Both the position numbers and the translations under genes were made by a program. Shown here piece after piece: positions 1 to 64,000 of a DNA stretch of 64,000 nucleotides. Below the pieces are notes generated by a model. It worked only from the letters and a program-made list of their open reading frames with translations. It searched no databases and was not told the DNA's origin. This DNA comes from Sediminicola luteus. GTDB taxonomy: Bacteria; Bacteroidota; Bacteroidia; Flavobacteriales; Flavobacteriaceae. The stretch lies in the NCBI RefSeq assembly GCF_002514735.1, contig NZ_NBWU01000001.1, positions 124,001 to 188,000 on the forward strand. The letters are read 5' to 3'. The stretch's first letter is position 1, and each line of letters opens with the position of its first letter.

Positions 1-189
1 CATATCTACCACAGCCTCGGATTCGTGCCCACGGGCGAAAACTCTTTGCTCGTCTTTGTCTCGGCCCCCCATCGCACTGTTGTTTTCGAAGCCTTGGCAT
101 GGTTGGTACAGGAAATCAAGGACAAAGCCCCCGTTTTCGGCAAAGAAATCTTCGAAGACGATTCGCATCAATGGAAGGAGAATGTTTAG
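1..189 (+). CDS. moaE: Molybdopterin synthase catalytic subunit MoaE, C-terminal part (5' end outside window)
   Basis: The open frame from base 1 gives 62 residues ending at TAG 187-189. It contains GENSLLVFVSAPHR, then FEALAWLVQEIK, and ends with a tryptophan near the C-terminus, which matches the last part of MoaE. MoaE is the large subunit of molybdopterin synthase; it transfers sulfur carried on MoaD to precursor Z in the cytoplasm. The equivalent of the conserved C-terminal Lys-Lys-Glu reads GKEIFEDDSH, slightly divergent. moaCB and moaA follow on the same strand, supporting the call. The stop codon lies inside the first unit of the tandem repeat at 184-287. The N-terminal half is not in the window. 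Confidence 0.85.
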   Translation, partial: HIYHSLGFVPTGENSLLVFVSAPHRTVVFEALAWLVQEIKDKAPVFGKEIFEDDSHQWKENV

Positions 190-287
190 GTGTTTAGGTG
201 TTTAGGTGTTTAGGTCTTTAGGTGTTTAGGTCTTTAGGTGTTTAGGTGTTTAGGTGTTTAGGTGTTTAGGTGTTTAGGTGTTTAGGT
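184..287 (+). repeat. Tandem array of 13 copies of the 8-mer GTTTAGGT
   Basis: Thirteen head-to-tail 8-bp units run from 184 to 287. Eleven are GTTTAGGT; the units at 216 and 232 begin with C instead of G. The first unit supplies the last codon and TAG stop of moaE. An 8-bp unit drifts through all three frames, so the array carries a TAG in every forward frame and should stop any readthrough. It lies directly upstream of the four-helix-bundle gene. Copy number is likely to vary by slippage (inference). Confidence 0.97.
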
Positions 288-333
288 TAAACTCTCTGTT
301 TTAGATTAAGTAACCAATTAATTTTATCAGATT

Positions 334-699
334 ATGTTACATATGTATGCTTTTGAAAAACTTGAAGTTTGGCAATCATCCAAGGAATTGGTTTTAGATA
401 TTTATCGCCTGTCCAAATTGTTCCCTCCAGAAGAAAAATTTGGTTTAAGCAGTCAATTAAGACGAGCCGCCATTTCGATTAGCTCGAATTTGGCAGAGGG
501 AAGTAGTCGCCCTACCGGCAAGGACCAAGCCCATTACTCTTCAATAGCCTATGGGTCATTGATGGAAACCCTAAACCAATTAATTATTTCCAATGAACTT
601 GAATACATTACAAAAACTGATTTATTGATGTTAAGGGCCCAAATACACAAAATTTCCAACCAAATAAATGCTCTTCGGCGCTGGCAATTGAACAAATAA
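334..699 (+). CDS. Four helix bundle protein (23S rRNA intervening-sequence protein / TIGR02436-like)
   Basis: A 121-residue all-helical protein. It has the family signature: FEKLEVWQSSKELVLDIY near the N-terminus, then LSSQLRRAAISISSNLAEG at about residues 39-57, a YGSLMETLNQL segment and a final basic helix. These small proteins are widespread in Bacteroidota, are related to proteins encoded inside 23S rRNA intervening sequences, and resemble the Avd accessory proteins of diversity-generating retroelements. Their function is unknown. The gene is an insertion between moaE and moaCB, flanked by the GTTTAGGT array on the left and an AAC/ACTC-rich degenerate repeat on the right. ATG 334 or ATG 343 could be the start. 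No reverse transcriptase or rRNA is nearby. Confidence 0.85.
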   Translation: MLHMYAFEKLEVWQSSKELVLDIYRLSKLFPPEEKFGLSSQLRRAAISISSNLAEGSSRPTGKDQAHYSSIAYGSLMETLNQLIISNELEYITKTDLLMLRAQIHKISNQINALRRWQLNK

Positions 700-766
700 G
701 GAATTAAACGATACTATGGAGTCACAGCTAAACAACTTAACGACTCCACAACTCAACAAAAGACAA
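700..766 (+). repeat. Low-complexity AAC/ACTC-rich flank between four-helix-bundle gene and moaCB
   Basis: Bases 725-764 are built of degenerate AACAACTTAACGACTC-like units. They form the right border of the four-helix-bundle insertion. The stretch is open in the moaCB frame from ATG 716, which would add 17 residues (MESQLNNLTT...) that look like translated repeat, so the moaCB start is placed after it at 767. Confidence 0.55.
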
Positions 767-1678
767 ATGGTCGACATCACCCATAAAACCACTAGTTTAC
801 GTATCGCAACCGCACAGGCTGTTGTTAAAGTAAGTAGCCCCGATACCATTCGGGCCATAGAAGAAAAAACGGTACCCAAAGGCGATGTATTCGCTATGAG
901 TAAGGCCGCTGGGCTCTTGGGGGTAAAAAAAACCCCGGAACTCTTACCCGATTGCCATCCCATGCCCATTGAGTACACCGGGATTGCCTATGAAATAGAC
1001 GGACTAGAAGTGCATATCACGGTCACCGTAAAAACTATCTACAAAACGGGCGTAGAAGTAGAAGCCATGCATGGGGCCAGCATCGTTGCGTTGAATATGT
1101 ATGATATGCTAAAACCTATTGATAAAGGCGTAGAAATACACCACATCAAACTCTTGAAAAAGAAAGGTGGCAAATCGGATTATGGGGCACCGAAAGGACT
1201 GCAGTTAAAGGCCGCTGTTATTGTTTGCTCGGATACCATTTCTGCCGGAAAAAAAGAAGATCGGGCCGGTAAGGCGATCATAAACAAATTGGAGTCGGTC
1301 GGGGTTTCGATCATGGACTATACCATAATTCCCGATGAGGCTTTTATTATTCAAGAAAACGCACGTCTGTTCCATGAAAAAGGTGCCGACATGGTCATTT
1401 ATACCGGGGGTACCGGCCTGTCGGAGCGCGACGTAACCCCGGAAGCCCTTGAACCGATACTGGAACGTAGGATTCCGGGTATGGAAGAGGCCATCCGCAG
1501 TTATGGCCAAGAACGTATGCCTTATGCCATGTTATCGCGATCTGTTGTGGGTACTGTGGGTAATACCCTTATTTTAGCACTTCCGGGGAGTACCAATGGG
1601 GCCAAAGAATCCATGGATGCCATTTTTCCGGCCGTATTGCACGTGTTCGGGGTATTACGTGGGGCCAGACACGATTAG
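767..1678 (+). CDS. moaCB: Bifunctional molybdenum cofactor biosynthesis protein MoaC/MoaB (MogA-like)
   Basis: A fusion of two molybdenum-cofactor proteins in 303 residues. Residues 1 to about 150 are MoaC, the cyclic pyranopterin monophosphate synthase acting with MoaA: KGDVFAMSKAAGLLGVKKT, then LLPDCHPMPIEYTGI and the VEAMHGASIVALNMYDM segment. Residues about 155-303 are the MoaB/MogA domain that adenylylates molybdopterin: VIYTGGTGLSERDVTPE and LPGSTNGAKE. I chose ATG 767 because MVDITHKTTSLRIATA matches the usual MoaC N-terminus; the upstream ATG 716 only adds repeat-derived residues. moaA follows on the same strand 88 nt after the stop. The fusion is known in Bacteroidota. Confidence 0.93.
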   Translation: MVDITHKTTSLRIATAQAVVKVSSPDTIRAIEEKTVPKGDVFAMSKAAGLLGVKKTPELLPDCHPMPIEYTGIAYEIDGLEVHITVTVKTIYKTGVEVEAMHGASIVALNMYDMLKPIDKGVEIHHIKLLKKKGGKSDYGAPKGLQLKAAVIVCSDTISAGKKEDRAGKAIINKLESVGVSIMDYTIIPDEAFIIQENARLFHEKGADMVIYTGGTGLSERDVTPEALEPILERRIPGMEEAIRSYGQERMPYAMLSRSVVGTVGNTLILALPGSTNGAKESMDAIFPAVLHVFGVLRGARHD

Positions 1679-1766
1679 CCTCCTAGCCCCAAAGAGACAT
1701 TTTGAAGATGTTAGAAAATGGATAAAAGAGAATAGACAGTTTTTAGTTGTCAATAATAAATCAAAA

Positions 1767-2756
1767 ATGTTGACGGACAATTTTGGACGATTTCATAATT
1801 ACCTGCGTATTTCGCTTACCGAGCGTTGTAACCTGAGGTGTACCTATTGTATGCCTTTGGATGGGATTCCGTTGTCTCCAAAATCGCATTTGATGACCTA
1901 TGAGGAGATCTACGACATTGCCAAAACCTTTGTAGACCAAGGGGTAAACAAAATACGACTCACGGGTGGGGAGCCCCTAGTGCGCAAAGATGTGGTGACC
2001 ATTATTGAAAAGTTGGCCACCTTACCCGTGAATTTGTGTATGACCACCAATGGGGTAATCGTAGATCGTTTTATCGAGGTATTTAAAGCCAACGGACTGC
2101 GCCAGCTGAACATTAGCCTCGATAGCCTGCAGGCCGGAAAGAACAAGGATATTACCCGCCGCGACTATTTCCAAAAGGTGTATGATAACATTTTGCTTCT
2201 GGCTCGCGAAGGTTTTGAGGTAAAGGTGAATGTGGTATTGATACAGGGTTTTAACGACAATGAAATCGCCGATTTTATCCGCTTGGGCAAAGACCTACCC
2301 CTTCATATTCGTTTTATCGAGTTTATGCCCTTTGATGGCAACCGCTGGAATATGGACAAATTGGTCAGTTACCAGCAAGTGCTTTCCGAGGTCAATAAAA
2401 ACTTCCCCATAGATCAGGTAATCCGACTAAACGATGCCCCAAACGATACGGCCAAAAACTATATGATACAGGGCTATCGAGGTAGTTTTGCCATTATAAG
2501 TTCGGTAACCAATCCGTTCTGCGACAGTTGTAACCGCATTCGGCTTACAGCCAATGGTCGCATTAAAAACTGTCTTTTCTCTTCGGGCGAAACCGATATA
2601 CTTTCGCCTTTTAGGCAAGGAGAAGACATCAAGCCCTTGATCCAACAAGCCTTGGGCAGCAAGAAAAAAGTACGCGCCGGCATGGAGCGCCTAGAAGACT
2701 TTAAAAAACAGGGCGATGCCACCGATAACCGCAGTATGATCGCCATTGGCGGCTGA
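1767..2756 (+). CDS. moaA: GTP 3',8-cyclase MoaA (radical SAM)
   Basis: A 329-residue radical SAM enzyme that converts GTP to 3',8-cyclo-7,8-dihydro-GTP, the first step of molybdenum cofactor synthesis, together with the MoaC domain encoded just upstream. The N-terminal 4Fe-4S motif is CNLRCTYC, followed by LTGGEPLVRKD. The C-terminal second cluster site is visible as CDSCNRIRLTANGRIKNC, and the chain ends in Gly-Gly as expected. ATG 1767 was chosen because MLTDNFGRFHNYLRISLTER is the typical MoaA N-terminus. An in-frame ATG at 1596 lies inside moaCB and would add 57 unrelated residues. It is the last moa gene in the window. Confidence 0.95.
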   Translation: MLTDNFGRFHNYLRISLTERCNLRCTYCMPLDGIPLSPKSHLMTYEEIYDIAKTFVDQGVNKIRLTGGEPLVRKDVVTIIEKLATLPVNLCMTTNGVIVDRFIEVFKANGLRQLNISLDSLQAGKNKDITRRDYFQKVYDNILLLAREGFEVKVNVVLIQGFNDNEIADFIRLGKDLPLHIRFIEFMPFDGNRWNMDKLVSYQQVLSEVNKNFPIDQVIRLNDAPNDTAKNYMIQGYRGSFAIISSVTNPFCDSCNRIRLTANGRIKNCLFSSGETDILSPFRQGEDIKPLIQQALGSKKKVRAGMERLEDFKKQGDATDNRSMIAIGG

Positions 2757-2849
2757 TCCGGTTAGGATTGTGGCAGTACCCGAAAGAAAACCACAGTTTA
2801 TCCTTTGGGATTATACGTAACTTGAATTCCTTAAAAACCAAGCTATTCC

Positions 2850-4556
2850 ATGCGTACGTTCATCTTCCCTATTGCCTTCTTGCTTATTTTCTGTTTGATT
2901 CAATGTAGTCCCTCCGAAAAAGCAAGCCTGGTCATTTATGGCAAGGTAGCCACGGTAAATCCTGATTTCGAAATTACGGAAGCCGTTGCCCTAAAAAATG
3001 AAAAGATCATCTTCGTCGGAAGTAAAAAGGACGCCCAAAAACTTGTAGGTAGCGATACCCAGATCATAGACACCGAAGGGGGTTTCGTAATGCCCGGCAT
3101 GCACGATGCCCATTGCCACCCTTATAATTTGGGCGATGATGAAGACAGTGATTGGACATCGGTATCTACCGCTGAAGATTTTGAGGGAGTAGTTCGCATT
3201 ATTGCCGAAAAAGTGGCCCAATTAAAACCCGGCGAATGGATTATAGGTGGTGGATGGAACCAAGAATATTGGCCCGGAAAACAATTACCCATACATGATG
3301 CCTTAAGTGCCGTAAGCCCCGAAAACCCGGTTTTTCTATACCGCCATGGGGGCAATTCGGCCTTTGTTAACGCCAAGGCGCTGGAAATAGCTGGAATTAC
3401 CAAAGACACCCCAGACCCTTTTGGCGGAAAAATCTATCGTAAACCAGACGGTTCGCCTACCGGATTCTTGACCAATATGGGGAATAATATGGTGCATAAA
3501 CATTTTCCCAAACCGAACAAACCCCTTTCGTGGTATATGGATGTTTATGACCGGGCCCAAAAAATATGTTGGGAGGCCGGACTTACAGGATGGACAGATG
3601 CCGGAATCTATCCTGATCATATCGGGTATTATAAGGCTATGGTAGATTCGAACCGTTTAAAGATCCGATCCAATATTATGCTACAAAACCCCAGGGAAGG
3701 GGATTTGGAGTCCCATTTCCGCGAACAACGGTTTTTAAATTATGGCGGACAGGAAATGCTACAGGTTCGTAGTATAAAAATGTATTATGACGGGGCCTTG
3801 GGATCTCGGGGTGCCGCCTTGTTCGAGCCTTATCTAGACGACCCCCAATCGGATCATAACCTAGGTAATACCGAGGTACCCGTTTCCCATGTTTATGATG
3901 TGGCCCAAGCCGCCCTGAAGACCGGTATGCAGGTATGCCCGCATGCGATCGGCCCCCGAGGAAATAGCGAGATATTGGATGCTTTTGAAAAGGCCTTAAA
4001 GGAAAATCCGGTTAGGGATCATCGTTTTCGATCCGAACATGCCGAAGTGGTTCGGCCCGAAGATATAAAACGTATGGCCCGTTTGGGTGTCATTCCTTCG
4101 GTACAACCCACCCATTGTACCTCAGACATGGGTTTTATGTACGACCGAATCGGGGAAGAACGCAGTGCCGCCTATGCCAGTCCGTGGCGTAATATGATCT
4201 CTGCCGGACTCGAACCTGCCTGTGGTTCCGACTTCACTATAGAATCGCACAAACCCTTATGGGGAATTTATGCAGCCGTTACCCGTCAAGACCATAAAGG
4301 CCTACCCGAAAAACAATGGCATGGCGAACAACGCATGACACGCGAAGAGGTTATTAAAGGGTACACCATATGGGCGGCCAAAGCTGCCTTTTGGGAGCAC
4401 GAACTGGGCTCTTTAGAGGTTGGTAAACGTGCCGATATCGTAGTGCTCGATACCGATATTTTAGAATGTGAGCCTAAAAAAATACTGGAAACCCAAGTAC
4501 GTTACACCTTGGTAAACGGGGAAATCGTCTATGCCCAAACCCTTGAAAACCCATGA
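2850..4556 (+). CDS. Amidohydrolase family lipoprotein (YtcJ-like, amidohydrolase 3)
   Basis: A 568-residue envelope lipoprotein. The N-terminal signal has lipobox LIQC with Cys at about residue 20. The mature part is a metal-dependent amidohydrolase of the YtcJ type: small beta domain, then HxH in MHDAHCHP (about residues 86-93), VRSIKMYYDGALGSRGA in the middle, RSEHAEVV, and a late Asp in CGSDFTIE. The usual HAIGD motif reads HAIGPRG, a divergence from the family and from its neighbour. The reaction is probably hydrolysis of an amide or related bond in an unknown substrate. The stop overlaps the next start by 4 nt (ATGA), so the two are translationally coupled paralogues. Confidence 0.85.
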   Translation: MRTFIFPIAFLLIFCLIQCSPSEKASLVIYGKVATVNPDFEITEAVALKNEKIIFVGSKKDAQKLVGSDTQIIDTEGGFVMPGMHDAHCHPYNLGDDEDSDWTSVSTAEDFEGVVRIIAEKVAQLKPGEWIIGGGWNQEYWPGKQLPIHDALSAVSPENPVFLYRHGGNSAFVNAKALEIAGITKDTPDPFGGKIYRKPDGSPTGFLTNMGNNMVHKHFPKPNKPLSWYMDVYDRAQKICWEAGLTGWTDAGIYPDHIGYYKAMVDSNRLKIRSNIMLQNPREGDLESHFREQRFLNYGGQEMLQVRSIKMYYDGALGSRGAALFEPYLDDPQSDHNLGNTEVPVSHVYDVAQAALKTGMQVCPHAIGPRGNSEILDAFEKALKENPVRDHRFRSEHAEVVRPEDIKRMARLGVIPSVQPTHCTSDMGFMYDRIGEERSAAYASPWRNMISAGLEPACGSDFTIESHKPLWGIYAAVTRQDHKGLPEKQWHGEQRMTREEVIKGYTIWAAKAAFWEHELGSLEVGKRADIVVLDTDILECEPKKILETQVRYTLVNGEIVYAQTLENP

Positions 4557-6283
4557 AAAAAGCCCTTTACACCCTAATAGCCCTTTTTTTCTTGGCCTGT
4601 GGCCCAACACCTGACATGGCCGACACCCTAATCGTTAATGCCCATATTTATTCTTTTTCGTGGGACGACCCCTTAGTAGATGGCACCCCAGCTGCCAACG
4701 CCCCATACAAAAATGGCCAATGGCAGGCCGATGCCGAGGCCATAGCGCTTAAAAACGGGAAAATCTTGGCCTTGGGCACCACCGATGCCTTACGAAAACA
4801 TCAGGGCGGGCACACCGAGATTATCAATGCCCAGGGCGGCTATATCATACCCGGCTTGGTAGAATCGCATGGCCATTTACAACAATTGGGCGAATGGGAG
4901 GCCGAGGTAGACCTTAAAGGCCTAGATGGGCCCGAAATCATAGCACGCTTGACCCAAGTAGCCAATGAAACCCCAAAAGGACAATGGATTATTGCCAGCG
5001 GGTGGGACGAAGCCGAATTTGCCAACGCCTATCCCGATATGGTGGCACTCAGCGCACAAACCCCCGACCATCCCATTGTACTTAAAGGCTTGCGCGGTTT
5101 TGGCAGTATGGGTAATGCCTTGGCTTTCGAACTCTTGCATATTACCAAAGACACCCCGAGTCCCAAAGGTGGCGAAATACTGAAAAATGAAAAAGGCGAG
5201 CTCACCTTTGTATTGCTCAACAATGCCCGTAACCTTTTAGACGATAACATACCCGAACGTAGTGCGGCGGAAAAGCGGCAAATAATAAATTACGGACTCC
5301 AACAATTGGCCCAACTGGGTTTTGTAGCCTTGCACCATGCCGGGGTACGGTCCAACTATATGCCTACCTACGAGGCCATGGCCCAAGACCAAGCCCTTCC
5401 CATACGACTGCATACCTTTATCGCGGCATCGCCCGATAACGACAGTTTGGCCCGGCACTGGATACGCCAAGGCCCAACAAACCAACTCGATGCCATGTTA
5501 CAGGTACGTGGTTTTAAGGCCTTTTACGATGGTTCCCTGGGTTCGAGAGGGGCCAAGTTTGCCCAAGCCTATTCCGATATGCCCGGACATACCGGGGTTT
5601 CGGGAGCCGCCTATGGTTTTGATGCCGATTTGGTGAAACAAGCTATAGATGCCGGGTTTCAACTGGCCATTCATGCCATTGGGGATCAAGCCAATACCGA
5701 TATACTCGATTTTTATGCCCAAAACCAAGACCCCAACTCAAGTATATTTCACCGGATTGAACATGCCCAAATCTTGGATACGGCCGATATTCGTCGGTTT
5801 GGCGAATTGAACGTAATCGCCTCTATGGAACCCGCACACGCCATTGAAGATATGCCTTGGGCCGTTGACCGCGTGGGCGAAGACCGATTAGCAGGGGCCT
5901 ATGCCTGGCGGGCCATTCGCAAAAGCGGGGGAACCCTGATCTTTAATTCAGACTTTGCAGGGACCAATCCCGATTTCTTTTACAATTTCCAAGCGGCACT
6001 TACCCGGCAAAAACCGAACAATACGCCAAAATTGGCATGGCCCTCAGATCAACGGTTAACCCCAGAAGAAATCGTTAGGGCCTATACTTCTTGGCCGGCC
6101 AAGGCCAGTGGTATTGCCGCACAGACCGGCACCCTTGAGCCGGGAAAATGGGCCGACCTTACCCTAATGGATACCGATATTCTCAATATGAAGCCCTCAA
6201 AGGTTGGGACCTTGTCGAAAGCAAAAATTAAAATGACCGTGGTAAACGGCCGAATCGTCTATGCAACAAGCGGTCCGGAATAG
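4553..6283 (+). CDS. Amidohydrolase family lipoprotein (YtcJ-like), second paralogue
   Basis: A 576-residue paralogue of the preceding gene, with lipobox LACG near residue 16. Metal-binding HxH appears in VESHGHLQQLG, the mid-domain motif as GFKAFYDGSLGSRGAKFA, the canonical HAIGDQAN is present, and the late Asp lies in FNSDFAGTNP. Its N-terminus carries an extra segment before the beta domain (SWDDPLVDGTP...). The start ATG overlaps the upstream stop, indicating co-translation. Both would work on the periplasmic or outer surface of the envelope because of the lipid anchor (inference). The substrate is not predictable; YtcJ-like enzymes are mostly annotated only as putative. Confidence 0.85.
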   Translation: MKKALYTLIALFFLACGPTPDMADTLIVNAHIYSFSWDDPLVDGTPAANAPYKNGQWQADAEAIALKNGKILALGTTDALRKHQGGHTEIINAQGGYIIPGLVESHGHLQQLGEWEAEVDLKGLDGPEIIARLTQVANETPKGQWIIASGWDEAEFANAYPDMVALSAQTPDHPIVLKGLRGFGSMGNALAFELLHITKDTPSPKGGEILKNEKGELTFVLLNNARNLLDDNIPERSAAEKRQIINYGLQQLAQLGFVALHHAGVRSNYMPTYEAMAQDQALPIRLHTFIAASPDNDSLARHWIRQGPTNQLDAMLQVRGFKAFYDGSLGSRGAKFAQAYSDMPGHTGVSGAAYGFDADLVKQAIDAGFQLAIHAIGDQANTDILDFYAQNQDPNSSIFHRIEHAQILDTADIRRFGELNVIASMEPAHAIEDMPWAVDRVGEDRLAGAYAWRAIRKSGGTLIFNSDFAGTNPDFFYNFQAALTRQKPNNTPKLAWPSDQRLTPEEIVRAYTSWPAKASGIAAQTGTLEPGKWADLTLMDTDILNMKPSKVGTLSKAKIKMTVVNGRIVYATSGPE

Positions 6284-6298
6284 CATCTTTTTCATGGA

Positions 6299-6331
6299 TT
6301 GCCCTTTCTTTACCGATTATAGCTAACTTTC
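6299..6331 (+). promoter_or_regulatory. Weak Bacteroidota-type promoter candidate (TTG -33, TAACTTTC -7)
   Basis: TTG at 6299-6301 and TAACTTTC at 6324-6331 are separated by 22 nt, and the -7 box differs from TAnnTTTG only in the last base. The gene starts 20 nt downstream at 6352. Assigned from consensus only. Confidence 0.35.
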
Positions 6332-6351
6332 GACATCAATCAAAAAACATC

Positions 6352-7029
6352 ATGAAATTCTATCCCCTACTTTTGGTATTGGCCTTGGCCGCCTGTGCCC
6401 CAAAAAACAAGCAAAAGCCGGAAATGAAAACAGAACCGGTCGATTTAGTGGCCCTATTAGATACAGTGTGGAATAGGGAACAACTACTCCTACGTAGTCG
6501 CGACTCCTTAAGCAAGATCTATGGTTTCGAGCATGCATTGGTACAGGAGAAACACGAGCTCTACAAAAAAAACCACGCTATAAACGAAAAGAAAATTCTT
6601 GCCCTTTTAGATGCCTCGGGATGGCCCGAAAAGGCAGTAATCAAAACACAAGGCAATTGGACCATAGCCAATGTATTGCAACATTCCGATTTGGAGGTAC
6701 GCCTCAAATACCTTCCCCTCATGAAACAGGCTGTTTTAGATGGGCAATTGGAAGCGCGTTTCTTAGTCAGGGCCCAAGACCGCATCGCCACCGACAGGGG
6801 CGAACTTCAGATCTATGGGGGTCAAATGAAATATTATCCCGAGACCAAAAGCTTTAACCTATGGCCGGTTTTTGAGCCCGAGAACATCGATGCGCGGCGT
6901 ACGGAAATAGGCCTCGATTCCATTGCCCCTTTCTTAAAGGCCCGCTTTGATTTTGAATGGAATCTAGAGGAACAAAAGCAGCGTACTGCCGAATTTATTA
7001 AGCAAAAGGAAAGTCAGGAAAAAGAATAG
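6352..7029 (+). CDS. DUF6624-like lipoprotein
   Basis: A 225-residue protein with a lipoprotein signal (lipobox LAAC, Cys about residue 15). The body contains ASGWPEKAVI, VLQHSDLEVRLKYLPLMKQA, then RVxDRIATDRGELQIYGGQ-type sequence (seen as QDRIATDRGELQIYGGQ) and ENIDARRTEIGLDSI. This order (a W-P pair, QH-S-D, an R-DR-G-QxYG-Q block, then N-D-R-R-G) resembles the DUF6624 family, whose function is unknown. It stands 68 nt after the amidohydrolase pair on the same strand and may be expressed with it or from its own weak promoter. The C-terminal 30 residues are charged and probably coiled. Confidence 0.65.
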   Translation: MKFYPLLLVLALAACAPKNKQKPEMKTEPVDLVALLDTVWNREQLLLRSRDSLSKIYGFEHALVQEKHELYKKNHAINEKKILALLDASGWPEKAVIKTQGNWTIANVLQHSDLEVRLKYLPLMKQAVLDGQLEARFLVRAQDRIATDRGELQIYGGQMKYYPETKSFNLWPVFEPENIDARRTEIGLDSIAPFLKARFDFEWNLEEQKQRTAEFIKQKESQEKE

Positions 7030-7057
7030 GTATTTTTTTTCGCGTTACCACGGTGTA

Positions 7058-7103
7058 ACATGACAAAAATCATGTGGGGCCACAGTGAATAATTCAATTT
7101 TTG
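7058..7103 (+). promoter_or_regulatory. Crp/Fnr-type operator with near-consensus -7 box upstream of the 601-aa protein
   Basis: ACATGA (7058-7063) and TCATGT (7070-7075) are perfect inverted arms around CAAAAA, giving the TGA-N6-TCA core of Crp/Fnr-family operators. AATTTTTG at 7096-7103 approximates the TAnnTTTG -7 box, with one mismatch. If transcription starts 5-7 nt after it, the operator centre (7066.5) falls near -42, the classical class II activator position. The regulator itself is not in the window, so the effector (oxygen, NO or other) is inference. Confidence 0.55.
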
Positions 7104-7150
7104 CGATTAGGGTGCGGTAGCGTACCCCAACCCTTTTGATATAGACCACT

Positions 7151-8956
7151 ATGAACCCACATTCTTTCCACATACCTGTAATGGGTATCGGCTTTACATT
7201 AGACACCCCTTTAAAAGTATCCCATTTGGGAATGGATTCCGTTATCTCTTTGGTAGATGACATCCTCTTGGAAAAAATGAGGAAGGTATACAGCGAAAAA
7301 TTCCAGTTACCTTATGAAGAGATTACCGAGGCCATCGACGATTTTAGGGCCAAACGGATAACGGCCTACTTGAACATGACCCAAAAACTGGTACAGGAAA
7401 AATTCGAGGCCTTATTGAATTTCCAAAACCAAGTCTCTGAAGAAATCAAGGATTATTTTAGTTTTTTACCCGATACCTCCCCCTTAAAAAAAGAGTTCCA
7501 ACACCTTCTTGAGCAATCGCCTGCCATCGACGATATAAAAAACTGGCTTGCGCAAAACCTCCGTATGGGCAGTATCGATGTAAATATCATGACCAAGGTC
7601 GATAAGGACAACTACATCAAAGGCGAAAAACTCCCCACCCAGTATAACGATGCCCATGCCGCCCTACGTGGTTTTGCACAAAGCGAACTGGAATCTAGCG
7701 TAGTACTTTCGGCCGGAATGAACCCACGTCTTTTTGCCTATATGGAAGGGTATGACGATTTTTATCCGGATAGCGCTGGGCATTTGCGTAAGAAAATCAT
7801 TCTAAAGGTTAGCGATTACCGCTCTGCCCTGATCCAAGGTAAGGTCTTGGCCAAGAGAGGGCTTTGGGTAAGTGAATATCGCATAGAATCGGGTTTAAAC
7901 TGTGGCGGACACGCCTTTGCTACCGAAGGCTATCTCTTAGGACCGGTATTACACGAATTCAAAGAAAAAAGAGCCGAACTACAAAGCAGTTTACACGAGG
8001 TTCTCGCAACTGCCTTGCTAGCCAAAGGAAAAGCGGCACAAGCTCATCCTCTTCCGATTAAAATAACCGCACAAGGTGGTGTAGGCACCCCTGAGGAGCA
8101 TCAATTCCTGCAACAGGAATACGGCGTAGACTCGGTAGGTTGGGGCTCGCCCTTCTTGTTGGTACCCGAAGCCACCACGGTTGACAAGCATACATTGGCC
8201 AAACTATCGAAAGCCGCTGAAAACGATGTGTACCTCAGTGATATCTCACCTTTGGGTATTCCCTTCCATAGTTTAAAGGGCAACACCAAGGACGAGGAAA
8301 AACTGGAAAGGATTGCCAAAGGAAAACCCGGCAGCCCTTGTCCGAAGAAATTCGTAGCCTTGAATACCGAATTCGGCAAACCCCTATGTACGGCCTCAAG
8401 GCAATACCAACATAAAAAACTGGAACAATTAGAGGCCCAAAACCTGCCTTTGGAGCAATTTCAAAAGGCCTATGCCAAAATCGTTGCCAAATCGTGTACC
8501 TGTGTGGGATTGGGAACCGCCTCTTTATTGGAACATGGGCTGAACACCAAGGTAGAAGGTAGTGGGGTTTCTATTTGCCCAGGGCCGAATATCGCCTACT
8601 TCTCTAAAGTTATGAGTATGAACCAAATCACCGACCATATATACGGACGCGATGATATGCTGAACCAAAGTGCGAGACCGCATATGTTTATGAAAGAACT
8701 GGGTATTTATCTCGATTACCTTAAAAATGCCTTGGACGATGCCCAAGACCAGATGAACCGAAAGCAGGAGAAATACTTGAAAAACTTTAGCGCCAACCTT
8801 AAAAAAGGCATCGAATATTATGGGCAACTTTTTTCTATCCCTAACTCGGAAAAATCCATCGCTAAGGAAAAGCTATTCTCAGATTTAGAACACTTTACCC
8901 AAAAATTACAAGGGATTACCTTGTCAATAAACCGCTTACTCGCTTCTAAAAAATAG
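7151..8956 (+). CDS. Conserved protein of unrecognised family, cysteine-rich, possible flavin TIM-barrel relation
   Basis: A 601-residue soluble protein with no signal peptide. I do not recognise the family. Visible landmarks are PVMGIGFTLDTPLKVSHLG at residues 9-27; NCGGHAFATEG near 249; KITAQGGVGTPEEHQF near 302-317, followed by SVGWGSPFLLVPEATTVD; GKPGSPCPKKF near 391; a CTC motif near 448; and ICPGPN near 473. The Gly-rich GGVGTPEEH and GWGSPFL blocks recall phosphate-binding loops of flavin TIM barrels (nitronate monooxygenase or glutamate-synthase-like), but this is only a resemblance. The spaced cysteines could bind metal or an Fe-S cluster. The C-terminal 100 residues are helical. A Crp/Fnr-type operator lies upstream, suggesting a redox- or oxygen-linked role. 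Confidence 0.7.
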   Translation: MNPHSFHIPVMGIGFTLDTPLKVSHLGMDSVISLVDDILLEKMRKVYSEKFQLPYEEITEAIDDFRAKRITAYLNMTQKLVQEKFEALLNFQNQVSEEIKDYFSFLPDTSPLKKEFQHLLEQSPAIDDIKNWLAQNLRMGSIDVNIMTKVDKDNYIKGEKLPTQYNDAHAALRGFAQSELESSVVLSAGMNPRLFAYMEGYDDFYPDSAGHLRKKIILKVSDYRSALIQGKVLAKRGLWVSEYRIESGLNCGGHAFATEGYLLGPVLHEFKEKRAELQSSLHEVLATALLAKGKAAQAHPLPIKITAQGGVGTPEEHQFLQQEYGVDSVGWGSPFLLVPEATTVDKHTLAKLSKAAENDVYLSDISPLGIPFHSLKGNTKDEEKLERIAKGKPGSPCPKKFVALNTEFGKPLCTASRQYQHKKLEQLEAQNLPLEQFQKAYAKIVAKSCTCVGLGTASLLEHGLNTKVEGSGVSICPGPNIAYFSKVMSMNQITDHIYGRDDMLNQSARPHMFMKELGIYLDYLKNALDDAQDQMNRKQEKYLKNFSANLKKGIEYYGQLFSIPNSEKSIAKEKLFSDLEHFTQKLQGITLSINRLLASKK

Positions 8957-9079
8957 AGGGTATTTCCATCAAAATAGGTTTTTATCCGAAAAAGAAATCT
9001 TTTTTCAACTAAAACAGGTCTTTAATAAGCTGCATAAACCCTTAATTTCCATAACTTTAAGCAACCAACGCACAACTTA

Positions 9080-11059
9080 ATGTTCTGGAGACTCGGTTCT
9101 TTTTCCCATTTTATGGTTATCCCATGGATATTGGCAATCCTAGGGTTAGGTTTTCTAAATCAACCAGTCAACGGTGCTAACCAAAACAGCCCAACCCATA
9201 CAGGAACCCATACAGGAACCCAGACCATTACCCATAACCTTTTACCACCTGACTACCAGTTACAATACTGTGATGTAGATGGCGATGGATTTATGGAGTT
9301 TACTATAGCAACCCTTTGGGAAGACCTACAGATAAGCCCAACCGACCCCCAGTTTCAAGAAAGCATTATCATAGGTACCGATGGCGGATATATTCTTCGC
9401 ATGGATTCCCCTGGCACCTCCCCTAGTATTACAGAAATATGCAAGCTTCCCACGGGTACACAGATTACCGATGTGGCCGTTGACCAAGATCAAAACATCT
9501 TTTTTTGTACTTATGATTATATCGCACGCTTGAATACCTCCGATTGTTCCTACTCTATCGTTTTACAAGACCCAACCTACTTTGGTATCAACTCCTTGTC
9601 TTTCGACCTCATGGGCAACCTCCTTTTTGGGGTAGCCGGGTCCAACAATTCCAATGTGTACCGTATGGTGCCACCTTTTAACCAAGCCCCCACGGTTTGG
9701 CACGATTTTACTTCCGGGGATCCAGGTGGCGATTTTGTTATGCTGAACGGAAATATGTATATCGCTTGGCGCGAAACCACCGGGTTCAGACTATTCGAAG
9801 TAACCTTAGACGCTAATTTGAACTATGTTTCGCATACAGACATTGGGCCACTGCCGTTCAATACTTATGGCTTGGCCAGCGAGGCAGGCCAACTTTATGG
9901 CGTTTCTTCCAATAGACTGTACCAAATAAACGTAACAAACGCCATCACCACCGATTTGGCCAACAACAATTTCGTTTATGGAGAATGGTGGGGCATTGCC
10001 GGGTTACATGAAGCAGGGGAACTTATGCTAAGCCTTCATGAAGCCGAAACCGATGCCCAGAATGGGACAAATGGATTAACCGGAATTTGGACGAATACCA
10101 TTTCCGGGGGACAAACCTTGTATATCCGTATAGAAAATACCCTAACGGGAGAAGTTACCCTGCAAACCTTGGACCTTATTATCGATACGCCCCCAGTTTT
10201 ACAAGCGCCCCAGCCACTAAGTGGTTGTGCCGATACTAACGGCCAAAGCACTTTTAATCTAGATGATATTATTCCAAGCCTAGATTCCTCACCAAACTCA
10301 GGAATAGGTATTAGTTACCATATCTCGCAGGCCGATGCCGATACGGGCAGTAATCCTATGGTGCCTTTTCCTTACACCATTTCGGGTAATCAAGAAACCC
10401 TCTTCGTTCGGGTAACCTTAAATGGTTCGGACTGTTATGCCACCGAGGTATTTGAACTCCGAAGCACCGATTCGGATGTGTTGGCAGAAATCAGTGGCCC
10501 TGACCCCACTAGAACGGATAGTAGCTGTACTACCGACGGCAATGGCGATACATATTTTGATTTAGATGCCAGTTTCAATTTGTTCTTCCCAAACTTGGGA
10601 TCGGATTGGGCACTTAGCTATTATACAGACGAAACCTCTGCCCAAGCGGAAACAGCATCTTTGACCAGTCCGTATTACACCTCCGATTTTACGGAGATCT
10701 TTGTACGGGCCGCACACCCGAACGGATGTATCGATGTTTCCAATTTCTTTTTAGAACCCAATTGCGAAGATTCCCCGCCAACCGAATTCGATTATTCGAT
10801 ACCCACCTATTTTAGTCCAAACGGGGATACCCATAACCCCTATTGGAACCTTCAAGAAATATCGGCCGGGTTTCCGGAACAAACCCAAATTGAAATTTTC
10901 GATAGGTACGGGAAACTTCTATATCGTTTTAACCCCTCCGAAAGCCCGGGTTGGGATGGTACGTATCAAGGCAAACCCATGCCGGCTTCTGACTATTGGT
11001 TTAGTCTATTTATCCCAGACACGGAAACCATTACAGGCCATTTTTCCTTGATTCGCTAG
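9080..11059 (+). CDS. Type IX secretion substrate with C-terminal type B (CHU_C) sorting domain
   Basis: A 659-residue secreted protein. An N-terminal hydrophobic signal (about residues 10-33) is followed by a short THTGTHTGTQT stretch encoded by repeated ACCCATACAGGA. Residues about 50-330 look like a WD/NHL-type beta propeller (repeated DGGYIL, DVAVDQDQNIFF, SFDLMGNLLFG). After that come two immunoglobulin-like modules with paired cysteines (LSGCADTNGQSTFNLDD..., SSCTTDGNGDTYFDLD). The C-terminal ~85 residues carry YFSPNGDTHNPYW, IEIFDRYGKLLYRF, and GWDGTYQGKPMPASDYWF, the gliding-motility-associated C-terminal domain that directs export through the type IX system encoded nearby (gldKLMN). 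It ends 4 nt before a convergent gene. Confidence 0.9.
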   Translation: MFWRLGSFSHFMVIPWILAILGLGFLNQPVNGANQNSPTHTGTHTGTQTITHNLLPPDYQLQYCDVDGDGFMEFTIATLWEDLQISPTDPQFQESIIIGTDGGYILRMDSPGTSPSITEICKLPTGTQITDVAVDQDQNIFFCTYDYIARLNTSDCSYSIVLQDPTYFGINSLSFDLMGNLLFGVAGSNNSNVYRMVPPFNQAPTVWHDFTSGDPGGDFVMLNGNMYIAWRETTGFRLFEVTLDANLNYVSHTDIGPLPFNTYGLASEAGQLYGVSSNRLYQINVTNAITTDLANNNFVYGEWWGIAGLHEAGELMLSLHEAETDAQNGTNGLTGIWTNTISGGQTLYIRIENTLTGEVTLQTLDLIIDTPPVLQAPQPLSGCADTNGQSTFNLDDIIPSLDSSPNSGIGISYHISQADADTGSNPMVPFPYTISGNQETLFVRVTLNGSDCYATEVFELRSTDSDVLAEISGPDPTRTDSSCTTDGNGDTYFDLDASFNLFFPNLGSDWALSYYTDETSAQAETASLTSPYYTSDFTEIFVRAAHPNGCIDVSNFFLEPNCEDSPPTEFDYSIPTYFSPNGDTHNPYWNLQEISAGFPEQTQIEIFDRYGKLLYRFNPSESPGWDGTYQGKPMPASDYWFSLFIPDTETITGHFSLIR

Positions 11060-11063
11060 CTAA

Positions 11064-11879
11064 TTAAGCGCCCCTTCCTTTAAACGCAGCCATAGACTTA
11101 TAAATACCCAGCCACTTACCTATTATGGTATCGAACACCCTTGTTGGCAATACCCCTCTTAAAAATGGGGTAAAACGGACCATAAAGGGTAAACGTACAT
11201 AAATTTTCTTTTTTCTTACCGCCTTAATTATAGATTTTACTACCTGTTCAGCATGTAGCATGGGTAATAAAAAATTATCCTTCGCCCCTTCGAACATACC
11301 CGTATCTATATAGGCTGGGCACACCGTAGTACAATGAAAATCGGGGCCCAAGGCCTCCATTTCTAAACGCAAGCTCTCTGAAAAACCGACTACCGCCCAC
11401 TTAGACCCAACATAGGGTGCCATATAAGGTACCGGAGTAAAACCGGCGGCCGAGGCTATATTCACGATATGGCCATGTCCCTGGGCATACATTAGCTGTA
11501 AAACCATTTTAGAAATATGGACCAAAGCCTTTACATTCACATCGAGTACATCGTCTATTTGACTATGATCGAGATCGACCAACAGCTTACCGCCAACCAA
11601 ACCGGCATTGTTTACCAATACATCAATCGGGCCCTTGGCGGATATGGCATGGATGGTTTCCTGTAATTTTCGGGTATCCCTAATATCTTGCACATAGGTG
11701 GCCACCCTTTCGGTACCGTAGGTATCGGACAAGCTCGAAGCCAAAACGGCCAAGCCAGCCTGATCCATGTCTAGTAGCAGCACCGAAGTATGGGGTTGCG
11801 ACAATAACTGCTCTGCCAATTCTTTTCCAAGGCCGGAAGCACCACCGGTAATAAGCCATCTTTGGCTATTTACTGCCAT
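11064..11879 (-). CDS. SDR family NAD(P)-dependent oxidoreductase
   Basis: A 271-residue classical short-chain dehydrogenase. The cofactor-binding glycine motif is TGGASGLG (residues 10-17), NNAG appears near residue 91, and the catalytic Tyr-x-x-x-Lys is YVGSK near 158, with an upstream Ser in NIASAAG. An Asp after the second strand (LLLDMD) suggests NAD(H) preference (inference). The C-terminal part contains a basic, hydrophobic stretch (MVRFTPFLRGVLPTRVF), as in membrane-associated SDRs acting on lipids or retinoid-like substrates. The substrate is unknown. It is downstream of the RND efflux operon with its own -7 element at 11896-11903, and converges on the T9SS substrate gene. Confidence 0.9.
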   Translation of the reverse strand: MAVNSQRWLITGGASGLGKELAEQLLSQPHTSVLLLDMDQAGLAVLASSLSDTYGTERVATYVQDIRDTRKLQETIHAISAKGPIDVLVNNAGLVGGKLLVDLDHSQIDDVLDVNVKALVHISKMVLQLMYAQGHGHIVNIASAAGFTPVPYMAPYVGSKWAVVGFSESLRLEMEALGPDFHCTTVCPAYIDTGMFEGAKDNFLLPMLHAEQVVKSIIKAVRKKKIYVRLPFMVRFTPFLRGVLPTRVFDTIIGKWLGIYKSMAAFKGRGA

Positions 11880-11895
11880 CTGTTCGAATTTTGGG

Positions 11896-11903
11896 CAAAA
11901 GTA
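11896..11903 (-). promoter_or_regulatory. -7 promoter element TACTTTTG for the SDR gene
   Basis: On the minus strand the bases read TACTTTTG, a perfect TAnnTTTG Bacteroidota -7 box, 16 nt upstream of the ATG at 11879. No well-spaced -33 TTG is obvious; the nearest one lies about 28 nt further upstream. Confidence 0.5.
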
Positions 11904-11953
11904 CGGCCTTTAATCGGGCTTATCGGAAAAGCAAGGACCAAGATATCATTCGA

Positions 11954-12136
11954 TTACTGCCCAATGGGTGCCACACTTAAACTGGCCAACACCCCTTGGG
12001 TTACGGTATAATCTATTTCCAAAGGCCTACAACACACTTGGCAGTCTTCAACATAGGTCTGCCCATCTACCGAAACATCCAAGGCAATCGTAATATACTC
12101 CCAACAATGAGGGCACTGGATATCTCGGGTCTCCAT
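11954..12136 (-). CDS. CPXCG motif-containing cysteine-rich protein
   Basis: A 60-residue protein with CPHCWEYI near the N-terminus and a second pair in VEDCQVCCRPLEIDY, matching the small CPXCG family, a presumed zinc ribbon. Here the first motif is CPHCW, with Trp where Gly is usual. It starts 5 nt after the tolC-like stop, so it is the last gene of the efflux operon. Function is unknown. A link to the pump is suggested only by position. Confidence 0.8.
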   Translation of the reverse strand: METRDIQCPHCWEYITIALDVSVDGQTYVEDCQVCCRPLEIDYTVTQGVLASLSVAPIGQ

Positions 12137-12141
12137 AGGCC

Positions 12142-13512
12142 TTAGTAGGGTATATTCAATAATTGTCCTAAAAGCTGCATAAGTTGTAACTCGGCCAATT
12201 TGGCATCGTATTTGGCGGCATTGCGATTGGTTTGGGCCAAAAGTAAGTTGGTCTGTGCCTGGCGGAATTCCAAAGAGGTAATTCGCCCCAATTGGAATTG
12301 GGCGGTGGATCTATTAAAATTATGCTGGTTGGTAACCACATTCTGCTCCTGAATCTTAAATACTTGTAATCTGTTCTTATAAATCTCCAAAGCATTACGG
12401 ATATCGCGTTCGATCTCTAGCTCCAACTGACTGCGGGTAAGTTCTTGATTGGCCAAGGCGATTTTGGCATTCTTTACCCTCGTTGTAGTTCTACCCCCAT
12501 CGAAAAGATTCCAAGTAAGTGCCGCACCCAATTGTAGATTATCACGGGTTTGATTTTGGGAAGGGAAGAATGCCGAGGCTGGATTTTGGTTTAAATTCCA
12601 ACCATAAGAACCGGTTAAGCCAATAGAAGGCAAGTAACCCGACCGACTAATCTTAACATCATATGCGTTGATAGCTAGATTACGTTCGTTTTGAAGTAAG
12701 GTAACGTTATGGTCTTTAACCTTTTCATAATAGGCTTCAATTTGATCCATGGGCGTAAAGTTGACCGTAGTATCTACAGTGAACAAAGTGGTTAATTCTT
12801 GGTTCAACACCACATTCAAATCCCTTTTGGCATTAGCCAGGGACTGTTTACTATTCATGTAGAGAATACTATCGTTGGTAGCATCTACACGGGCATTCAA
12901 AACATCTAACTTACTATTTTGGCCATATTCGAAGGCATATTCTGCCCGGGTTACACGATCGGTTGATATTTGCATGGCCTCATCTAGAACAACCTGGTTC
13001 TCCGTTATTCGGGCTACCTCGAAATACACTGAAAACAATTGAAGCATTGTATTTTCAATGGTTTCCCTAGCCTGCAATTCACTAAGATCATATTGTTCCT
13101 TAAGGCTTTTGTAGTTGTAATAACGGCCTAAGCCATCAAAAAGCGTGTAATTAAGGTTTACCCCCCCATTATACACTTGACTTTCGGCACCGTTCAATTC
13201 AACATCTGGGGTAGGATTACCGTCACGGTCACCATCTGGAAAAGAAGTGGTCGTATTGCTTTCAGAATAGGTGGCACCTGCCGTTCCCGTGAGTGTGGGT
13301 AAATATCCCGAATTTAAAACACTCTTGTTATTTTTAGCAATCTCGACCCGGTTTCTGGCTATTTTAATGCCAAAATTCTCTTCGAGGGCCAACTTAATGG
13401 CATCTTCTTTAGAAAGATACCCTTCTTGGGTTTGGGCCTGGGCTGTTACCACAAACAACACCATTACTATTGTGGCTATCCTATAGCTAAGGTTCATTTT
13501 TTTTGATTTCAT
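12142..13512 (-). CDS. TolC family outer membrane efflux protein
   Basis: A 456-residue outer membrane channel with a cleavable signal (MKSKKMNLSYRIATIVMVLF..., cut after AQAQ near residue 28). It shows the TolC repeated coiled-coil pattern: two halves each with long helices, for example LSKEDAIKLALEENFGIKIARN, LNARVDATNDSIL, and GAALTWNLFDGGRTTTRVKN, with LNYTLFDGLGR as the matching beta segment of the first half. It would form the trimeric exit duct for the RND pump encoded immediately upstream; the two genes are 3 nt apart. The substrate is unknown. Confidence 0.92.
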   Translation of the reverse strand: MKSKKMNLSYRIATIVMVLFVVTAQAQTQEGYLSKEDAIKLALEENFGIKIARNRVEIAKNNKSVLNSGYLPTLTGTAGATYSESNTTTSFPDGDRDGNPTPDVELNGAESQVYNGGVNLNYTLFDGLGRYYNYKSLKEQYDLSELQARETIENTMLQLFSVYFEVARITENQVVLDEAMQISTDRVTRAEYAFEYGQNSKLDVLNARVDATNDSILYMNSKQSLANAKRDLNVVLNQELTTLFTVDTTVNFTPMDQIEAYYEKVKDHNVTLLQNERNLAINAYDVKISRSGYLPSIGLTGSYGWNLNQNPASAFFPSQNQTRDNLQLGAALTWNLFDGGRTTTRVKNAKIALANQELTRSQLELEIERDIRNALEIYKNRLQVFKIQEQNVVTNQHNFNRSTAQFQLGRITSLEFRQAQTNLLLAQTNRNAAKYDAKLAELQLMQLLGQLLNIPY

Positions 13513-13515
13513 AGG

Positions 13516-16500
13516 TTATTGATCCATGGCTTTGCCCGATAATTCCTTTGGAATATGCTGTGCTGGCCCTATCTTGTCATGGGCATCGTCTAACATATCT
13601 TCTGCCGTATTCAAGGCCGACATCGATTCGCCATGACTACCTTCTTGCTGTTCTTTTATCGCTCTTTCCACTTCTTCCTTGGTAATTGAATTACCGGTGC
13701 GTAACCACTTTCCGGTAACCTTTACACTATTACCAAATGAAAGGAAAATAGGTAGCATTATCAGTGTCAACACCGTTGCAAAAGCAATTCCGTAAGCTAT
13801 GGATATAGCCATAGGAATCAAAAACTGGGCTTGCCTACTTTTCTCTAACATCAAAGGGGCCAAACCGGCCACCGTTGTAATTGATGTTAAGAAAATGGCT
13901 CTAAAACGGGCCCTGCCTGCTTCATACATGGCTTCGTCAAAATGCATACCGGCCCTTAGATTACTATTGAATTTACCAATAAGTACCAAACCATCGTTAA
14001 CCATGATCCCTATTAAGGCGATAATACCCAACATAGAAAGGATATTAATTGGGAACCCATGAATCCAGTGTCCCCAGGCAACGGCCGTTAAACTAAAGGG
14101 AACCAACAGAATAAGCAATAAGGGTTGACTATAGCTCCTAAAGGTAAAAGCGATGGTGATATAGATCAACAATAATGCCGACAAGCCAACGAATCGTAAT
14201 GAGCGCATTAATTTACCGGCCTCCCTGTTTTGCCCTTCATACGATGGGGTTACCGTAGGATAGTGCGATAAAATTTCGGGCATGACCTGGGTACGGATCT
14301 CGGTCATGATATCGGTGGCCGTAACGTTCTCGGGATCTTTTAGATCGGCGGTAACTTGTATCTCACGCCTCCCATCGAGGTGGTTAATGGCCACATCGCC
14401 CCGTTCTATGGTGTAGGAAGCGATTTCCTTCAAGGGTACCCTTCCGCCAGATGGGGTTACGATACGCATTTCGTCTAGATCGGTAATCGAAGACCGGTTG
14501 GGCCTGTCGTAACGCACCCATACCCGTATCTCGTCTTGTCCCCTTTGAAAACGTTGGGCCTGGGACCCAAAGAACCCAGCACGTACCTGGTTCATTACCT
14601 CTCTTAGGTTCAGCCCTAACAAATAGGCATTATCCTTCAATTCCAATCGAATTTCCTTGATACCCGCAGGATCATTATCGGCTACATCCTTTAAGGCCGA
14701 ATTGCGCTCCATGGCCTGTTTTAATTCAGCCTTGGCTGCCTTTAGCTCGGTGATATTGTTCCCCAAAAGGGATACGGAAACCGGTAGTCCGCCAAAATTA
14801 CCCCCAGAACCGAATACCAAACTCTCTACCCCTATCACCGGACCCACCAATTCGCGTAAACGTTGGGTTACCAAACGCGACTGAATGGCATCGGGACGTT
14901 CTTCACCAGGCAATAAATTGATGATCAAATCGGCCGTAGACGAACCTGGCCCTAAGGTTTTTATCACGTTCTCGAACAAGGCCATATCGGAACCTTGCAG
15001 GTATTTATCGGTCAATTCTTGGTTTACGATCTCGGCTTTTTCCTCGATCATACTGATTATGGAATCGGTAACCGCGGCATTGGTTCCATTGGGCATGTTC
15101 AGGGTTACCTGTACCCGGTCACTGGCAATTCGCGGAAAAAACGAGGTTTTTATAATGCCACCACCCACGGACCCAAATGTGAGTAATAGGGCCGCAATAA
15201 ATATGGAAAAAGTCAGCAGTTTATTGTTGAGGGCAAAACGTAAGGTGGGACTATACATATTGTCGCGCAGCCACACCATAATACGATCGCCCAGTTTATT
15301 CACATCGCGCAATCGGGCAAATACCCTTCCTATGGCAGTTTTCGGAGCTTTCTCCTGCGGACTCAAGGCCTTGGAATGGGCCAAGTGGGCCGGGAGTATG
15401 ATTAAAGCCTCAATTAAGGAAACGGCCAACGTAAGGATCACGATTACGGAAACCTGACCGAAAAACTCCCCGATCCTTCCGTCTAAAAAGAGGAATATGG
15501 AAAAGGCGATAATGGTAGTAATAATGGCCGAAACAATGGGCGGTATCACCTCTAAGGTTCCCTCAAGTGCGGCCTGTACCGGACTTTTCCCTTTTTCGTA
15601 ATGTTGGTAGATGTTCTCAGCGATCACGATACCATCATCTACCAGAATACCGATTACGATGATCATTCCAAATAGCGACAATACATTGATCGTAACATCG
15701 AAATATGGCGCCACTACGAACATACCCAAAAAGGCTACCGGTAAACCGAAAGCCACCCAAAAGGCCAATCGGGTATTGAGAAAAAGCGACAGGAACAACA
15801 ATACCAAGAGCATACCCACGATAGCGTTCTCGGTTAAGAGTTGGGTACGTTGGGTAAGGGTGGTAGAAAGGTCGGCTACCACCGTGAGGTGTACGTTATT
15901 GTGTTTTTGGTTGTATGCGTCAATATAATCGCGCACCTTTTCGGCCGAAGAGATCAAATCTTCGGTATTGGTACTGGTAATGGTAATATTAACGGCCAGT
16001 TCGCCATTGAAAAAAGTAGCATCGGGGTTTTCTGAAAAGCGATCCCGTACCTTGGCCACATCCTTTAGGCGAATGGTATTTCCGGAGGCATCGGCCCTAA
16101 TGATCAGGTTAGAGAGTTCGTCGCCATAGTACGACCGGTTATTGGCCCGGATCAGATATTCTTCGGAACTGGTCTTGATATTTCCACCGGTTACCAAGAT
16201 ATTGGCCCTGCCAACGGCCTGGGCCACTTGACTGAACGACAGATCGTAGGCCAACAGACTATTTTCATCAACGGCGATCTCGATCTCTTCGTCGGGGTAC
16301 CCATCTATGGTTATCTGCGAAATCCCTTCAATGGCCCTAAGGTCGTTTTCTACCTGGCGCGCTATCTGTTTTAGGGTAACCAAGGGGATGTCTTCCCCAC
16401 TAACCGCAAAACTGATGGTTTGCCGTACCGGTCTTAGTTTAGAGACTACCAAAGGTTCCATTCCCGTTGGGAACGAGGGGACCCGATCCACGGCATTCTT

Positions 16501-16827
16501 TACCTCGAGCAGCATAAAATCGATGTCGCGGCCTTTCTCAATCTCTACATTTATGGTACCACTGTTTTCCCTGGAGGTAGAGGTTACCCTTTCGACCCCT
16601 TCCAGGCCCTTGAGGTTATCTTCGATCTTTAACACCACCCCTTCTTCAATTTCTTGAGGGGAGGCCCCGGGGTATACCACCGTAATCAAGACGTTTTTGG
16701 AGTCTACCAAGGGGAAAAAGGACGATTTCAATGAAAATGCCCCGACGACACCAAACACCAAAAAAGCCAAAATAACCACATTAACGGCAACGTGGTACTT
16801 TATAAAATAGGCGATTACTTTTTTCAT
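13516..16827 (-). CDS. Efflux RND transporter permease subunit
   Basis: An 1103-residue inner membrane proton-driven pump of the AcrB/MdtB type. TM1 is near residues 10-32, the porter domain begins with SFFPLVDSKNVLITVVYPGAS, the first TM bundle covers about 335-480, and the key TM4 aspartates appear in GILVDDGIVIAENI. The second half repeats the architecture (TM7 near 550, SFFPRIASDRVQVTLNMPNG) and ends in TM8-12. The C-terminal tail of about 60 residues is hydrophilic and unusual in length. It sits between the adaptor gene (94-nt gap) and the tolC-like gene (3-nt gap). There is no clear heavy-metal signature, so small-molecule efflux is the default inference. Confidence 0.93.
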   Translation of the reverse strand: MKKVIAYFIKYHVAVNVVILAFLVFGVVGAFSLKSSFFPLVDSKNVLITVVYPGASPQEIEEGVVLKIEDNLKGLEGVERVTSTSRENSGTINVEIEKGRDIDFMLLEVKNAVDRVPSFPTGMEPLVVSKLRPVRQTISFAVSGEDIPLVTLKQIARQVENDLRAIEGISQITIDGYPDEEIEIAVDENSLLAYDLSFSQVAQAVGRANILVTGGNIKTSSEEYLIRANNRSYYGDELSNLIIRADASGNTIRLKDVAKVRDRFSENPDATFFNGELAVNITITSTNTEDLISSAEKVRDYIDAYNQKHNNVHLTVVADLSTTLTQRTQLLTENAIVGMLLVLLFLSLFLNTRLAFWVAFGLPVAFLGMFVVAPYFDVTINVLSLFGMIIVIGILVDDGIVIAENIYQHYEKGKSPVQAALEGTLEVIPPIVSAIITTIIAFSIFLFLDGRIGEFFGQVSVIVILTLAVSLIEALIILPAHLAHSKALSPQEKAPKTAIGRVFARLRDVNKLGDRIMVWLRDNMYSPTLRFALNNKLLTFSIFIAALLLTFGSVGGGIIKTSFFPRIASDRVQVTLNMPNGTNAAVTDSIISMIEEKAEIVNQELTDKYLQGSDMALFENVIKTLGPGSSTADLIINLLPGEERPDAIQSRLVTQRLRELVGPVIGVESLVFGSGGNFGGLPVSVSLLGNNITELKAAKAELKQAMERNSALKDVADNDPAGIKEIRLELKDNAYLLGLNLREVMNQVRAGFFGSQAQRFQRGQDEIRVWVRYDRPNRSSITDLDEMRIVTPSGGRVPLKEIASYTIERGDVAINHLDGRREIQVTADLKDPENVTATDIMTEIRTQVMPEILSHYPTVTPSYEGQNREAGKLMRSLRFVGLSALLLIYITIAFTFRSYSQPLLLILLVPFSLTAVAWGHWIHGFPINILSMLGIIALIGIMVNDGLVLIGKFNSNLRAGMHFDEAMYEAGRARFRAIFLTSITTVAGLAPLMLEKSRQAQFLIPMAISIAYGIAFATVLTLIMLPIFLSFGNSVKVTGKWLRTGNSITKEEVERAIKEQQEGSHGESMSALNTAEDMLDDAHDKIGPAQHIPKELSGKAMDQ

Positions 16828-16921
16828 TTATCAACTGTATTTGATCAGGCTTTACAACCCTCGGCTCCCTTACTAGCTAGGTAAATTCCAGGATTTACAA
16901 GCAGGATCTTATCCTGGTAGG

Positions 16922-18055
16922 TTATTTTGTCGCTGGGGTTTTGGCCCCACCATCGAAAACTTTCACCAACATTCCGGCATAAGCGCCAGATACGGGTTTA
17001 GAGACCAAAAGACTACCGTTGGGCACGTTTTTCAATACCACGGTTTTATCGGAAAAGAAAACCGGATCAACATCTATCAAATCCAAAATCGTATCACGCA
17101 CCACAAATACCTGATCGTTTTCCATTAAAAGGGAACGATTAACCTCAATGGCATCCGATTCGGCCTTGGCATTCAATCGGGCCTCGAGGTACATGCCTTC
17201 CTTCAAATCGGGATGGGACACCGAGATATAGGCCTTTATGGTCTGGGTGGCCTGATCTACACTACCGTTTACCCGAATAACCTTGCCTTCGTAGGTCTTG
17301 GTCTTATCGAGATTGGTCAAGCTTACGGTCTCCCCTACCCGCAGAAGATCACCATAGGTCTTACTGATGGCTACCTCCAGCTCGTAGGCACTGGTGTCTA
17401 TGAATTCACCCAGTTTTTGTCCTTGTCGGATGAGAGTGCCCTCGGTGACCAAGGCTTCGGTAAGAATACCGTTGAACGGGGCACGAATGGTATACTTGGC
17501 CAACCTTTGTTCGAGGTTTTTAACCCGGTAATAAGAGGTAAATACACCACGACCGGAAATAAAGAATTTTTCCTTGGAACTATCCATGGCCGGTAACTCT
17601 GGGGTTGTCTTCTCCATATCGAAACCATCGAGATAGGTTTGCCATTTGGTGTGCATCTCTGGGTAATCCAACTTTAGATCGGGCATAATGGAAGTGAGCA
17701 GATTGAACAGATCACTTTTAGATGACTGAACCGTGGCATAGTATTCAGCGGCCTGTATACCTACCAAGGTCTCTCCTTTGGCATAAGGCTGCCCGGTTCG
17801 GAAACGCTTACGCCTGGCCTCGAACACCCCTTGTACCTCGGAGAATAGCTCAACCCGTCTTTGGGCGACCAAGTTTCCATTGGCCGGGACCACAATAGGC
17901 ACGGTCCCATTTTGCACCTCTTGGGCAAAGACCGTTTTCACCACCTTCTGGGGTTTGGGCCTTTTGTTGGTCTTGCTGGCTACAATGGCCTTCATGCCAA
18001 AATAAGCCGCGATAATTATCAAAACTCCAAGTATGCCGAGTATCGTTTTTCTCAT
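16922..18055 (-). CDS. Efflux RND transporter periplasmic adaptor subunit (HlyD/AcrA family)
   Basis: A 377-residue membrane fusion protein. An N-terminal membrane anchor (TILGILGVLIIIAAYFGMKA) is followed by the barrel-sandwich hybrid start (VPIVVPANGNLVAQRRVELF), a helical hairpin around residues 90-180, the second lipoyl half (YTIRAPFNGILTEALVTEG), and the beta-barrel (LEVAISKTYGDLLRVGETV). It bridges the RND pump and the TolC channel in the periplasm. It is the first gene of the minus-strand operon; a -7 box lies at 18121-18128. The hairpin is fairly short compared with AcrA. Confidence 0.92.
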   Translation of the reverse strand: MRKTILGILGVLIIIAAYFGMKAIVASKTNKRPKPQKVVKTVFAQEVQNGTVPIVVPANGNLVAQRRVELFSEVQGVFEARRKRFRTGQPYAKGETLVGIQAAEYYATVQSSKSDLFNLLTSIMPDLKLDYPEMHTKWQTYLDGFDMEKTTPELPAMDSSKEKFFISGRGVFTSYYRVKNLEQRLAKYTIRAPFNGILTEALVTEGTLIRQGQKLGEFIDTSAYELEVAISKTYGDLLRVGETVSLTNLDKTKTYEGKVIRVNGSVDQATQTIKAYISVSHPDLKEGMYLEARLNAKAESDAIEVNRSLLMENDQVFVVRDTILDLIDVDPVFFSDKTVVLKNVPNGSLLVSKPVSGAYAGMLVKVFDGGAKTPATK

Positions 18056-18120
18056 AAGCAGGGTACCTTTTCAGGTCGAATAATTAACCATTTGCCACGT
18101 AGGCATGTTTTTAAGACGTA

Positions 18121-18128
18121 CAAAACTA
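18121..18128 (-). promoter_or_regulatory. -7 promoter element TAGTTTTG for the RND efflux operon
   Basis: The minus strand reads TAGTTTTG, a perfect TAnnTTTG box, 65 nt upstream of the adaptor start codon. No convincing -33 TTG was found at the usual spacing. Confidence 0.5.
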
Positions 18129-18200
18129 CTCCATAGTTTAATCGTGATTTGGGCCGTTTTGGTTAAAAAAATCATAAAATGTGTGCCTTTTACCCATTAA

Positions 18201-18224
18201 AAAAGGCGCCATTAGACGCCTTTT
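18201..18224 (-). terminator. Rho-independent terminator of the LRR gene
   Basis: Perfect 8-bp arms AAAAGGCG (18201-18208) and CGCCTTTT (18217-18224) enclose an 8-nt loop. Read on the minus strand the hairpin is followed by a run of T residues, 42 nt after the LRR stop codon. Confidence 0.8.
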
Positions 18225-18266
18225 CTACCTTACTTAACTAACTAAAACTATGAACAAATATGTTTT

Positions 18267-19139
18267 CTAATCATTTTCATCGTCATCATCGAATTTGGTA
18301 TCTGCCATACGGGTAGCGTCGAATTTCCTAAAATTAGGTCGCGAGTCCATATCGCTATCAAAGGCCAAAAAGGACCTTTCCTGCATGGCCTCGATTACCT
18401 TAAAGTCGGTAAAACCATTATTTTGAATCTGAAAAATCTCCAATTGGGCCAACTGATCAAAACTTTCGGGAATTTTTCCCGTGAATCCGTTATTGGACAA
18501 CACCAACTCTTTTAACTGGGTCAGTTGGCCCAAAGAGGTGGGTAACTCGCCCTTTAAACGGTTACCAAAAAGGCCAAGGACCTCTAGCTTATCAAGACTG
18601 CCTATGGCTTCGGGAATGGCCCCATCCAAGGCATTACTACTCAAATTGAGGATCCTTAGGTTTTCCAGTTGCCCCATGGATTCCGGAATACTTCCCTCCA
18701 AAACATTGTTAAAGGCCGTAAATTCTTCCAAGCTCCGCATATTCCCCATCTCCATGGGTATCGGACCTTGTAAACGGTTCATCTCCAACTTCAGGGTTAC
18801 CAAATTTTCCAGTTCGGTCAACTGTATGGGTATAGGCCCATCCAAAGTATTGAAACCCAAATTAAGGTAGGTCAAGTATTTTAACCTGCCTATGCTTTCC
18901 GGTATGTTGCCGATAAGATTGTTTCGGAACAAATCCAAGGCCACTACATGGCCATCTTTAACGGTAACCCCATGCCAGGTTTCTACGGCAGCTTCCAAAT
19001 TCCAAGGGGTATTCCAATGGGCACCACCTGCATGCTCATATACATCCAAAAGGGCCTTGCGCTCCTTAGAAGTAACTTTTGCCAAACAAACAGGGCAAAT
19101 CAGGAGCATGGCTATAAAGCTCAAAACAGCATTTTTCAT
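18267..19139 (-). CDS. Secreted leucine-rich repeat protein, plant-type repeats
   Basis: A 290-residue protein with an N-terminal signal (cut after CLA near residue 20), then an LRR N-terminal-like cap (KERKALLDVYEHAGGAHW...) and about seven 24-residue repeats at residues 66-240. Consecutive repeats read NNLIGNIPESIGRLKYL, NTLDGPIPIQLTELENL, NRLQGPIPMEMGNMRSL, and NALDGAIPEAIGSLDKL. The LxxNxLxGxIP pattern is that of plant receptor-type LRRs, which also occurs in secreted bacterial proteins. It ends with an acidic tail (DTKFDDDDEND). No sorting domain or anchor is visible, so it is probably periplasmic or exported. It is monocistronic with its own terminator. Binding partner unknown. Confidence 0.85.
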   Translation of the reverse strand: MKNAVLSFIAMLLICPVCLAKVTSKERKALLDVYEHAGGAHWNTPWNLEAAVETWHGVTVKDGHVVALDLFRNNLIGNIPESIGRLKYLTYLNLGFNTLDGPIPIQLTELENLVTLKLEMNRLQGPIPMEMGNMRSLEEFTAFNNVLEGSIPESMGQLENLRILNLSSNALDGAIPEAIGSLDKLEVLGLFGNRLKGELPTSLGQLTQLKELVLSNNGFTGKIPESFDQLAQLEIFQIQNNGFTDFKVIEAMQERSFLAFDSDMDSRPNFRKFDATRMADTKFDDDDEND

Positions 19140-19309
19140 CCGACTGGTGTTGGTTGCGTTTGTAGTTCTTACCCTACAAATCTCGGTTGATTATAGACTA
19201 AGTTCAAAATAAATCGATGAAATACCTAGCCGAATGGCAGTTTTGTTGTGAATGTCGCCAAAGTTGTGGTGTAAAACGGTTTTTACACAAACCCTTTATT
19301 TACAATGCC

Positions 19310-21217
19310 TTACGATTCCATCTCCAACGAGATTTCCTCCCATTGTTCCATGAGGTCGTTCAAGCTATCTTTTTTAGCTTGGTAATCGGGGAAAAAATCG
19401 GGATTGTTAATCAGACTATCGTACTCTTCGGCCAATCGTTTGTCCAACTTCGAAATCTCGTTTTCCAGTATGTTGATCTTTTTTTCTACCCCCGCCAATT
19501 TATTCTTGAGTGCCTTTTGTTTTTTCTGGCTGGCATAATCGAGGGCCGGTTTGGCGTCCTTGGTTTTGGAAGCTTGTGGGGCCGTGCTTTTTTCTACCTC
19601 CCGCATATCGGCCGCTTGCCGCTGTTCCAAATAAAAGTCTATATCACCCAGGTACTCCTTGATCTTTTTGTCGCGGAATTCGAATACCCGATTGGTAAGC
19701 CCCTGCAAAAAATCGCGATCGTGCGATACGATGATCAAAGTACCCTCAAATTTAGCCAAGGCTTCTTTTAACACGTTTTTCGAACGGATATCGAGGTGGT
19801 TGGTAGGCTCATCCATTATCAGCACATTAAAGGGTTGTAGCATAAGTTTGGCCAAGGCCAAGCGATTGCGCTCGCCCCCCGATAGTACTTTGACAAACTT
19901 ATCGACATCTTCGCCCTGAAACAGAAAAGAACCCAATATATCGCGCACTTGGGCCCGATTGCCCTCATTGGCGGCATCGATCATAGTATCGAGAATGGTC
20001 TTGTTGCCATCGAGGTATTCCGCCTGGTTTTGGGCAAAATAACCGATCTGTACATTGTGCCCCAGTTTTAAATGGCCGGTACCCTCGATATCGCCAACGA
20101 TAACCTTGGCCAAGGTCGATTTTCCTTGTCCGTTCTGGCCCACAAAGGCAGTTTTGGTGCCGCGTTCCACCATAAGGTCCACGCCCCGTAATACTTCTTT
20201 TTCGCCATAACTTTTGGCCAGGTTCTCGGCCTCAATGACCACCTTACCCGGATTTACCGAAACCGGAAAACGCAGTTTCATGACACTGGTATCTTCGGCA
20301 TCTACCTCTATGCGCTCTATCTTATCGAGCTTTTTGATCAACGATTGGGCCATGGAAGCCTTGGTGGCCTTGGCCCGGAATTTCTCGATCAATTTTTCGG
20401 TCTGTTGGATCTGCTTTTCTTGGTTCTTTTGGGCATTTTGCTGTAATTCACGCATCTCGGCCCGTAACTCCAAAAATTGGGAATAGGGTTTGTTATAATC
20501 GTAAATACGTCCCAAACTGATCTCTATGGTGCGGTTGGTGACATTGTCAAGGAACATTTTATCGTGCGACACCAAAACTACGGCACCTGGATAGGATTTC
20601 AGGAAGTGCTCCAACCAAATGATCGATTCGATATCGAGGTGGTTGGTAGGCTCATCGAGCAAAAGGATATCGTTTTTTTGCAACAACAGTTTAGCCAATT
20701 CGATACGCATACGCCAACCCCCGGAGAAGATGTCGGTCTGCCGATCGAAATCTTCACGGCTAAAACCAAGTCCTTGTAAGATCTTTTCGGTATCGCCTTG
20801 GTAATTGTATCCACCCAAAATCTCGTAACGATGGGTTACCTCATTCAGGTCTACCATCAATTGGTTATAGCCTTCACTTTCGTAATCGGTGCGCTCGGCC
20901 AATTGTTGATTGATATGCTCTAGATCGGCCTCTAATTTTTTGATTTCGGTAAAGGCCATATAGGCCTCTTGTAATACCGTACGCCCAAACTCAAAATCGA
21001 GATCTTGGCGCAAAAACCCGATCTGCACCTCTTTATCCATGGCCATACTGCCACCGTCCGAGGGAATATCGCCGGCCAATACCTTTAGTAAGGTCGATTT
21101 ACCGGCTCCATTCTTACCGATAAGGCCCACCCGGTCGCCCGCATTGAGACGAAAGGAGATTTCGTTGAACAAATATTCGCCGGAAAAGGATACCGAAAGC
21201 TTATGTACGTTGAGCAT
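19310..21217 (-). CDS. ABC-F family ATP-binding cassette protein
   Basis: A 635-residue soluble protein with two ATPase cassettes and no membrane segments. Walker A motifs are GKNGAGKST (first) and GQNGQGKST (second). Signatures are FSGGWRMRIELA and LSGGERNRLALA, each followed by LLLDEPTNHLD or LIMDEPTNHLD. A charged linker joins the domains (residues about 235-310, rich in Lys, Glu and Gln), as in ABC-F translation factors. The C-terminal coiled coil (KALKNKLAGVEKKINILENE) is also typical of the Uup/EttA group. ABC-F proteins bind the ribosome E site and relieve stalling or antibiotic block; the subgroup cannot be decided by eye. It is divergent from the DUF983 gene. Confidence 0.93.
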   Translation of the reverse strand: MLNVHKLSVSFSGEYLFNEISFRLNAGDRVGLIGKNGAGKSTLLKVLAGDIPSDGGSMAMDKEVQIGFLRQDLDFEFGRTVLQEAYMAFTEIKKLEADLEHINQQLAERTDYESEGYNQLMVDLNEVTHRYEILGGYNYQGDTEKILQGLGFSREDFDRQTDIFSGGWRMRIELAKLLLQKNDILLLDEPTNHLDIESIIWLEHFLKSYPGAVVLVSHDKMFLDNVTNRTIEISLGRIYDYNKPYSQFLELRAEMRELQQNAQKNQEKQIQQTEKLIEKFRAKATKASMAQSLIKKLDKIERIEVDAEDTSVMKLRFPVSVNPGKVVIEAENLAKSYGEKEVLRGVDLMVERGTKTAFVGQNGQGKSTLAKVIVGDIEGTGHLKLGHNVQIGYFAQNQAEYLDGNKTILDTMIDAANEGNRAQVRDILGSFLFQGEDVDKFVKVLSGGERNRLALAKLMLQPFNVLIMDEPTNHLDIRSKNVLKEALAKFEGTLIIVSHDRDFLQGLTNRVFEFRDKKIKEYLGDIDFYLEQRQAADMREVEKSTAPQASKTKDAKPALDYASQKKQKALKNKLAGVEKKINILENEISKLDKRLAEEYDSLINNPDFFPDYQAKKDSLNDLMEQWEEISLEMES

Positions 21218-21257
21218 CTTATGTAATAAAGGTTACCGTTCGGCCTTGGCAATTGTG

Positions 21258-21265
21258 TATTTTTG
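21258..21265 (+). promoter_or_regulatory. -7 promoter element TATTTTTG upstream of the DUF983 gene
   Basis: A perfect TAnnTTTG box 15 nt before ATG 21281. The short leader supports 21281 rather than 21263, since an ATG at 21263 would fall inside the promoter box. Confidence 0.55.
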
Positions 21266-21280
21266 CCAAAAGCTTTGCAA

Positions 21281-21664
21281 ATGTTAAAAAAAGGAAACAA
21301 ACTCTACAGTATTTTAACAGGTTCTTGCCCCAAATGCCATGGCGAAAGTATGTACGTAGACAAGAACCCCTACAATCTGGGCAAAGTGTTTAGCATGCAC
21401 GAACGTTGTTCGCAATGCGACACCAAATATAAGATAGAGCCTTCCTTTTTCTATGGCGCCATGTATGTGAGTTACGGCTTGGGGATTGCCTTTGCCGTGG
21501 CTGCTTTTGTAATCAGTCGTTTGTTTTTGGGCTTGGGACTTATGACCTCCTTTTTTACGATAATAGGCACCTTAGTCTTTTTTATGCCCGTGATCATGCG
21601 GTTGAGCCGTAATATTTGGATCAACTTTTTTATTAAGTATGAAAGGAGCTCCTCAGAAAATTGA
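21281..21664 (+). CDS. DUF983 domain-containing membrane protein
   Basis: A 127-residue protein with an N-terminal zinc-ribbon-like pair (CPKCHGES and, 27 residues later, CSQCDTKYKIEPSFFYGAMY) followed by two membrane helices (residues about 65-85 and 91-111). This layout is that of DUF983 proteins, some of which in other bacteria sit near cytochrome oxidase genes; function is unknown. The ATG at 21281 gives the common MLKKGNKLYSIL start; the ATG at 21263 overlaps the promoter box. The ABC-F gene is divergent. Confidence 0.85.
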   Translation: MLKKGNKLYSILTGSCPKCHGESMYVDKNPYNLGKVFSMHERCSQCDTKYKIEPSFFYGAMYVSYGLGIAFAVAAFVISRLFLGLGLMTSFFTIIGTLVFFMPVIMRLSRNIWINFFIKYERSSSEN

Positions 21665-21885
21665 AGTTAAAGGGTAAATGCTGTCTGGCTGAATAATAAA
21701 CCACCGGACAAAGCTTTTCTTTTTACGCTTGGAAATGTTCATTCATGTCTATTTCGCATGAACATCCGTCATTTTCAAGTTATTTACTATCTGATTTATT
21801 CTTCGCTACTCGACAAAAAAAAGCAAAAACCTTAAATTGGCATTTAATCAATACTAGTTTCAATTCAACCAACATCATTTTTTTA

Positions 21886-22500
21886 ATGAAAAGAATCGTT
21901 GCCCTTTTAATTGGAGTAGTTTTTACCCAATTGAATATAAATGCCCAAAACAGGGAAGCTAGACTTTACTTGAAAAACGGAGACACCATACAAGGATTCG
22001 CAAAAATTCTTTCCTCTGAAAAGGTAAAGTTCAAACACAACCTCAAAGGGAAGAAAGTTATTTATGATTCGAATTCATTGATTAAGCTTGAACTAGAGAA
22101 TAATGAAAGGAAAAGCTTCACAACATACAGCTATAAACAATACCCACAAGGTATAAAGGCTGTTTTCATGGAACCTATAGTTTTAGGAAGAATGTGCCTG
22201 TATCTACAAAAAATTTCAGTAAGTGGCGGAAGTATTTTCACCAATAACCAAAGTGCGGGAACCTTGGGAATGGACGCCAAAATCCTTTATAAGTATTACG
22301 TGTGTCGCGATGATAGTTTTATGGTTTTTGAAATCACAAACCACGGATCTGTATTTAATGGGAATTTTGTAAAAAAAGCTAAGGAACATTTTAATGATTG
22401 CCCAACACTAATAGAGAAAATAGAATCTAAAGAATTTAAGCGTGGTGATATCGGTGACGTAGTGCGATATTACAATGAAACCTGTGGACTGATCGAGTAG
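21886..22500 (+). CDS. Secreted hypothetical protein
   Basis: A 204-residue protein of no recognised family. ATG 21886 gives a signal peptide (MKRIVALLIGVVFTQLNINAQ, cut after NAQ). The frame is open upstream to 21745, but that part is AT-rich and reads like untranslated leader. The mature protein begins REARLYLKNGDTIQGFAKIL, a small beta-rich start common in secreted Bacteroidota proteins, with KGKKVIYDSNSLIKLEL next. It has three or four cysteines (CLYL, YVCRDD, DCPT, ETCGL). The codon usage is more AT-rich than neighbours, so it may be acquired. The 221 bases before it hold no gene that I can see. Confidence 0.6.
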   Translation: MKRIVALLIGVVFTQLNINAQNREARLYLKNGDTIQGFAKILSSEKVKFKHNLKGKKVIYDSNSLIKLELENNERKSFTTYSYKQYPQGIKAVFMEPIVLGRMCLYLQKISVSGGSIFTNNQSAGTLGMDAKILYKYYVCRDDSFMVFEITNHGSVFNGNFVKKAKEHFNDCPTLIEKIESKEFKRGDIGDVVRYYNETCGLIE

Positions 22501-22555
22501 GATATTTAAACTAAATCCAAGCCCTTTTATTATAAATATCACCCACTAATCATCC

Positions 22556-23605
22556 CTACGAATACTTCCCCTCAAACCGTTTGATATCTATCTCCGGGTC
22601 TAAATCGGCACCATTTTCTATATGGTCGAGCAATTGCTGCGCACAATAGGGCGCATTCATAACCCCCCTGGAGCCCATACCGTTCAACATGAATATATTT
22701 TGATGTTTCGGGTGCCTACCCACCAATGGTCTTCTGTCGGTTACCGTTGGGCGAATCCCGGCCTTGTGTCCCAGCACTTCATAGGGGCGTTCTAGAAAAC
22801 CTTCCAGTTTTTCGAGGAGTTCAGCCTTGGCCTCGGCCGTTGGGGTATTGGTCTTGTCTTTCCATTTGTAGGTAGCCCCCAAGGTATAGGTATCACCTCC
22901 GGTGGGAATGATAAATGCGGCCGATTTTATGACTTTATCGATGGCCAAACCCGGGATTCGGATATGTAATACCTCCCCTTTGGTCCCGTTTAGGGGCAAA
23001 TACTGGAACAGCGGATCGTTTTTAAGTCCGAAACCCATAGCCAAAACAAGCTTTTTGGCTACTATGCCATTATAGACCACATAATCATCGTGCATTTCTA
23101 GCTGGAAGGCATCGAAATCGGTTTGTAGATAACTTTGCTTGGCCTTTAAATGCCGCGTATAGGTTTTTAGCAAATGGGCCACGTCTACACGGCCGGTTTG
23201 CCAAACCTCGCCAAAGCCCAAGGGGGCGGCGATTCCTTCGTAGGTATTCGTGTGCAATTTGGGGTTCATAAACAAATCGCGGCCGGGTTTGTCGGTAGCT
23301 TCGAACCAACCGTTTTGTTCTTCTATGGAATGAAAAATGCGATAGACGGCCAGCTTATGGTCAAAGGTCTCCCCAAGATCTTGCTCTAAACGGGCATAGA
23401 AAGGCATGGCATAATCCAATAGTTCTTTGGCCTTCCAGGCCAAGGTAAAGCGTTTTAATATTACCGGATTGTACATACCCCCGGCCACCACCGATGACGT
23501 CTGTGAACGGTTGTCGAGCAAGGTAAAACTATGGCCGTTTTCTTCTAAATGACGGGCAAAAGCCATACCTGAAAGTCCGGCACCTATGATGAGATAATCT
23601 TGCAT
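22556..23605 (-). CDS. FAD-dependent oxidoreductase (DAO family)
   Basis: A 349-residue flavoprotein. The N-terminal dinucleotide-binding motif is YLIIGAGLSGMAFARHLEE, followed by an acidic end of strand two (FTLLDNR). Late motifs are GTKGEVLHIRIPG, AAFIIPTGGDTYTLGATYKWKD, and HKAGIRPTVTDRRPLVG with a C-terminal GMGSRGVMNAPYCAQQLLDHI, which matches D-amino-acid-oxidase or glycine-oxidase type enzymes. The substrate is not evident. The start at 23605 (MQDYLIIGAG) was chosen over 23623 because only two residues then precede the first beta strand. It runs convergent to the secreted hypothetical. Confidence 0.85.
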   Translation of the reverse strand: MQDYLIIGAGLSGMAFARHLEENGHSFTLLDNRSQTSSVVAGGMYNPVILKRFTLAWKAKELLDYAMPFYARLEQDLGETFDHKLAVYRIFHSIEEQNGWFEATDKPGRDLFMNPKLHTNTYEGIAAPLGFGEVWQTGRVDVAHLLKTYTRHLKAKQSYLQTDFDAFQLEMHDDYVVYNGIVAKKLVLAMGFGLKNDPLFQYLPLNGTKGEVLHIRIPGLAIDKVIKSAAFIIPTGGDTYTLGATYKWKDKTNTPTAEAKAELLEKLEGFLERPYEVLGHKAGIRPTVTDRRPLVGRHPKHQNIFMLNGMGSRGVMNAPYCAQQLLDHIENGADLDPEIDIKRFEGKYS

Positions 23606-23762
23606 AGGACAAAGGTAGATCAATACTCTAATTTGAAAATGGTTGGATTTGAGAATTTGAAGAATAGGCCGTTATTATTACCCCCTTTGTATTTCCCCCT
23701 AGGGGGAATTATTAACTCTATAAACGCGAAAAATTAATCCTATTGGGGCGATATAAAACAAA

Positions 23763-23789
23763 AACGCCCTCCGGAAACCGGAAGGCGTT
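23763..23789 (-). terminator. Rho-independent terminator of the gldKLMN operon
   Basis: Arms AACGCCCTCCGG (23763-23774) and CCGGAAGGCGTT (23778-23789) pair with one mismatch around an AAA loop. On the minus strand a T-rich tract follows. It lies 27 nt after the gldN stop. Confidence 0.8.
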
Positions 23790-23815
23790 GTTTGGTAATG
23801 AATTGGAAAGTTTTT

Positions 23816-24724
23816 CTAGTAGCTCCACATATCCTGCTCGCGATCGCGGATGGTCTCCTTGATCCTGTCGGCTTCCAAAAGCTGGAACAGGGAATTGTCG
23901 GCTATATAATCTCTGATACTACGGTCTCCGTGTACGTTGTCTTCTTTATAGATCACGGCATTGAACCTTCTTGCATTCAACAACATATCGAAAGATATGG
24001 GTTGTGCCGAATTCTGGTTATTGAAGACCTTGGCTTCGTGTAAGATCTGTCTGGCACTTGGGAACCAAACCCAGAACAGTTCTACTTTAGCGTCGCCCGG
24101 ATCCATACTTTCATCGTCGATGAAGTTTACATCGGGGGCCACGGGGGCAATACCCAACAAACGGTATTTTAACTCGCCCAATCGCTTGTCGAAATACCAC
24201 ATACCTTTAATGCGATATTCTTCTATATCGGCCGCGGAAAGATCCCTACGGTTGATATATTCTGGAGAAATCTCTTCCCCGGCATTGAGCTGTTCGTAAC
24301 CGTAGTCGGTGGTATCTACCTTTTGCAATGTAGCGGTAAGATCTTCGAATTTACGCTTTTCGGTAAAGTACGAATCTACATAAACGTCGGTCAATTTTCC
24401 GTTCTTGATGTTCTTTAAAAGTACATCGTAAAGCGAACGTCTATCAGAGCCGATATTTACGGTATCGGTTGGGTAATAGAGTGGAAAATTCACACGCTCG
24501 TCCAAATCGATCACTTCCCAAGTGGTCTTGGCCCACATGATGTCGCGATCGTCTACATAGCTATACGGTAAGGGTACGTCGTTGTCCTTGGCCAACTGGG
24601 CCTCGGTCTTTTTACCGATCTCTTCCGGTTTCTTGGCGTTCAAGATATTGGCCTGGGCCAAACCGGCGGCCGGCATAAGGGCCAACGCACCAACGATCAT
24701 TAGGTTCTTCCAATTCATGTTCAT
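23816..24724 (-). CDS. gldN: Gliding motility / type IX secretion protein GldN (PorN)
   Basis: A 302-residue periplasmic protein with a signal peptide (cut after GLAQ, residue 24). GldN forms, with GldK, the ring under the outer membrane in the type IX secretion system and contacts the GldLM motor. Sequence landmarks are YSYVDDRDIMWAKTTWEVIDLDERVNFPLYYPT, IKGMWYFDKRLGELKYRLLGIAPV, and VELFWVWFPSARQIL, which are characteristic of GldN. It is the last gene of gldKLMN, 12 nt after gldM, and is followed by a terminator. Confidence 0.95.
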   Translation of the reverse strand: MNMNWKNLMIVGALALMPAAGLAQANILNAKKPEEIGKKTEAQLAKDNDVPLPYSYVDDRDIMWAKTTWEVIDLDERVNFPLYYPTDTVNIGSDRRSLYDVLLKNIKNGKLTDVYVDSYFTEKRKFEDLTATLQKVDTTDYGYEQLNAGEEISPEYINRRDLSAADIEEYRIKGMWYFDKRLGELKYRLLGIAPVAPDVNFIDDESMDPGDAKVELFWVWFPSARQILHEAKVFNNQNSAQPISFDMLLNARRFNAVIYKEDNVHGDRSIRDYIADNSLFQLLEADRIKETIRDREQDMWSY

Positions 24725-24736
24725 TGTATTCTGTTA

Positions 24737-26311
24737 TTAGTTTGTAAGCTCGATAACCACAGGGCTAACCTTCTTTAACTTGTAGCTCTTGTTGTTGGTT
24801 ATATAGGCTTGGATATCGAAAATCTGTACGGCATCTCCCCTTCTGGCCCTTTTTAAGGCAGACTTGGCACGACCGTCCAATTTGTTTCCTTTTACACTAA
24901 CGGTAGGCTGACCAGGAACTTTGAACTTAAATCCGCCAACGGCAAGGTTCAAGTCAAAATCGAAGTCTTCCAACATGGCACCGATGGTAGAGATCTCCAA
25001 GTTTTTCCTTGGCATCTTGGCACTACCGGTCTCACCACGAATGGCTCCGGATGGTCGTGGAATATCCTTGATCCTGAATTCTGATTTAGATGATACGGTT
25101 TGCCCATCTGGCAATTTACCGGAAGCAGTAATGGTCACAGTCCTTCCCTTTCCAGGGTTCATTATATACTTGCTTCCACTTCTACGATCTAAACCAGGGG
25201 CCGAAGCGGTCACCGCATTGTCAGGGATTCCAGGAATAGAGATAGACATAGGGTTGGCCACACCTCGGTAAACCACATTCATCTTATCGGCAGCGATCAA
25301 GGCCGCGTTAGGCTTGGTAATGGTGGCAAAGGTTTGCTTTACCGGTACTTCGGTACGCTCGCCATCTTGCATAAAGACCAAGGTTCCTTCGATTTGGTGA
25401 TCACCAGGATTACCGGCACCAACGGTCAAACGCACTTTACCATCTTCGATTACGAAATCTTTACCTTCTTGAAGTTTTCTTCCGTCTAAGGTCAAGTTAA
25501 CTTCGTTAGGACGGGTAGAGGCATCTTTACGACCCAATACGATACTACCTGCAAAAGATTCACCAGAATAGAAGGCTGACTTGTCTTGCTCTAACAAGGT
25601 AGTATAGTTGGTCATTGAAACCTCAGAACTCAACTGACCTTGTAACATAGCCTGCAAAGCGTCGTTTTCGGTAGCTTTGATATCGGCCTGCAATTGGGTT
25701 AGCTTGGTTAAGGAAGCTACCATTGGGAAACCTTCATAGTTGTAGTTCAACCAATCTTGTTTGGTACCATCCCTCTTTTCTACCTTACCGTTTTCGTCTC
25801 CGGTCTCGAAGCGGGCATTAACAGATGCAACCACATCTTCCATACCTTTTTTGCTCTTCAAGATACCCGCGACCGCATCACGATAGTTTCCTACACGATC
25901 TAAGAATTCTTGTCCTTCAGGCTTCAAATTGTCGCCTTGGAAAAATTTTTGATCCAAGAACTCAGACTTATCCATTACTACATAATCCTTAGGGTCTTCA
26001 AGACCTTCAGTCATTTGGGTCTTTAACCCTTCTAAGTAGTTATAGTACTCTGCCGAGATCTCTTTGATTTTCTTGGCGTCTTGGTAAAGACCTCCGAATT
26101 TTTCGGCATTCTCTCCGGCTTTGGTCTCCAAACCACTTAGGAACGCTAGGTTACCTTCGGTGGTCTTGGCATTGGAAGCCTCGAGTTTTTCGTTCATAAG
26201 TCCAAAAGCGGCCAACACTTCCTTACTCATATTCAAGGCCAACATGGCGATGAATATCAAGTACATTAGGTTGATCATCTTCTGACGTGGTGATAATTTT
26301 CCTCCTGCCAT
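24737..26311 (-). CDS. gldM: Gliding motility / type IX secretion motor protein GldM (PorM)
   Basis: A 524-residue inner-membrane anchored protein. One TM helix lies near residues 12-30 (MINLMYLIFIAMLALNM), followed by a long periplasmic region of helical domain D1 (to about 220) and beta-rich domains D2-D4 (residues 225-524). GldM dimers insert into the GldL ring and convert proton flow into movement of the GldKN ring. Only the canonical N-terminal MAGGKLSPRQKMINLMY is needed for identification. It is 49 nt downstream of gldL and 12 nt upstream of gldN. Confidence 0.96.
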   Translation of the reverse strand: MAGGKLSPRQKMINLMYLIFIAMLALNMSKEVLAAFGLMNEKLEASNAKTTEGNLAFLSGLETKAGENAEKFGGLYQDAKKIKEISAEYYNYLEGLKTQMTEGLEDPKDYVVMDKSEFLDQKFFQGDNLKPEGQEFLDRVGNYRDAVAGILKSKKGMEDVVASVNARFETGDENGKVEKRDGTKQDWLNYNYEGFPMVASLTKLTQLQADIKATENDALQAMLQGQLSSEVSMTNYTTLLEQDKSAFYSGESFAGSIVLGRKDASTRPNEVNLTLDGRKLQEGKDFVIEDGKVRLTVGAGNPGDHQIEGTLVFMQDGERTEVPVKQTFATITKPNAALIAADKMNVVYRGVANPMSISIPGIPDNAVTASAPGLDRRSGSKYIMNPGKGRTVTITASGKLPDGQTVSSKSEFRIKDIPRPSGAIRGETGSAKMPRKNLEISTIGAMLEDFDFDLNLAVGGFKFKVPGQPTVSVKGNKLDGRAKSALKRARRGDAVQIFDIQAYITNNKSYKLKKVSPVVIELTN

Positions 26312-26360
26312 TTTTACTAATTTGTTTTAATGATTTGGGGTTACTGCTCCGTAAAGCAAA

Positions 26361-27011
26361 TTAGTTTCTGTTCATGGCAGTTAGCATACCACCGTATACA
26401 CCGTTCAATGAAGAAAGGTTAGTTGCCAAAGAGGCCATTTGTTCTTTAAGGGCACCAGCGTTCTGGGCTACTTCTTCGTTGATAGAGGCTTGTTTGCTAG
26501 CGCTCTCTAACTGTACTTTATACAAGCTGTTCAAAGACTCCATCTGGGCTGCGGCCTGAGATAGTTCTTCTGAATACTTTTGGGTAGACTCGATAGCATT
26601 GGCCGTAGGGGCGATACCTTTAGCGGCACCTTCGAAGTTACGGATGCTGTCACCCAAACTGTGCATTAATTCTGAATCGATGTTGGCTTCTTTCAAAAGC
26701 TCGTCCAATTTTTTGGACAAAGAAGATTCGGCCTCGGCGATTTCGGCCTGAAGGTTCTGGCGCTCTTGGGCCTCACCACCAGCTAATTCTGGGTATACCA
26801 AAGACCAATCGTATTCGTCGTCTACCGGTTCAAAAGCAGCGATAGCGAAAATAAGGGCCTCTGTAATAAGACCAATGGCCAAAAGGATTCCACCGTTCAA
26901 TGGACCGAGTTCCCAGTGAAGGATCTTGAACAAAGCTCCGATAATTACTACCGATGCTCCAAGACCATAGGCCATGTTCATTAGTTTCTTTGTTGATTTA
27001 GACTGTGCCAT
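26361..27011 (-). CDS. gldL: Gliding motility / type IX secretion motor protein GldL (PorL)
   Basis: A 216-residue inner membrane protein with two N-terminal TM helices (residues about 12-30 and 38-62). The second contains a Glu in LITEALIFAIAAFEP, as expected for the proton-conducting TM of GldL, and the first TM ends in LFKILHWELGPLNGG. The cytoplasmic C-terminal part is a coiled-coil-rich tail (AEIAEAESSLSKKLDELLKEA onward). GldL pentamers surround the GldM dimer and power type IX secretion and gliding. It lies in gldKLMN with gldM downstream. Confidence 0.95.
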   Translation of the reverse strand: MAQSKSTKKLMNMAYGLGASVVIIGALFKILHWELGPLNGGILLAIGLITEALIFAIAAFEPVDDEYDWSLVYPELAGGEAQERQNLQAEIAEAESSLSKKLDELLKEANIDSELMHSLGDSIRNFEGAAKGIAPTANAIESTQKYSEELSQAAAQMESLNSLYKVQLESASKQASINEEVAQNAGALKEQMASLATNLSSLNGVYGGMLTAMNRN

Positions 27012-27084
27012 AATTTTAAATTTGAAAAAGTTTAAGGGTTAAAATAAGTATTTGGTTATCGTTTGATCGAAATTTGGGCTTTAG

Positions 27085-28458
27085 TTATCTCAATTTTCTC
27101 TGTCCCGCAAATTTCTCTTCTGTTCCCATATAATCCTGTACAGTTCGGAAACCGATGTAACTACGTGCCGAATCTTGGTATTCGTAGTCACGGGTACTTA
27201 CCTGTAGGAAGTAGGCCACGTCTTTCCAAGAACCTCCTCGAATTACCTTTCGGTCGTTCTCGCCATAAGCCGCGTTCGGGTTCATGGTAGAAACATATTC
27301 GTAGGCCCCCGCGTCGTAGCTAGAGTCTGTCCACTCGGCTACATTACCCGCCATATTGAACAGGTTGTAGTCGTTGGGTTCGTATGATTTGGCCTCTACC
27401 GTATATAACGCGGTATCGGCAGCGTAATCGCCTCGTTGTGGTTTAAAGTTGGCCATGTAACAGCCTGTATCGCTAATTACATATGGGCCACCCCATGGGT
27501 AGGTACCACCTTCGATACCACCTCGAGCCGCATATTCCCATTCGGCCTCGGTTGGCAAACGGAACTGGTTCACGAATTGCTTACCACGCTCTTTCTGGTC
27601 GTCGTTCTTAAACTTGGTACGCCAGTTACAGAACGCTTTGGCCTGCCTCCAAGATACCCCAACTACAGGATACTCGCTATAGGCATCGTGCCAGAAATAA
27701 TCGTTATGCATGGGTTCGTTATAAGAGTAGGCGAAATCTTTGATCCACACCGTAGTATCGGGATAGATTTCCAACTCTTCCTTTTTAATAAAGTCTTTAC
27801 GTTGTCCTTTTTTGGCTCGGGCCGCCGCTTGGATGTCCATCCAATTATAACCATACTTCAATTTGGTTACATCTATGGTACGCTGCCCGTTATACGACTC
27901 TTCTTCAGGAATATACATAGAGTCCATTACCTCGGTATAGTATTCATCGGGGTATTCAGAGGTATCCCACACCAAGTCTTCATCTTTATTTAGGGCCCTT
28001 CCTTCGTAACCGGTCTCGCCCATACCTGCATAATTATCGAGCATGTACTTATCGTAGGCAGACAGTTTAGAGGTATCGGCATCCATAAAGGCAAATTCAC
28101 CAATTCCTTCATCGTCTGGACCCATACCCAACTCATCGGCCAAGATGGCCAACTTGGTACGTACGATGGAATCTTTTACCCACTCTACAAACTGACGGTA
28201 TTCACTATTGGTGATTTCCGTATCGTCCATATAGAAAGAACGAACGGTAACGGTTTTGGTAGGGGCGTTCTTTACCTTGGCCATATCTTCTTCAGATTTA
28301 CCCATAATAAAGGAACCTTGGGGAATTAGCTCCATACCATACGGCTTCTCCGGGAACCATTTCTTGCCCCGTACACCCGTCAATTCTCCTTTTGTCTTAG
28401 ACCCACAAGAAGTGAGTAGAAAAACAAATGCTATAGACATTAACAATAGCTTCTTCAT
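27085..28458 (-). CDS. gldK: Gliding motility lipoprotein GldK (PorK), FGE-sulfatase fold
   Basis: A 457-residue lipoprotein with lipobox LLTSC near residue 18. The mature part has the formylglycine-generating-enzyme fold: PQGSFIMGKSEEDM, FYMDDTEITNSEYRQFVEWV, VVGVSWRQAKAFCNW, FRLPTEAEWEYAARGG, and VIRGGSWKDVAYFLQVSTR. The catalytic Cys pair of true FGE is absent, as expected for GldK, which is structural. GldK and GldN form the periplasmic ring of the type IX system. ATG 28458 was chosen; the frame continues to a TTG at 28470, but the ATG gives a better lipoprotein signal. It is the first gene of gldKLMN. Confidence 0.95.
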   Translation of the reverse strand: MKKLLLMSIAFVFLLTSCGSKTKGELTGVRGKKWFPEKPYGMELIPQGSFIMGKSEEDMAKVKNAPTKTVTVRSFYMDDTEITNSEYRQFVEWVKDSIVRTKLAILADELGMGPDDEGIGEFAFMDADTSKLSAYDKYMLDNYAGMGETGYEGRALNKDEDLVWDTSEYPDEYYTEVMDSMYIPEEESYNGQRTIDVTKLKYGYNWMDIQAAARAKKGQRKDFIKKEELEIYPDTTVWIKDFAYSYNEPMHNDYFWHDAYSEYPVVGVSWRQAKAFCNWRTKFKNDDQKERGKQFVNQFRLPTEAEWEYAARGGIEGGTYPWGGPYVISDTGCYMANFKPQRGDYAADTALYTVEAKSYEPNDYNLFNMAGNVAEWTDSSYDAGAYEYVSTMNPNAAYGENDRKVIRGGSWKDVAYFLQVSTRDYEYQDSARSYIGFRTVQDYMGTEEKFAGQRKLR

Positions 28459-28560
28459 ACTTTTTGTCAAATTTCAGTTAGGTTAAGCAACACTATGATT
28501 ACCCTTTAAAACTTTATTTTGGGTAAATTATTGTGCTAACCCGATATAGTATCCAATTTT

Positions 28561-29718
28561 TTAATGAAAGCCTTTTTTATAGGCTCGATACCACCTTTCG
28601 GGAATGTTTTGGGAGCAAGCTTCCAAATAGTCCGCTTCGGTGCATGGTAATAACGCAGGCGGATTGCTTTTATTATGTGAAGTCGTTGAAGAGGGTACTT
28701 CTACCCACCATCTTTCGGTAAGGTGGCTTTTGAAGAATACCAACTCTTCCATTTCGGTGGGTACGGTGTAGCGCGTAAAGTCGTCGGTCTGTGAATAGGG
28801 GGTCTCGTCTACCCCTTTATCCAAACCTTCTATAAAGTACCAAATAACCTGGGCTACCAATTGTTGCGACATATGGTTGTTCTCCATTTCGTAAACCCCG
28901 AAAGTAGAGATACGATTGCCCATACCGGCATAGCGCGCAATGGCACAAATCTCTGGACCACTAAAGCCATTGGGCGAATAGCCATACGGAAAACCTACTT
29001 CGCCCCCACGTACCGATCGCATATCTACACTTACAATATGAGCATCGCGCATTAAGGGTTCGGCCAAGGTAATGTCGGCCACTAGGTTGCCCAAACGGTA
29101 CGAATCGAAGAAAAGCCGTTCCATAAGATCCAATTCTTCTTGGGCCACAAAATAACTCTGATACCCAATATTGGCATATTGGAAGAGGTTGGCTGGCTGC
29201 TCGGTTATGATCTTACTCATATAAGAGTGGGAAGAAATCAGCTCGCCTTCCAACCCAAAATCGAAGCGGCTATCTACCGATACCATGTTTACCATGGGTT
29301 TTAAACCATCGTAGGCCCGGTAAGATGGGTAGGTTATATCTTGGGTATGTCCTATAATAATAGGTATAACCTTTTCTTCTATAAGCTCGGCACAAATCTG
29401 GTTTACCACAAAGTAGGTATCCTCTACGGTGTCTCCTTCTTCTACATCGCCCAAATCTACAATGGTGGCATTCCAATTGCCCCGCATAAGTTTATACAGT
29501 TCTAAGCGGATAGCGGAAGTATCTAAGGTCTCGATTTTCTTTTCGAAGGCATTGCGGCTTTCCCGAACGCCCATTATAGCCACGGTTGCATTGGCCAAAA
29601 CGGGCAAGCCTTTTTTGGCCGTATGTTTAAACACACTGGCCCCTAACGCTTGTTCGGGCAATAGTTCGCAATGTGCCAATACCTTATCTGCAACGGGGAC
29701 CAGAAAATCGAAAGCCAT
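28561..29718 (-). CDS. Ureohydrolase-fold (formimidoylglutamase/arginase family) protein with altered metal site
   Basis: A 385-residue protein of the arginase/agmatinase/formimidoylglutamase superfamily. The order of motifs is conserved, but several ligands are not. The GGGHD-type loop reads GHTQD (residues 123-127), the DAHxD motif reads DSRFD (149-153), and the SxDxD motif reads SVDMR (230-234). By hand alignment, three of the six Mn ligands are replaced (His to Gln, His to Arg, Asp to Arg). A C-terminal extension of about 70 residues, containing ERWWVEVP and ERWYRAYKKGFH, is not part of arginases. It lies between topA and gldK, 5 nt after topA. It may be a non-catalytic protein connected with gliding or the envelope (inference). 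Confidence 0.75.
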   Translation of the reverse strand: MAFDFLVPVADKVLAHCELLPEQALGASVFKHTAKKGLPVLANATVAIMGVRESRNAFEKKIETLDTSAIRLELYKLMRGNWNATIVDLGDVEEGDTVEDTYFVVNQICAELIEEKVIPIIIGHTQDITYPSYRAYDGLKPMVNMVSVDSRFDFGLEGELISSHSYMSKIITEQPANLFQYANIGYQSYFVAQEELDLMERLFFDSYRLGNLVADITLAEPLMRDAHIVSVDMRSVRGGEVGFPYGYSPNGFSGPEICAIARYAGMGNRISTFGVYEMENNHMSQQLVAQVIWYFIEGLDKGVDETPYSQTDDFTRYTVPTEMEELVFFKSHLTERWWVEVPSSTTSHNKSNPPALLPCTEADYLEACSQNIPERWYRAYKKGFH

Positions 29719-29723
29719 TGAAG

Positions 29724-32204
29724 TTATTTCTTTTTGGTGGTGGTTTTACGTTTTTTAGGCTTTTTCTTTTCGATAAGTTCCTTTACGGCATCCAACTCCA
29801 ATGCAAGCGGATCTACATCTTTGGTCAACTCTACCTTGGTGCGTCCTTTGATAATATTGTGGCGGCCCCAACGGGCTTTTTCGATACGAATGCCTTCTTC
29901 GGGCCATTCGCGCACCAATTTTTCGGCCTCTTTTTTAATCTTGGCCTCAATCAACTCTTCTATATCGGCCTGCGACAGATTATCGAAATCGTATTTCTTG
30001 TTCACATTAATGAACATGCCGTCCCATTTGATAAAGGGACCAAAACGCCCTACCCCTTTGGTTACATCATTACCTTTATACGTAGTGATAGGGGCATCGG
30101 CCTTTTGTTTTTCCTTGATCAATTCAATGGCTCGATCCAAATCGATATCAAAAGCACTTTCGCCCGGCGCCAAGGAAATAAATTTCTTGCCAAATTTTAC
30201 ATATGGGCCAAAACGCCCAACATTGGTCAAAATCTCTTCACCTTCGTACACACCCAAATTGCGGGGCAATTCAAACAAGGTCATAGCCTCTTCGAAAGTC
30301 AAGGTACCAATAGATTGGTCGGGTAACAGGCTCGCGAATTGCGGTTTTTCTTCGTCGTCAACGGTTCCGATTTGAACCATAGGCCCAAAACGCCCTAAAC
30401 GTACCGACACCTGCTTGCCCGATTTGGGGTCTACACCCAACACCCTCTCGCCACTGGCACGTTCGGCATTTTCTTCTACCTCTTTTACATTCGGATGGAA
30501 GTCCTTATAGAAATCTTCCATCATACTTTTCCAATCTTCCTCGCCAGCGGCAACGGCATCGAAATGATCTTCTACCTTGGCCGTAAAATGGTAATCGAGA
30601 ATGCTCTCGAAATTGGCTACCAAAAAGTCGTTCACGATAAGTCCGATATCAGTGGGCACCAATTTGCCTTTTTCCGAACCAACTTTCTCGGTAAGACCCT
30701 TTTCGGCTATAGTACCATTTTCTAGAAGCAATTGGGCGTATTTACGTTCGGTACCTTCTACGGTTCCCTTTTCTACATAGCCTCGATTTTGAATAGTGGA
30801 TATCGTAGGTGCGTATGTTGAAGGTCTACCGATACCCAATTCTTCCAATTTCTTTACCAAGGAGGCCTCGGCATAGCGGAAAGGCGGTTTACTGAATCGC
30901 TCGGTGGCAGTCATATAATTCAAGGCTACCGCTTCACCGGTATTCATGGCCGGAAGCATACCTTCTTGCTCTTCGAGGTTTTCGTCGTCTACCCCTTCGC
31001 GGTACACTTTTAAAAATCCATCGAAACGGATTACCTCCCCATTGGCCGAAAACAATTCGTTATGGGTGTTGGCTTTTATCTTTACTTGGGTACGCTCTAA
31101 TTGGGCATCGCTCATTTGCGAAGCCAGGGTGCGTTTCCAGATCAATTCGTACAATTTGGCCTGATCCCTTTCTAGGTTCGGAGCCTGTAATTTCATATCG
31201 GTTGGTCGAATGGCCTCGTGTGCCTCTTGGGCCCCTTTGGCATTCTTGGTAAAGTTTCGCGGGTTGCTATATTTTTCACCATAGTTAGAGACAATGGCAT
31301 CGGCAGCGGCGTTCACCGCTTCTGGCGATAAATTCACACTATCGGTTCTCATATAGGTAATGAGACCCGCCTCATATAAGCGTTGGGCCACTTGCATGGT
31401 GCGCGATACCGAAAAATAAAGTTTACGCGAAGCCTCTTGCTGTAAGGTAGAGGTCGTAAAAGGTGGTGCCGGTGATTTTTTGGCCGGTTTTTTATCTATG
31501 GTCGCTATTTGGAAATTCGCTCCCAAATTCTCTTGCAAAAAAGCTTGGGCAGCTTCCTTGGTCGGGAAGGTCTTGCTCATTTTGGCGGCAAAGGCCACCC
31601 CTTTTTCCGTTTTAAACTGGGCTACGATCCTATAGGCCGCCACTGGGGTAAAAGCTTCTATCTCGCGCTCACGCTCTACAATAAGGCGAACGGCAACAGA
31701 CTGCACCCGACCGGCGGAGAGACCCGGTTTGATTTTTTTCCAAAGAACGGGCGATAATTCATAACCCACCAAGCGATCCAACACCCTACGGGCCTGTTGT
31801 GCATTGACCAAATTATAATCTATATCCCTAGGATTGTCAATGGCCTTTTGTATGGCTCGTTTGGTAATGGAGTTGAACACGATTCGTTTGGTCTTGGCCT
31901 TGTCTAGTTTCAAGGCCTCGGCCAGGTGCCAAGAAATGGCCTCTCCCTCGCGATCCTCATCACTGGCCAACCAAATAATCTCTGCTTTGGCCGCTAAATC
32001 CTTTAGTTGCTTTACCAAGGACTTTTTTTCTTTATCGACCGTGTACTTGGGTGTAAAGCCATTTTCTACATCTACCCCCAATTCCTTGGATGGTAAATCG
32101 GCAATATGCCCGAAACTCGAGGCTACCTTATAATCTTTCCCTAAAAAACGTTCGATGGTCTTGGCCTTGGCAGGCGACTCAACAATGACTAGATTTTTTG
32201 CCAT
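29724..32204 (-). CDS. topA: DNA topoisomerase I (type IA)
   Basis: An 826-residue type IA topoisomerase that relaxes negative supercoils. The TOPRIM domain begins MAKNLVIVESPAKAKT and contains DEDREGEAISWHL. The active-site region is LITYMRTDSVNLS, with Tyr in YMRTDS as the nucleophile. Domain 4 follows, then C-terminal repeats rather than zinc fingers: GRFGPMVQIG, GRFGPYVKFG, GRFGPFIKW, and ARWGRHNII. The very end is basic (KKKPKKRKTTTKKK). ATG 32204 was chosen because it gives the canonical start; the frame is open to 32327 but adds unrelated sequence. A -7 box lies 19 nt before it. Confidence 0.95.
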   Translation of the reverse strand: MAKNLVIVESPAKAKTIERFLGKDYKVASSFGHIADLPSKELGVDVENGFTPKYTVDKEKKSLVKQLKDLAAKAEIIWLASDEDREGEAISWHLAEALKLDKAKTKRIVFNSITKRAIQKAIDNPRDIDYNLVNAQQARRVLDRLVGYELSPVLWKKIKPGLSAGRVQSVAVRLIVEREREIEAFTPVAAYRIVAQFKTEKGVAFAAKMSKTFPTKEAAQAFLQENLGANFQIATIDKKPAKKSPAPPFTTSTLQQEASRKLYFSVSRTMQVAQRLYEAGLITYMRTDSVNLSPEAVNAAADAIVSNYGEKYSNPRNFTKNAKGAQEAHEAIRPTDMKLQAPNLERDQAKLYELIWKRTLASQMSDAQLERTQVKIKANTHNELFSANGEVIRFDGFLKVYREGVDDENLEEQEGMLPAMNTGEAVALNYMTATERFSKPPFRYAEASLVKKLEELGIGRPSTYAPTISTIQNRGYVEKGTVEGTERKYAQLLLENGTIAEKGLTEKVGSEKGKLVPTDIGLIVNDFLVANFESILDYHFTAKVEDHFDAVAAGEEDWKSMMEDFYKDFHPNVKEVEENAERASGERVLGVDPKSGKQVSVRLGRFGPMVQIGTVDDEEKPQFASLLPDQSIGTLTFEEAMTLFELPRNLGVYEGEEILTNVGRFGPYVKFGKKFISLAPGESAFDIDLDRAIELIKEKQKADAPITTYKGNDVTKGVGRFGPFIKWDGMFINVNKKYDFDNLSQADIEELIEAKIKKEAEKLVREWPEEGIRIEKARWGRHNIIKGRTKVELTKDVDPLALELDAVKELIEKKKPKKRKTTTKKK

Positions 32205-32222
32205 GCAACTGGTTTTGTGGCA

Positions 32223-32230
32223 CAAAAATA
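32223..32230 (-). promoter_or_regulatory. -7 promoter element TATTTTTG for topA
   Basis: The minus strand reads TATTTTTG, a perfect TAnnTTTG, 19 nt upstream of the topA ATG. It could also drive the downstream ureohydrolase gene. Confidence 0.5.
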
Positions 32231-32274
32231 TAGCAATTTTTTGATTTTGGATGTTTTCATTCACAGCACGAAAA

Positions 32275-32300
32275 AAGGCCCCTGTTTTCACAAGGGCCTT
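32275..32300 (-). terminator. Rho-independent terminator of the LVIVD gene
   Basis: Arms AAGGCCC (32275-32281) and GGGCCTT (32294-32300) pair, with two further pairs inside. On the minus strand the hairpin is followed by TTTTTT. It lies 24 nt beyond the stop of the gene at 32324. Confidence 0.8.
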
Positions 32301-32323
32301 GATTGAACCTCCACTTACACATT

Positions 32324-33583
32324 TCAATCCAATTCCAACACACTCAAAGGTTCAATACCTGACACCGTGTATCTGTATTGATAAAGGGTGCCATCTCCTA
32401 TGATTAGTAGGGATTTATCAGTCGGAATTACATCAAAAGTGTTAATGTTTTCTATATGTTGTATTTGCGTCAGGTTTTTGGGGTCTTCACCTTGTAATAT
32501 CCGTAAGCCGGAGGTGCCATCACAGACAAAGACAAGATTGTCTTTAACCCCTAATCCATAGGGTTCGTCCATAGGGTATTGGGCAATTTGAACTGGTTGT
32601 TGCAAATCGGATACATCTACCACGAAAAGTCCGCTTTCGGTAGCCCCGCATAAATTACCCCCACGTAAGGTTATATAAGCCATATCGCCATCGACCACAA
32701 CGGGATCACAGGCCGTGCCATGTTGAAATTCAGAGACAAGGCTGGGCTGGGCCGCATTGGTAATATCATAAATATACATACCTCGCATGCTACCTAAAAA
32801 CAAATGATCGCCCTGATTGAAAATCGTCTCTATGTCAAAGCCGGCGAAAACATCGCCTTTGTCTTGCGGACTGGAAAGATCCGAGATGTCGATTATATTT
32901 ATGTTGTGGCTATCTACGGCATACAAATAATCGGCTACGATCTTAAAACGTGCCAATGAACCACCTTGGCCCACTTGCTCGGCCGCCGCGGCATTGGCTA
33001 GGGCCATATCTTCGAAAACACCCACTTCCGGTTCGGGTATGCGTACATTTTTTCGTTCCATTTCCCAACCTACGACCACCTCGGTATTATAATCGAAACC
33101 TTCCCAATCGAACCATTCGGCACCCTCGGCAATGGGCTGATGGTGGGCCAATACATTTTCCAATCGGTTCACCAATCGAATACTATTGATATCGGAAATA
33201 TCGAACACCAAAAGATCCATTAAACTATCGGCATACAGAAAATCGTTCTTTACCGAAATATCGACATTTGCCGGAATCTCCAAATAGGCCACTTTAACGG
33301 GTCTTGCCCGTACCGAATTATCTATAATATGAACACCGGCGTTTTTATCATTTACAAAAACCAAATCGCCATACACATAGATCTTACCCGACTCCAAAAT
33401 GGGTCGAGGAGGTATAATATCGCCACTTTCCCTAAAGTCTTGCAGCGACATTTTCAGAGGGGTGGCAACCAGTAGGTTTTGAAATTCGGAATCTACATCG
33501 TTTTCGCAACCCGTTTGGGCCAAAAACACGGTCATTAGTATAAAAGGAACGGTAACTTTTAGTAAATTTCGTAGCTTTTCCAT
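32324..33583 (-). CDS. LVIVD-repeat beta-propeller lipoprotein
   Basis: A 419-residue lipoprotein with lipobox AQTGC near residue 26. The mature protein consists of about six LVIVD-type repeats: DLVFVNDKNAGVHIIDNS, DLLVFDISDI, DYLYAVDSHNINIIDISD, DHLFLGSMRGMYIYDITN, GLFVVDVSD, and NLVFVCDGTSGLRIL. These repeats form a beta propeller in surface or periplasmic proteins of unknown function. It is monocistronic on the minus strand, separated from the divergent FGE-like gene by 219 bases in which only promoter-like sequence was seen. Confidence 0.85.
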   Translation of the reverse strand: MEKLRNLLKVTVPFILMTVFLAQTGCENDVDSEFQNLLVATPLKMSLQDFRESGDIIPPRPILESGKIYVYGDLVFVNDKNAGVHIIDNSVRARPVKVAYLEIPANVDISVKNDFLYADSLMDLLVFDISDINSIRLVNRLENVLAHHQPIAEGAEWFDWEGFDYNTEVVVGWEMERKNVRIPEPEVGVFEDMALANAAAAEQVGQGGSLARFKIVADYLYAVDSHNINIIDISDLSSPQDKGDVFAGFDIETIFNQGDHLFLGSMRGMYIYDITNAAQPSLVSEFQHGTACDPVVVDGDMAYITLRGGNLCGATESGLFVVDVSDLQQPVQIAQYPMDEPYGLGVKDNLVFVCDGTSGLRILQGEDPKNLTQIQHIENINTFDVIPTDKSLLIIGDGTLYQYRYTVSGIEPLSVLELD

Positions 33584-33802
33584 TGGAATTTTATCATAAG
33601 ATGTTGCAACGCTCCCAAGGTTGCGCCAAGGAAAACCACTAAAGGAAACCGACCTTGCGGTATGTTAATATAAGTCGTAATTTGTCGCGCCCTGCCCTTT
33701 CAAAATATTCGAAAAGAATTATTTCTATGTATTTTGTACGCAATTTTAAATATCAAACCCTACTAAACAAACTAGAAACATAACCTTATTAATTATATAC
33801 CA

Positions 33803-34744
33803 TTGAAAACCCAAATTATCTTGGCGGCCCTGATTGTCTCAACATGGGCCACTACCGCCCAACAAACGGGCAAGGCTTACGAACAATCGATCCCAGGTAC
33901 CGACCTTACCGTATCTATGAAACCTATTCCGGGCGGTAGTTTTACCATGGGTAGCCCTAAAAACGACGAAGGTCCGGTACATAAGGTAAGCGTAGATGCC
34001 TTTTGGATGGGCGAATTCGAAATTACCTGGGACCTATACCAATTGTTCATGTCACGTGAAATTGACGTGGATCGCCCTGCCAAAGCTGCCGGCTCTGAAG
34101 TTTCACTTGACATAGATGCCGTTTCGGGCGCCACCACACCCTATGTAGAAATGAGTTTTGGCATGGGTACCGATGGCTATCCTGCAGTTTGTATGACCCA
34201 ATATGCCGCCTCCAAATTCTGCGAATGGCTTTCTGCCATGACCGGTAATTTTTATAGACTACCCACGGAAGCCGAATGGGAATATGCCTGTAAGGCGGGT
34301 ACCGACTCCGATTACTCCTTTGGTAACGACCCCTATCAATTGAACGAATACGCTTGGTCAGCCAACAACAGCCAAGATAAATACCAAAAGGTCGGCACCA
34401 AAAAACCTAATCCGTGGGGCTTGCACGATATGCATGGCAACGTTGCGGAATGGACTTTGGACCAATACGCTCCCTATAGCAAGGCCAGTCAAAACAATCC
34501 GTTCATTAAACCTACCAAAACATACCCTAGGTCGGTTCGTGGTGGTTCGTATATGGACGATCCGGATCAACTACGCAGCTCGGCCCGTACCAAGTCGGAA
34601 AAAGGTTGGAAAGTGCGTGATCCGCAGATTCCGAAAAGTAAGTGGTGGCATACCGATGCCCAATTTGTAGGTTTTAGGGTGGTACGCCCCGTAAAAACCC
34701 CATCGGCCCAAGCCCAGAAATCCTACTGGAAACAGAAACACTAG
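33803..34744 (+). CDS. FGE-sulfatase-domain (SUMF1-like) secreted protein lacking catalytic cysteines
   Basis: A 313-residue secreted protein. The only start giving a signal peptide is TTG 33803 (KTQIILAALIVSTWATTAQQ follows). The body is the formylglycine-generating-enzyme fold: PIPGGSFTMGSPKNDEGP, FWMGEFEITWDLYQLFM, PAVCMTQYAASKFCEWL, YRLPTEAEWEYACKAG, and HDMHGNVAEWTLDQYAPY. The active-site region reads VRGGSYMDDPDQLRSSAR, with no cysteine where true FGE has its pair, so sulfatase activation is unlikely. It is followed 62 nt later by two sugar-metabolism genes on the same strand. It is probably a binding or enzyme variant acting on carbohydrate-related substrates (inference). Confidence 0.85.
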   Translation: MKTQIILAALIVSTWATTAQQTGKAYEQSIPGTDLTVSMKPIPGGSFTMGSPKNDEGPVHKVSVDAFWMGEFEITWDLYQLFMSREIDVDRPAKAAGSEVSLDIDAVSGATTPYVEMSFGMGTDGYPAVCMTQYAASKFCEWLSAMTGNFYRLPTEAEWEYACKAGTDSDYSFGNDPYQLNEYAWSANNSQDKYQKVGTKKPNPWGLHDMHGNVAEWTLDQYAPYSKASQNNPFIKPTKTYPRSVRGGSYMDDPDQLRSSARTKSEKGWKVRDPQIPKSKWWHTDAQFVGFRVVRPVKTPSAQAQKSYWKQKH

Positions 34745-34806
34745 TTCAGAGTTTAGAAATGAAATTAACGGCCGGTTTTGTACCGACCGAACCAAATAAC
34801 TAAAAG

Positions 34807-36135
34807 ATGAGTAAGAATAATCTCCAATTAGGACGCAGGTCCTTCGTAAAAACCACAGGTTTGGCTACAGGCGGTTTATTGGCCACTAGCCTTCCCTTAA
34901 GTGCTATGGCCAATGTGAGTTCGGCCAAAAAATTAAAATTGGCCCTGGTAGGTTGTGGTGGCCGTGGTACCGGTGCCGCCGTACAGGCCCTTACGGCAGA
35001 CCCCGATGTAGAGTTAGTGGCCATGGCCGATGCCTTTGCCGATAACCTTGAAAACAAACTTAACGCCATCAAAGAACATTTTGAGGGTGAACGCGAAATA
35101 AACGTCAAAGAGAAAAATCGCTTTGTAGGATTGGATGCCTATAAAAAAGCCATTGACTTGGCCGATGTGGTTATTTTGACCACCCCCCCGGGTTTTAGAC
35201 CTCAGCACTTTGAATACGCTATTCAGAACGACAAGCATGTGTTCATGGAAAAACCGGTGGCTACCGATGCCGCTGGTATCCGTAAGGTTTTGGAAATGGC
35301 CAAAGTCGCCAAACAGAAAAACCTGAATGTAGTAGTGGGCCTTCAACGGCATTACCAACGCAAGTACCGCGAACTTTACAAAAGGGTGCAAGCTGGTGAA
35401 ATAGGCCAGATTACAGGCGGACAAGTATACTGGAACAGTGGTGGTGTTTGGGTGCGTCCCAGAAAACCAGAGCAGACCGAATTACAATATCAAATGCGCA
35501 ATTGGTACTACTTTAACTGGCTCTGTGGCGACCATATTCTAGAGCAACACATACACAATATCGACGTGGCCAACTGGTTCTTGGGCGAATACCCCATATC
35601 GGCACAAGGTATGGGTGGAAGACAAGTGCGAAATGGCAAAGACCACGGGGAAATCTTCGATCATCATTTTGTAGAGTTCACCTATGCCAGTGGAGCGGTT
35701 ATCTCTTCGCAATGTCGTCACATAAAAGGTTGTTTTAACCGTGTGGATGAAGTGCTTCAAGGAACCAAAGGATCCATGGTGGCCAGCAAGGGCACCTTGG
35801 TTGGTTTAGATGGTAAGGAAATATACAGCCACAAACCAGAAGCAGGCCAGCAAAGGGATCCCAACCCATATCAGGTAGAGCACGACGAGCTATTCGATGC
35901 CATCCGAAACAAAAAGATGATTACCGACGCCGAAAATGGTGCCAAGTCTACCTTGACCGCCATCATGGGGCGTATGGCAACCTATTCGGGCCAACCCATA
36001 AGTTGGGAGCAAGCCTTGAATAACCAAGAGGTATTGGTACCAGAAAACCTCACCTGGGATTCGCAAGCCCCTACCCTACCTGATGCCAACGGTAATTATA
36101 AGATTCCAACCCCTGGTGTAACCAAATTCGCTTAA
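34807..36135 (+). CDS. Gfo/Idh/MocA family oxidoreductase with Tat-type signal
   Basis: A 442-residue protein with an N-terminal twin-arginine signal (RRSFVKTTGLATGGLLATS). The Rossmann domain starts KLALVGCGGRGTGAAVQAL, with MADAFADN at the end of strand two. The conserved EKP is present in HVFMEKPVATDA, and the C-terminal alpha/beta domain contains WYYFNWLCGDHILEQHIHNID. The family uses NAD(P) bound during export to oxidise or reduce sugars or inositols. Together with the next gene (xylose-isomerase-like barrel), it looks like a secreted sugar-modifying pair. Substrate unknown. Confidence 0.9.
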   Translation: MSKNNLQLGRRSFVKTTGLATGGLLATSLPLSAMANVSSAKKLKLALVGCGGRGTGAAVQALTADPDVELVAMADAFADNLENKLNAIKEHFEGEREINVKEKNRFVGLDAYKKAIDLADVVILTTPPGFRPQHFEYAIQNDKHVFMEKPVATDAAGIRKVLEMAKVAKQKNLNVVVGLQRHYQRKYRELYKRVQAGEIGQITGGQVYWNSGGVWVRPRKPEQTELQYQMRNWYYFNWLCGDHILEQHIHNIDVANWFLGEYPISAQGMGGRQVRNGKDHGEIFDHHFVEFTYASGAVISSQCRHIKGCFNRVDEVLQGTKGSMVASKGTLVGLDGKEIYSHKPEAGQQRDPNPYQVEHDELFDAIRNKKMITDAENGAKSTLTAIMGRMATYSGQPISWEQALNNQEVLVPENLTWDSQAPTLPDANGNYKIPTPGVTKFA

Positions 36136-36139
36136 GATT

Positions 36140-37057
36140 ATGAACCGTAGAAAATTCATCGACAATATGGCTTTGGCCGGAGTAGGATTGGGTGCCAGCC
36201 CTTTGCTAATGGGCCAATCTAACACGACTAACACGGCCGCCCAGCCTTTTAAACTTAAATATGCCCCGCATTTGGGCATGTTCAAGAACTTGGCAGGTAA
36301 AAGCGAGGTAGACCAGCTTAACTTTATGGCCGACCAAGGTTTTACAGCCTTTGAAGACAATGGTATGAAAGGTCGGGAAATTGCCACCCAAGAAGCCATG
36401 GCCAAAACCATGGCCAAAAGAGGTATGGAAATGGGGGTTTTCGTAGCCCATTCCATTTCTTGGCAAAAACCCAACTTGGCCAGCGGCGATGAAGATCTTA
36501 GGGCAAAATTCTTAAAAGAGATTCAAGAATCGGTCGAAGTAGCCAAAAGGGTTAACGCCAAATGGATGACCGTGGTACCCGGACACGTAGACCCGCGCCA
36601 AAACAAGGGCTACCAAACCGCCCATGTGATCGAAAGTTTGAAAAGGGCATCTGATATTTTGGAACCTCACGGCTTAGCCATGGTGTTGGAACCGTTGAAT
36701 TTTCGAAACCACCCGGGTCTGTTCCTTACCGAAAGCCCCCAGGCTTTTGAAATTTGTAAAGCTGTAGATTCACCCGCTTGCAAAATACTGTTCGACATTT
36801 ATCACCAACAGATACAAGAGGGGAATTTGATTCCGAATATCGATGCCAGTTGGGACGAGATCGCCTATTTCCAAATCGGCGACAATCCGGGTCGTAAAGA
36901 ACCCACCACTGGGGAGATTAATTACCTGAACGTGTTCAAACATATACACAGCAAAGGGTACACGGGAATCTTAGGTATGGAACACGGTAATTCGCAATCG
37001 GGCAAGGAAGGTGAACAGGCCGTAATCGATGCGTACCGCAAAACCGATAATTTCTAA
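36140..37057 (+). CDS. Hydroxypyruvate isomerase-like TIM barrel protein with Tat-like N-terminus
   Basis: A 305-residue xylose isomerase-like TIM barrel (AP endonuclease 2 family). It starts with NRRKFIDNMALAGVGLGASP, a Tat-like signal. Metal-binding residues appear in AMVLEPLNFRNHPG (Glu), ILFDIYHQQIQEG (Asp and His), and FQIGDNPGRKEPTTGEINY, followed by GMEHGNS. This order is that of hydroxypyruvate isomerase (Hyi). It starts 4 nt after the oxidoreductase stop, so the two are co-translated, and is followed by a strong terminator. Confidence 0.88.
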   Translation: MNRRKFIDNMALAGVGLGASPLLMGQSNTTNTAAQPFKLKYAPHLGMFKNLAGKSEVDQLNFMADQGFTAFEDNGMKGREIATQEAMAKTMAKRGMEMGVFVAHSISWQKPNLASGDEDLRAKFLKEIQESVEVAKRVNAKWMTVVPGHVDPRQNKGYQTAHVIESLKRASDILEPHGLAMVLEPLNFRNHPGLFLTESPQAFEICKAVDSPACKILFDIYHQQIQEGNLIPNIDASWDEIAYFQIGDNPGRKEPTTGEINYLNVFKHIHSKGYTGILGMEHGNSQSGKEGEQAVIDAYRKTDNF

Positions 37058-37110
37058 AACGGGAATTTTATCAACAAAACCAGACCCGGTTTTTATAGTC
37101 TTTTTACTAC

Positions 37111-37149
37111 AGGTCTTGATGGATATTAACCATCGAGACCTTCTTTTTT
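37111..37149 (+). terminator. Rho-independent terminator after the FGE/oxidoreductase/isomerase operon
   Basis: Arms AGGTCTTGATGG (37111-37122) and CCATCGAGACCT (37130-37141) form a 12-bp stem with one G-U pair and a 7-nt loop, followed by TCTTTTTTG. Confidence 0.88.
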
Positions 37150-37195
37150 GGCCCAACCACACTAATTTCACTGTTTTCTGACCCCATCCTATAGC

Positions 37196-37203
37196 TATAT
37201 TTG
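37196..37203 (+). promoter_or_regulatory. -7 promoter element TATATTTG upstream of the exopolysaccharide-type locus
   Basis: A perfect TAnnTTTG box. It leaves a leader of about 95 nt before GTG 37305. The -33 region holds TGTTTTCTG rather than a clear TTTG. Confidence 0.45.
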
Positions 37204-37304
37204 TTGGTAGTAAACACTAACTAACACCATTCCTTTTCCATTCTTAATGTGCTATTACGCACCTATCAAGCTGTAATAACCTAGATACATTCGAATACGG
37301 GACG

Positions 37305-38501
37305 GTGAAACATATTATTCGGTTTATGCATGAAAAACTCGTGTCAATATTCCTTGCGCCAGAATTCCGTAAAATCCTTCAGAAATTGGCCGACCTGGCG
37401 TCTCCTAGGCAATGGCCCGAAAAAATACTCCACCCCCTTATTTGGACATTGGAATTTGTTGCCATTCCCTGCCTAATCCTTCTTGCAGTATTTGGTGTTT
37501 CCCTTCTACTTAGAAAAGAATATCATTATCGAATCCGTAAACCTAAACTAGAGGTCATTCCTGCCAAAATAGACCTTTTTCTTGCGGAAATACTTTTTAT
37601 GGATTTTCCGATAGATCAAATTTCCGATGAGGTGATTCGATTTAAAAATCAAATCCCTTTCCATCGAAATTGGTGCGAAAATTTGGTGTTATCCAAGTTT
37701 CTAGACCTAAAAAGAAATGTTTACGACTTAAACCTTGATGCCGTCTCTCGCATTTATTCGGGATTCGGCTTCGAAAACCGAAGCGCCGAACTGATTAACA
37801 ATCCAGACCCTTACCAAATAAAACTTGGTATCAGACAAATTCAAATTCTCGAACTAAAATCAAAAAGACGCGAAATCAGGAATATCTGGCAATCCAACCA
37901 GGATGACCTGGAATCTACCAGTCTAATTGCCTTAATAGCCTTGGCAGACAACAACTTGGAAGCCTTGCAACATTATCGAGGCCCCATGCCCCTTTCTGAC
38001 GAAATCCGCATTCTGGAAATCTTAGAAAGAAACCCTTCATGTATACCGAACAACATTCATAAGTTATTGCGATCTAACAATCCCAGCCTAATTGTACTGG
38101 GCATAAAAATTATGGGAATAAACAATAACCGAGTCTCATTGGAAAGAACCAAACGTTTACTGAAACATAGTTGCCCAAAGGTAAGGAGGGCAACCATAAG
38201 GCAACTCTCTTCTTGGGCACCCGCCTACACGGTAGAATTATTAATCGAAACCTACAAAAGAGAGAACGAATCGAGTATTAAGACCCTTATCATACAATTA
38301 TTGGCACTTCAAGGTAATCAAAGTAGCCTCAGCTTCGCACGCATCTGTTTTATCCGTGAACGGGATCCCCTACTTAAATTCGAACTACTGAAATGTATCC
38401 AGGCCCTAGACAAAAGATATTTTGAATCGCTGGATGCCAATCGTATACCCGACCACTACCTGGTTTCGGAAATGATCAACCATATTAAAGAAACCCAGTA
38501 G
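37305..38501 (+). CDS. HEAT-repeat-like membrane protein of the polysaccharide locus
   Basis: A 398-residue protein. One membrane helix is clear at residues about 50-69 (FVAIPCLILLAVFGVSLLL), preceded by an amphipathic N-terminal region. Residues 85-398 are all helical, with HEAT-like repeats such as SLIVLGIKIMGINNN and CPKVRRATIRQLSSWAPAYT followed by SSIKTLIIQLLALQGNQSS. Likely a membrane-anchored scaffold or regulator for the GT2 synthase encoded 3 nt downstream. The start is uncertain: GTG 37305 as drawn, or ATG 37326. HEAT proteins beside GT2 and YaiO genes recur in Bacteroidota (general knowledge). Confidence 0.65.
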   Translation: MKHIIRFMHEKLVSIFLAPEFRKILQKLADLASPRQWPEKILHPLIWTLEFVAIPCLILLAVFGVSLLLRKEYHYRIRKPKLEVIPAKIDLFLAEILFMDFPIDQISDEVIRFKNQIPFHRNWCENLVLSKFLDLKRNVYDLNLDAVSRIYSGFGFENRSAELINNPDPYQIKLGIRQIQILELKSKRREIRNIWQSNQDDLESTSLIALIALADNNLEALQHYRGPMPLSDEIRILEILERNPSCIPNNIHKLLRSNNPSLIVLGIKIMGINNNRVSLERTKRLLKHSCPKVRRATIRQLSSWAPAYTVELLIETYKRENESSIKTLIIQLLALQGNQSSLSFARICFIRERDPLLKFELLKCIQALDKRYFESLDANRIPDHYLVSEMINHIKETQ

Positions 38502-38504
38502 ATA

Positions 38505-39928
38505 TTGGAACTCACCAAGGACTTTTTATTCGGGTTACAATTTTTCGGGGCCTTGTATGCCGTCTGTTACCTAATCAGCTACGTTAGCTTAGGCGTTTTT
38601 TCGGTTAGAGCCTTGCGGATATACAACAAAAAAAAACCTTTCGCATACAACGAGATCCTAAAAAAATCTGAACACACCCTAGGGGTTTCAATTATAGCTC
38701 CCGTATACAACGAGTCGGAAACGGCCATTTATTCGATTAAATCATTATTAGCCCAAGAATACGCCAAATTCGAAGTGATAATCGTTAATGATGGCAGTAC
38801 CGACAACACCTTGGAACTTATATCAACCGTCTTTCAGCTAGAACAGATTCCATATTATAAACCCAGTCAGATACCCACACAAAAAATTAAAGGTTGTTAT
38901 CGTTCCAAGAATCCGGCCTATTCCAGGTTAATGGTTCTTGACAAGGTAAATGGTGGCAGCAAAGCTGACGCTTCCAATGCAGGTATAAACGCATCGAACT
39001 ACCCCATATTTATCTGTACCGATGGCGACTCTATATTACGCAAAGACAGCATTGCCCAACTTATTAGACCATTTATAGAAGAGAAAACAAGGGTTATCGC
39101 CACTGGGGCCATGATCCGAATTTCAAACGCTTGTGTATTTACAGACGGAGCCCTTACCCAATCCAATTTCCCGAGCAACTTTCTGGCTCGTTTTCAAGAA
39201 CTGGAATACATTCGATCTTTTCTTTTTGGCAGAATGGCATTGGGACATATCAATAGCCTGTTATTGGTTTCAGGCGGCTTAGGCATGTTCGATAAGGAAA
39301 TAGTTATAAAGGCCGGAGGCTATTGGCATAAATCACTAGGAGAAGACCTAGAACTGGTCACCCGAATGCGCATCTTTATGCACGAACAAAAAGAAGAGTT
39401 CCTTGTCGATTATATACCCGAAACCCTTTGCTGGACGGAAGTACCATCCAATCTTAACATATTTATTCGACAACGGGCCAGGTGGGGTCGCGGGCTAGTA
39501 CAAACCCTATTTCAACACCGTAATACCTTAGGTTCTCCTATGTATGGCAGAACAGGCTTATTGGCCGTACCCTATTTTTTTTTTTTGAGTTCGGTATCCC
39601 TATACTAGAACTACTAGGACTTATAGCCCTTGGCATATATTTCTTCTTCTTTAGTATTGATTACCATTTTCTATGGGTAGTTAGTTTGTTTATATATCTC
39701 GTCTACACTACCCTGACCATAATAGCCGTGTTTATCGATCAATTCTTTTTTAAGCATTATGCCAACATGCGCCAAATATTGATCTTAATCGGTACGATTT
39801 TCTTGGAACCCATTTTATACCACCCCATAAACACACTTTCCTATTTAAAAGGGTATACCCAGTTTTTGTTCCGTCGCAGACAAAAATGGGGCGCTATGCC
39901 CCGAAAAGGATTCGAAATATCAAGCTAA
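38505..39928 (+). pseudogene. GT2 family glycosyltransferase (PgaC-like synthase), split by a frameshift in a 12-T run
   Basis: The first part (38505-39608, TTG start 3 nt after the HEAT stop) has one N-terminal TM pair, then SIIAPVYNESETAIYSIKSL, VIIVNDGSTDNT, TDGDS, GEDLELVTRMR, and RQRARWGRGL, i.e. the full catalytic domain with the RxxRW product motif. It runs into a stop at 39606-39608, after tat-ttt-ttt-ttt-ttg. The other frame continues without a stop from 39587 to 39928 and encodes the expected C-terminal TM helices (FGIPILELLGLIALGIYFFF, FIYLVYTTLTIIAVFI...) and a basic tail. One extra T in the run (or two fewer) gives a continuous protein of about 474 residues. As sequenced, the product lacks its export channel segments. 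It may be phase-variable, an assembly error or a true pseudogene. Confidence 0.85.
39575..39586 (+). repeat. Homopolymer run of 12 T inside the GT2 gene
   Basis: Twelve consecutive T between codon tat and gag/ttg. The run falls exactly at the junction between the catalytic domain and the C-terminal membrane segments. It is by far the longest T-run I noticed inside a coding region here and is a classic slippage site. Confidence 0.95.
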
Positions 39929-39932
39929 AACC

Positions 39933-41168
39933 ATGAAGAACCGAATCGGTATTTTAACGTTATTCTTTTGCTTTAATCACTTGGTTTCTGCCCAACAGAT
40001 CGATACCGACAGTTTATTGGTGGCAGCCTATGGTTATTATAGGGCCCAAAACTTTGAACTGGCCCAAGAAGCAACTGAATTAGGAATTCGCCTTAGCCCC
40101 GATTATCTCGATTTTCAGTTACTCTTAGGTCGATTAGCCCAAAAAAAAGGTGATTCCGAAAAAGCCCAAGACCTATTTGCCCTTGTCCTTGAAAAAGACC
40201 CTAGATACGAAGAAGCTTATCTACCCCTTTCCCGATTGTACCGGGCCAATGGAGACCAATCACAAGCCAAAACCATAGTAAACCAAGGTTTAGCTGCTTT
40301 TCCAAACAACATTGAATTACTTCTCGAAAAATCGAAATATCTCAAGGGAAAGAGCAAAAGGGCATATCTAAAGGAGCTAGAGGCCCGTTTTCCGAACGAC
40401 AGCTTACTCCAAGCTACAATACACAAAAAAAGAATTCCGGTCACAGCCGATCGTTTGGCTACAGGTTACAACTACACTGCCTTTGATCGCGAGGGTGCCG
40501 GGCCTTGGCACTTGGCCAGCCTAGCCTATATTTTGGAACGACCCGGTTTTGCCATTATTCCGCGCATAAACTATAACGAACGTAGAGCTTTGGGCCTTTC
40601 GACAGGAACTGGCTGGCAACTCGAAAGTGACCTATACCTGAACCAAGTAAACGGAAATTATCATTTTATAAAACTCGCTTTGGGAGAAACGCCCATTTTC
40701 CCCAAATTTAGGGCCTCGTATTCCCACTATTTTAACATCGCTTCTTCTTGGGAATTGGATCTTGGGGCCCGTTATCTAAATACCGCGAACAAAGACCCAT
40801 ATGCCGCCGTAGCAGGTATAGGCTGGTATACCGGAGACCATTGGATCTATTTAAAAGGCTATGCGACTTTTGACGAGAACTACAGCTACCCTTCCCTAAA
40901 CCTTTCAGCCCGAAAATATTTTAAAGACCGTTACCAATTCCTAGGAATTTTGATTGGCTATGGAAACTCACCCGATGACCGGGTAAACCTAAACAGATTG
41001 GACCGCTTCCGGGCATTAGATGCCTATAGCGCGGGGCTTAGAGGACAAAGCCCTATTGGCCGCCATTTAATCTTGGGGGTCGGGTTTACCTACAGTTACC
41101 AAGAATACATTAAAGACCGATTTCAGAACAGCTTCGACACCAACCTTTACTTGCAATACAAATTTTAA
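39933..41168 (+). CDS. YaiO family outer membrane beta-barrel protein with TPR region
   Basis: A 411-residue protein with a signal peptide (cut after VSAQQ near residue 22). Residues about 25-165 are TPR-like (FELAQEATELGIRLSPDYL, AQDLFALVLEKDPRYEEAYLPL, AKTIVNQGLAAFPNNIELLLEK). The rest is a YaiO-type beta-barrel with alternating strands: GPWHLASLAYILERPGFAII, GTGWQLESDLYLNQVNG, and the terminal aromatic FDTNLYLQYKF. It starts 4 nt after the GT2 stop. TPR plus barrel is the usual layout of the secretion porin for synthase-dependent polysaccharides (PgaA/AlgKE-like), fitting an export role for the GT2 product. Confidence 0.85.
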   Translation: MKNRIGILTLFFCFNHLVSAQQIDTDSLLVAAYGYYRAQNFELAQEATELGIRLSPDYLDFQLLLGRLAQKKGDSEKAQDLFALVLEKDPRYEEAYLPLSRLYRANGDQSQAKTIVNQGLAAFPNNIELLLEKSKYLKGKSKRAYLKELEARFPNDSLLQATIHKKRIPVTADRLATGYNYTAFDREGAGPWHLASLAYILERPGFAIIPRINYNERRALGLSTGTGWQLESDLYLNQVNGNYHFIKLALGETPIFPKFRASYSHYFNIASSWELDLGARYLNTANKDPYAAVAGIGWYTGDHWIYLKGYATFDENYSYPSLNLSARKYFKDRYQFLGILIGYGNSPDDRVNLNRLDRFRALDAYSAGLRGQSPIGRHLILGVGFTYSYQEYIKDRFQNSFDTNLYLQYKF

Positions 41169-41181
41169 ACGCTACCACCTA

Positions 41182-41553
41182 ATGAAAAAAATCGTATTAA
41201 TCGAGGACGAAAGCCTCACCGTAAAAATTCTGGAATTCCTTCTAAAAAAAGAGGGTTACGACATATCGGTGGCCAAAGACGGCAACCAGGGTATGGAACT
41301 CTATAAAGCAACCCGACCCGAATTGGTCATAACCGATATTATGCTTCCCTTCAAATCCGGATTGGAGATTACTGCTTATATCAAAGAACACGACCCGAAC
41401 ACTCCCGTGATCATACTCTCGGCCTTGGGCTCGGAAAAACAAACCTTGGAAAGCAGTAAACGTATAGGGGCCGATGCCATTATCGCCAAACCCTTTTCAA
41501 AATCGGAAGTTTTGGACAAGGTGCATTTTTTCACCCAAAATGCCCGGGCCTAA
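41182..41553 (+). CDS. Stand-alone response regulator receiver protein
   Basis: A 123-residue CheY-like receiver domain only. Acidic pair Glu8-Asp9, phosphoacceptor Asp52 (VITDIMLPFKSG), Ser80 in VIILSALGS and Lys103 in IIAKPFSKSE are all present. There is no output domain. It starts 13 nt after the YaiO-like gene and closes the polysaccharide cluster, so it probably controls synthase or export activity by protein contact (inference). No histidine kinase is in the window. Confidence 0.9.
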   Translation: MKKIVLIEDESLTVKILEFLLKKEGYDISVAKDGNQGMELYKATRPELVITDIMLPFKSGLEITAYIKEHDPNTPVIILSALGSEKQTLESSKRIGADAIIAKPFSKSEVLDKVHFFTQNARA

Positions 41554-41641
41554 TACCATTGTATTCACAACCAATACGAAAATCCTTCAACCGAACCGAA
41601 ATCGGTCATATCTTTTTTAGCTAAAGTTTAAAACTGCCATA

Positions 41642-41673
41642 TTGTCACTTTCTTGCTTTTAGTATTATCTTTG
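41642..41673 (+). promoter_or_regulatory. Promoter of the miaB operon (TTG -33, TATCTTTG -7)
   Basis: TTG at 41642-41644 and TATCTTTG at 41666-41673 are 21 nt apart and match the Bacteroidota consensus on both boxes. The ATG of miaB is at 41700. Confidence 0.65.
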
Positions 41674-41699
41674 TGCCCCTAAAGGGAGAAGATATTAGC

Positions 41700-43145
41700 A
41701 TGGAAAAGACAATGGACGAAAAGGCACAGGGCACCGCATTGGCCTTGAACGGACAAGAAGGTAACGCCCGCAAACTCTATATCGAGAGTTATGGTTGCCA
41801 AATGAATTTCTCCGATAGTGAGATCGTAGCCTCTATTCTGGCCAAGGAAGGTTTCAATACTACCCAAAACCTGGAAGATGCCGATCTGGTTTTGGTCAAT
41901 ACCTGTTCTATTCGAGAAAAAGCGGAACAGACCGTTCGTAAACGGCTCGAAAAATACAATGCCGTAAAAAAGATAAACCCGAACATGAAAGTCGGGGTGT
42001 TGGGCTGTATGGCCGAACGCCTGAAGAGTAAGTTCCTAGAGGAAGAAAAAATCGTAGATATGGTCGTTGGGCCCGACGCCTATAAAGACCTACCTAACCT
42101 GGTCAAGGAAATAGACGAAGGCCGTAATGCCGTTAACGTTATCCTCTCCAAAGAAGAAACCTATGGCGATATTGCCCCGGTTCGGATCAATTCGAATGGG
42201 GTAACCGCCTTTGTAAGCATTACGCGGGGCTGCGACAATATGTGTACTTTCTGTGTGGTACCCTTTACCCGGGGTCGCGAACGTAGTCGAGACCCACAGT
42301 CTATCTTAGACGAAATCAAAGACTTGGTCGATCGCGGTTTTAAAGAGGTTACCTTATTGGGGCAGAATGTAGACAGTTACTTATGGTACGGGGGCGGACT
42401 CAAAAAAGACTTTGAAAAGGCTTCGGAAATGCAAAAGGCCACTGCTGTAAATTTCGCCAAACTGTTGGATATGACAGCAACAACCTATCCGAAATTGCGT
42501 ATCCGTTTCTCTACTTCGAACCCGCAAGACATGACCTTGGACGTTATAGACGCCATGGCCAAACATCGCAATATTTGCAAGTACATTCACCTGCCCATTC
42601 AAAGCGGAAGCAATAGGATACTCAAAGAGATGAACCGCCTGCACACGCGGGAAGAGTATTTTGAACTGATAGACAATATTCGTGAGCGTATTCCCGACTG
42701 TGCCATTTCACAAGATATTATTACCGGATTCCCCACAGAGACCGAGGCCGATCATAAAGACACCCTAAGTCTTATGGAATATGTGAAATACGACTTTGGT
42801 TTTATGTTCGCCTATTCCGAAAGACCAGGCACTTTGGCAGAACGTAAAATGGAAGACGACATTCCTGACGATATCAAAAAAAGACGCCTGACCGAGATTA
42901 TTAACCTGCAACAAGAACACGCCCTCTACCGTACCCAACAATACGTAGGCAAGACCATGGAAGTGCTTATCGAAGGGCCATCGAAACGTTCCGATGCCCA
43001 TTGGATGGGGCGTAACACCCAAAACACCGTAGTGGTCTTCCCTAAAGAAAACTACCAAGTCGGGGAATTTGTAAACGTAAGCGTTAGCGACTGCACGGCC
43101 GCTACTTTAATCGGTGAAGCCGTAAACCTAAGCGACAACAACTAA
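41700..43145 (+). CDS. miaB: tRNA-2-methylthio-N6-dimethylallyladenosine synthase MiaB
   Basis: A 481-residue radical SAM methylthiotransferase that modifies A37 of tRNAs reading U-starting codons. The N-terminal UPF0004 domain begins KLYIESYGCQMNFSDSEIV, with further cysteines in NTCSIREKAE and GVLGCMAERL. The radical SAM cluster motif is CDNMCTFC within VSITRGCDNMCTFCVVPF, and TRGRERSR follows. The C-terminal TRAM domain is at about residues 410-475. ATG 41700 was chosen; the frame is open to a GTG at 41673, which is inside the promoter -7 box. The sigma-54 activator gene follows after 17 nt. Confidence 0.96.
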   Translation: MEKTMDEKAQGTALALNGQEGNARKLYIESYGCQMNFSDSEIVASILAKEGFNTTQNLEDADLVLVNTCSIREKAEQTVRKRLEKYNAVKKINPNMKVGVLGCMAERLKSKFLEEEKIVDMVVGPDAYKDLPNLVKEIDEGRNAVNVILSKEETYGDIAPVRINSNGVTAFVSITRGCDNMCTFCVVPFTRGRERSRDPQSILDEIKDLVDRGFKEVTLLGQNVDSYLWYGGGLKKDFEKASEMQKATAVNFAKLLDMTATTYPKLRIRFSTSNPQDMTLDVIDAMAKHRNICKYIHLPIQSGSNRILKEMNRLHTREEYFELIDNIRERIPDCAISQDIITGFPTETEADHKDTLSLMEYVKYDFGFMFAYSERPGTLAERKMEDDIPDDIKKRRLTEIINLQQEHALYRTQQYVGKTMEVLIEGPSKRSDAHWMGRNTQNTVVVFPKENYQVGEFVNVSVSDCTAATLIGEAVNLSDNN

Positions 43146-43162
43146 ACCAACCCCTTTGTTAC

Positions 43163-44437
43163 ATGGAAAACGTACAAAGCATAAAGCAACGTTTCGAAAT
43201 CATTGGAAACGACCCCAAACTGAACCGGGCTTTGGAAAAGGCCGTACAGGTGGCCCCTACCGATATTTCGGTTTTGGTTACTGGTGAAAGTGGGGTTGGT
43301 AAAGAATCGGTGCCTAAGATCATACATGCCCTTTCGCATCGTAAACATGCCAAATATATTGCGGTAAACTGTGGGGCCATTCCGGAAGGCACCATAGATT
43401 CTGAACTGTTCGGACACGAAAAAGGGGCTTTTACCGGAGCCACACAAACCCGTAGGGGTTATTTTGAGGTAGCCGATGGCGGCACCATTTTTTTGGATGA
43501 AGTTGGCGAGCTTCCGCTAACCACCCAAGTTCGTTTGTTACGGGTATTGGAAAACGGGGAATTTTTAAAAGTCGGCTCTTCCCAGACCCAAAAGACCAAT
43601 GTTCGGATCGTTGCGGCGACAAACGTTCAGATGTTCGAGGCCATTAAAAATGGAAAATTCCGCGAAGACCTATACTACCGTTTAAGTACAGTGGAAATCA
43701 ATTTACCCCCTTTGCGCGATCGGCATGGCGATATTCATTTGTTGTTCCGCAAATTTGCATCAGACTTTGGGCAGAAGTATAAAATGCCCACTATACGTCT
43801 ACAAGACGATGCCGTACAACTACTGCAGCAATACCGTTGGCCCGGCAACATTAGGCAACTGCGTAATATTGCCGAACAAATATCGGTTTTGGAAAGCAAC
43901 CGTTTGGTAAACGCCCAGACACTTTCGGGTTATTTACCCCAAGCCAGTAGCACTAACCTCCCCATGGTGGTAAACGCTCCGGAATCTAAAGACAGTGATT
44001 TTAGTAACGAAAGGGAAATACTGTACAAGGTGCTTTTTGATATGAAAGGCGACCTGAACGATTTAAAACAACTCACCCTAGAACTCCTTAAGAACAAAGA
44101 CACCCAAAAGGTACAGGAAGAAAACCAAGGTCTGATCCAAAAAATCTACGGTTCAGAACCCGCTCCGACTCCCCAGGAAGAAGACAGTCCTGCACTTTTG
44201 GAACTGGCCGAGCCGGTAATAACCGAATATCCGCAAACGGTAAATACCTTAGCGGAAGACAAATACCATTTTGCCGAGGAAATACAAGAGGAAGAAACCC
44301 TATCTTTACAGAAAAAGGAGATTGAACTGATTAAAAAATCCTTGGAACGCAACCGTGGCAAACGCAAGGCCGCGGCCGAGGAATTGGGCATCTCCGAAAG
44401 AACACTATACCGAAAAATAAAGCAATACGACCTATGA
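43163..44437 (+). CDS. Sigma-54-dependent transcriptional activator (AAA+ and Fis-type HTH, no receiver domain)
   Basis: A 424-residue bacterial enhancer-binding protein. The AAA+ domain starts almost at the N-terminus: Walker A GESGVGKE (residues 39-46), the sigma-54 loop GAFTGATQTRRG (about 90-101), and GGTIFLDEVGELP Walker B. The C-terminal Fis-type HTH is IKKSLERNRGKRKAAAEELG plus ISERTLYRKIKQYDL. No receiver or GAF sensor precedes the AAA+ domain, so activity may be set by expression or partners. lptE overlaps its stop by 4 nt. The nearby groES promoter has a -24/-12 pattern, a possible target (inference). Confidence 0.93.
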   Translation: MENVQSIKQRFEIIGNDPKLNRALEKAVQVAPTDISVLVTGESGVGKESVPKIIHALSHRKHAKYIAVNCGAIPEGTIDSELFGHEKGAFTGATQTRRGYFEVADGGTIFLDEVGELPLTTQVRLLRVLENGEFLKVGSSQTQKTNVRIVAATNVQMFEAIKNGKFREDLYYRLSTVEINLPPLRDRHGDIHLLFRKFASDFGQKYKMPTIRLQDDAVQLLQQYRWPGNIRQLRNIAEQISVLESNRLVNAQTLSGYLPQASSTNLPMVVNAPESKDSDFSNEREILYKVLFDMKGDLNDLKQLTLELLKNKDTQKVQEENQGLIQKIYGSEPAPTPQEEDSPALLELAEPVITEYPQTVNTLAEDKYHFAEEIQEEETLSLQKKEIELIKKSLERNRGKRKAAAEELGISERTLYRKIKQYDL

Positions 44438-44970
44438 GGCGACTCATCTTAACCAGTGGGGCCATGAGCCTTCTTTTTTTATTGGTTTCCTGTGGAGTTT
44501 ATAACTTTACCGGGGGCGATGTAGGTTCGGCCAAAACCTATCGCGTGGATTTTTTCCAAAACTATGCCGCGCAAAGTCCAGGTTCTACGGTAGACCCAGG
44601 TCTGGATCGCGATTTTACCTTATCGCTTCAAGATCAAATATTAAACCAATCTACCTTATCCCTGGTACCGCCAGGTTCTCCGGCCGATTTAATCTATCAG
44701 GGTGAAATCACGGAATACCGGGTAAGTCCCATGACGGCCACAGCGGAACAGCAAGCTGCCCAAAACCGTTTAAAAATGTCAGTCAAAGTACGTTTTTTCA
44801 ACAATACGCCTGAAGCTAAAGATGGTAAAAAGGATTTTGAACGTACCTTTTCCTTTTTCTATGATTTCCCTGCGGGCACGCAATTGGCCACTGTTCGAGA
44901 CGAAGCACATCAGGCTATTTTTGAACGTATAAACCAAGATATTTTTAACGCCTCATTGGCCGATTGGTAA
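44434..44970 (+). CDS. lptE: LptE family LPS-assembly lipoprotein
   Basis: A 178-residue lipoprotein; lipobox LLVSC near residue 21, then GVYNFTGGDVG. It has the LptE-like order of a short mature domain with RDFTLSLQDQILNQSTLSLV, LIYQGEITEYRVSPMTA, RLKMSVKVRFFNNT, and FDFPAGTQ-type ending (FFYDFPAGTQLATVRDEAH). LptE plugs the LptD translocon that delivers lipopolysaccharide to the outer leaflet. Its ATGA overlaps the activator gene, as in a conserved Bacteroidota gene order (miaB, sigma-54 activator, lptE, TPR gene, secG, groES, groEL). Confidence 0.88.
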   Translation: MRRLILTSGAMSLLFLLVSCGVYNFTGGDVGSAKTYRVDFFQNYAAQSPGSTVDPGLDRDFTLSLQDQILNQSTLSLVPPGSPADLIYQGEITEYRVSPMTATAEQQAAQNRLKMSVKVRFFNNTPEAKDGKKDFERTFSFFYDFPAGTQLATVRDEAHQAIFERINQDIFNASLADW

Positions 44971-44992
44971 ACCCAAAAGCACCCTAACCACT

Positions 44993-46153
44993 ATGGAGGT
45001 ATCGGTATTCACAAAACTCATTGAAAAACCAGAACAGGTAAACAGTCCGGTCTTGGTGCATCAGCTTGAGGATGTTTTAGCCGAATACCCCTATTTTCAA
45101 GCGGCCCGGGCCTTACATGTAAAAGGCCTTAAAAACCTCAATAGTTTTAAGTACAACGGGGCTCTGAAACGCTCGGCAGCCTATACCACGAACCGAGAGG
45201 TGCTCTTTCAACTGCTAACCTCAGATCGCTTTAAGGCCAACGAAACGGCCCAAACCATATCGGAACGTCATGTACCCTTGATGGAAAAAGAAGTGACGGC
45301 CGAAGAAATACTTCCGAATAAAGAAGTACGCGGTATTATTGAAACCGATTTGCCCCGAGAGCAGATTGCCCTTCCGCGCGATAAAAATGAAGCCGAACAA
45401 ATATTGGATCCCGCCCTATTTGAGCAACAACAAGAAGATATCCAAGAAGAACCCAGTATCAATCAAGAGGCAGTAGCAGAAAAACCAACCCTAGCTTCCT
45501 CCAAAAAGAAAAAAAAGAAGAAGAAAAAGAAAAACGGTAAAGACAAGGCTGAAGCTTTATCAGAACAAAAGATCAAGGATACTCCTACCCCGATAGAGAT
45601 TCTGCCGAGCATTGCCATATCCGACCCAAAAGAAGACGAACCAACCTTAGAAAAAAAAGAAGCGCCTTCAACCTATTCAACCCAAGTCAAACCACCAAAG
45701 GGCAACAAAAAAGGATCGCGACATTCTTTTGCCCAGTGGTTACAGCTTACCCAACAACCCGACGAAAGCATCGAACCCCCTAAGGAATCCGAAGAAGAGA
45801 AGGCCTCACCAGACCTACCAGCGGTTACCGAACCCAAGACCCCGCCTACCCCAATAGCGGAAGAGGCAGATAGCAAAAAGAAAAAGTTCGAACTGATCGA
45901 CCGTTTTATAGAACAAAGCCCCAAGATCGTACCCCAAAAACAATTGGAGACCAAGGTAGACATCAAAGAATCGACCAAGCTCGATAAAAACGAACTGATG
46001 ACCGTTACCTTGGCCAAGATCTATGTAGAGCAAAAGCGCTACAAAAAGGCCATTCAAGCCTATAAAATATTAAGTTTGAAATATCCCGAAAAAAGTGGTT
46101 TCTTTGCAGACCGAATTAACGAGGTGCGTGCACTTCAACAAGATAAAGATTAA
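44993..46153 (+). CDS. Lysine-rich linker protein with C-terminal TPR
   Basis: A 386-residue cytoplasmic protein with no signal peptide. The N-terminus (residues 1-110) is helical: VHQLEDVLAEYPYFQAARAL and LKNLNSFKYNGALKRSAAYT. The centre is low complexity and charged, including a block of ten lysines followed by NGKDKAE at about residues 170-185. The C-terminus is a tetratricopeptide-like helix pair (TVTLAKIYVEQKRYKKAIQAY, LSLKYPEKSGFFADRINEV). The function is not known, but the gene is kept between lptE and secG in related genomes, so it may serve the envelope or secretion. Confidence 0.75.
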   Translation: MEVSVFTKLIEKPEQVNSPVLVHQLEDVLAEYPYFQAARALHVKGLKNLNSFKYNGALKRSAAYTTNREVLFQLLTSDRFKANETAQTISERHVPLMEKEVTAEEILPNKEVRGIIETDLPREQIALPRDKNEAEQILDPALFEQQQEDIQEEPSINQEAVAEKPTLASSKKKKKKKKKKNGKDKAEALSEQKIKDTPTPIEILPSIAISDPKEDEPTLEKKEAPSTYSTQVKPPKGNKKGSRHSFAQWLQLTQQPDESIEPPKESEEEKASPDLPAVTEPKTPPTPIAEEADSKKKKFELIDRFIEQSPKIVPQKQLETKVDIKESTKLDKNELMTVTLAKIYVEQKRYKKAIQAYKILSLKYPEKSGFFADRINEVRALQQDKD

Positions 46154-46158
46154 ATCAG

Positions 46159-46515
46159 ATGAGTACTTTTTCCGTTTTTTTGATCCTAATCATCATCACT
46201 GCCCTTTTGTTGGTATTGGTGATCATGGTACAAAACCCTAAAGGAGGCGGATTGTCTTCTTCCTTCGGCGGCGGAGGTAACCAAGTAGTAGGTGGTGTTA
46301 AAAAGACCGGTGACTTTTTAGACAAAAGTACCTGGACGCTGGCTACACTATTGGTAGTTTTGATTTTACTATCGAACGTATCTTTAAAAGGTAATTTCGC
46401 TGGCGAGGAATCGAAATTATTGCAAGGTAATGAAATAGAGGCCAGCACTCCGGAAAGTATTCCCGAGCCTGCCACTAGCCCTGTACAAGACCAAAGTGCC
46501 GATACCATCCAATAA
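46159..46515 (+). CDS. secG: Preprotein translocase subunit SecG
   Basis: A 118-residue membrane protein with two helices: residues 3-24 (FSVFLILIIITALLLVLVIM) and about 54-73. The conserved VQNPKGGGLSSSFGGGG loop lies between them. SecG associates with SecYE and aids protein translocation. The C-terminal 40 residues are a hydrophilic tail rich in Glu, Ser and Pro, longer than in E. coli but usual in this phylum. The gene starts 5 nt after the TPR gene and is followed by a terminator. Confidence 0.95.
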   Translation: MSTFSVFLILIIITALLLVLVIMVQNPKGGGLSSSFGGGGNQVVGGVKKTGDFLDKSTWTLATLLVVLILLSNVSLKGNFAGEESKLLQGNEIEASTPESIPEPATSPVQDQSADTIQ

Positions 46516-46538
46516 GTTTCGGTTCTGCATAATATTCG

Positions 46539-46567
46539 AATGCCAGTTTGTATGACAAGCTGGCATT
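46539..46567 (+). terminator. Rho-independent terminator after secG
   Basis: AATGCCAG(T)TTGT and ACAA(G)CTGGCATT pair around an ATG loop, with one G-U pair, and are followed by TTTTGTTTT. It lies 24 nt after the secG stop and separates groESL from the upstream operon. Confidence 0.85.
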
Positions 46568-46598
46568 TTTGTTTTACAATATGTCAGTTTTAATGCCA

Positions 46599-46614
46599 TG
46601 GCATAATTTCTGCC
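46599..46614 (+). promoter_or_regulatory. Sigma-54-type (-24/-12) promoter candidate for groES-groEL
   Basis: TGGCATAATTTCTGCC has GG at 46600-46601 and GC at 46612-46613, exactly the spacing of -24/-12 promoters; the -12 half is TGC rather than TTGC. The ATG of groES is 54 nt downstream. TGACA (46553-46557) and TGTCA (46582-46586) upstream form an inverted pair that could be an activator site, though the first overlaps the secG terminator. Confidence 0.5.
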
Positions 46615-46667
46615 TTCTTTGGGCAGATTTCAATAACATTAATTAAACCTAAAAATTTAGATTCAAT

Positions 46668-46946
46668 ATGGCTAGTATTAACTTTAAACCTTGGGCAGAC
46701 AGGGTATTGATCGAACCTATGGCAGCCGAAACCACTACCGCCTCAGGTATCATTATCCCAGACACCGCTAAAGAGAAACCTCAAAAAGGTAAAGTAGTTG
46801 CCGTAGGACCAGGTACCAACGAAATAAGCATGACCGCCCAAGTTGGCGACACCGTACTTTACGGAAAATATGCCGGAACCGAATTGAAAATAGACGGAAA
46901 GGACTATTTGATCATGAAAGAAGGAGACGTACTAGGCAGTATGTAA
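46668..46946 (+). CDS. groES: Co-chaperonin GroES
   Basis: A 92-residue co-chaperonin that caps the GroEL cage. It begins [20 protein letters not shown] and contains [24 protein letters not shown], the mobile loop and adjoining strand, and ends [12 protein letters not shown]. It is 81 nt upstream of groEL and has its own promoter region. No CIRCE operator is present. Confidence 0.97.
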
Positions 46947-46979
46947 CCCAGCAAAACCAAAACACTAATAAAACTTTAG

Positions 46980-48665
<1,686 letters not shown>

Positions 48666-48687
48666 TATAGGAACTTGATTCCTTCTT

Positions 48688-48716
48688 AAAAGCCCTTGCC
48701 CAAAGCAGGGGCTTTT
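48688..48716 (+). terminator. Rho-independent terminator of groESL
   Basis: AAAAGCCCTTGC (48688-48699) pairs with GCAGGGGCTTTT (48705-48716) around a 5-nt loop, with one G-U pair, followed by CTTTT. It begins 22 nt after groEL. Confidence 0.88.
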
Positions 48717-48734
48717 CTTTTAGCCATATTCGAA

Positions 48735-48764
48735 ATAAAAAACCCCAAGGAAAACCCCGGGGTT
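48735..48764 (-). terminator. Terminator-like hairpin for minus-strand transcription
   Basis: AACCCC (48741-48746) and GGGGTT (48759-48764) pair; on the minus strand the second arm continues into TTTTTTATTT. No minus-strand gene ends here, so it suggests an unannotated minus-strand RNA or a barrier against antisense transcription into groEL. Confidence 0.5.
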
Positions 48765-48768
48765 CAAT

Positions 48769-48868
48769 AACGGGCGGAGCATTCTAGAAAACCCCGCCCA
48801 AGCACGACCCTAGGACACCAACTACCCAAAGGTCGCTACAGCGATCACTGATACCTTTATTTTTTTTT
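48769..48868 (+). ncRNA. Candidate structured RNA ending in a three-way junction and U tract
   Basis: Two compact structures lie in a gene-free region. First, GGGCGG (48772-48777) pairs with CCGCCC (48794-48799), with TTCTAGAA in the loop. Second, AAAGGT (48828-48833) pairs with ACCTTT (48853-48858), enclosing two small hairpins, CGCT-AC-AGCG and ATC-ACT-GAT, and is followed directly by ATTTTTTTTT. A closed three-way stem followed by a U tract resembles the 3' end of a small RNA. It matches no RNA family I know (not tmRNA, RNase P or SRP). No promoter box was found, so 5' extent is open. Confidence 0.35.
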
Positions 48869-49078
48869 GCACCTAATCAAAGCTCCCTATTTCTCGGTTC
48901 AAAATCTGCGACTCTGATTAGTTCCCTTTTTTTTAAACACCAAACAGTTAAAGCAGCGATAGCGAACTACCACTGCTTACACTAACACCAATATGGCTGT
49001 CCAAAAGCATAGGACTTGCCATAAATGACCTATGAAGTGCTACTCTTAAAAAAACATGAATCCATAGTGTCAATACCG

Positions 49079-49123
49079 TGCTTTATTGGGAGGAGCGACC
49101 GCTGTATGACCGTAGCACCTCCC
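49079..49123 (+). other. Overlapping inverted repeats that could form a pseudoknot or alternative hairpins
   Basis: GTGCT (49079-49083) can pair with AGCAC (49115-49119), while GGGAGG (49088-49093) pairs with CCTCCC (49118-49123). The second arms overlap by two bases, so the stems cross or exclude each other, as in switching RNAs. Length is short and chance is possible. Confidence 0.3.
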
Positions 49124-49387
49124 GCTAAAGCAGGCCAACCATATTCCGTTCCATGCCAGTTTTTTGGTGTCCAAGCCAAGAAAAACCACCTATAACTGGC
49201 TGCTACCTAACACAAAAACTTGCCTACTTCATTAATTTTTAGTAACTTACATGTGCTGGAACCGAAAAAGGTTGAATCTTGAATACAAAGTAAACCTTCA
49301 CTAGGGTTCTTTACTTGATGTTTTCCAAACAATGATTGACCAAAACCGTTAAAGCCCCCTTTTAGCATCACGGACAGCTGCATTGCT

Positions 49388-50287
49388 GTGGGTTCACCTA
49401 ACCCAACAGTTTTGGCAATTAAAAAATCAAATAACAAGTGTTTTGAACTGGAAAAGACCCGTTTCCTTTGGGATGGGCCATTACCTGCATCTACGCATTT
49501 TCTATTCCCCCAGACGGGAACCGGGAAACTGAGAAAATATAACTTTCGTTGGCAAAGACCACATGCCTTACCCTTCATAAAAGACAAGACTAGCCAAACT
49601 TATGGTGCACAACAGGTCCATGGGAGAATGGCATTACAAGACTACTATCTCACCCTAAAAATATGCCCGGAATTCCTCGATCAGGTAAGTCGTGAAATTG
49701 CACTAACCATCCAAAGTAACCTAGAGGAAGATTTTATAAAGACACGTTTAAAACCAAGCATTGTCGGAATTGAACCCAACCTCTACCATACTTTCGAACT
49801 TATCTTCGATTCACAAGCTACCGGCAATTCAAGATTCGATTTTTTATGGGAACTGAAAATCAAGGAGTTTCTTTTCTATCTTATACAACTAGAAATAGAT
49901 AGCAACAAAGAAGTGGGTACCGCATCCCACACACCCATATGGCTTTTGGAAATAGACAATTACCTGCACCGAAACTTCACCAAGAACATTCCGATGCAAA
50001 AACTTATCCGACGTTCAGGTTTAAACGAATCTTATTTTTACCAACGCTTTAAATCGTTCTTTGGCACCACGCCTTTGAGCTATATTACCAATCTTAGGAT
50101 CAAAAAGGCCCAGTTCGATCTCTATAATACTAAAAAGACCATAAAGCAGATTGCTTATGACGCAGGTTTTAACAGTCTAGAACATTTTTACAGAAAATTC
50201 AAAGCCAATACCGGTGCCACCCCTTTGGAATTTCGCAGAAACCCAGAATTCAGGAGAATGGGCAGTCCTAACCTTTTTCTCCCATAG
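49388..50287 (+). CDS. AraC family transcriptional regulator with unusual or decayed N-terminus
   Basis: The C-terminal ~110 residues are a clear AraC/XylS double helix-turn-helix: IDNYLHRNFTKNIPMQKLIR, SYFYQRFKSFFGTTPLSYIT, LRIKKAQFDLYNTKKTIKQI and AYDAGFNSLEHFYRKFKANT. Residues 81-190 resemble the helical part usually preceding it (LTLKICPEFLDQVSREI, FLWELKIKEFLFYLI). The first 80 residues from GTG 49388 are odd (Pro/Arg-rich, no ligand-barrel pattern), and an in-frame stop lies at 49337. ATG 49628 would give a 219-residue protein and may be the true start. Alternatively the 5' end has been lost or rearranged. Target genes are unknown; it is convergent with the HMA-MauE gene. Confidence 0.7.
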   Translation: MGSPNPTVLAIKKSNNKCFELEKTRFLWDGPLPASTHFLFPQTGTGKLRKYNFRWQRPHALPFIKDKTSQTYGAQQVHGRMALQDYYLTLKICPEFLDQVSREIALTIQSNLEEDFIKTRLKPSIVGIEPNLYHTFELIFDSQATGNSRFDFLWELKIKEFLFYLIQLEIDSNKEVGTASHTPIWLLEIDNYLHRNFTKNIPMQKLIRRSGLNESYFYQRFKSFFGTTPLSYITNLRIKKAQFDLYNTKKTIKQIAYDAGFNSLEHFYRKFKANTGATPLEFRRNPEFRRMGSPNLFLP

Positions 50288-50301
50288 TCTAAGGCCTTAT
50301 C

Positions 50302-51009
50302 TTAGAAAAGCATCCAAAAGGCCATAAGCAACATTATGGCATTTTCGATAAAAGTTGCCTCAGTCATAGGCAGTTTTAGGGCAGTTCCCAAACAAGCACA
50401 TCGGATTTTCTTTTTATCGAGCAGGGTACGGGTTACCCCAAAGGTAGTCAAGCCTAAAATAAACACCGTAATCCAGAGTGCCGCCTGTACCTGAAAACGC
50501 ATTAAGAACATAAGTCCTAAGGCTGTCTCAAGAAAGGGATAGACCCAACCATACAGCCGAAGCCTTTTGGCCAAGGGATCGTACATCGCGAAACTCTCGG
50601 GAAAACCTTTTAAATCCAAAAATTTAAAAAATGCGAATACGATATAAAAGAGCCCCATAAAATCCAACATGGCCTCACTTGTATCCCATGCGGTCCTATT
50701 CAGTAAAAAAGCCGTTGAAAACAGGTAAAAGAAAATCAGGAACAAAGGGCGTAGTTGCTTCCATTTGGAATCTTCCGGAACACCTCCTGCCACTTCATTT
50801 TTAATGGCATTTTTCAACAAAGTATATTTTGGGGCCAAAGCGTTTTGCAATAGCCCAAAATCCAACTGATCTTTATGATTAATGGTAACGGTCTTTTCTT
50901 TTAGGGCTACCTTAACGTTACCCTCACCCAAAAAACTTTCCAGTTTTTCAGTTACCGATGCCACACAACCCCCACAGGTCATGCCCTCTATCGTATATAT
51001 GGTTTTCAT
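50302..51009 (-). CDS. Heavy-metal-associated (HMA) domain fused to a MauE/DoxX-like membrane domain
   Basis: A 235-residue fusion. Residues 1-66 are an HMA fold: MKTIYTIEGMTCGGCVASVTE with the metal-binding CxxC at 12-15. Then a cytoplasmic linker, and four membrane helices at residues about 85-235 (LFLIFFYLFSTAFLL, FMGLFYIVFAFFKFL, FLETALGLMFLMRF, ALWITVFILGLTTFG) with CACLGTALKLPMTEATFIEN near the C-terminus, typical of MauE-like proteins. Probably a copper or other soft-metal or redox-related membrane protein (inference). ATG 51009 was chosen; the frame extends to 51045. It is downstream of the cysteine-rich lipoprotein on the same strand but behind a terminator. Confidence 0.85.
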   Translation of the reverse strand: MKTIYTIEGMTCGGCVASVTEKLESFLGEGNVKVALKEKTVTINHKDQLDFGLLQNALAPKYTLLKNAIKNEVAGGVPEDSKWKQLRPLFLIFFYLFSTAFLLNRTAWDTSEAMLDFMGLFYIVFAFFKFLDLKGFPESFAMYDPLAKRLRLYGWVYPFLETALGLMFLMRFQVQAALWITVFILGLTTFGVTRTLLDKKKIRCACLGTALKLPMTEATFIENAIMLLMAFWMLF

Positions 51010-51128
51010 TACATCTCTATTTACGGGTTTATTATAAAATAACATGCTAACATTAGGAAATACCTCTGCATATCAATTCAGCTTTAGTCGCAAAAAATGC
51101 CACTAACTTAAAAAACCAAACATAAAAA

Positions 51129-51150
51129 AAGCCTCCTTTTCAGGAAGCTT
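51129..51150 (-). terminator. Rho-independent terminator of the cysteine-rich lipoprotein gene
   Basis: AAGC(C)TCCT and AGGA(A)GCTT pair around TTTC with one internal mismatch. On the minus strand TTTTTTT follows. It is 26 nt after the stop at 51176. Confidence 0.78.
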
Positions 51151-51175
51151 CTTTAGGTAATTTAACAGTACTATT

Positions 51176-51625
51176 TTAGGCGGTACATTTACACTTACCG
51201 TCTTCACACTTGCATTCGCCATCGGCCTTACATTGACAATCATCGGCATGGGCGGTAGCATCAATTTTATTGCCTTTATGATCATAACCGGGCGTACCAC
51301 ATTTGCATTTTTCCTTGCCACCACATTTACACTCCCCTTCGGCACATTGGCACATTTTTTCATGGCTTCCGCCATCTTTGGCATCCAGTAGGGCCAAATC
51401 CATTTTACAAACCGGACAAGAACCTTTCTCGGCATAGGCCTTGCCTTTCTCACAGTCCATAGGACACTGATACACCGCAGCCACTTCTTTTTCGGCTACC
51501 TGTTCTATTTCTGTTTCTTGTTCGGTGCTTTTTTCCGTCTTGGCCCCTTCTTTACAAGAGAAGAGAACTACCATACATAACAGGCCCAAAAACCCCCATT
51601 TACTCATTTTTTTCGTTATATCCAT
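51176..51625 (-). CDS. Heavy-metal-binding-domain lipoprotein with metallothionein-like tail
   Basis: A 149-residue lipoprotein. Lipobox VLFSC puts Cys near residue 24. Residues about 50-80 are a heavy-metal-binding domain: VYQCPMDCEKGKAY and GSCPVCKMDLALL. The last ~60 residues contain twelve cysteines, all in CxC pairs: CQCAEGECKC, KCKC, then a His/Asp-rich linker (YDHKGNKIDATAHADD) and CQCKADGECKCEDGKCKCTA. That density is metallothionein-like, so it probably sequesters copper, zinc or similar ions at the membrane. Start ATG 51625 or 51607; both give a lipoprotein signal. Its partner may be the HMA-MauE protein downstream. Confidence 0.82.
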   Translation of the reverse strand: MDITKKMSKWGFLGLLCMVVLFSCKEGAKTEKSTEQETEIEQVAEKEVAAVYQCPMDCEKGKAYAEKGSCPVCKMDLALLDAKDGGSHEKMCQCAEGECKCGGKEKCKCGTPGYDHKGNKIDATAHADDCQCKADGECKCEDGKCKCTA

Positions 51626-51666
51626 AACTTAGTTTGTTTAGTTGCGGTGCAAAAATCACACTTCCT

Positions 51667-51674
51667 CAAAAATA
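51667..51674 (-). promoter_or_regulatory. -7 promoter element TATTTTTG for the cysteine-rich lipoprotein
   Basis: The minus strand reads TATTTTTG, and a TTTG lies 17 nt further upstream (51692-51695 on the plus strand as CAAA). The start codon is 41-59 nt downstream. Confidence 0.45.
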
Positions 51675-51708
51675 CGGTATTCCAAAACCTTCAAAAAGTC
51701 CGATTGCG

Positions 51709-51716
51709 TATTTTTG
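51709..51716 (+). promoter_or_regulatory. -7 promoter element TATTTTTG for the GAF-domain gene
   Basis: A perfect TAnnTTTG box 15 nt before ATG 51732. No well-spaced -33 TTG. Confidence 0.5.
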
Positions 51717-51731
51717 CCCAAAAAAAGAATC

Positions 51732-52181
51732 ATGCTACAATCCCTATACCCTAAAGTCGAAGGATTACTCACAACCAAAGGCACCCCAGAAGAAAAGATG
51801 CAGGCCATTTGCGATTTACTCCAAAAAGAAGTCACCTATTACGATTGGGTCGGATTTTATTTCAAAAACGGCAACAAAAGGGAGCTAAAACTTGGCCCAT
51901 ATGCCGGCGAACCTACCGATCATACCCTAATCCCATTTGGCAAGGGTATTTGTGGCCAAGTAGCCGAGAGTAACCAAAACTTCGTGGTACCCGACGTACA
52001 GGCCCAAGACAATTATATAGCCTGTAGCATTAACGTAAAGTCGGAAATCGTAATCCCATTGTTCAAGAATGGGGAAAATATCGGGCAAATCGATATAGAT
52101 TCCAATACCCCGGACCCCTTTACCGAAGCCGATGAACGTTTCTTGGAATTCGTAAACGAAAAAGTTTCGCAGATCCTTTAA
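51732..52181 (+). CDS. GAF domain protein, free methionine-(R)-sulfoxide reductase-like
   Basis: A 149-residue single GAF domain. It has the fRMsr (YebR) landmarks: YDWVGFYF, GPYAGEPTDHTLIPFGKGICG and VVPDVQAQDNYIACSINVKS, with cysteines in GKGICG and NYIACS. The catalytic and resolving Cys of fRMsr lie in those two motifs; a third Cys elsewhere is not obvious, so the redox mechanism may be shortened. Then SEIVIPLFKNGENIGQIDID. It would reduce free methionine sulfoxide in the cytosol. ATG 51732 was chosen; the frame is open to 51642 but that part covers the promoter. Confidence 0.82.
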   Translation: MLQSLYPKVEGLLTTKGTPEEKMQAICDLLQKEVTYYDWVGFYFKNGNKRELKLGPYAGEPTDHTLIPFGKGICGQVAESNQNFVVPDVQAQDNYIACSINVKSEIVIPLFKNGENIGQIDIDSNTPDPFTEADERFLEFVNEKVSQIL

Positions 52182-52232
52182 AACTTTTGGTTTTTGTTGA
52201 TAAACTACCCACACAAGGCCCGGTAAAAGCCC

Positions 52233-52240
52233 TACTTTTG
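52233..52240 (+). promoter_or_regulatory. -7 promoter element TACTTTTG for purH
   Basis: A perfect TAnnTTTG box 31 nt before the purH ATG. Confidence 0.5.
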
Positions 52241-52271
52241 TGGTTTCTCATTTTCAAAAACCACCGTTACA

Positions 52272-53804
52272 ATGGACACTACAAAAAGGGCCCAATCCGC
52301 CTTGATTTCGGTCTTTCATAAAGAAGGACTGGCACCTATAGTTAAAAAGTTACACGAGCTTGGGGTAACCCTCTACTCTACCGGGGGCACCGAAAAATTC
52401 ATTGCAGAACAAGGTATACCCGTAGTGGCCGTAGAAGATGTAACCTCTTACCCCTCTATTTTGGGAGGTAGGGTAAAAACACTACACCCAAAAATCTTTG
52501 GAGGTATCTTGAATCGGGCCGACCACGAAGGAGATCAAGCCCAACTGGCCGAATTCGACATACCACAATTGGATATCGTAATCGTAGACCTGTATCCGTT
52601 CGAAAAAACGGTGGCCAGCGGTGCTTCTGAACAAGACATCATCGAAAAAATCGATATCGGAGGTATTTCATTAATCCGTGCCGCTGCCAAAAATTTCAAA
52701 GACACCCTTTGTGTTTCCTCCATGGAAGAATATGGCGAGCTTTTGGAGATTTTGGAAGCAGCTAATGGCAATACCACACTTGAAGAACGCCAACGTTTTG
52801 CCTCTCGTGCCTTTCAAACCTCATCGCATTACGACACGGCCATTTTCAATTACTTTAACCGCAACGGCCAACAAGCCGCCTTAAAACTGAGCGAACCGAA
52901 CGGAAAAGTATTACGCTATGGTGAAAACCCGCATCAAGAAGGACGCTTTTTTGGTGATTTCGATGCCATGTTCGAAAAGTTACATGGTAAAGAACTCTCG
53001 TACAACAACCTTTTGGATGTAGATGCAGCGGTTAACCTGATCAATGAATTCAAAGGAGACAAACCCACCTTTGCCATATTAAAGCATAACAATGCCTGTG
53101 GCTTGGCCAGTAGGGACACCATAAAGCAAGCCTATGTAGATGCCTTGGCCGGCGATCCGGTTTCGGCCTTTGGCGGCATACTGATCGCCAATACCGAAAT
53201 AGATGCCGAAACGGCCGATGAGATTCACCAGTTATTCTGCGAAGTGGTTATCGCCCCATCGTTTAGCGATGCCGCCTTGGATATTCTAAAAGGTAAAAAG
53301 AACCGTATTCTTTTAATCCAAAAAGAAATCGAACTCCCTAACGCACAAGTGCGCTCTTGTTTAAATGGGTATTTGGTACAAGATCGCGATGCCAAGACCG
53401 ATAGCCAGGAAGATTTAAACTGTGTTACCGAACAATCCCTTACCCAAGAACAAATCGACGATTTGTTGTTCGCGGCCAAAATTTGCAAACACACCAAGAG
53501 TAATACCATTGTTCTGGCCAAGGGGCAACAATTGTGTGCCAGTGGCACGGGGCAAACCTCTAGGGTAGATGCCCTAAACCAAGCCATACACAAGGCAGGA
53601 TCGTTCAAATTCGACCTCAACGGGGCCGTTATGGCCAGCGACGCCTTTTTTCCGTTCCCTGACTGTGTAGAGATTGCCGACAAGGCCGGTATCAATGCCG
53701 TAATACAACCCGGCGGATCTATAAAAGATCAATTGAGTATCGACTACTGTAATGCCAACGGTATGGCCATGGCTATGACCGGCACACGCCACTTTAAGCA
53801 TTAA
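52272..53804 (+). CDS. purH: Bifunctional AICAR formyltransferase / IMP cyclohydrolase PurH
   Basis: A 510-residue enzyme catalysing the last two steps of IMP synthesis. The N-terminal IMP cyclohydrolase (MGS-like) has SALISVFHKEGL, LYSTGGTEKFI and GGRVKTLHPKIFGGIL. The AICAR transformylase begins around residue 200 (LRYGENPHQEGRFFG) and contains the Lys-His catalytic pair in LKHNNACGLAS, DPVSAFGGIL and the final GTRHFKH. Length is typical. Monocistronic with a terminator. Confidence 0.96.
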   Translation: MDTTKRAQSALISVFHKEGLAPIVKKLHELGVTLYSTGGTEKFIAEQGIPVVAVEDVTSYPSILGGRVKTLHPKIFGGILNRADHEGDQAQLAEFDIPQLDIVIVDLYPFEKTVASGASEQDIIEKIDIGGISLIRAAAKNFKDTLCVSSMEEYGELLEILEAANGNTTLEERQRFASRAFQTSSHYDTAIFNYFNRNGQQAALKLSEPNGKVLRYGENPHQEGRFFGDFDAMFEKLHGKELSYNNLLDVDAAVNLINEFKGDKPTFAILKHNNACGLASRDTIKQAYVDALAGDPVSAFGGILIANTEIDAETADEIHQLFCEVVIAPSFSDAALDILKGKKNRILLIQKEIELPNAQVRSCLNGYLVQDRDAKTDSQEDLNCVTEQSLTQEQIDDLLFAAKICKHTKSNTIVLAKGQQLCASGTGQTSRVDALNQAIHKAGSFKFDLNGAVMASDAFFPFPDCVEIADKAGINAVIQPGGSIKDQLSIDYCNANGMAMAMTGTRHFKH

Positions 53805-53824
53805 TCGAATTGTTAATTTCGACC

Positions 53825-53856
53825 AAGGGCCTTCCGTTTCGGAGGGCCTTATTTTT
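53825..53856 (+). terminator. Rho-independent terminator of purH
   Basis: AAGGGCCTTCCG pairs with CGGAGGGCCTT around a TTT loop with one bulged G, followed by ATTTTTT. It starts 21 nt after the purH stop. Confidence 0.85.
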
Positions 53857-53913
53857 TAGGTAGCAATCGACGAACTACATACATTTTTTTTCGAAATAGC
53901 GCGCAGCTTTTGT

Positions 53914-53921
53914 TAATTTTG
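53914..53921 (+). promoter_or_regulatory. -7 promoter element TAATTTTG for the mre operon
   Basis: A perfect TAnnTTTG box 39 nt upstream of the mreB ATG. No TTG with usual spacing. Confidence 0.5.
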
Positions 53922-53959
53922 CCGTAAACCTTTACTTTTAGAGCTAAACCTAATTTTGC

Positions 53960-54988
53960 ATGGGATTTTTTGACTTCCTCACTGAAGAAATTGCCATTGA
54001 CCTCGGCACCGCTAACACCCTGATCATACACCAAGACAAAGTCGTTGTAGATAGCCCATCTATTGTGGCCCGAGATCGTATTTCGGGCAAAATAATCGCC
54101 GTGGGTAAAGAGGCGAATATGATGCAGGGCAAGACCCATGAAAACATAAAGACCATTCGTCCGTTGAAAGATGGGGTTATCGCCGATTTCGACGCCTCCG
54201 AAAAGATGATCAATATGTTCATCAAGGGAATTCCGGCCTTAAAAAAGAAATGGTTCCCACCAGCCCTTCGTATGGTTATCTGTATTCCTTCGGGTATTAC
54301 CGAGGTAGAGATGCGTGCGGTAAAAGAATCGGCAGAAAGGGTAAACGGAAAAGAGGTATACTTGATTCACGAACCCATGGCTGCGGCCATTGGTATCGGT
54401 CTCGATATTATGCAACCCAAAGGCAATATGATCGTTGATATAGGTGGGGGTACTACCGAGATTGCGGTTATTGCGCTTGGAGGTATCGTTTGTGATAAAT
54501 CGGTAAAGATCGCGGGTGATGTATTCACCAACGATATCATCTATTATATGCGTACACAGCACAACCTCTATGTAGGAGAAAGCACGGCTGAGAACATTAA
54601 GATAAAAATCGGCTCGGCTACCGACGATCTGCAAGACCCACCAGAGGATATGAGCGTACAAGGCAGGGACCTACTGACAGGGAAACCCAAACAGGTAGAC
54701 ATTTCGTACCGAGAGATCGCCAAGGCCTTGGATAAATCTATTTTAAGGGTTGAAGATGCCGTTATGGAAACCCTTTCGCAAACCCCACCAGAACTGGCCG
54801 CCGATATTTATAATACCGGTATTTATTTGGCCGGTGGCGGATCTATGCTACGCGGATTGGACCGTAGGTTATCCCAAAAGACCGATTTGCCCGTATATAT
54901 TGCCGAGGATCCGTTACGAGCTGTAGTACGAGGTACCGGAATCTCTTTGAAAAACCTTGAAAAATATAAGAGTATCTTAATCAAATAA
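53960..54988 (+). CDS. mreB: Rod shape-determining protein MreB
   Basis: A 342-residue actin-like protein that forms filaments under the inner membrane and guides cell-wall synthesis. Phosphate-1 motif IAIDLGTANTLI, connect-1 VIYLIHEPMAAAIGI (here KEVYLIHEPMAAAIGI), phosphate-2 MIVDIGGGTTEIAVI, and adenosine motif IYLAGGGSMLRGLDR are all present. It is the first gene of mreBCD-mrdA-rodA. Confidence 0.97.
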   Translation: MGFFDFLTEEIAIDLGTANTLIIHQDKVVVDSPSIVARDRISGKIIAVGKEANMMQGKTHENIKTIRPLKDGVIADFDASEKMINMFIKGIPALKKKWFPPALRMVICIPSGITEVEMRAVKESAERVNGKEVYLIHEPMAAAIGIGLDIMQPKGNMIVDIGGGTTEIAVIALGGIVCDKSVKIAGDVFTNDIIYYMRTQHNLYVGESTAENIKIKIGSATDDLQDPPEDMSVQGRDLLTGKPKQVDISYREIAKALDKSILRVEDAVMETLSQTPPELAADIYNTGIYLAGGGSMLRGLDRRLSQKTDLPVYIAEDPLRAVVRGTGISLKNLEKYKSILIK

Positions 54989-55000
54989 GGCTATTCCCGT

Positions 55001-55016
55001 GATACCCGCGGGTATC
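55001..55016. repeat. Perfect 16-bp palindrome between mreB and mreC
   Basis: GATACCCGCGGGTATC is a perfect palindrome; flanking GT/GC extends it by one G-U and one G-C pair. It lies 12 nt after the mreB stop and 16 nt before the mreC ATG, with no U tract, so it is not a terminator. As RNA it would be a tight hairpin, or as DNA a dyad binding site. Confidence 0.75.
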
Positions 55017-55032
55017 GCAACTAACAGAGGGC

Positions 55033-55851
55033 ATGCAACAGATCATTAATTTTCTTTTACGGAATAAAAACTCGCTGCTCTATGCCTTTTTGTTTTTTAT
55101 TGCCTTGGTGTTCACCATCAATTCCCGAACCTTTCATCAAAGCAAATTCTTTAATTCGGCGAATTGGGTCAGCGGTAATCTGTATACTTTTTCGAGCAAC
55201 ATCAGTGGTTATTTCGGATTAAAAGAAGACAATCTTGAACTGGTGGCCGAAAATGAAAGGTTGCGCCGGCTGCTCTTTAATAGAGAAATGACCGATACTG
55301 TAACCCTAGACTCGAGCCTTAACCGTTACGATGTTGTAAGTGGCCGTGTCATTAAAAACAGTTTCTCTGGCCCTCGTAATTATATTACGATCAACAAAGG
55401 AAGCAACGATGGGCTAACCCAAGATATGGGCGTGATTAGCCCGAATGGTATTCTGGGCATTGTAGAGAATACCTCAGCCAACTTTGCCACTGTTCAAAGT
55501 ATTCTAAATACCAAGTCGAACATTAACGCCAAATTAAAAGGCACCGATTATTTTGGCTCGCTCACCTGGAACACCCAAGATTATAATACGGTACAATTGG
55601 TAGACATACCCCGTTTGGCTCCCATTGCCGTGGGCGATACGATCGTAACCGGATCTATGTCGAACATTTTTCCGGAGCATATTCCCATTGGAACCATAAC
55701 CGCCTTTGAACTTACCGCTTCCGAAAGTTTTTACGAAATCGAGGTACGATTATTCAACGATATGGGTAACCTAAGACAGGTGTACATTATCAAAGACCGC
55801 CTTAAATCCGAAATCGAAGAACTCCAATCCAAAACCGAAAATGCGCAATAA
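55033..55851 (+). CDS. mreC: Rod shape-determining protein MreC
   Basis: A 272-residue protein with one N-terminal TM helix (residues about 13-26), a coiled coil at about 60-90 (NLELVAENERLRRLLF), and the periplasmic beta domains with NYITINKGSNDGLTQDMGV, GILGIVENTSANFATVQSIL and GDTIVTGSMSNIFPEHIPIG. It joins MreB to PBP2 in the elongation complex. mreD overlaps its end by 11 nt. Confidence 0.95.
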   Translation: MQQIINFLLRNKNSLLYAFLFFIALVFTINSRTFHQSKFFNSANWVSGNLYTFSSNISGYFGLKEDNLELVAENERLRRLLFNREMTDTVTLDSSLNRYDVVSGRVIKNSFSGPRNYITINKGSNDGLTQDMGVISPNGILGIVENTSANFATVQSILNTKSNINAKLKGTDYFGSLTWNTQDYNTVQLVDIPRLAPIAVGDTIVTGSMSNIFPEHIPIGTITAFELTASESFYEIEVRLFNDMGNLRQVYIIKDRLKSEIEELQSKTENAQ

Positions 55852-56350
55852 CGAACAGCTACAGATCATAGTCCGTTTTTTGGCGCTGTTGTTCGCACAG
55901 TTCCTCATTTTCAACCGCATGGATTTTATGGGATTCATCAATCCTATGGTCTATCTGTTGTTCTTGTATTGGTTTCCGATAAAAGAACGGCCGGCCGCTT
56001 TGTTATTATGGAGTTTCGGACTCGGACTTTTGATCGATCTGTTCTCCGATACCATGGCTATACATACCGCTGCGATATTGACGGCCGCTTTTTTTCGGCC
56101 GGCCATTATGCGTTTCTGTTTTGGGGTCAATTACGAATTCCAGAGTTTTAAACTCAGTCAAACCACCAAGGCCCAGAAAATAACCTATCTGGGCTTATTG
56201 ATCGTGGTACACCATATTGTTTTCTTTGCCTTGGAAGCTTTTGGATGGTCGCATTTCTTTTCAATAAGTAAAAAAGTCTTGGCCACGGCTTTGGCTACCT
56301 TAGTCATTTGCTTATTGCTGATATCGCTTTTGGGTCGTGATAAATCGTAA
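55841..56350 (+). CDS. mreD: Rod shape-determining protein MreD
   Basis: A 169-residue integral membrane protein with about five helices (LQIIVRFLALLFAQFLIF, MVYLLFLYWFPI, LLWSFGLGLLIDLFS, and two more near 110-165). The IDLFSDTMAIHTAA block is typical. Its start lies inside the mreC 3' end, so translation is coupled. mrdA follows after 12 nt. Confidence 0.92.
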   Translation: MRNNEQLQIIVRFLALLFAQFLIFNRMDFMGFINPMVYLLFLYWFPIKERPAALLLWSFGLGLLIDLFSDTMAIHTAAILTAAFFRPAIMRFCFGVNYEFQSFKLSQTTKAQKITYLGLLIVVHHIVFFALEAFGWSHFFSISKKVLATALATLVICLLLISLLGRDKS

Positions 56351-56362
56351 CTTTGGGTAGGC

Positions 56363-58228
56363 ATGAAGAAGATTTTACTTTCCTCGATTATCGTACTGGT
56401 GGGTTTCGTATTCATTGGCAGGCTGTCGTATCTGCAACTTATCCGCTTTTCACCAGAGGTATTGGATGATACGGCGGTAAAGAAGATTTTCGACTATCCG
56501 GAACGAGGTTATATCTATGACCGAAACGGTGCCCTTTTGGTGGCCAACCAACCGGCATACGATGTTATGGTCATACCCCGGGAAGTAAAACCCTTGGACA
56601 CCTTGGAGTTTTGCAAATTACTCGATATTGATAAAGCTACTTTTGTAAAGACCATGCAAAAAGCTCGGAGGTACTCACCACGTTTGCCCTCGGTATTGGT
56701 ACCTCAATTATCGCGGGAAGATTATGCCACCTTGCAGGAGAAAATGCGTAAATACGATGGCTTCTATATTCAGAAGCGATCCTTACGGCTATACGATACG
56801 CCATCGGCGGCCCATGTTTTGGGTTATATCTCAGAGGTGAATAATGCCGACCTAAAACGAAACCGTTTTTATGTGGCCGGGGAATTGATTGGTAAGACGG
56901 GGGTAGAAAAATCGTATGAAGATGTATTGCGTGGCCGAAAAGGGGTAAAACACATCCAAAAGGACCGTTTTAACCGTGACATTGGCCCTTTTAAAGACGG
57001 AAGCTATGATACCCTACCGGAACACGGAAAATCGATAAGGATCACGCTCGACAAGGAGCTTCAAGAATATGGCGAACGTTTAATGGTAGGCAAACGTGGT
57101 GGTATCGTAGCCCTGGAACCCAGTTCTGGTGAAATACTCACCTTAATTTCCGGTCCTACCTACGACCCAGCCCTTTTGGTTGGCCGTCTAAAATCGCCCA
57201 ATTACACCAAATTACACAACGATTCCATTTCCCGACCAACCTATAACCGTGCCTTATTGTCGGAACAACCTCCCGGCTCACCCTTTAAATCATTGAATGC
57301 CCTGGTAGCCTTGCAAGAAGGGGTAATGACACCAGACACCCGATTTACCTGTTATAACGGGTTCTATGTGGGCAAGACCAAAAGAGGATGCCATTGTGGT
57401 GGTGGACGTAGAGACATGGTTTCTGGTATCGAACAATCTTGCAATGCTTATTTTGCGGGTACGTTTCGAAAAATCTACGATAAATTCCCCACCACCGATG
57501 CCGGACAAGAGGCCTGGGAAAAACATATCAAAAGTTTTGGACTAGGTAATTACCTGGGCTACGATCTACCCACAGGACGCCCCGGTCATATTCCAGGCTC
57601 CAAATTTTACGACCGCTGGTATGGCGATGGACGTTGGGCCTCTTCGACGATTATCTCCAACTCCATTGGGCAGGGCGAAGTTTTGGCCACCCCGATCCAA
57701 TTGGCCAATATTACCGCCGCCATTGCCAACAGGGGCTTTTTCCATACGCCACATATCATTAAACAAATCGACGGAAAAGATATTGACATTCCCGATTATA
57801 CGATTCCGAAATACACCACCATAGATCGCGAGCATTTTGGACCAGTTGTCGAAGGCATGGCCAATGTATATCGTAGGGGTACGGCCAAGTGGATACAAAT
57901 ACCCGGCATAGATATCGCAGGTAAGACGGGTACCGCAGAAAACTTTACCCGTATCGATGGGGTTAAGACCCAGTTGACCGACCATTCCGTTTTCGTAGCT
58001 TTTGCACCGGTAGAAAACCCTAAAATCGCTTTGGCGGTTTATATTGAAAATGGATATTATGGAGCCCGTTATGCCGGGCACATTGCATCGCTACTTATAG
58101 AAAAATACATAAAAGGTGAGGTAAGCCGAAAAGATTTGGAGAAGAAGATGCTTACCAAGACACTTGAGCACGAATACGCCAAACCTTTTAGTGGCCAACC
58201 CTTTGAAATAAATGAATATGTCTGGTAG
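56363..58228 (+). CDS. mrdA: Penicillin-binding protein 2 (peptidoglycan transpeptidase)
   Basis: A 621-residue class B PBP for lateral wall elongation. N-terminal TM helix at residues about 5-25, the dimerisation domain with YIYDRNGALLVANQPAYDV and GKTGVEKSYEDVLRG, then the transpeptidase domain with SPFK (SxxK, near residue 307), SCN (SxN, near 358) and KTGTAEN (near 520). Length is normal. rodA starts 17 nt inside its 3' end, so PBP2 and RodA are co-translated, as expected for a synthase pair. Confidence 0.96.
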   Translation: MKKILLSSIIVLVGFVFIGRLSYLQLIRFSPEVLDDTAVKKIFDYPERGYIYDRNGALLVANQPAYDVMVIPREVKPLDTLEFCKLLDIDKATFVKTMQKARRYSPRLPSVLVPQLSREDYATLQEKMRKYDGFYIQKRSLRLYDTPSAAHVLGYISEVNNADLKRNRFYVAGELIGKTGVEKSYEDVLRGRKGVKHIQKDRFNRDIGPFKDGSYDTLPEHGKSIRITLDKELQEYGERLMVGKRGGIVALEPSSGEILTLISGPTYDPALLVGRLKSPNYTKLHNDSISRPTYNRALLSEQPPGSPFKSLNALVALQEGVMTPDTRFTCYNGFYVGKTKRGCHCGGGRRDMVSGIEQSCNAYFAGTFRKIYDKFPTTDAGQEAWEKHIKSFGLGNYLGYDLPTGRPGHIPGSKFYDRWYGDGRWASSTIISNSIGQGEVLATPIQLANITAAIANRGFFHTPHIIKQIDGKDIDIPDYTIPKYTTIDREHFGPVVEGMANVYRRGTAKWIQIPGIDIAGKTGTAENFTRIDGVKTQLTDHSVFVAFAPVENPKIALAVYIENGYYGARYAGHIASLLIEKYIKGEVSRKDLEKKMLTKTLEHEYAKPFSGQPFEINEYVW

Positions 58229-59498
58229 CGGATCAGCCAAAAGAATCGATTGGCTTTCGGTATTGATATTTTTGGCCTTAGTCGCCATTGGTTGGATAAA
58301 CATATATTCCAGCACCTTTCAAAACACCGAGGTTTCTTTGGTAGATTTCGGTAGCTTTCATGGTAAGCAACTTTTCTTTATCGGGGCCAGTATTGGTTTG
58401 ATCATACTGGTATTGGCCCTAGAGGCCCGTTTGTATGAACGTTTTTCCAGTTTAGCTTATTTAGGCTCCTTGGTTTTATTGATCGGCCTATTTATTTTTG
58501 GTAAAACCATTGCCGGGGCCACCTCTTGGTACAATCTAGGCTTTTTTAACCTGCAACCCTCCGAAATCGCCAAAGCGGCCACAGCCTTGGCCTTGGCCAA
58601 ATACCTCAGTGACATACAGACCGATATTCGGAACCCAAGGCACCAACTCTATGCCTTCTTGATCATACTGATTCCGGCCTTTTTGATCATACCCCAACCC
58701 GACCCTGGTAGTGCCTTGGTGTATTTTTCATTAATATTCGTGCTATTCCGTGAAGGCCTTTCCCCCATATATCTTTTGGTAGGTTTTTGCGGTATTCTAG
58801 TCTTCGCCGCTACACTTATGTTCGGCACCATTTGGATCGCCATAGCACTGGGACTCATCATTGCATTGATCTACCTATTAAAACGGAAGAATCAAAAAAT
58901 ACCGATTCTTTACGTCATTGGTATTTTCGTAGTAACCGTATTATTCTCTTTATCGGTTGATTTTGTGTTCAATAACGTATTCGAACAACGCCACCGTGAT
59001 CGTTTTAGCTTGTGGCTTCGCCTGGAAAAAGACCCGGCAAAACTTGAAAAAATCCGAAAGACCATAGGCTACAATACCTATCAGTCCGAAAAGGCCATAG
59101 AATCGGGAGGTTTTACCGGGAAAGGATTTCTCGAAGGCACCCGTACCAAGGGTGATTTTGTGCCCGAACAACATTCTGATTACATCTTTAGTACCATTGG
59201 TGAGGAATGGGGCTTTATGGGTACCGCCCTAGTGGTAATTCTCTATTCGCTATTATTATTGCGATTGGTCTTTTTGGCCGAACGCCAGAAAAACGATTTT
59301 AGTCGTATGTATGGCTATGGGGTGGTATCAATCTTGTTCATCCACTACTTGATCAATATCGGCATGGTAATCGGATTGTTGCCAACCATTGGTATCCCCC
59401 TACCCTTTATCAGTTACGGAGGTTCCGGTTTATTGGGTTTTACGCTGTTGTTGTTCATTTTCTTAAAACTGGACAGTAACCGAATGAACGAATGGTAA
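58212..59498 (+). CDS. rodA: Rod shape-determining protein RodA (SEDS peptidoglycan glycosyltransferase)
   Basis: A 428-residue SEDS-family membrane protein with about ten TM helices. Conserved pieces are TSWYNLGFFNLQPSEIAKAA, FLIIPQPDPGSALVYFSLIF (Asp-Pro-Gly-Ser), FVPEQHSDYIFSTIGEEWGF and GIPLPFISYGGSGLLGF. The large loop between TM helices 7 and 8 (DRFSLWLRLEKDPAKLEKIR...) is longer than in E. coli. ATG 58212 or 58218 may be the start. It is the last gene of the operon. Confidence 0.96.
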   Translation: MNMSGSGSAKRIDWLSVLIFLALVAIGWINIYSSTFQNTEVSLVDFGSFHGKQLFFIGASIGLIILVLALEARLYERFSSLAYLGSLVLLIGLFIFGKTIAGATSWYNLGFFNLQPSEIAKAATALALAKYLSDIQTDIRNPRHQLYAFLIILIPAFLIIPQPDPGSALVYFSLIFVLFREGLSPIYLLVGFCGILVFAATLMFGTIWIAIALGLIIALIYLLKRKNQKIPILYVIGIFVVTVLFSLSVDFVFNNVFEQRHRDRFSLWLRLEKDPAKLEKIRKTIGYNTYQSEKAIESGGFTGKGFLEGTRTKGDFVPEQHSDYIFSTIGEEWGFMGTALVVILYSLLLLRLVFLAERQKNDFSRMYGYGVVSILFIHYLINIGMVIGLLPTIGIPLPFISYGGSGLLGFTLLLFIFLKLDSNRMNEW

Positions 59499-59611
59499 GG
59501 ATTAACTTCACTATCCGGTAGTTGACGGTTTCAATCGAAAAGGGAATAACATAACGAAAAATAATTACTGAGATACGTCTTTTCTCTTTTTCTGCTCCTA
59601 TTTATGGGGAA

Positions 59612-60415
59612 TCATAGCTTTTTCCAAGTTTTTCTTTCTACCTGCGACTCCAAACGGTTCTCGAGATCGTTATCCATTGCGGCAAAAAAATCGATTCCCG
59701 TCAGTTCTTCCAAACGATCTACAGATACCGCAAAAGCAGCCAGTGGTTTTTCCGAAGGCCTATTGGGCATTAAAAACGCTATCGTTTTGGTTTGCTTATC
59801 CGTTCCGCGCACCACAATTTTATAAAAATGCTGTGGTACGGAAACATCTTCATCACCAACGCTTTTTAAACCTGGTTTAAGAACGCCACCCGTTATCACG
59901 GTAACTTCACCATATGCCTTGGCCCAATACCGTACTTTCTGCTCCAAACGGTTCCAAACCCCTGCATTGAACTCCCTGTTTTGCGGACTAACGTTACTGG
60001 TATAAAAGGTTTCGTTATAGGCCTCAAGGGAAAAACGGCGATCGCCTGCCGGACACAAATGCCCTCTATCATAACCCGAACCTTTATAATTACGCCAATC
60101 GGCCGATTTGGTCTTCACCTTGGGGTCTTCAATAAAATACGGCCGTTTACGATCATCGTAGGTCAGATGCTTCTTTTTTAGGGTATAGGCCACCCAATTG
60201 GCCTGCTCATGGGCCTCGTTATACGACAACCAATAGTGTTTATGCCCCACCAGTTGCCCTTTTGGGGTAACTGGTAGGTAATCTTTGTGAATTTCCGTAC
60301 CTGGCTCACTGGAATGGTGCGGCACATAGGTTTCGGTAAGCCAAACGTTTTCGACCAACCAAAACAACACAGCTATGCTTAAACCGGTCAAGGCATATAT
60401 ATACTTGCGATTCAT
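59612..60415 (-). CDS. DNA/RNA non-specific endonuclease (NUC1 family)
   Basis: A 267-residue protein with an N-terminal membrane or signal segment (YIYALTGLSIAVLFWLVENV). The beta-beta-alpha metal nuclease motif is YDRGHLCPAGDRR (catalytic His in DRGH), followed by ETFYTSNVSPQNREFNAGVW, with Asn and Glu metal-site residues. It degrades DNA and RNA without sequence preference. Likely periplasmic or surface-anchored and nutritional. ATG 60415 was chosen; a TTG at 60421 adds two residues. Convergent with rodA. Confidence 0.92.
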   Translation of the reverse strand: MNRKYIYALTGLSIAVLFWLVENVWLTETYVPHHSSEPGTEIHKDYLPVTPKGQLVGHKHYWLSYNEAHEQANWVAYTLKKKHLTYDDRKRPYFIEDPKVKTKSADWRNYKGSGYDRGHLCPAGDRRFSLEAYNETFYTSNVSPQNREFNAGVWNRLEQKVRYWAKAYGEVTVITGGVLKPGLKSVGDEDVSVPQHFYKIVVRGTDKQTKTIAFLMPNRPSEKPLAAFAVSVDRLEELTGIDFFAAMDNDLENRLESQVERKTWKKL

Positions 60416-60600
60416 AGTCAAACTTCACAAATTCATCAATTTAACCCTTTTCCTATACTCCCAACAATAAAATCAGAAAATACGGAGCCATTAAAGCGCA
60501 GGTTTCTGACATCAAAAATATGTTTGTTTGTTATTTATCCTAGCATTTACACTCTTTTCACCTTATTTAGAAAGATTATCAAGAATTATACTTATTTTCA

Positions 60601-63447
60601 GTGGCGTCAAATGCCAACTCAAATAATTCACTTTTGGAAAACTTAGCTTCGGAAAGATGCACTGGGACCCTATCTCATAACGGCATCTTAAGGATTCTTG
60701 TTCTTATCGTTTTTTCATTTCAATTGTCAATGGGGCAACAAGTAAATGGGATTACCAAGAAGTATGAGAACACCTCCATCATTACCATTATCGAAGATTT
60801 GGAGGAAACCTATGGGTATCGTTTTTATTTTAATCCGGTCTGGCTCGAGGGCAGAAAGGTCAGTATTGAAACTACCAATGCCTCATTAACTGATTTTCTT
60901 GAACGATTATTCTCCAATACGGAGCTCAATTATTATTTACAAGATGCGAACCAGGTTATTTTACTACGCAACAATATCGTGTACACCGAATTGCCCAATG
61001 GTTTTTTTAAGGAGTTGCAAAGCACGGGGAATTCGAATACGGTGGTTAAAGCGGAGTCCGTAGCACCTATTTTCTACGATTTTGAAAACACCCAACAGAC
61101 GGAGAGCCTAGAGACCATGCGGGTAGGAAAATCTAAAGCGGACAATGGCAATGGGCCTTTTACCGTACAGGGAAAAATAATTAATGGCAAGACCGGCGAA
61201 CCCATCGCGGATTTGGTGTTACGTGCTAAAGGCACGGGAAAGCGTACCATAACTTCAGGTAATGGAACGTACAGCCTATTATTGAATAAAGGCACCTATG
61301 AAATGGAAGCCCTGGCCATGGGTATACAAGACACTAAATTCAGATTGATCGTATATGATTCCGGAGTATTGGATCTAGCCCTTAATGAGAGCTTGGAACA
61401 ATTAGACGAAGTAATCCTGGAGGCTGAAGCTATTAAAAACGTTGAGGATGTAAATACAGGTACCAATCAAATTAATTCTGAAGAATCGAAAAACATCCCT
61501 CTGGTTTTGGGTGAGCGCGATATTTTGAAAGTGGCGACTACCCTTCCTGGAATAAGTAATGCCGGGGAAGGTGCTTCCGGTTTTAATGTCCGGGGGGGTA
61601 AAACAGACCAAAACCTAATTCTATTGGACGATGGGGTGGTATATAACCCGACCCACTTCTTTGGTTTTTTCCAAGCCTTGAACCCGTTTACTACCGAAGG
61701 GGTCGATATTTATAAAGGTAGTATTCCGCCACAATTCGGAGGGCGCCTATCTTCTGTATTCGATATTACCACCAAAGACGGTAATATGAACGAGCTAAAA
61801 GGGGAAGCCTCCATAGGCGCCGTAACCAGCAATATTGCCCTAGAGGTACCCATTAAAAAAGACAAAGCATCCCTTATAGTTGGAGGGCGTACCACCTATT
61901 CCGATTGGATTCTGAAAGTGGTGGACGACGAGCAGCTTAAAAACAGTGAAGCCTCTTTCTATGACATGATCGCCAAATACACCCATAAAATAAACGACAA
62001 CCATACCTTAAGGGGATCGGCCTATTACAGCAAGGATAAATTCAGTATTACCAACGACTCGCTATACAATTACAGTAACCGATTGTTTTCCCTATCGTGG
62101 GACCATAAATTCAATGAAAAGCATACCGGAAAAGTTCATGTGACCAACAGCCAGTATCAATTCGGTATCGATTATGATGGCCAGGCGAACACCGATTTCA
62201 ACCTGGGTTACGATGTAACGGAAACGGAGTTTAAATACGACCTGAACTACTTTCACAATAAAGACCATAGCTTCAACTACGGTATTGCCGCCAAACTCTA
62301 CGATATCAATCCGGGAGGTATAGACCCTGCAGGTAATGAATCGCAGGTAACCCCTTTACATATTCCCAAGGAAAGGGCCATTGAAGGGGCCCTTTATATC
62401 GGTGACACCTATAATGTTTCACCTAAATTGAGTTTTAATCTTGGGCTGCGGTATTCATTTTATGCCTTTTTGGGCGAAACCACTACCCGGGAATACGCCC
62501 CTGGTCTTCCGCTCAGTGATGCTACCCTAACCGGGGAGACCGAATACGATAAAAATGAAGTGGCCCAATCGTACAATGGACCGGAAGTTCGGGTTTCGGG
62601 CCGCTACTTTATTCAACCCGACCTCTCTATAAAGGCCGGTTTCAACACCGCTTATCAGTATATTCATTCCTTAAGTAACAATACCACGGTCTCGCCCATA
62701 GACACCTGGAAATTGTCCGATAACAATATTGAACCCCAACTGGGCTACCAATACTCTTTGGGTGTATACAAAAACCTAAAGGAAAATGAATACGAACTCA
62801 GTTTGGAGGGTTATTACAAAACCTCGGAAAATATCACCGATTTTAAGACCGGGGCCAATATTTTACTGAATGAAACCATAGAACAAGAAGTTTTACAAGG
62901 CGATGGCAAAGCTTATGGGGTTGAATTTTTATTACGCAAGAACCGCGGTCGCCTTAACGGTTGGTTGGGGTATGCCTATTCGCGTTCCTTGCAAAAGTTC
63001 GATAGTGAGTTCAGTGTAGAACGGATTAACAACGGCGAGTTTTTTGCCACCAATTATGACAAGCCCCACGATTTTAGCCTGGTGGCGAATTATAAGGTTA
63101 CCAACCGCTATAGCCTATCGACCAACCTGATCTACCAATCCGGAAGGCCCGTAACCTACCCGGTCGGGTCGTACCGTTTCAATAATGCCGATTATGTTCT
63201 TTATAGCAATCGCAACGAATTCAGGATCCCGAATTATTTTAGATGGGATATTGGCTTGAATATAGAGGGTAACCACCGTATTAAAAAGCTTACCCATAGC
63301 TTCTGGACCATTTCGGTCTATAACGTCTTAGGCCGCAACAACCCCTATTCGGTTTTCTTTGTCACCGAAGACGGTGAAATCAAGGCGTACCAAAGCTCAA
63401 TTTTTGCTATTCCGGTACCTTCCATCAGTTATAACATCAAATTTTAA
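60601..63447 (+). CDS. STN-domain TonB-dependent receptor with carboxypeptidase-like regulatory domain
   Basis: A 948-residue outer membrane receptor. After a signal-like segment (IIRILVLIVFSFQLSMGQQ type; here GILRILVLIVFSFQLSMGQQ), residues about 50-120 are an STN domain (SIITIIEDLEETYGYRFYFN, SLTDFLERLFSNTELNYYL), about 190-275 a carboxypeptidase D-regulatory-like domain, about 300-400 the plug (GFNVRGGKTDQNLILLDDGV, YKGSIPPQFGGRLSSVFDI), then a 22-strand barrel ending in SIFAIPVPSISYNIKF. STN implies either TonB-linked signalling to an anti-sigma factor or a decoy; no FecI/FecR is in the window. The start is GTG 60601, since an in-frame stop lies at 60568 and no ATG is closer. It is followed 6 nt later by an MG2-domain gene. 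Confidence 0.92.
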   Translation: MASNANSNNSLLENLASERCTGTLSHNGILRILVLIVFSFQLSMGQQVNGITKKYENTSIITIIEDLEETYGYRFYFNPVWLEGRKVSIETTNASLTDFLERLFSNTELNYYLQDANQVILLRNNIVYTELPNGFFKELQSTGNSNTVVKAESVAPIFYDFENTQQTESLETMRVGKSKADNGNGPFTVQGKIINGKTGEPIADLVLRAKGTGKRTITSGNGTYSLLLNKGTYEMEALAMGIQDTKFRLIVYDSGVLDLALNESLEQLDEVILEAEAIKNVEDVNTGTNQINSEESKNIPLVLGERDILKVATTLPGISNAGEGASGFNVRGGKTDQNLILLDDGVVYNPTHFFGFFQALNPFTTEGVDIYKGSIPPQFGGRLSSVFDITTKDGNMNELKGEASIGAVTSNIALEVPIKKDKASLIVGGRTTYSDWILKVVDDEQLKNSEASFYDMIAKYTHKINDNHTLRGSAYYSKDKFSITNDSLYNYSNRLFSLSWDHKFNEKHTGKVHVTNSQYQFGIDYDGQANTDFNLGYDVTETEFKYDLNYFHNKDHSFNYGIAAKLYDINPGGIDPAGNESQVTPLHIPKERAIEGALYIGDTYNVSPKLSFNLGLRYSFYAFLGETTTREYAPGLPLSDATLTGETEYDKNEVAQSYNGPEVRVSGRYFIQPDLSIKAGFNTAYQYIHSLSNNTTVSPIDTWKLSDNNIEPQLGYQYSLGVYKNLKENEYELSLEGYYKTSENITDFKTGANILLNETIEQEVLQGDGKAYGVEFLLRKNRGRLNGWLGYAYSRSLQKFDSEFSVERINNGEFFATNYDKPHDFSLVANYKVTNRYSLSTNLIYQSGRPVTYPVGSYRFNNADYVLYSNRNEFRIPNYFRWDIGLNIEGNHRIKKLTHSFWTISVYNVLGRNNPYSVFFVTEDGEIKAYQSSIFAIPVPSISYNIKF

Positions 63448-63453
63448 TGCCCC

Positions 63454-64000
63454 ATGGTTCTTTTAGAAAATTTCAAAGGGTTCGGTAAAATAAAAAGGGT
63501 AGGCCTACTCTTTGGTGCAATCCTCTTATGGTCCGTGTCTACCCAGGCCCAGGCCTACGTTCAGAACCAAGAAGGACTGGATCGTATAAAAAAGACCCCG
63601 CTCGAAACTATATATGCGCAAACCAATACAAGCTTGGCCATGCCGGGCGAATATGTTTACTTTAGTATCTATTGTTTGAACGCGGTTACCCATAGGCTGT
63701 CGGATATTAGCAAGGTAGGCTATATCGAATTGATCGATGCCCAAGGGCAATCTTTGATCCAACAACGTATACGTTTAAAAAAGGGATTGGGCAAAGGGGA
63801 ACTTTTCATTCCGACCTCCTTTGGTTCGGGCAACTATAAACTTATTGCCTATACGCACTGGATGCTCAATGCCGGGATAGAACAGCTGTACCAAAAAGAT
63901 TTGGTCATTGTTAATCCATACCAAGGTAGTCCAGAAAACTTTACCTCCAACGATACCACTTTTACTTCTGTCGCTCCCGAGGCCATACCCTCTTCCTTGG
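63454..64000 (+). CDS. MG2-domain (alpha-2-macroglobulin-like) protein, N-terminal part, truncated by window end
   Basis: The frame is open from ATG 63454 to the window end (182 residues). It begins with a signal peptide (IKRVGLLFGAILLWSVSTQA) followed by ETIYAQTNTSLAMPGEYVYF, VGYIELIDAQGQSLIQQRIR, GLGKGELFIPTSFGSGNYKL and AYTHWMLNAG. These are the hallmarks of macroglobulin MG2-like domains encoded beside TonB-dependent receptors in Bacteroidota. It starts 6 nt after the receptor stop, so the pair is probably one operon. Function is likely surface binding or presentation of a receptor ligand (inference). Confidence 0.8.
   Translation, partial: MVLLENFKGFGKIKRVGLLFGAILLWSVSTQAQAYVQNQEGLDRIKKTPLETIYAQTNTSLAMPGEYVYFSIYCLNAVTHRLSDISKVGYIELIDAQGQSLIQQRIRLKKGLGKGELFIPTSFGSGNYKLIAYTHWMLNAGIEQLYQKDLVIVNPYQGSPENFTSNDTTFTSVAPEAIPSSL

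Follow-up and report, generated by a model that had tools for sequence, protein, structure and literature searches.

A GT2 synthase gene of Sediminicola luteus is divided into two reading frames by a run of T. Does this run represent a reversible switch of a surface polysaccharide, a site that is bypassed during expression, a lost gene, or simply a misread base? In the window, by which we mean the whole 64-kb stretch of DNA that was analysed, the run at 39575-39586 is exactly 12 T long and lies in the context CCCTA-T12-GAGTTC. The coordinates that an earlier note on this DNA gave for the split, with one frame reading from 38505 to a stop at 39606-39608 and the other covering 39587-39928, are confirmed. 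The run and its surroundings are as follows.

37305-38501, + strand: membrane protein whose weak match to HEAT_2 stays under the curated cut-off; upstream operon gene, order conserved
38505-39608, + strand: GT2 synthase, frame-0 product of 367 aa, with TTG start, N-terminal TM, GT2 catalytic domain and QRARW
38628-38636, + strand: A9 homopolymer within the synthase gene, coding for Asn-Lys, in frame; exceeds every A run in 60 orthologues
39575-39586, + strand: 12-T run, putative slippage site, made of Phe codons; the heptamer U UUU UUG lies at its 3' end; no A/T run of the genome is longer
39587-39928, + strand: membrane part at the C terminus of the synthase, open in the -1 frame, 113 aa plus stop
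39606-39608, + strand: frame-0 stop codon TAG, 19 nt past the T run
39933-41168, + strand: TPR plus YaiO outer-membrane beta-barrel protein; order conserved
41182-41553, + strand: single-domain response regulator; order conserved

Two frames of one synthase

The distance from the start of the first frame to the end of the second (39928-38505+1 = 1424 = 3x475-1) means that either one additional base or the loss of two bases joins both frames. It had been claimed that 13 T or 10 T would restore a product of about 474 residues. For 13 T this holds, as one added T gives 474 aa without any indel relative to intact homologues: the joined frames read PYFFFFEFGIPILE, and the intact Belliella homologue, in the same register without indel, reads PYFFFFEFIVPILE. 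With two fewer T, the product is one residue shorter than the homologue register. Besides the break at the T run, there is no further stop or lesion in the gene. Homopolymer length sets the frame inside the synthase ORF, as expected of a contingency locus, and the run is also of the kind expected of transcriptional slippage, that is, at least 9 A/T with a second ORF open one nucleotide slip away. The slippery heptamer U UUU UUG is present as well. As for a ribosomal frameshift aided by a stem-loop, the fold downstream of the heptamer is not unusual (z -1.21). The A9 within the same gene is a possible second slippage site.

Could the C-terminal helices be translated from a start of their own and then join the short form again? 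The C half has an open frame under constraint, but this frame contains no ATG, GTG or TTG between about 39521 and 39685, and the first start, the TTG at 39686, is already within the membrane part. Moreover, the homologues are all single chains. Separate translation of the C half was thus ruled out for want of a nearby start codon, and we find an arrangement of two polypeptides scarcely credible.

The encoded protein matches the Pfam GT2 family (PF00535) with 74.4 bits against a gathering cut-off of 23.3. It resembles PgaC/IcaA and cellulose-synthase-like GT2 enzymes in its GT2 fold, its QxxRW-type motif and its C-terminal TM helices, and the intact Maribacter orthologue matches PDB cellulose synthase (BcsA) chains across the break region. 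Its top NCBIfam match is PgaC_IcaA (TIGR03937), yet the 367-aa form, which was the one scored, reaches 115.6 bits against an equivalog cut-off of 422.3, and its operon partners (HEAT, YaiO and response regulator) also differ from those of PgaC/IcaA; by the TIGR03937 model, applied to this form, the synthase would not be a PgaC. As a GT2 synthase with a YaiO outer-membrane partner, it belongs among genes for surface structures. The DGD, ED and QRARW motifs are all within the 367-aa part, and three C-terminal hydrophobic segments are in the severed part, so that the catalytic domain is kept and the membrane segments are lost with 12 T, in line with the earlier note. That note also placed the run at the exact domain boundary, which is approximately right: the break, ~30 residues past QRARW (323-327), interrupts the first of the hydrophobic segments at the C terminus (350-401).

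Constraint on the severed half

The severed C half is as similar to orthologues as the N half predicts (mean z +0.73), and the C-terminal part shares 47% identity with the orthologue of Maribacter halichondriae. A TTG start is found at the same position in Maribacter and Flavobacterium orthologues, by which a damaged start codon was ruled out. In addition, the order HEAT-GT2-YaiO-response regulator is the same in Maribacter, Flavobacterium and Belliella, and the operon is intact here, which bears out the claim that the rest of the locus is sound. Further damage had been named as the sign of a simple pseudogene, and the gene contains none. An old pseudogene was ruled out on these grounds, namely that the severed half is under normal constraint and that no other damage is present. 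Because the severed half is normally conserved and the operon is both intact and conserved, the break would appear to be either recent, reversible or bypassed, or else a base-call error, rather than the mark of long decay.

The run among homologues

We identified 119 homologues in 116 of 397 family genomes (E <= 1e-60). In all but one, the frame stays open for 475 codons or more; the T12 gene of S. luteus is the sole truncated one (368). The split is thus not conserved, and a conserved programmed frameshift in the synthase was ruled out, since every other homologue found is single-frame. Nor is the run itself kept in relatives: 60 orthologues that were checked do not exceed 8 T at the site, and anywhere in the gene they reach at most T8 and A8, as compared with T12 and A9 here. 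In orthologues with four Phe at the site the run is interrupted by TTC, which can be a matter of chance, with Phe codons being 61% TTT here. A family-wide search for the pattern TA-T9..GARTTY, with the positions of its matches set against those of the 119 homologues, returned no other genome's synthase among the matches listed. As the run is common to no homologue examined, the alignments argue against a conserved switch. What remains of the phase switch proposed earlier is a run that sets the frame of a surface-structure gene; what it lacks is a homologue with a long run at the site or any second truncated copy.

Run length and the possibility of error

The genome was covered by pattern searches and by selected loci. 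In its 4.56 Mb, A/T homopolymers of exactly 9 occur 72 times and those of 10 ten times; there is a single one of 11, and the 12-T run, the only one of its length, is the longest. Because a geometric tail gives 0.24 expected runs of at least 12 (P about 0.22), run length alone is not significant and departs only mildly from expectation; of 199 family genomes, 144 contain runs of 12. The unusual feature is instead the position of the run in a conserved gene together with the broken frame.

The same facts raise the concern of a sequencing or assembly error, in which case the run would really be 13 T long and the gene unbroken. Runs of 12 T are where such errors concentrate, and this one, the longest in the genome, is known from a single genome. 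Moreover, all other family homologues found are intact and the severed half is normally constrained. However, none of the sampled coding A/T runs of 8-11 in this genome breaks a frame, except that of dnaX, where the A10 is conserved in the family, and the assembly (completeness 99.9%, 10 contigs) gives no hint of widespread indels. We regard an error as unlikely.

Several other runs were seen in this genome. A 25-G run (C1:944592-944616; L073:1501-1525) separates a TolC-like gene from one for a TPR lipoprotein. It lies ~217 bases upstream of the open frame of the latter and is a possible promoter-length switch or an assembly artefact. An A10 (L063:1501-1510) and an A9 (L118:1501-1509) stand 25 and 11 bases, respectively, before the ends of open frames, where run length may vary the C-terminal frame. 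Two G9 runs (C3:353124-353132 and C3:353317-353325) are less than 200 bases apart.

The run in dnaX

The dnaX gene of the same genome contains an A10 (C2:503988-503997, in L065:429-2200) after which the frame ends at once and the remainder is open in the -1 frame; it requires the same shift as the T12 of the synthase. Such a run was present in 30 of 30 dnaX loci, from 29 relatives and the own genome (L065 and L138-L166, of which L155 ends at a contig edge), being A10 in 26 and A11 in four. In these loci, one frame is open for ~200 codons or more after the run, and the other two close within 0-8 codons. The open frame differs among genomes, the tau part being in frame 0 in some and in -1 in others, a pattern suggesting that the slippage element is conserved while its phase changes from genus to genus. 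A two-ORF dnaX with 10 A has been explained as transcriptional realignment (PMC3711429), and slippage at an A9 is known for Thermus dnaX (PMC1088944). Given that the run is conserved and that these cases have been published, the organism probably performs in dnaX exactly the shift that would complete the synthase, and whatever reads through dnaX could also give some full-length synthase. The idea that RNA polymerase slippage rescues expression, raised in the earlier note, is thus strengthened, indirectly and by analogy, by the A10 and A11 runs of the own genome and the family. The synthase shares with dnaX (PMC1088944, PMC3711429) a long A/T run, predicted short and long products and, as regards the own dnaX, the direction of the shift. 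The two differ in that the dnaX run is conserved in the family whereas the GT2 run is confined to this genome. The family-wide dnaX run would also offer an in-genome yardstick for the frequency of slippage by RNA polymerase or the ribosome.

It is conceivable that 12 T is the fixed state of the species and that stuttering of RNA polymerase gives a stable mix of short and full-length protein, after the manner of Thermus dnaX or of tssM1. The shift has the direction of that in dnaX, the severed half is constrained, and bacterial RNA polymerase favours poly(T) (PMC6260861). The layout is also nearly identical to that of tssM1 in Citrobacter rodentium, in which an A11 gives both protein lengths through RNA polymerase slippage (PMC4256274): in both genes a stop follows just past the run and a needed C-terminal domain is out of frame, and full-length TssM1 arises through nucleotides added to the mRNA. 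However, the tssM1 run is poly-A, was studied by mass analysis of mRNA and has a similar case in Yersinia, whereas the run here is poly-T, is absent from relatives and is known from sequence alone. Furthermore, the split occurs in no other homologue, unlike that in dnaX, and for a ribosomal version no stimulator was seen, the fold being unexceptional. Such a settled state at 12 T seems unlikely to us.

Discussion

The explanation that we favour, with belief and doubt about evenly balanced, is that a slippage site has arisen from a Phe motif coded entirely by TTT, that it was caught one base short, and that its OFF state is probably leaky. The motif PYFFFFE is typical of the family and stands where the first C-terminal membrane helix begins; with all four Phe coded by T, it would form a slippage-prone run. 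The isolate's 12 T, one below what the frame needs, would yield a 367-aa protein comprising the GT2 catalytic domain without the C-terminal helices, a form from which neither synthesis nor export of polymer is expected. Slippage during replication of the run might then lose and restore the frame at a high rate, which would make it a potential on/off switch of an exopolysaccharide. The OFF state would probably be leaky, since some 474-aa enzyme could be made either by RNA polymerase adding one U or by a -1 shift of the ribosome on U UUU UUG. It has been found that the RNA polymerase of E. coli slips on runs of at least 7 T, with a preference for T over A (PMC6260861).

The closest functional parallel may be PNAG in staphylococci. 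In Staphylococcus aureus, slipped-strand phase variation in icaC turns PNAG off, and the non-mucoid off variants take over cultures (PMC4117637). In both systems a frameshift by repeat slippage in an exopolysaccharide operon truncates a protein, and in icaC the intact form returns by the reverse slip. They differ in that icaC has a tetranucleotide repeat and that its variants and their reversal were proven experimentally, whereas the gene here has a mononucleotide run of T, encodes a GT2 synthase and is represented by one allele.

The icaC precedent can also be read in another way, as its off form grows better in culture (PMC4117637): the T12 might be a loss-of-function allele of recent origin, in which a slip of one base became fixed through drift or growth in the laboratory. 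The genome contains a second synthase homologue, intact and of 481 aa, on contig C3 (L167, C3:391000-401000), and this second GT2-YaiO cluster could make the polymer dispensable. Neighbours of the second synthase are another YaiO-type gene and a response regulator. Against a fresh loss, there is no further lesion, and the start codon and the operon are intact; moreover, an allele of a T run would still be revertible, and would thus grade into the slippage site that we favour. Taken as a distinct explanation, we consider it very unlikely. Reversible, selected phase variation is compatible with the sequence, and we do not set chance or culture-selected loss below it. One point against switching is that a single run length is on record, from one genome.

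It would be tempting to combine the two levels. If the species lives with T12, RNA polymerase slippage might set the ratio of short to full-length enzyme, for which the dnaX run is the precedent, while a T12/T13 switch in DNA would act on top of it, giving a two-tier control of exopolysaccharide that is both graded and on/off. This idea is speculative, and we think it decidedly unlikely.

In the literature searched, the coverage of which was incomplete, no case of mononucleotide phase variation in Flavobacteriaceae was found. Annotation pipelines will label such genes as pseudogenes despite the normal constraint on the severed part. If our preferred explanation is true, the T run of S. luteus would be a mononucleotide slippage switch in the exopolysaccharide synthase of a free-living Flavobacteriaceae bacterium.
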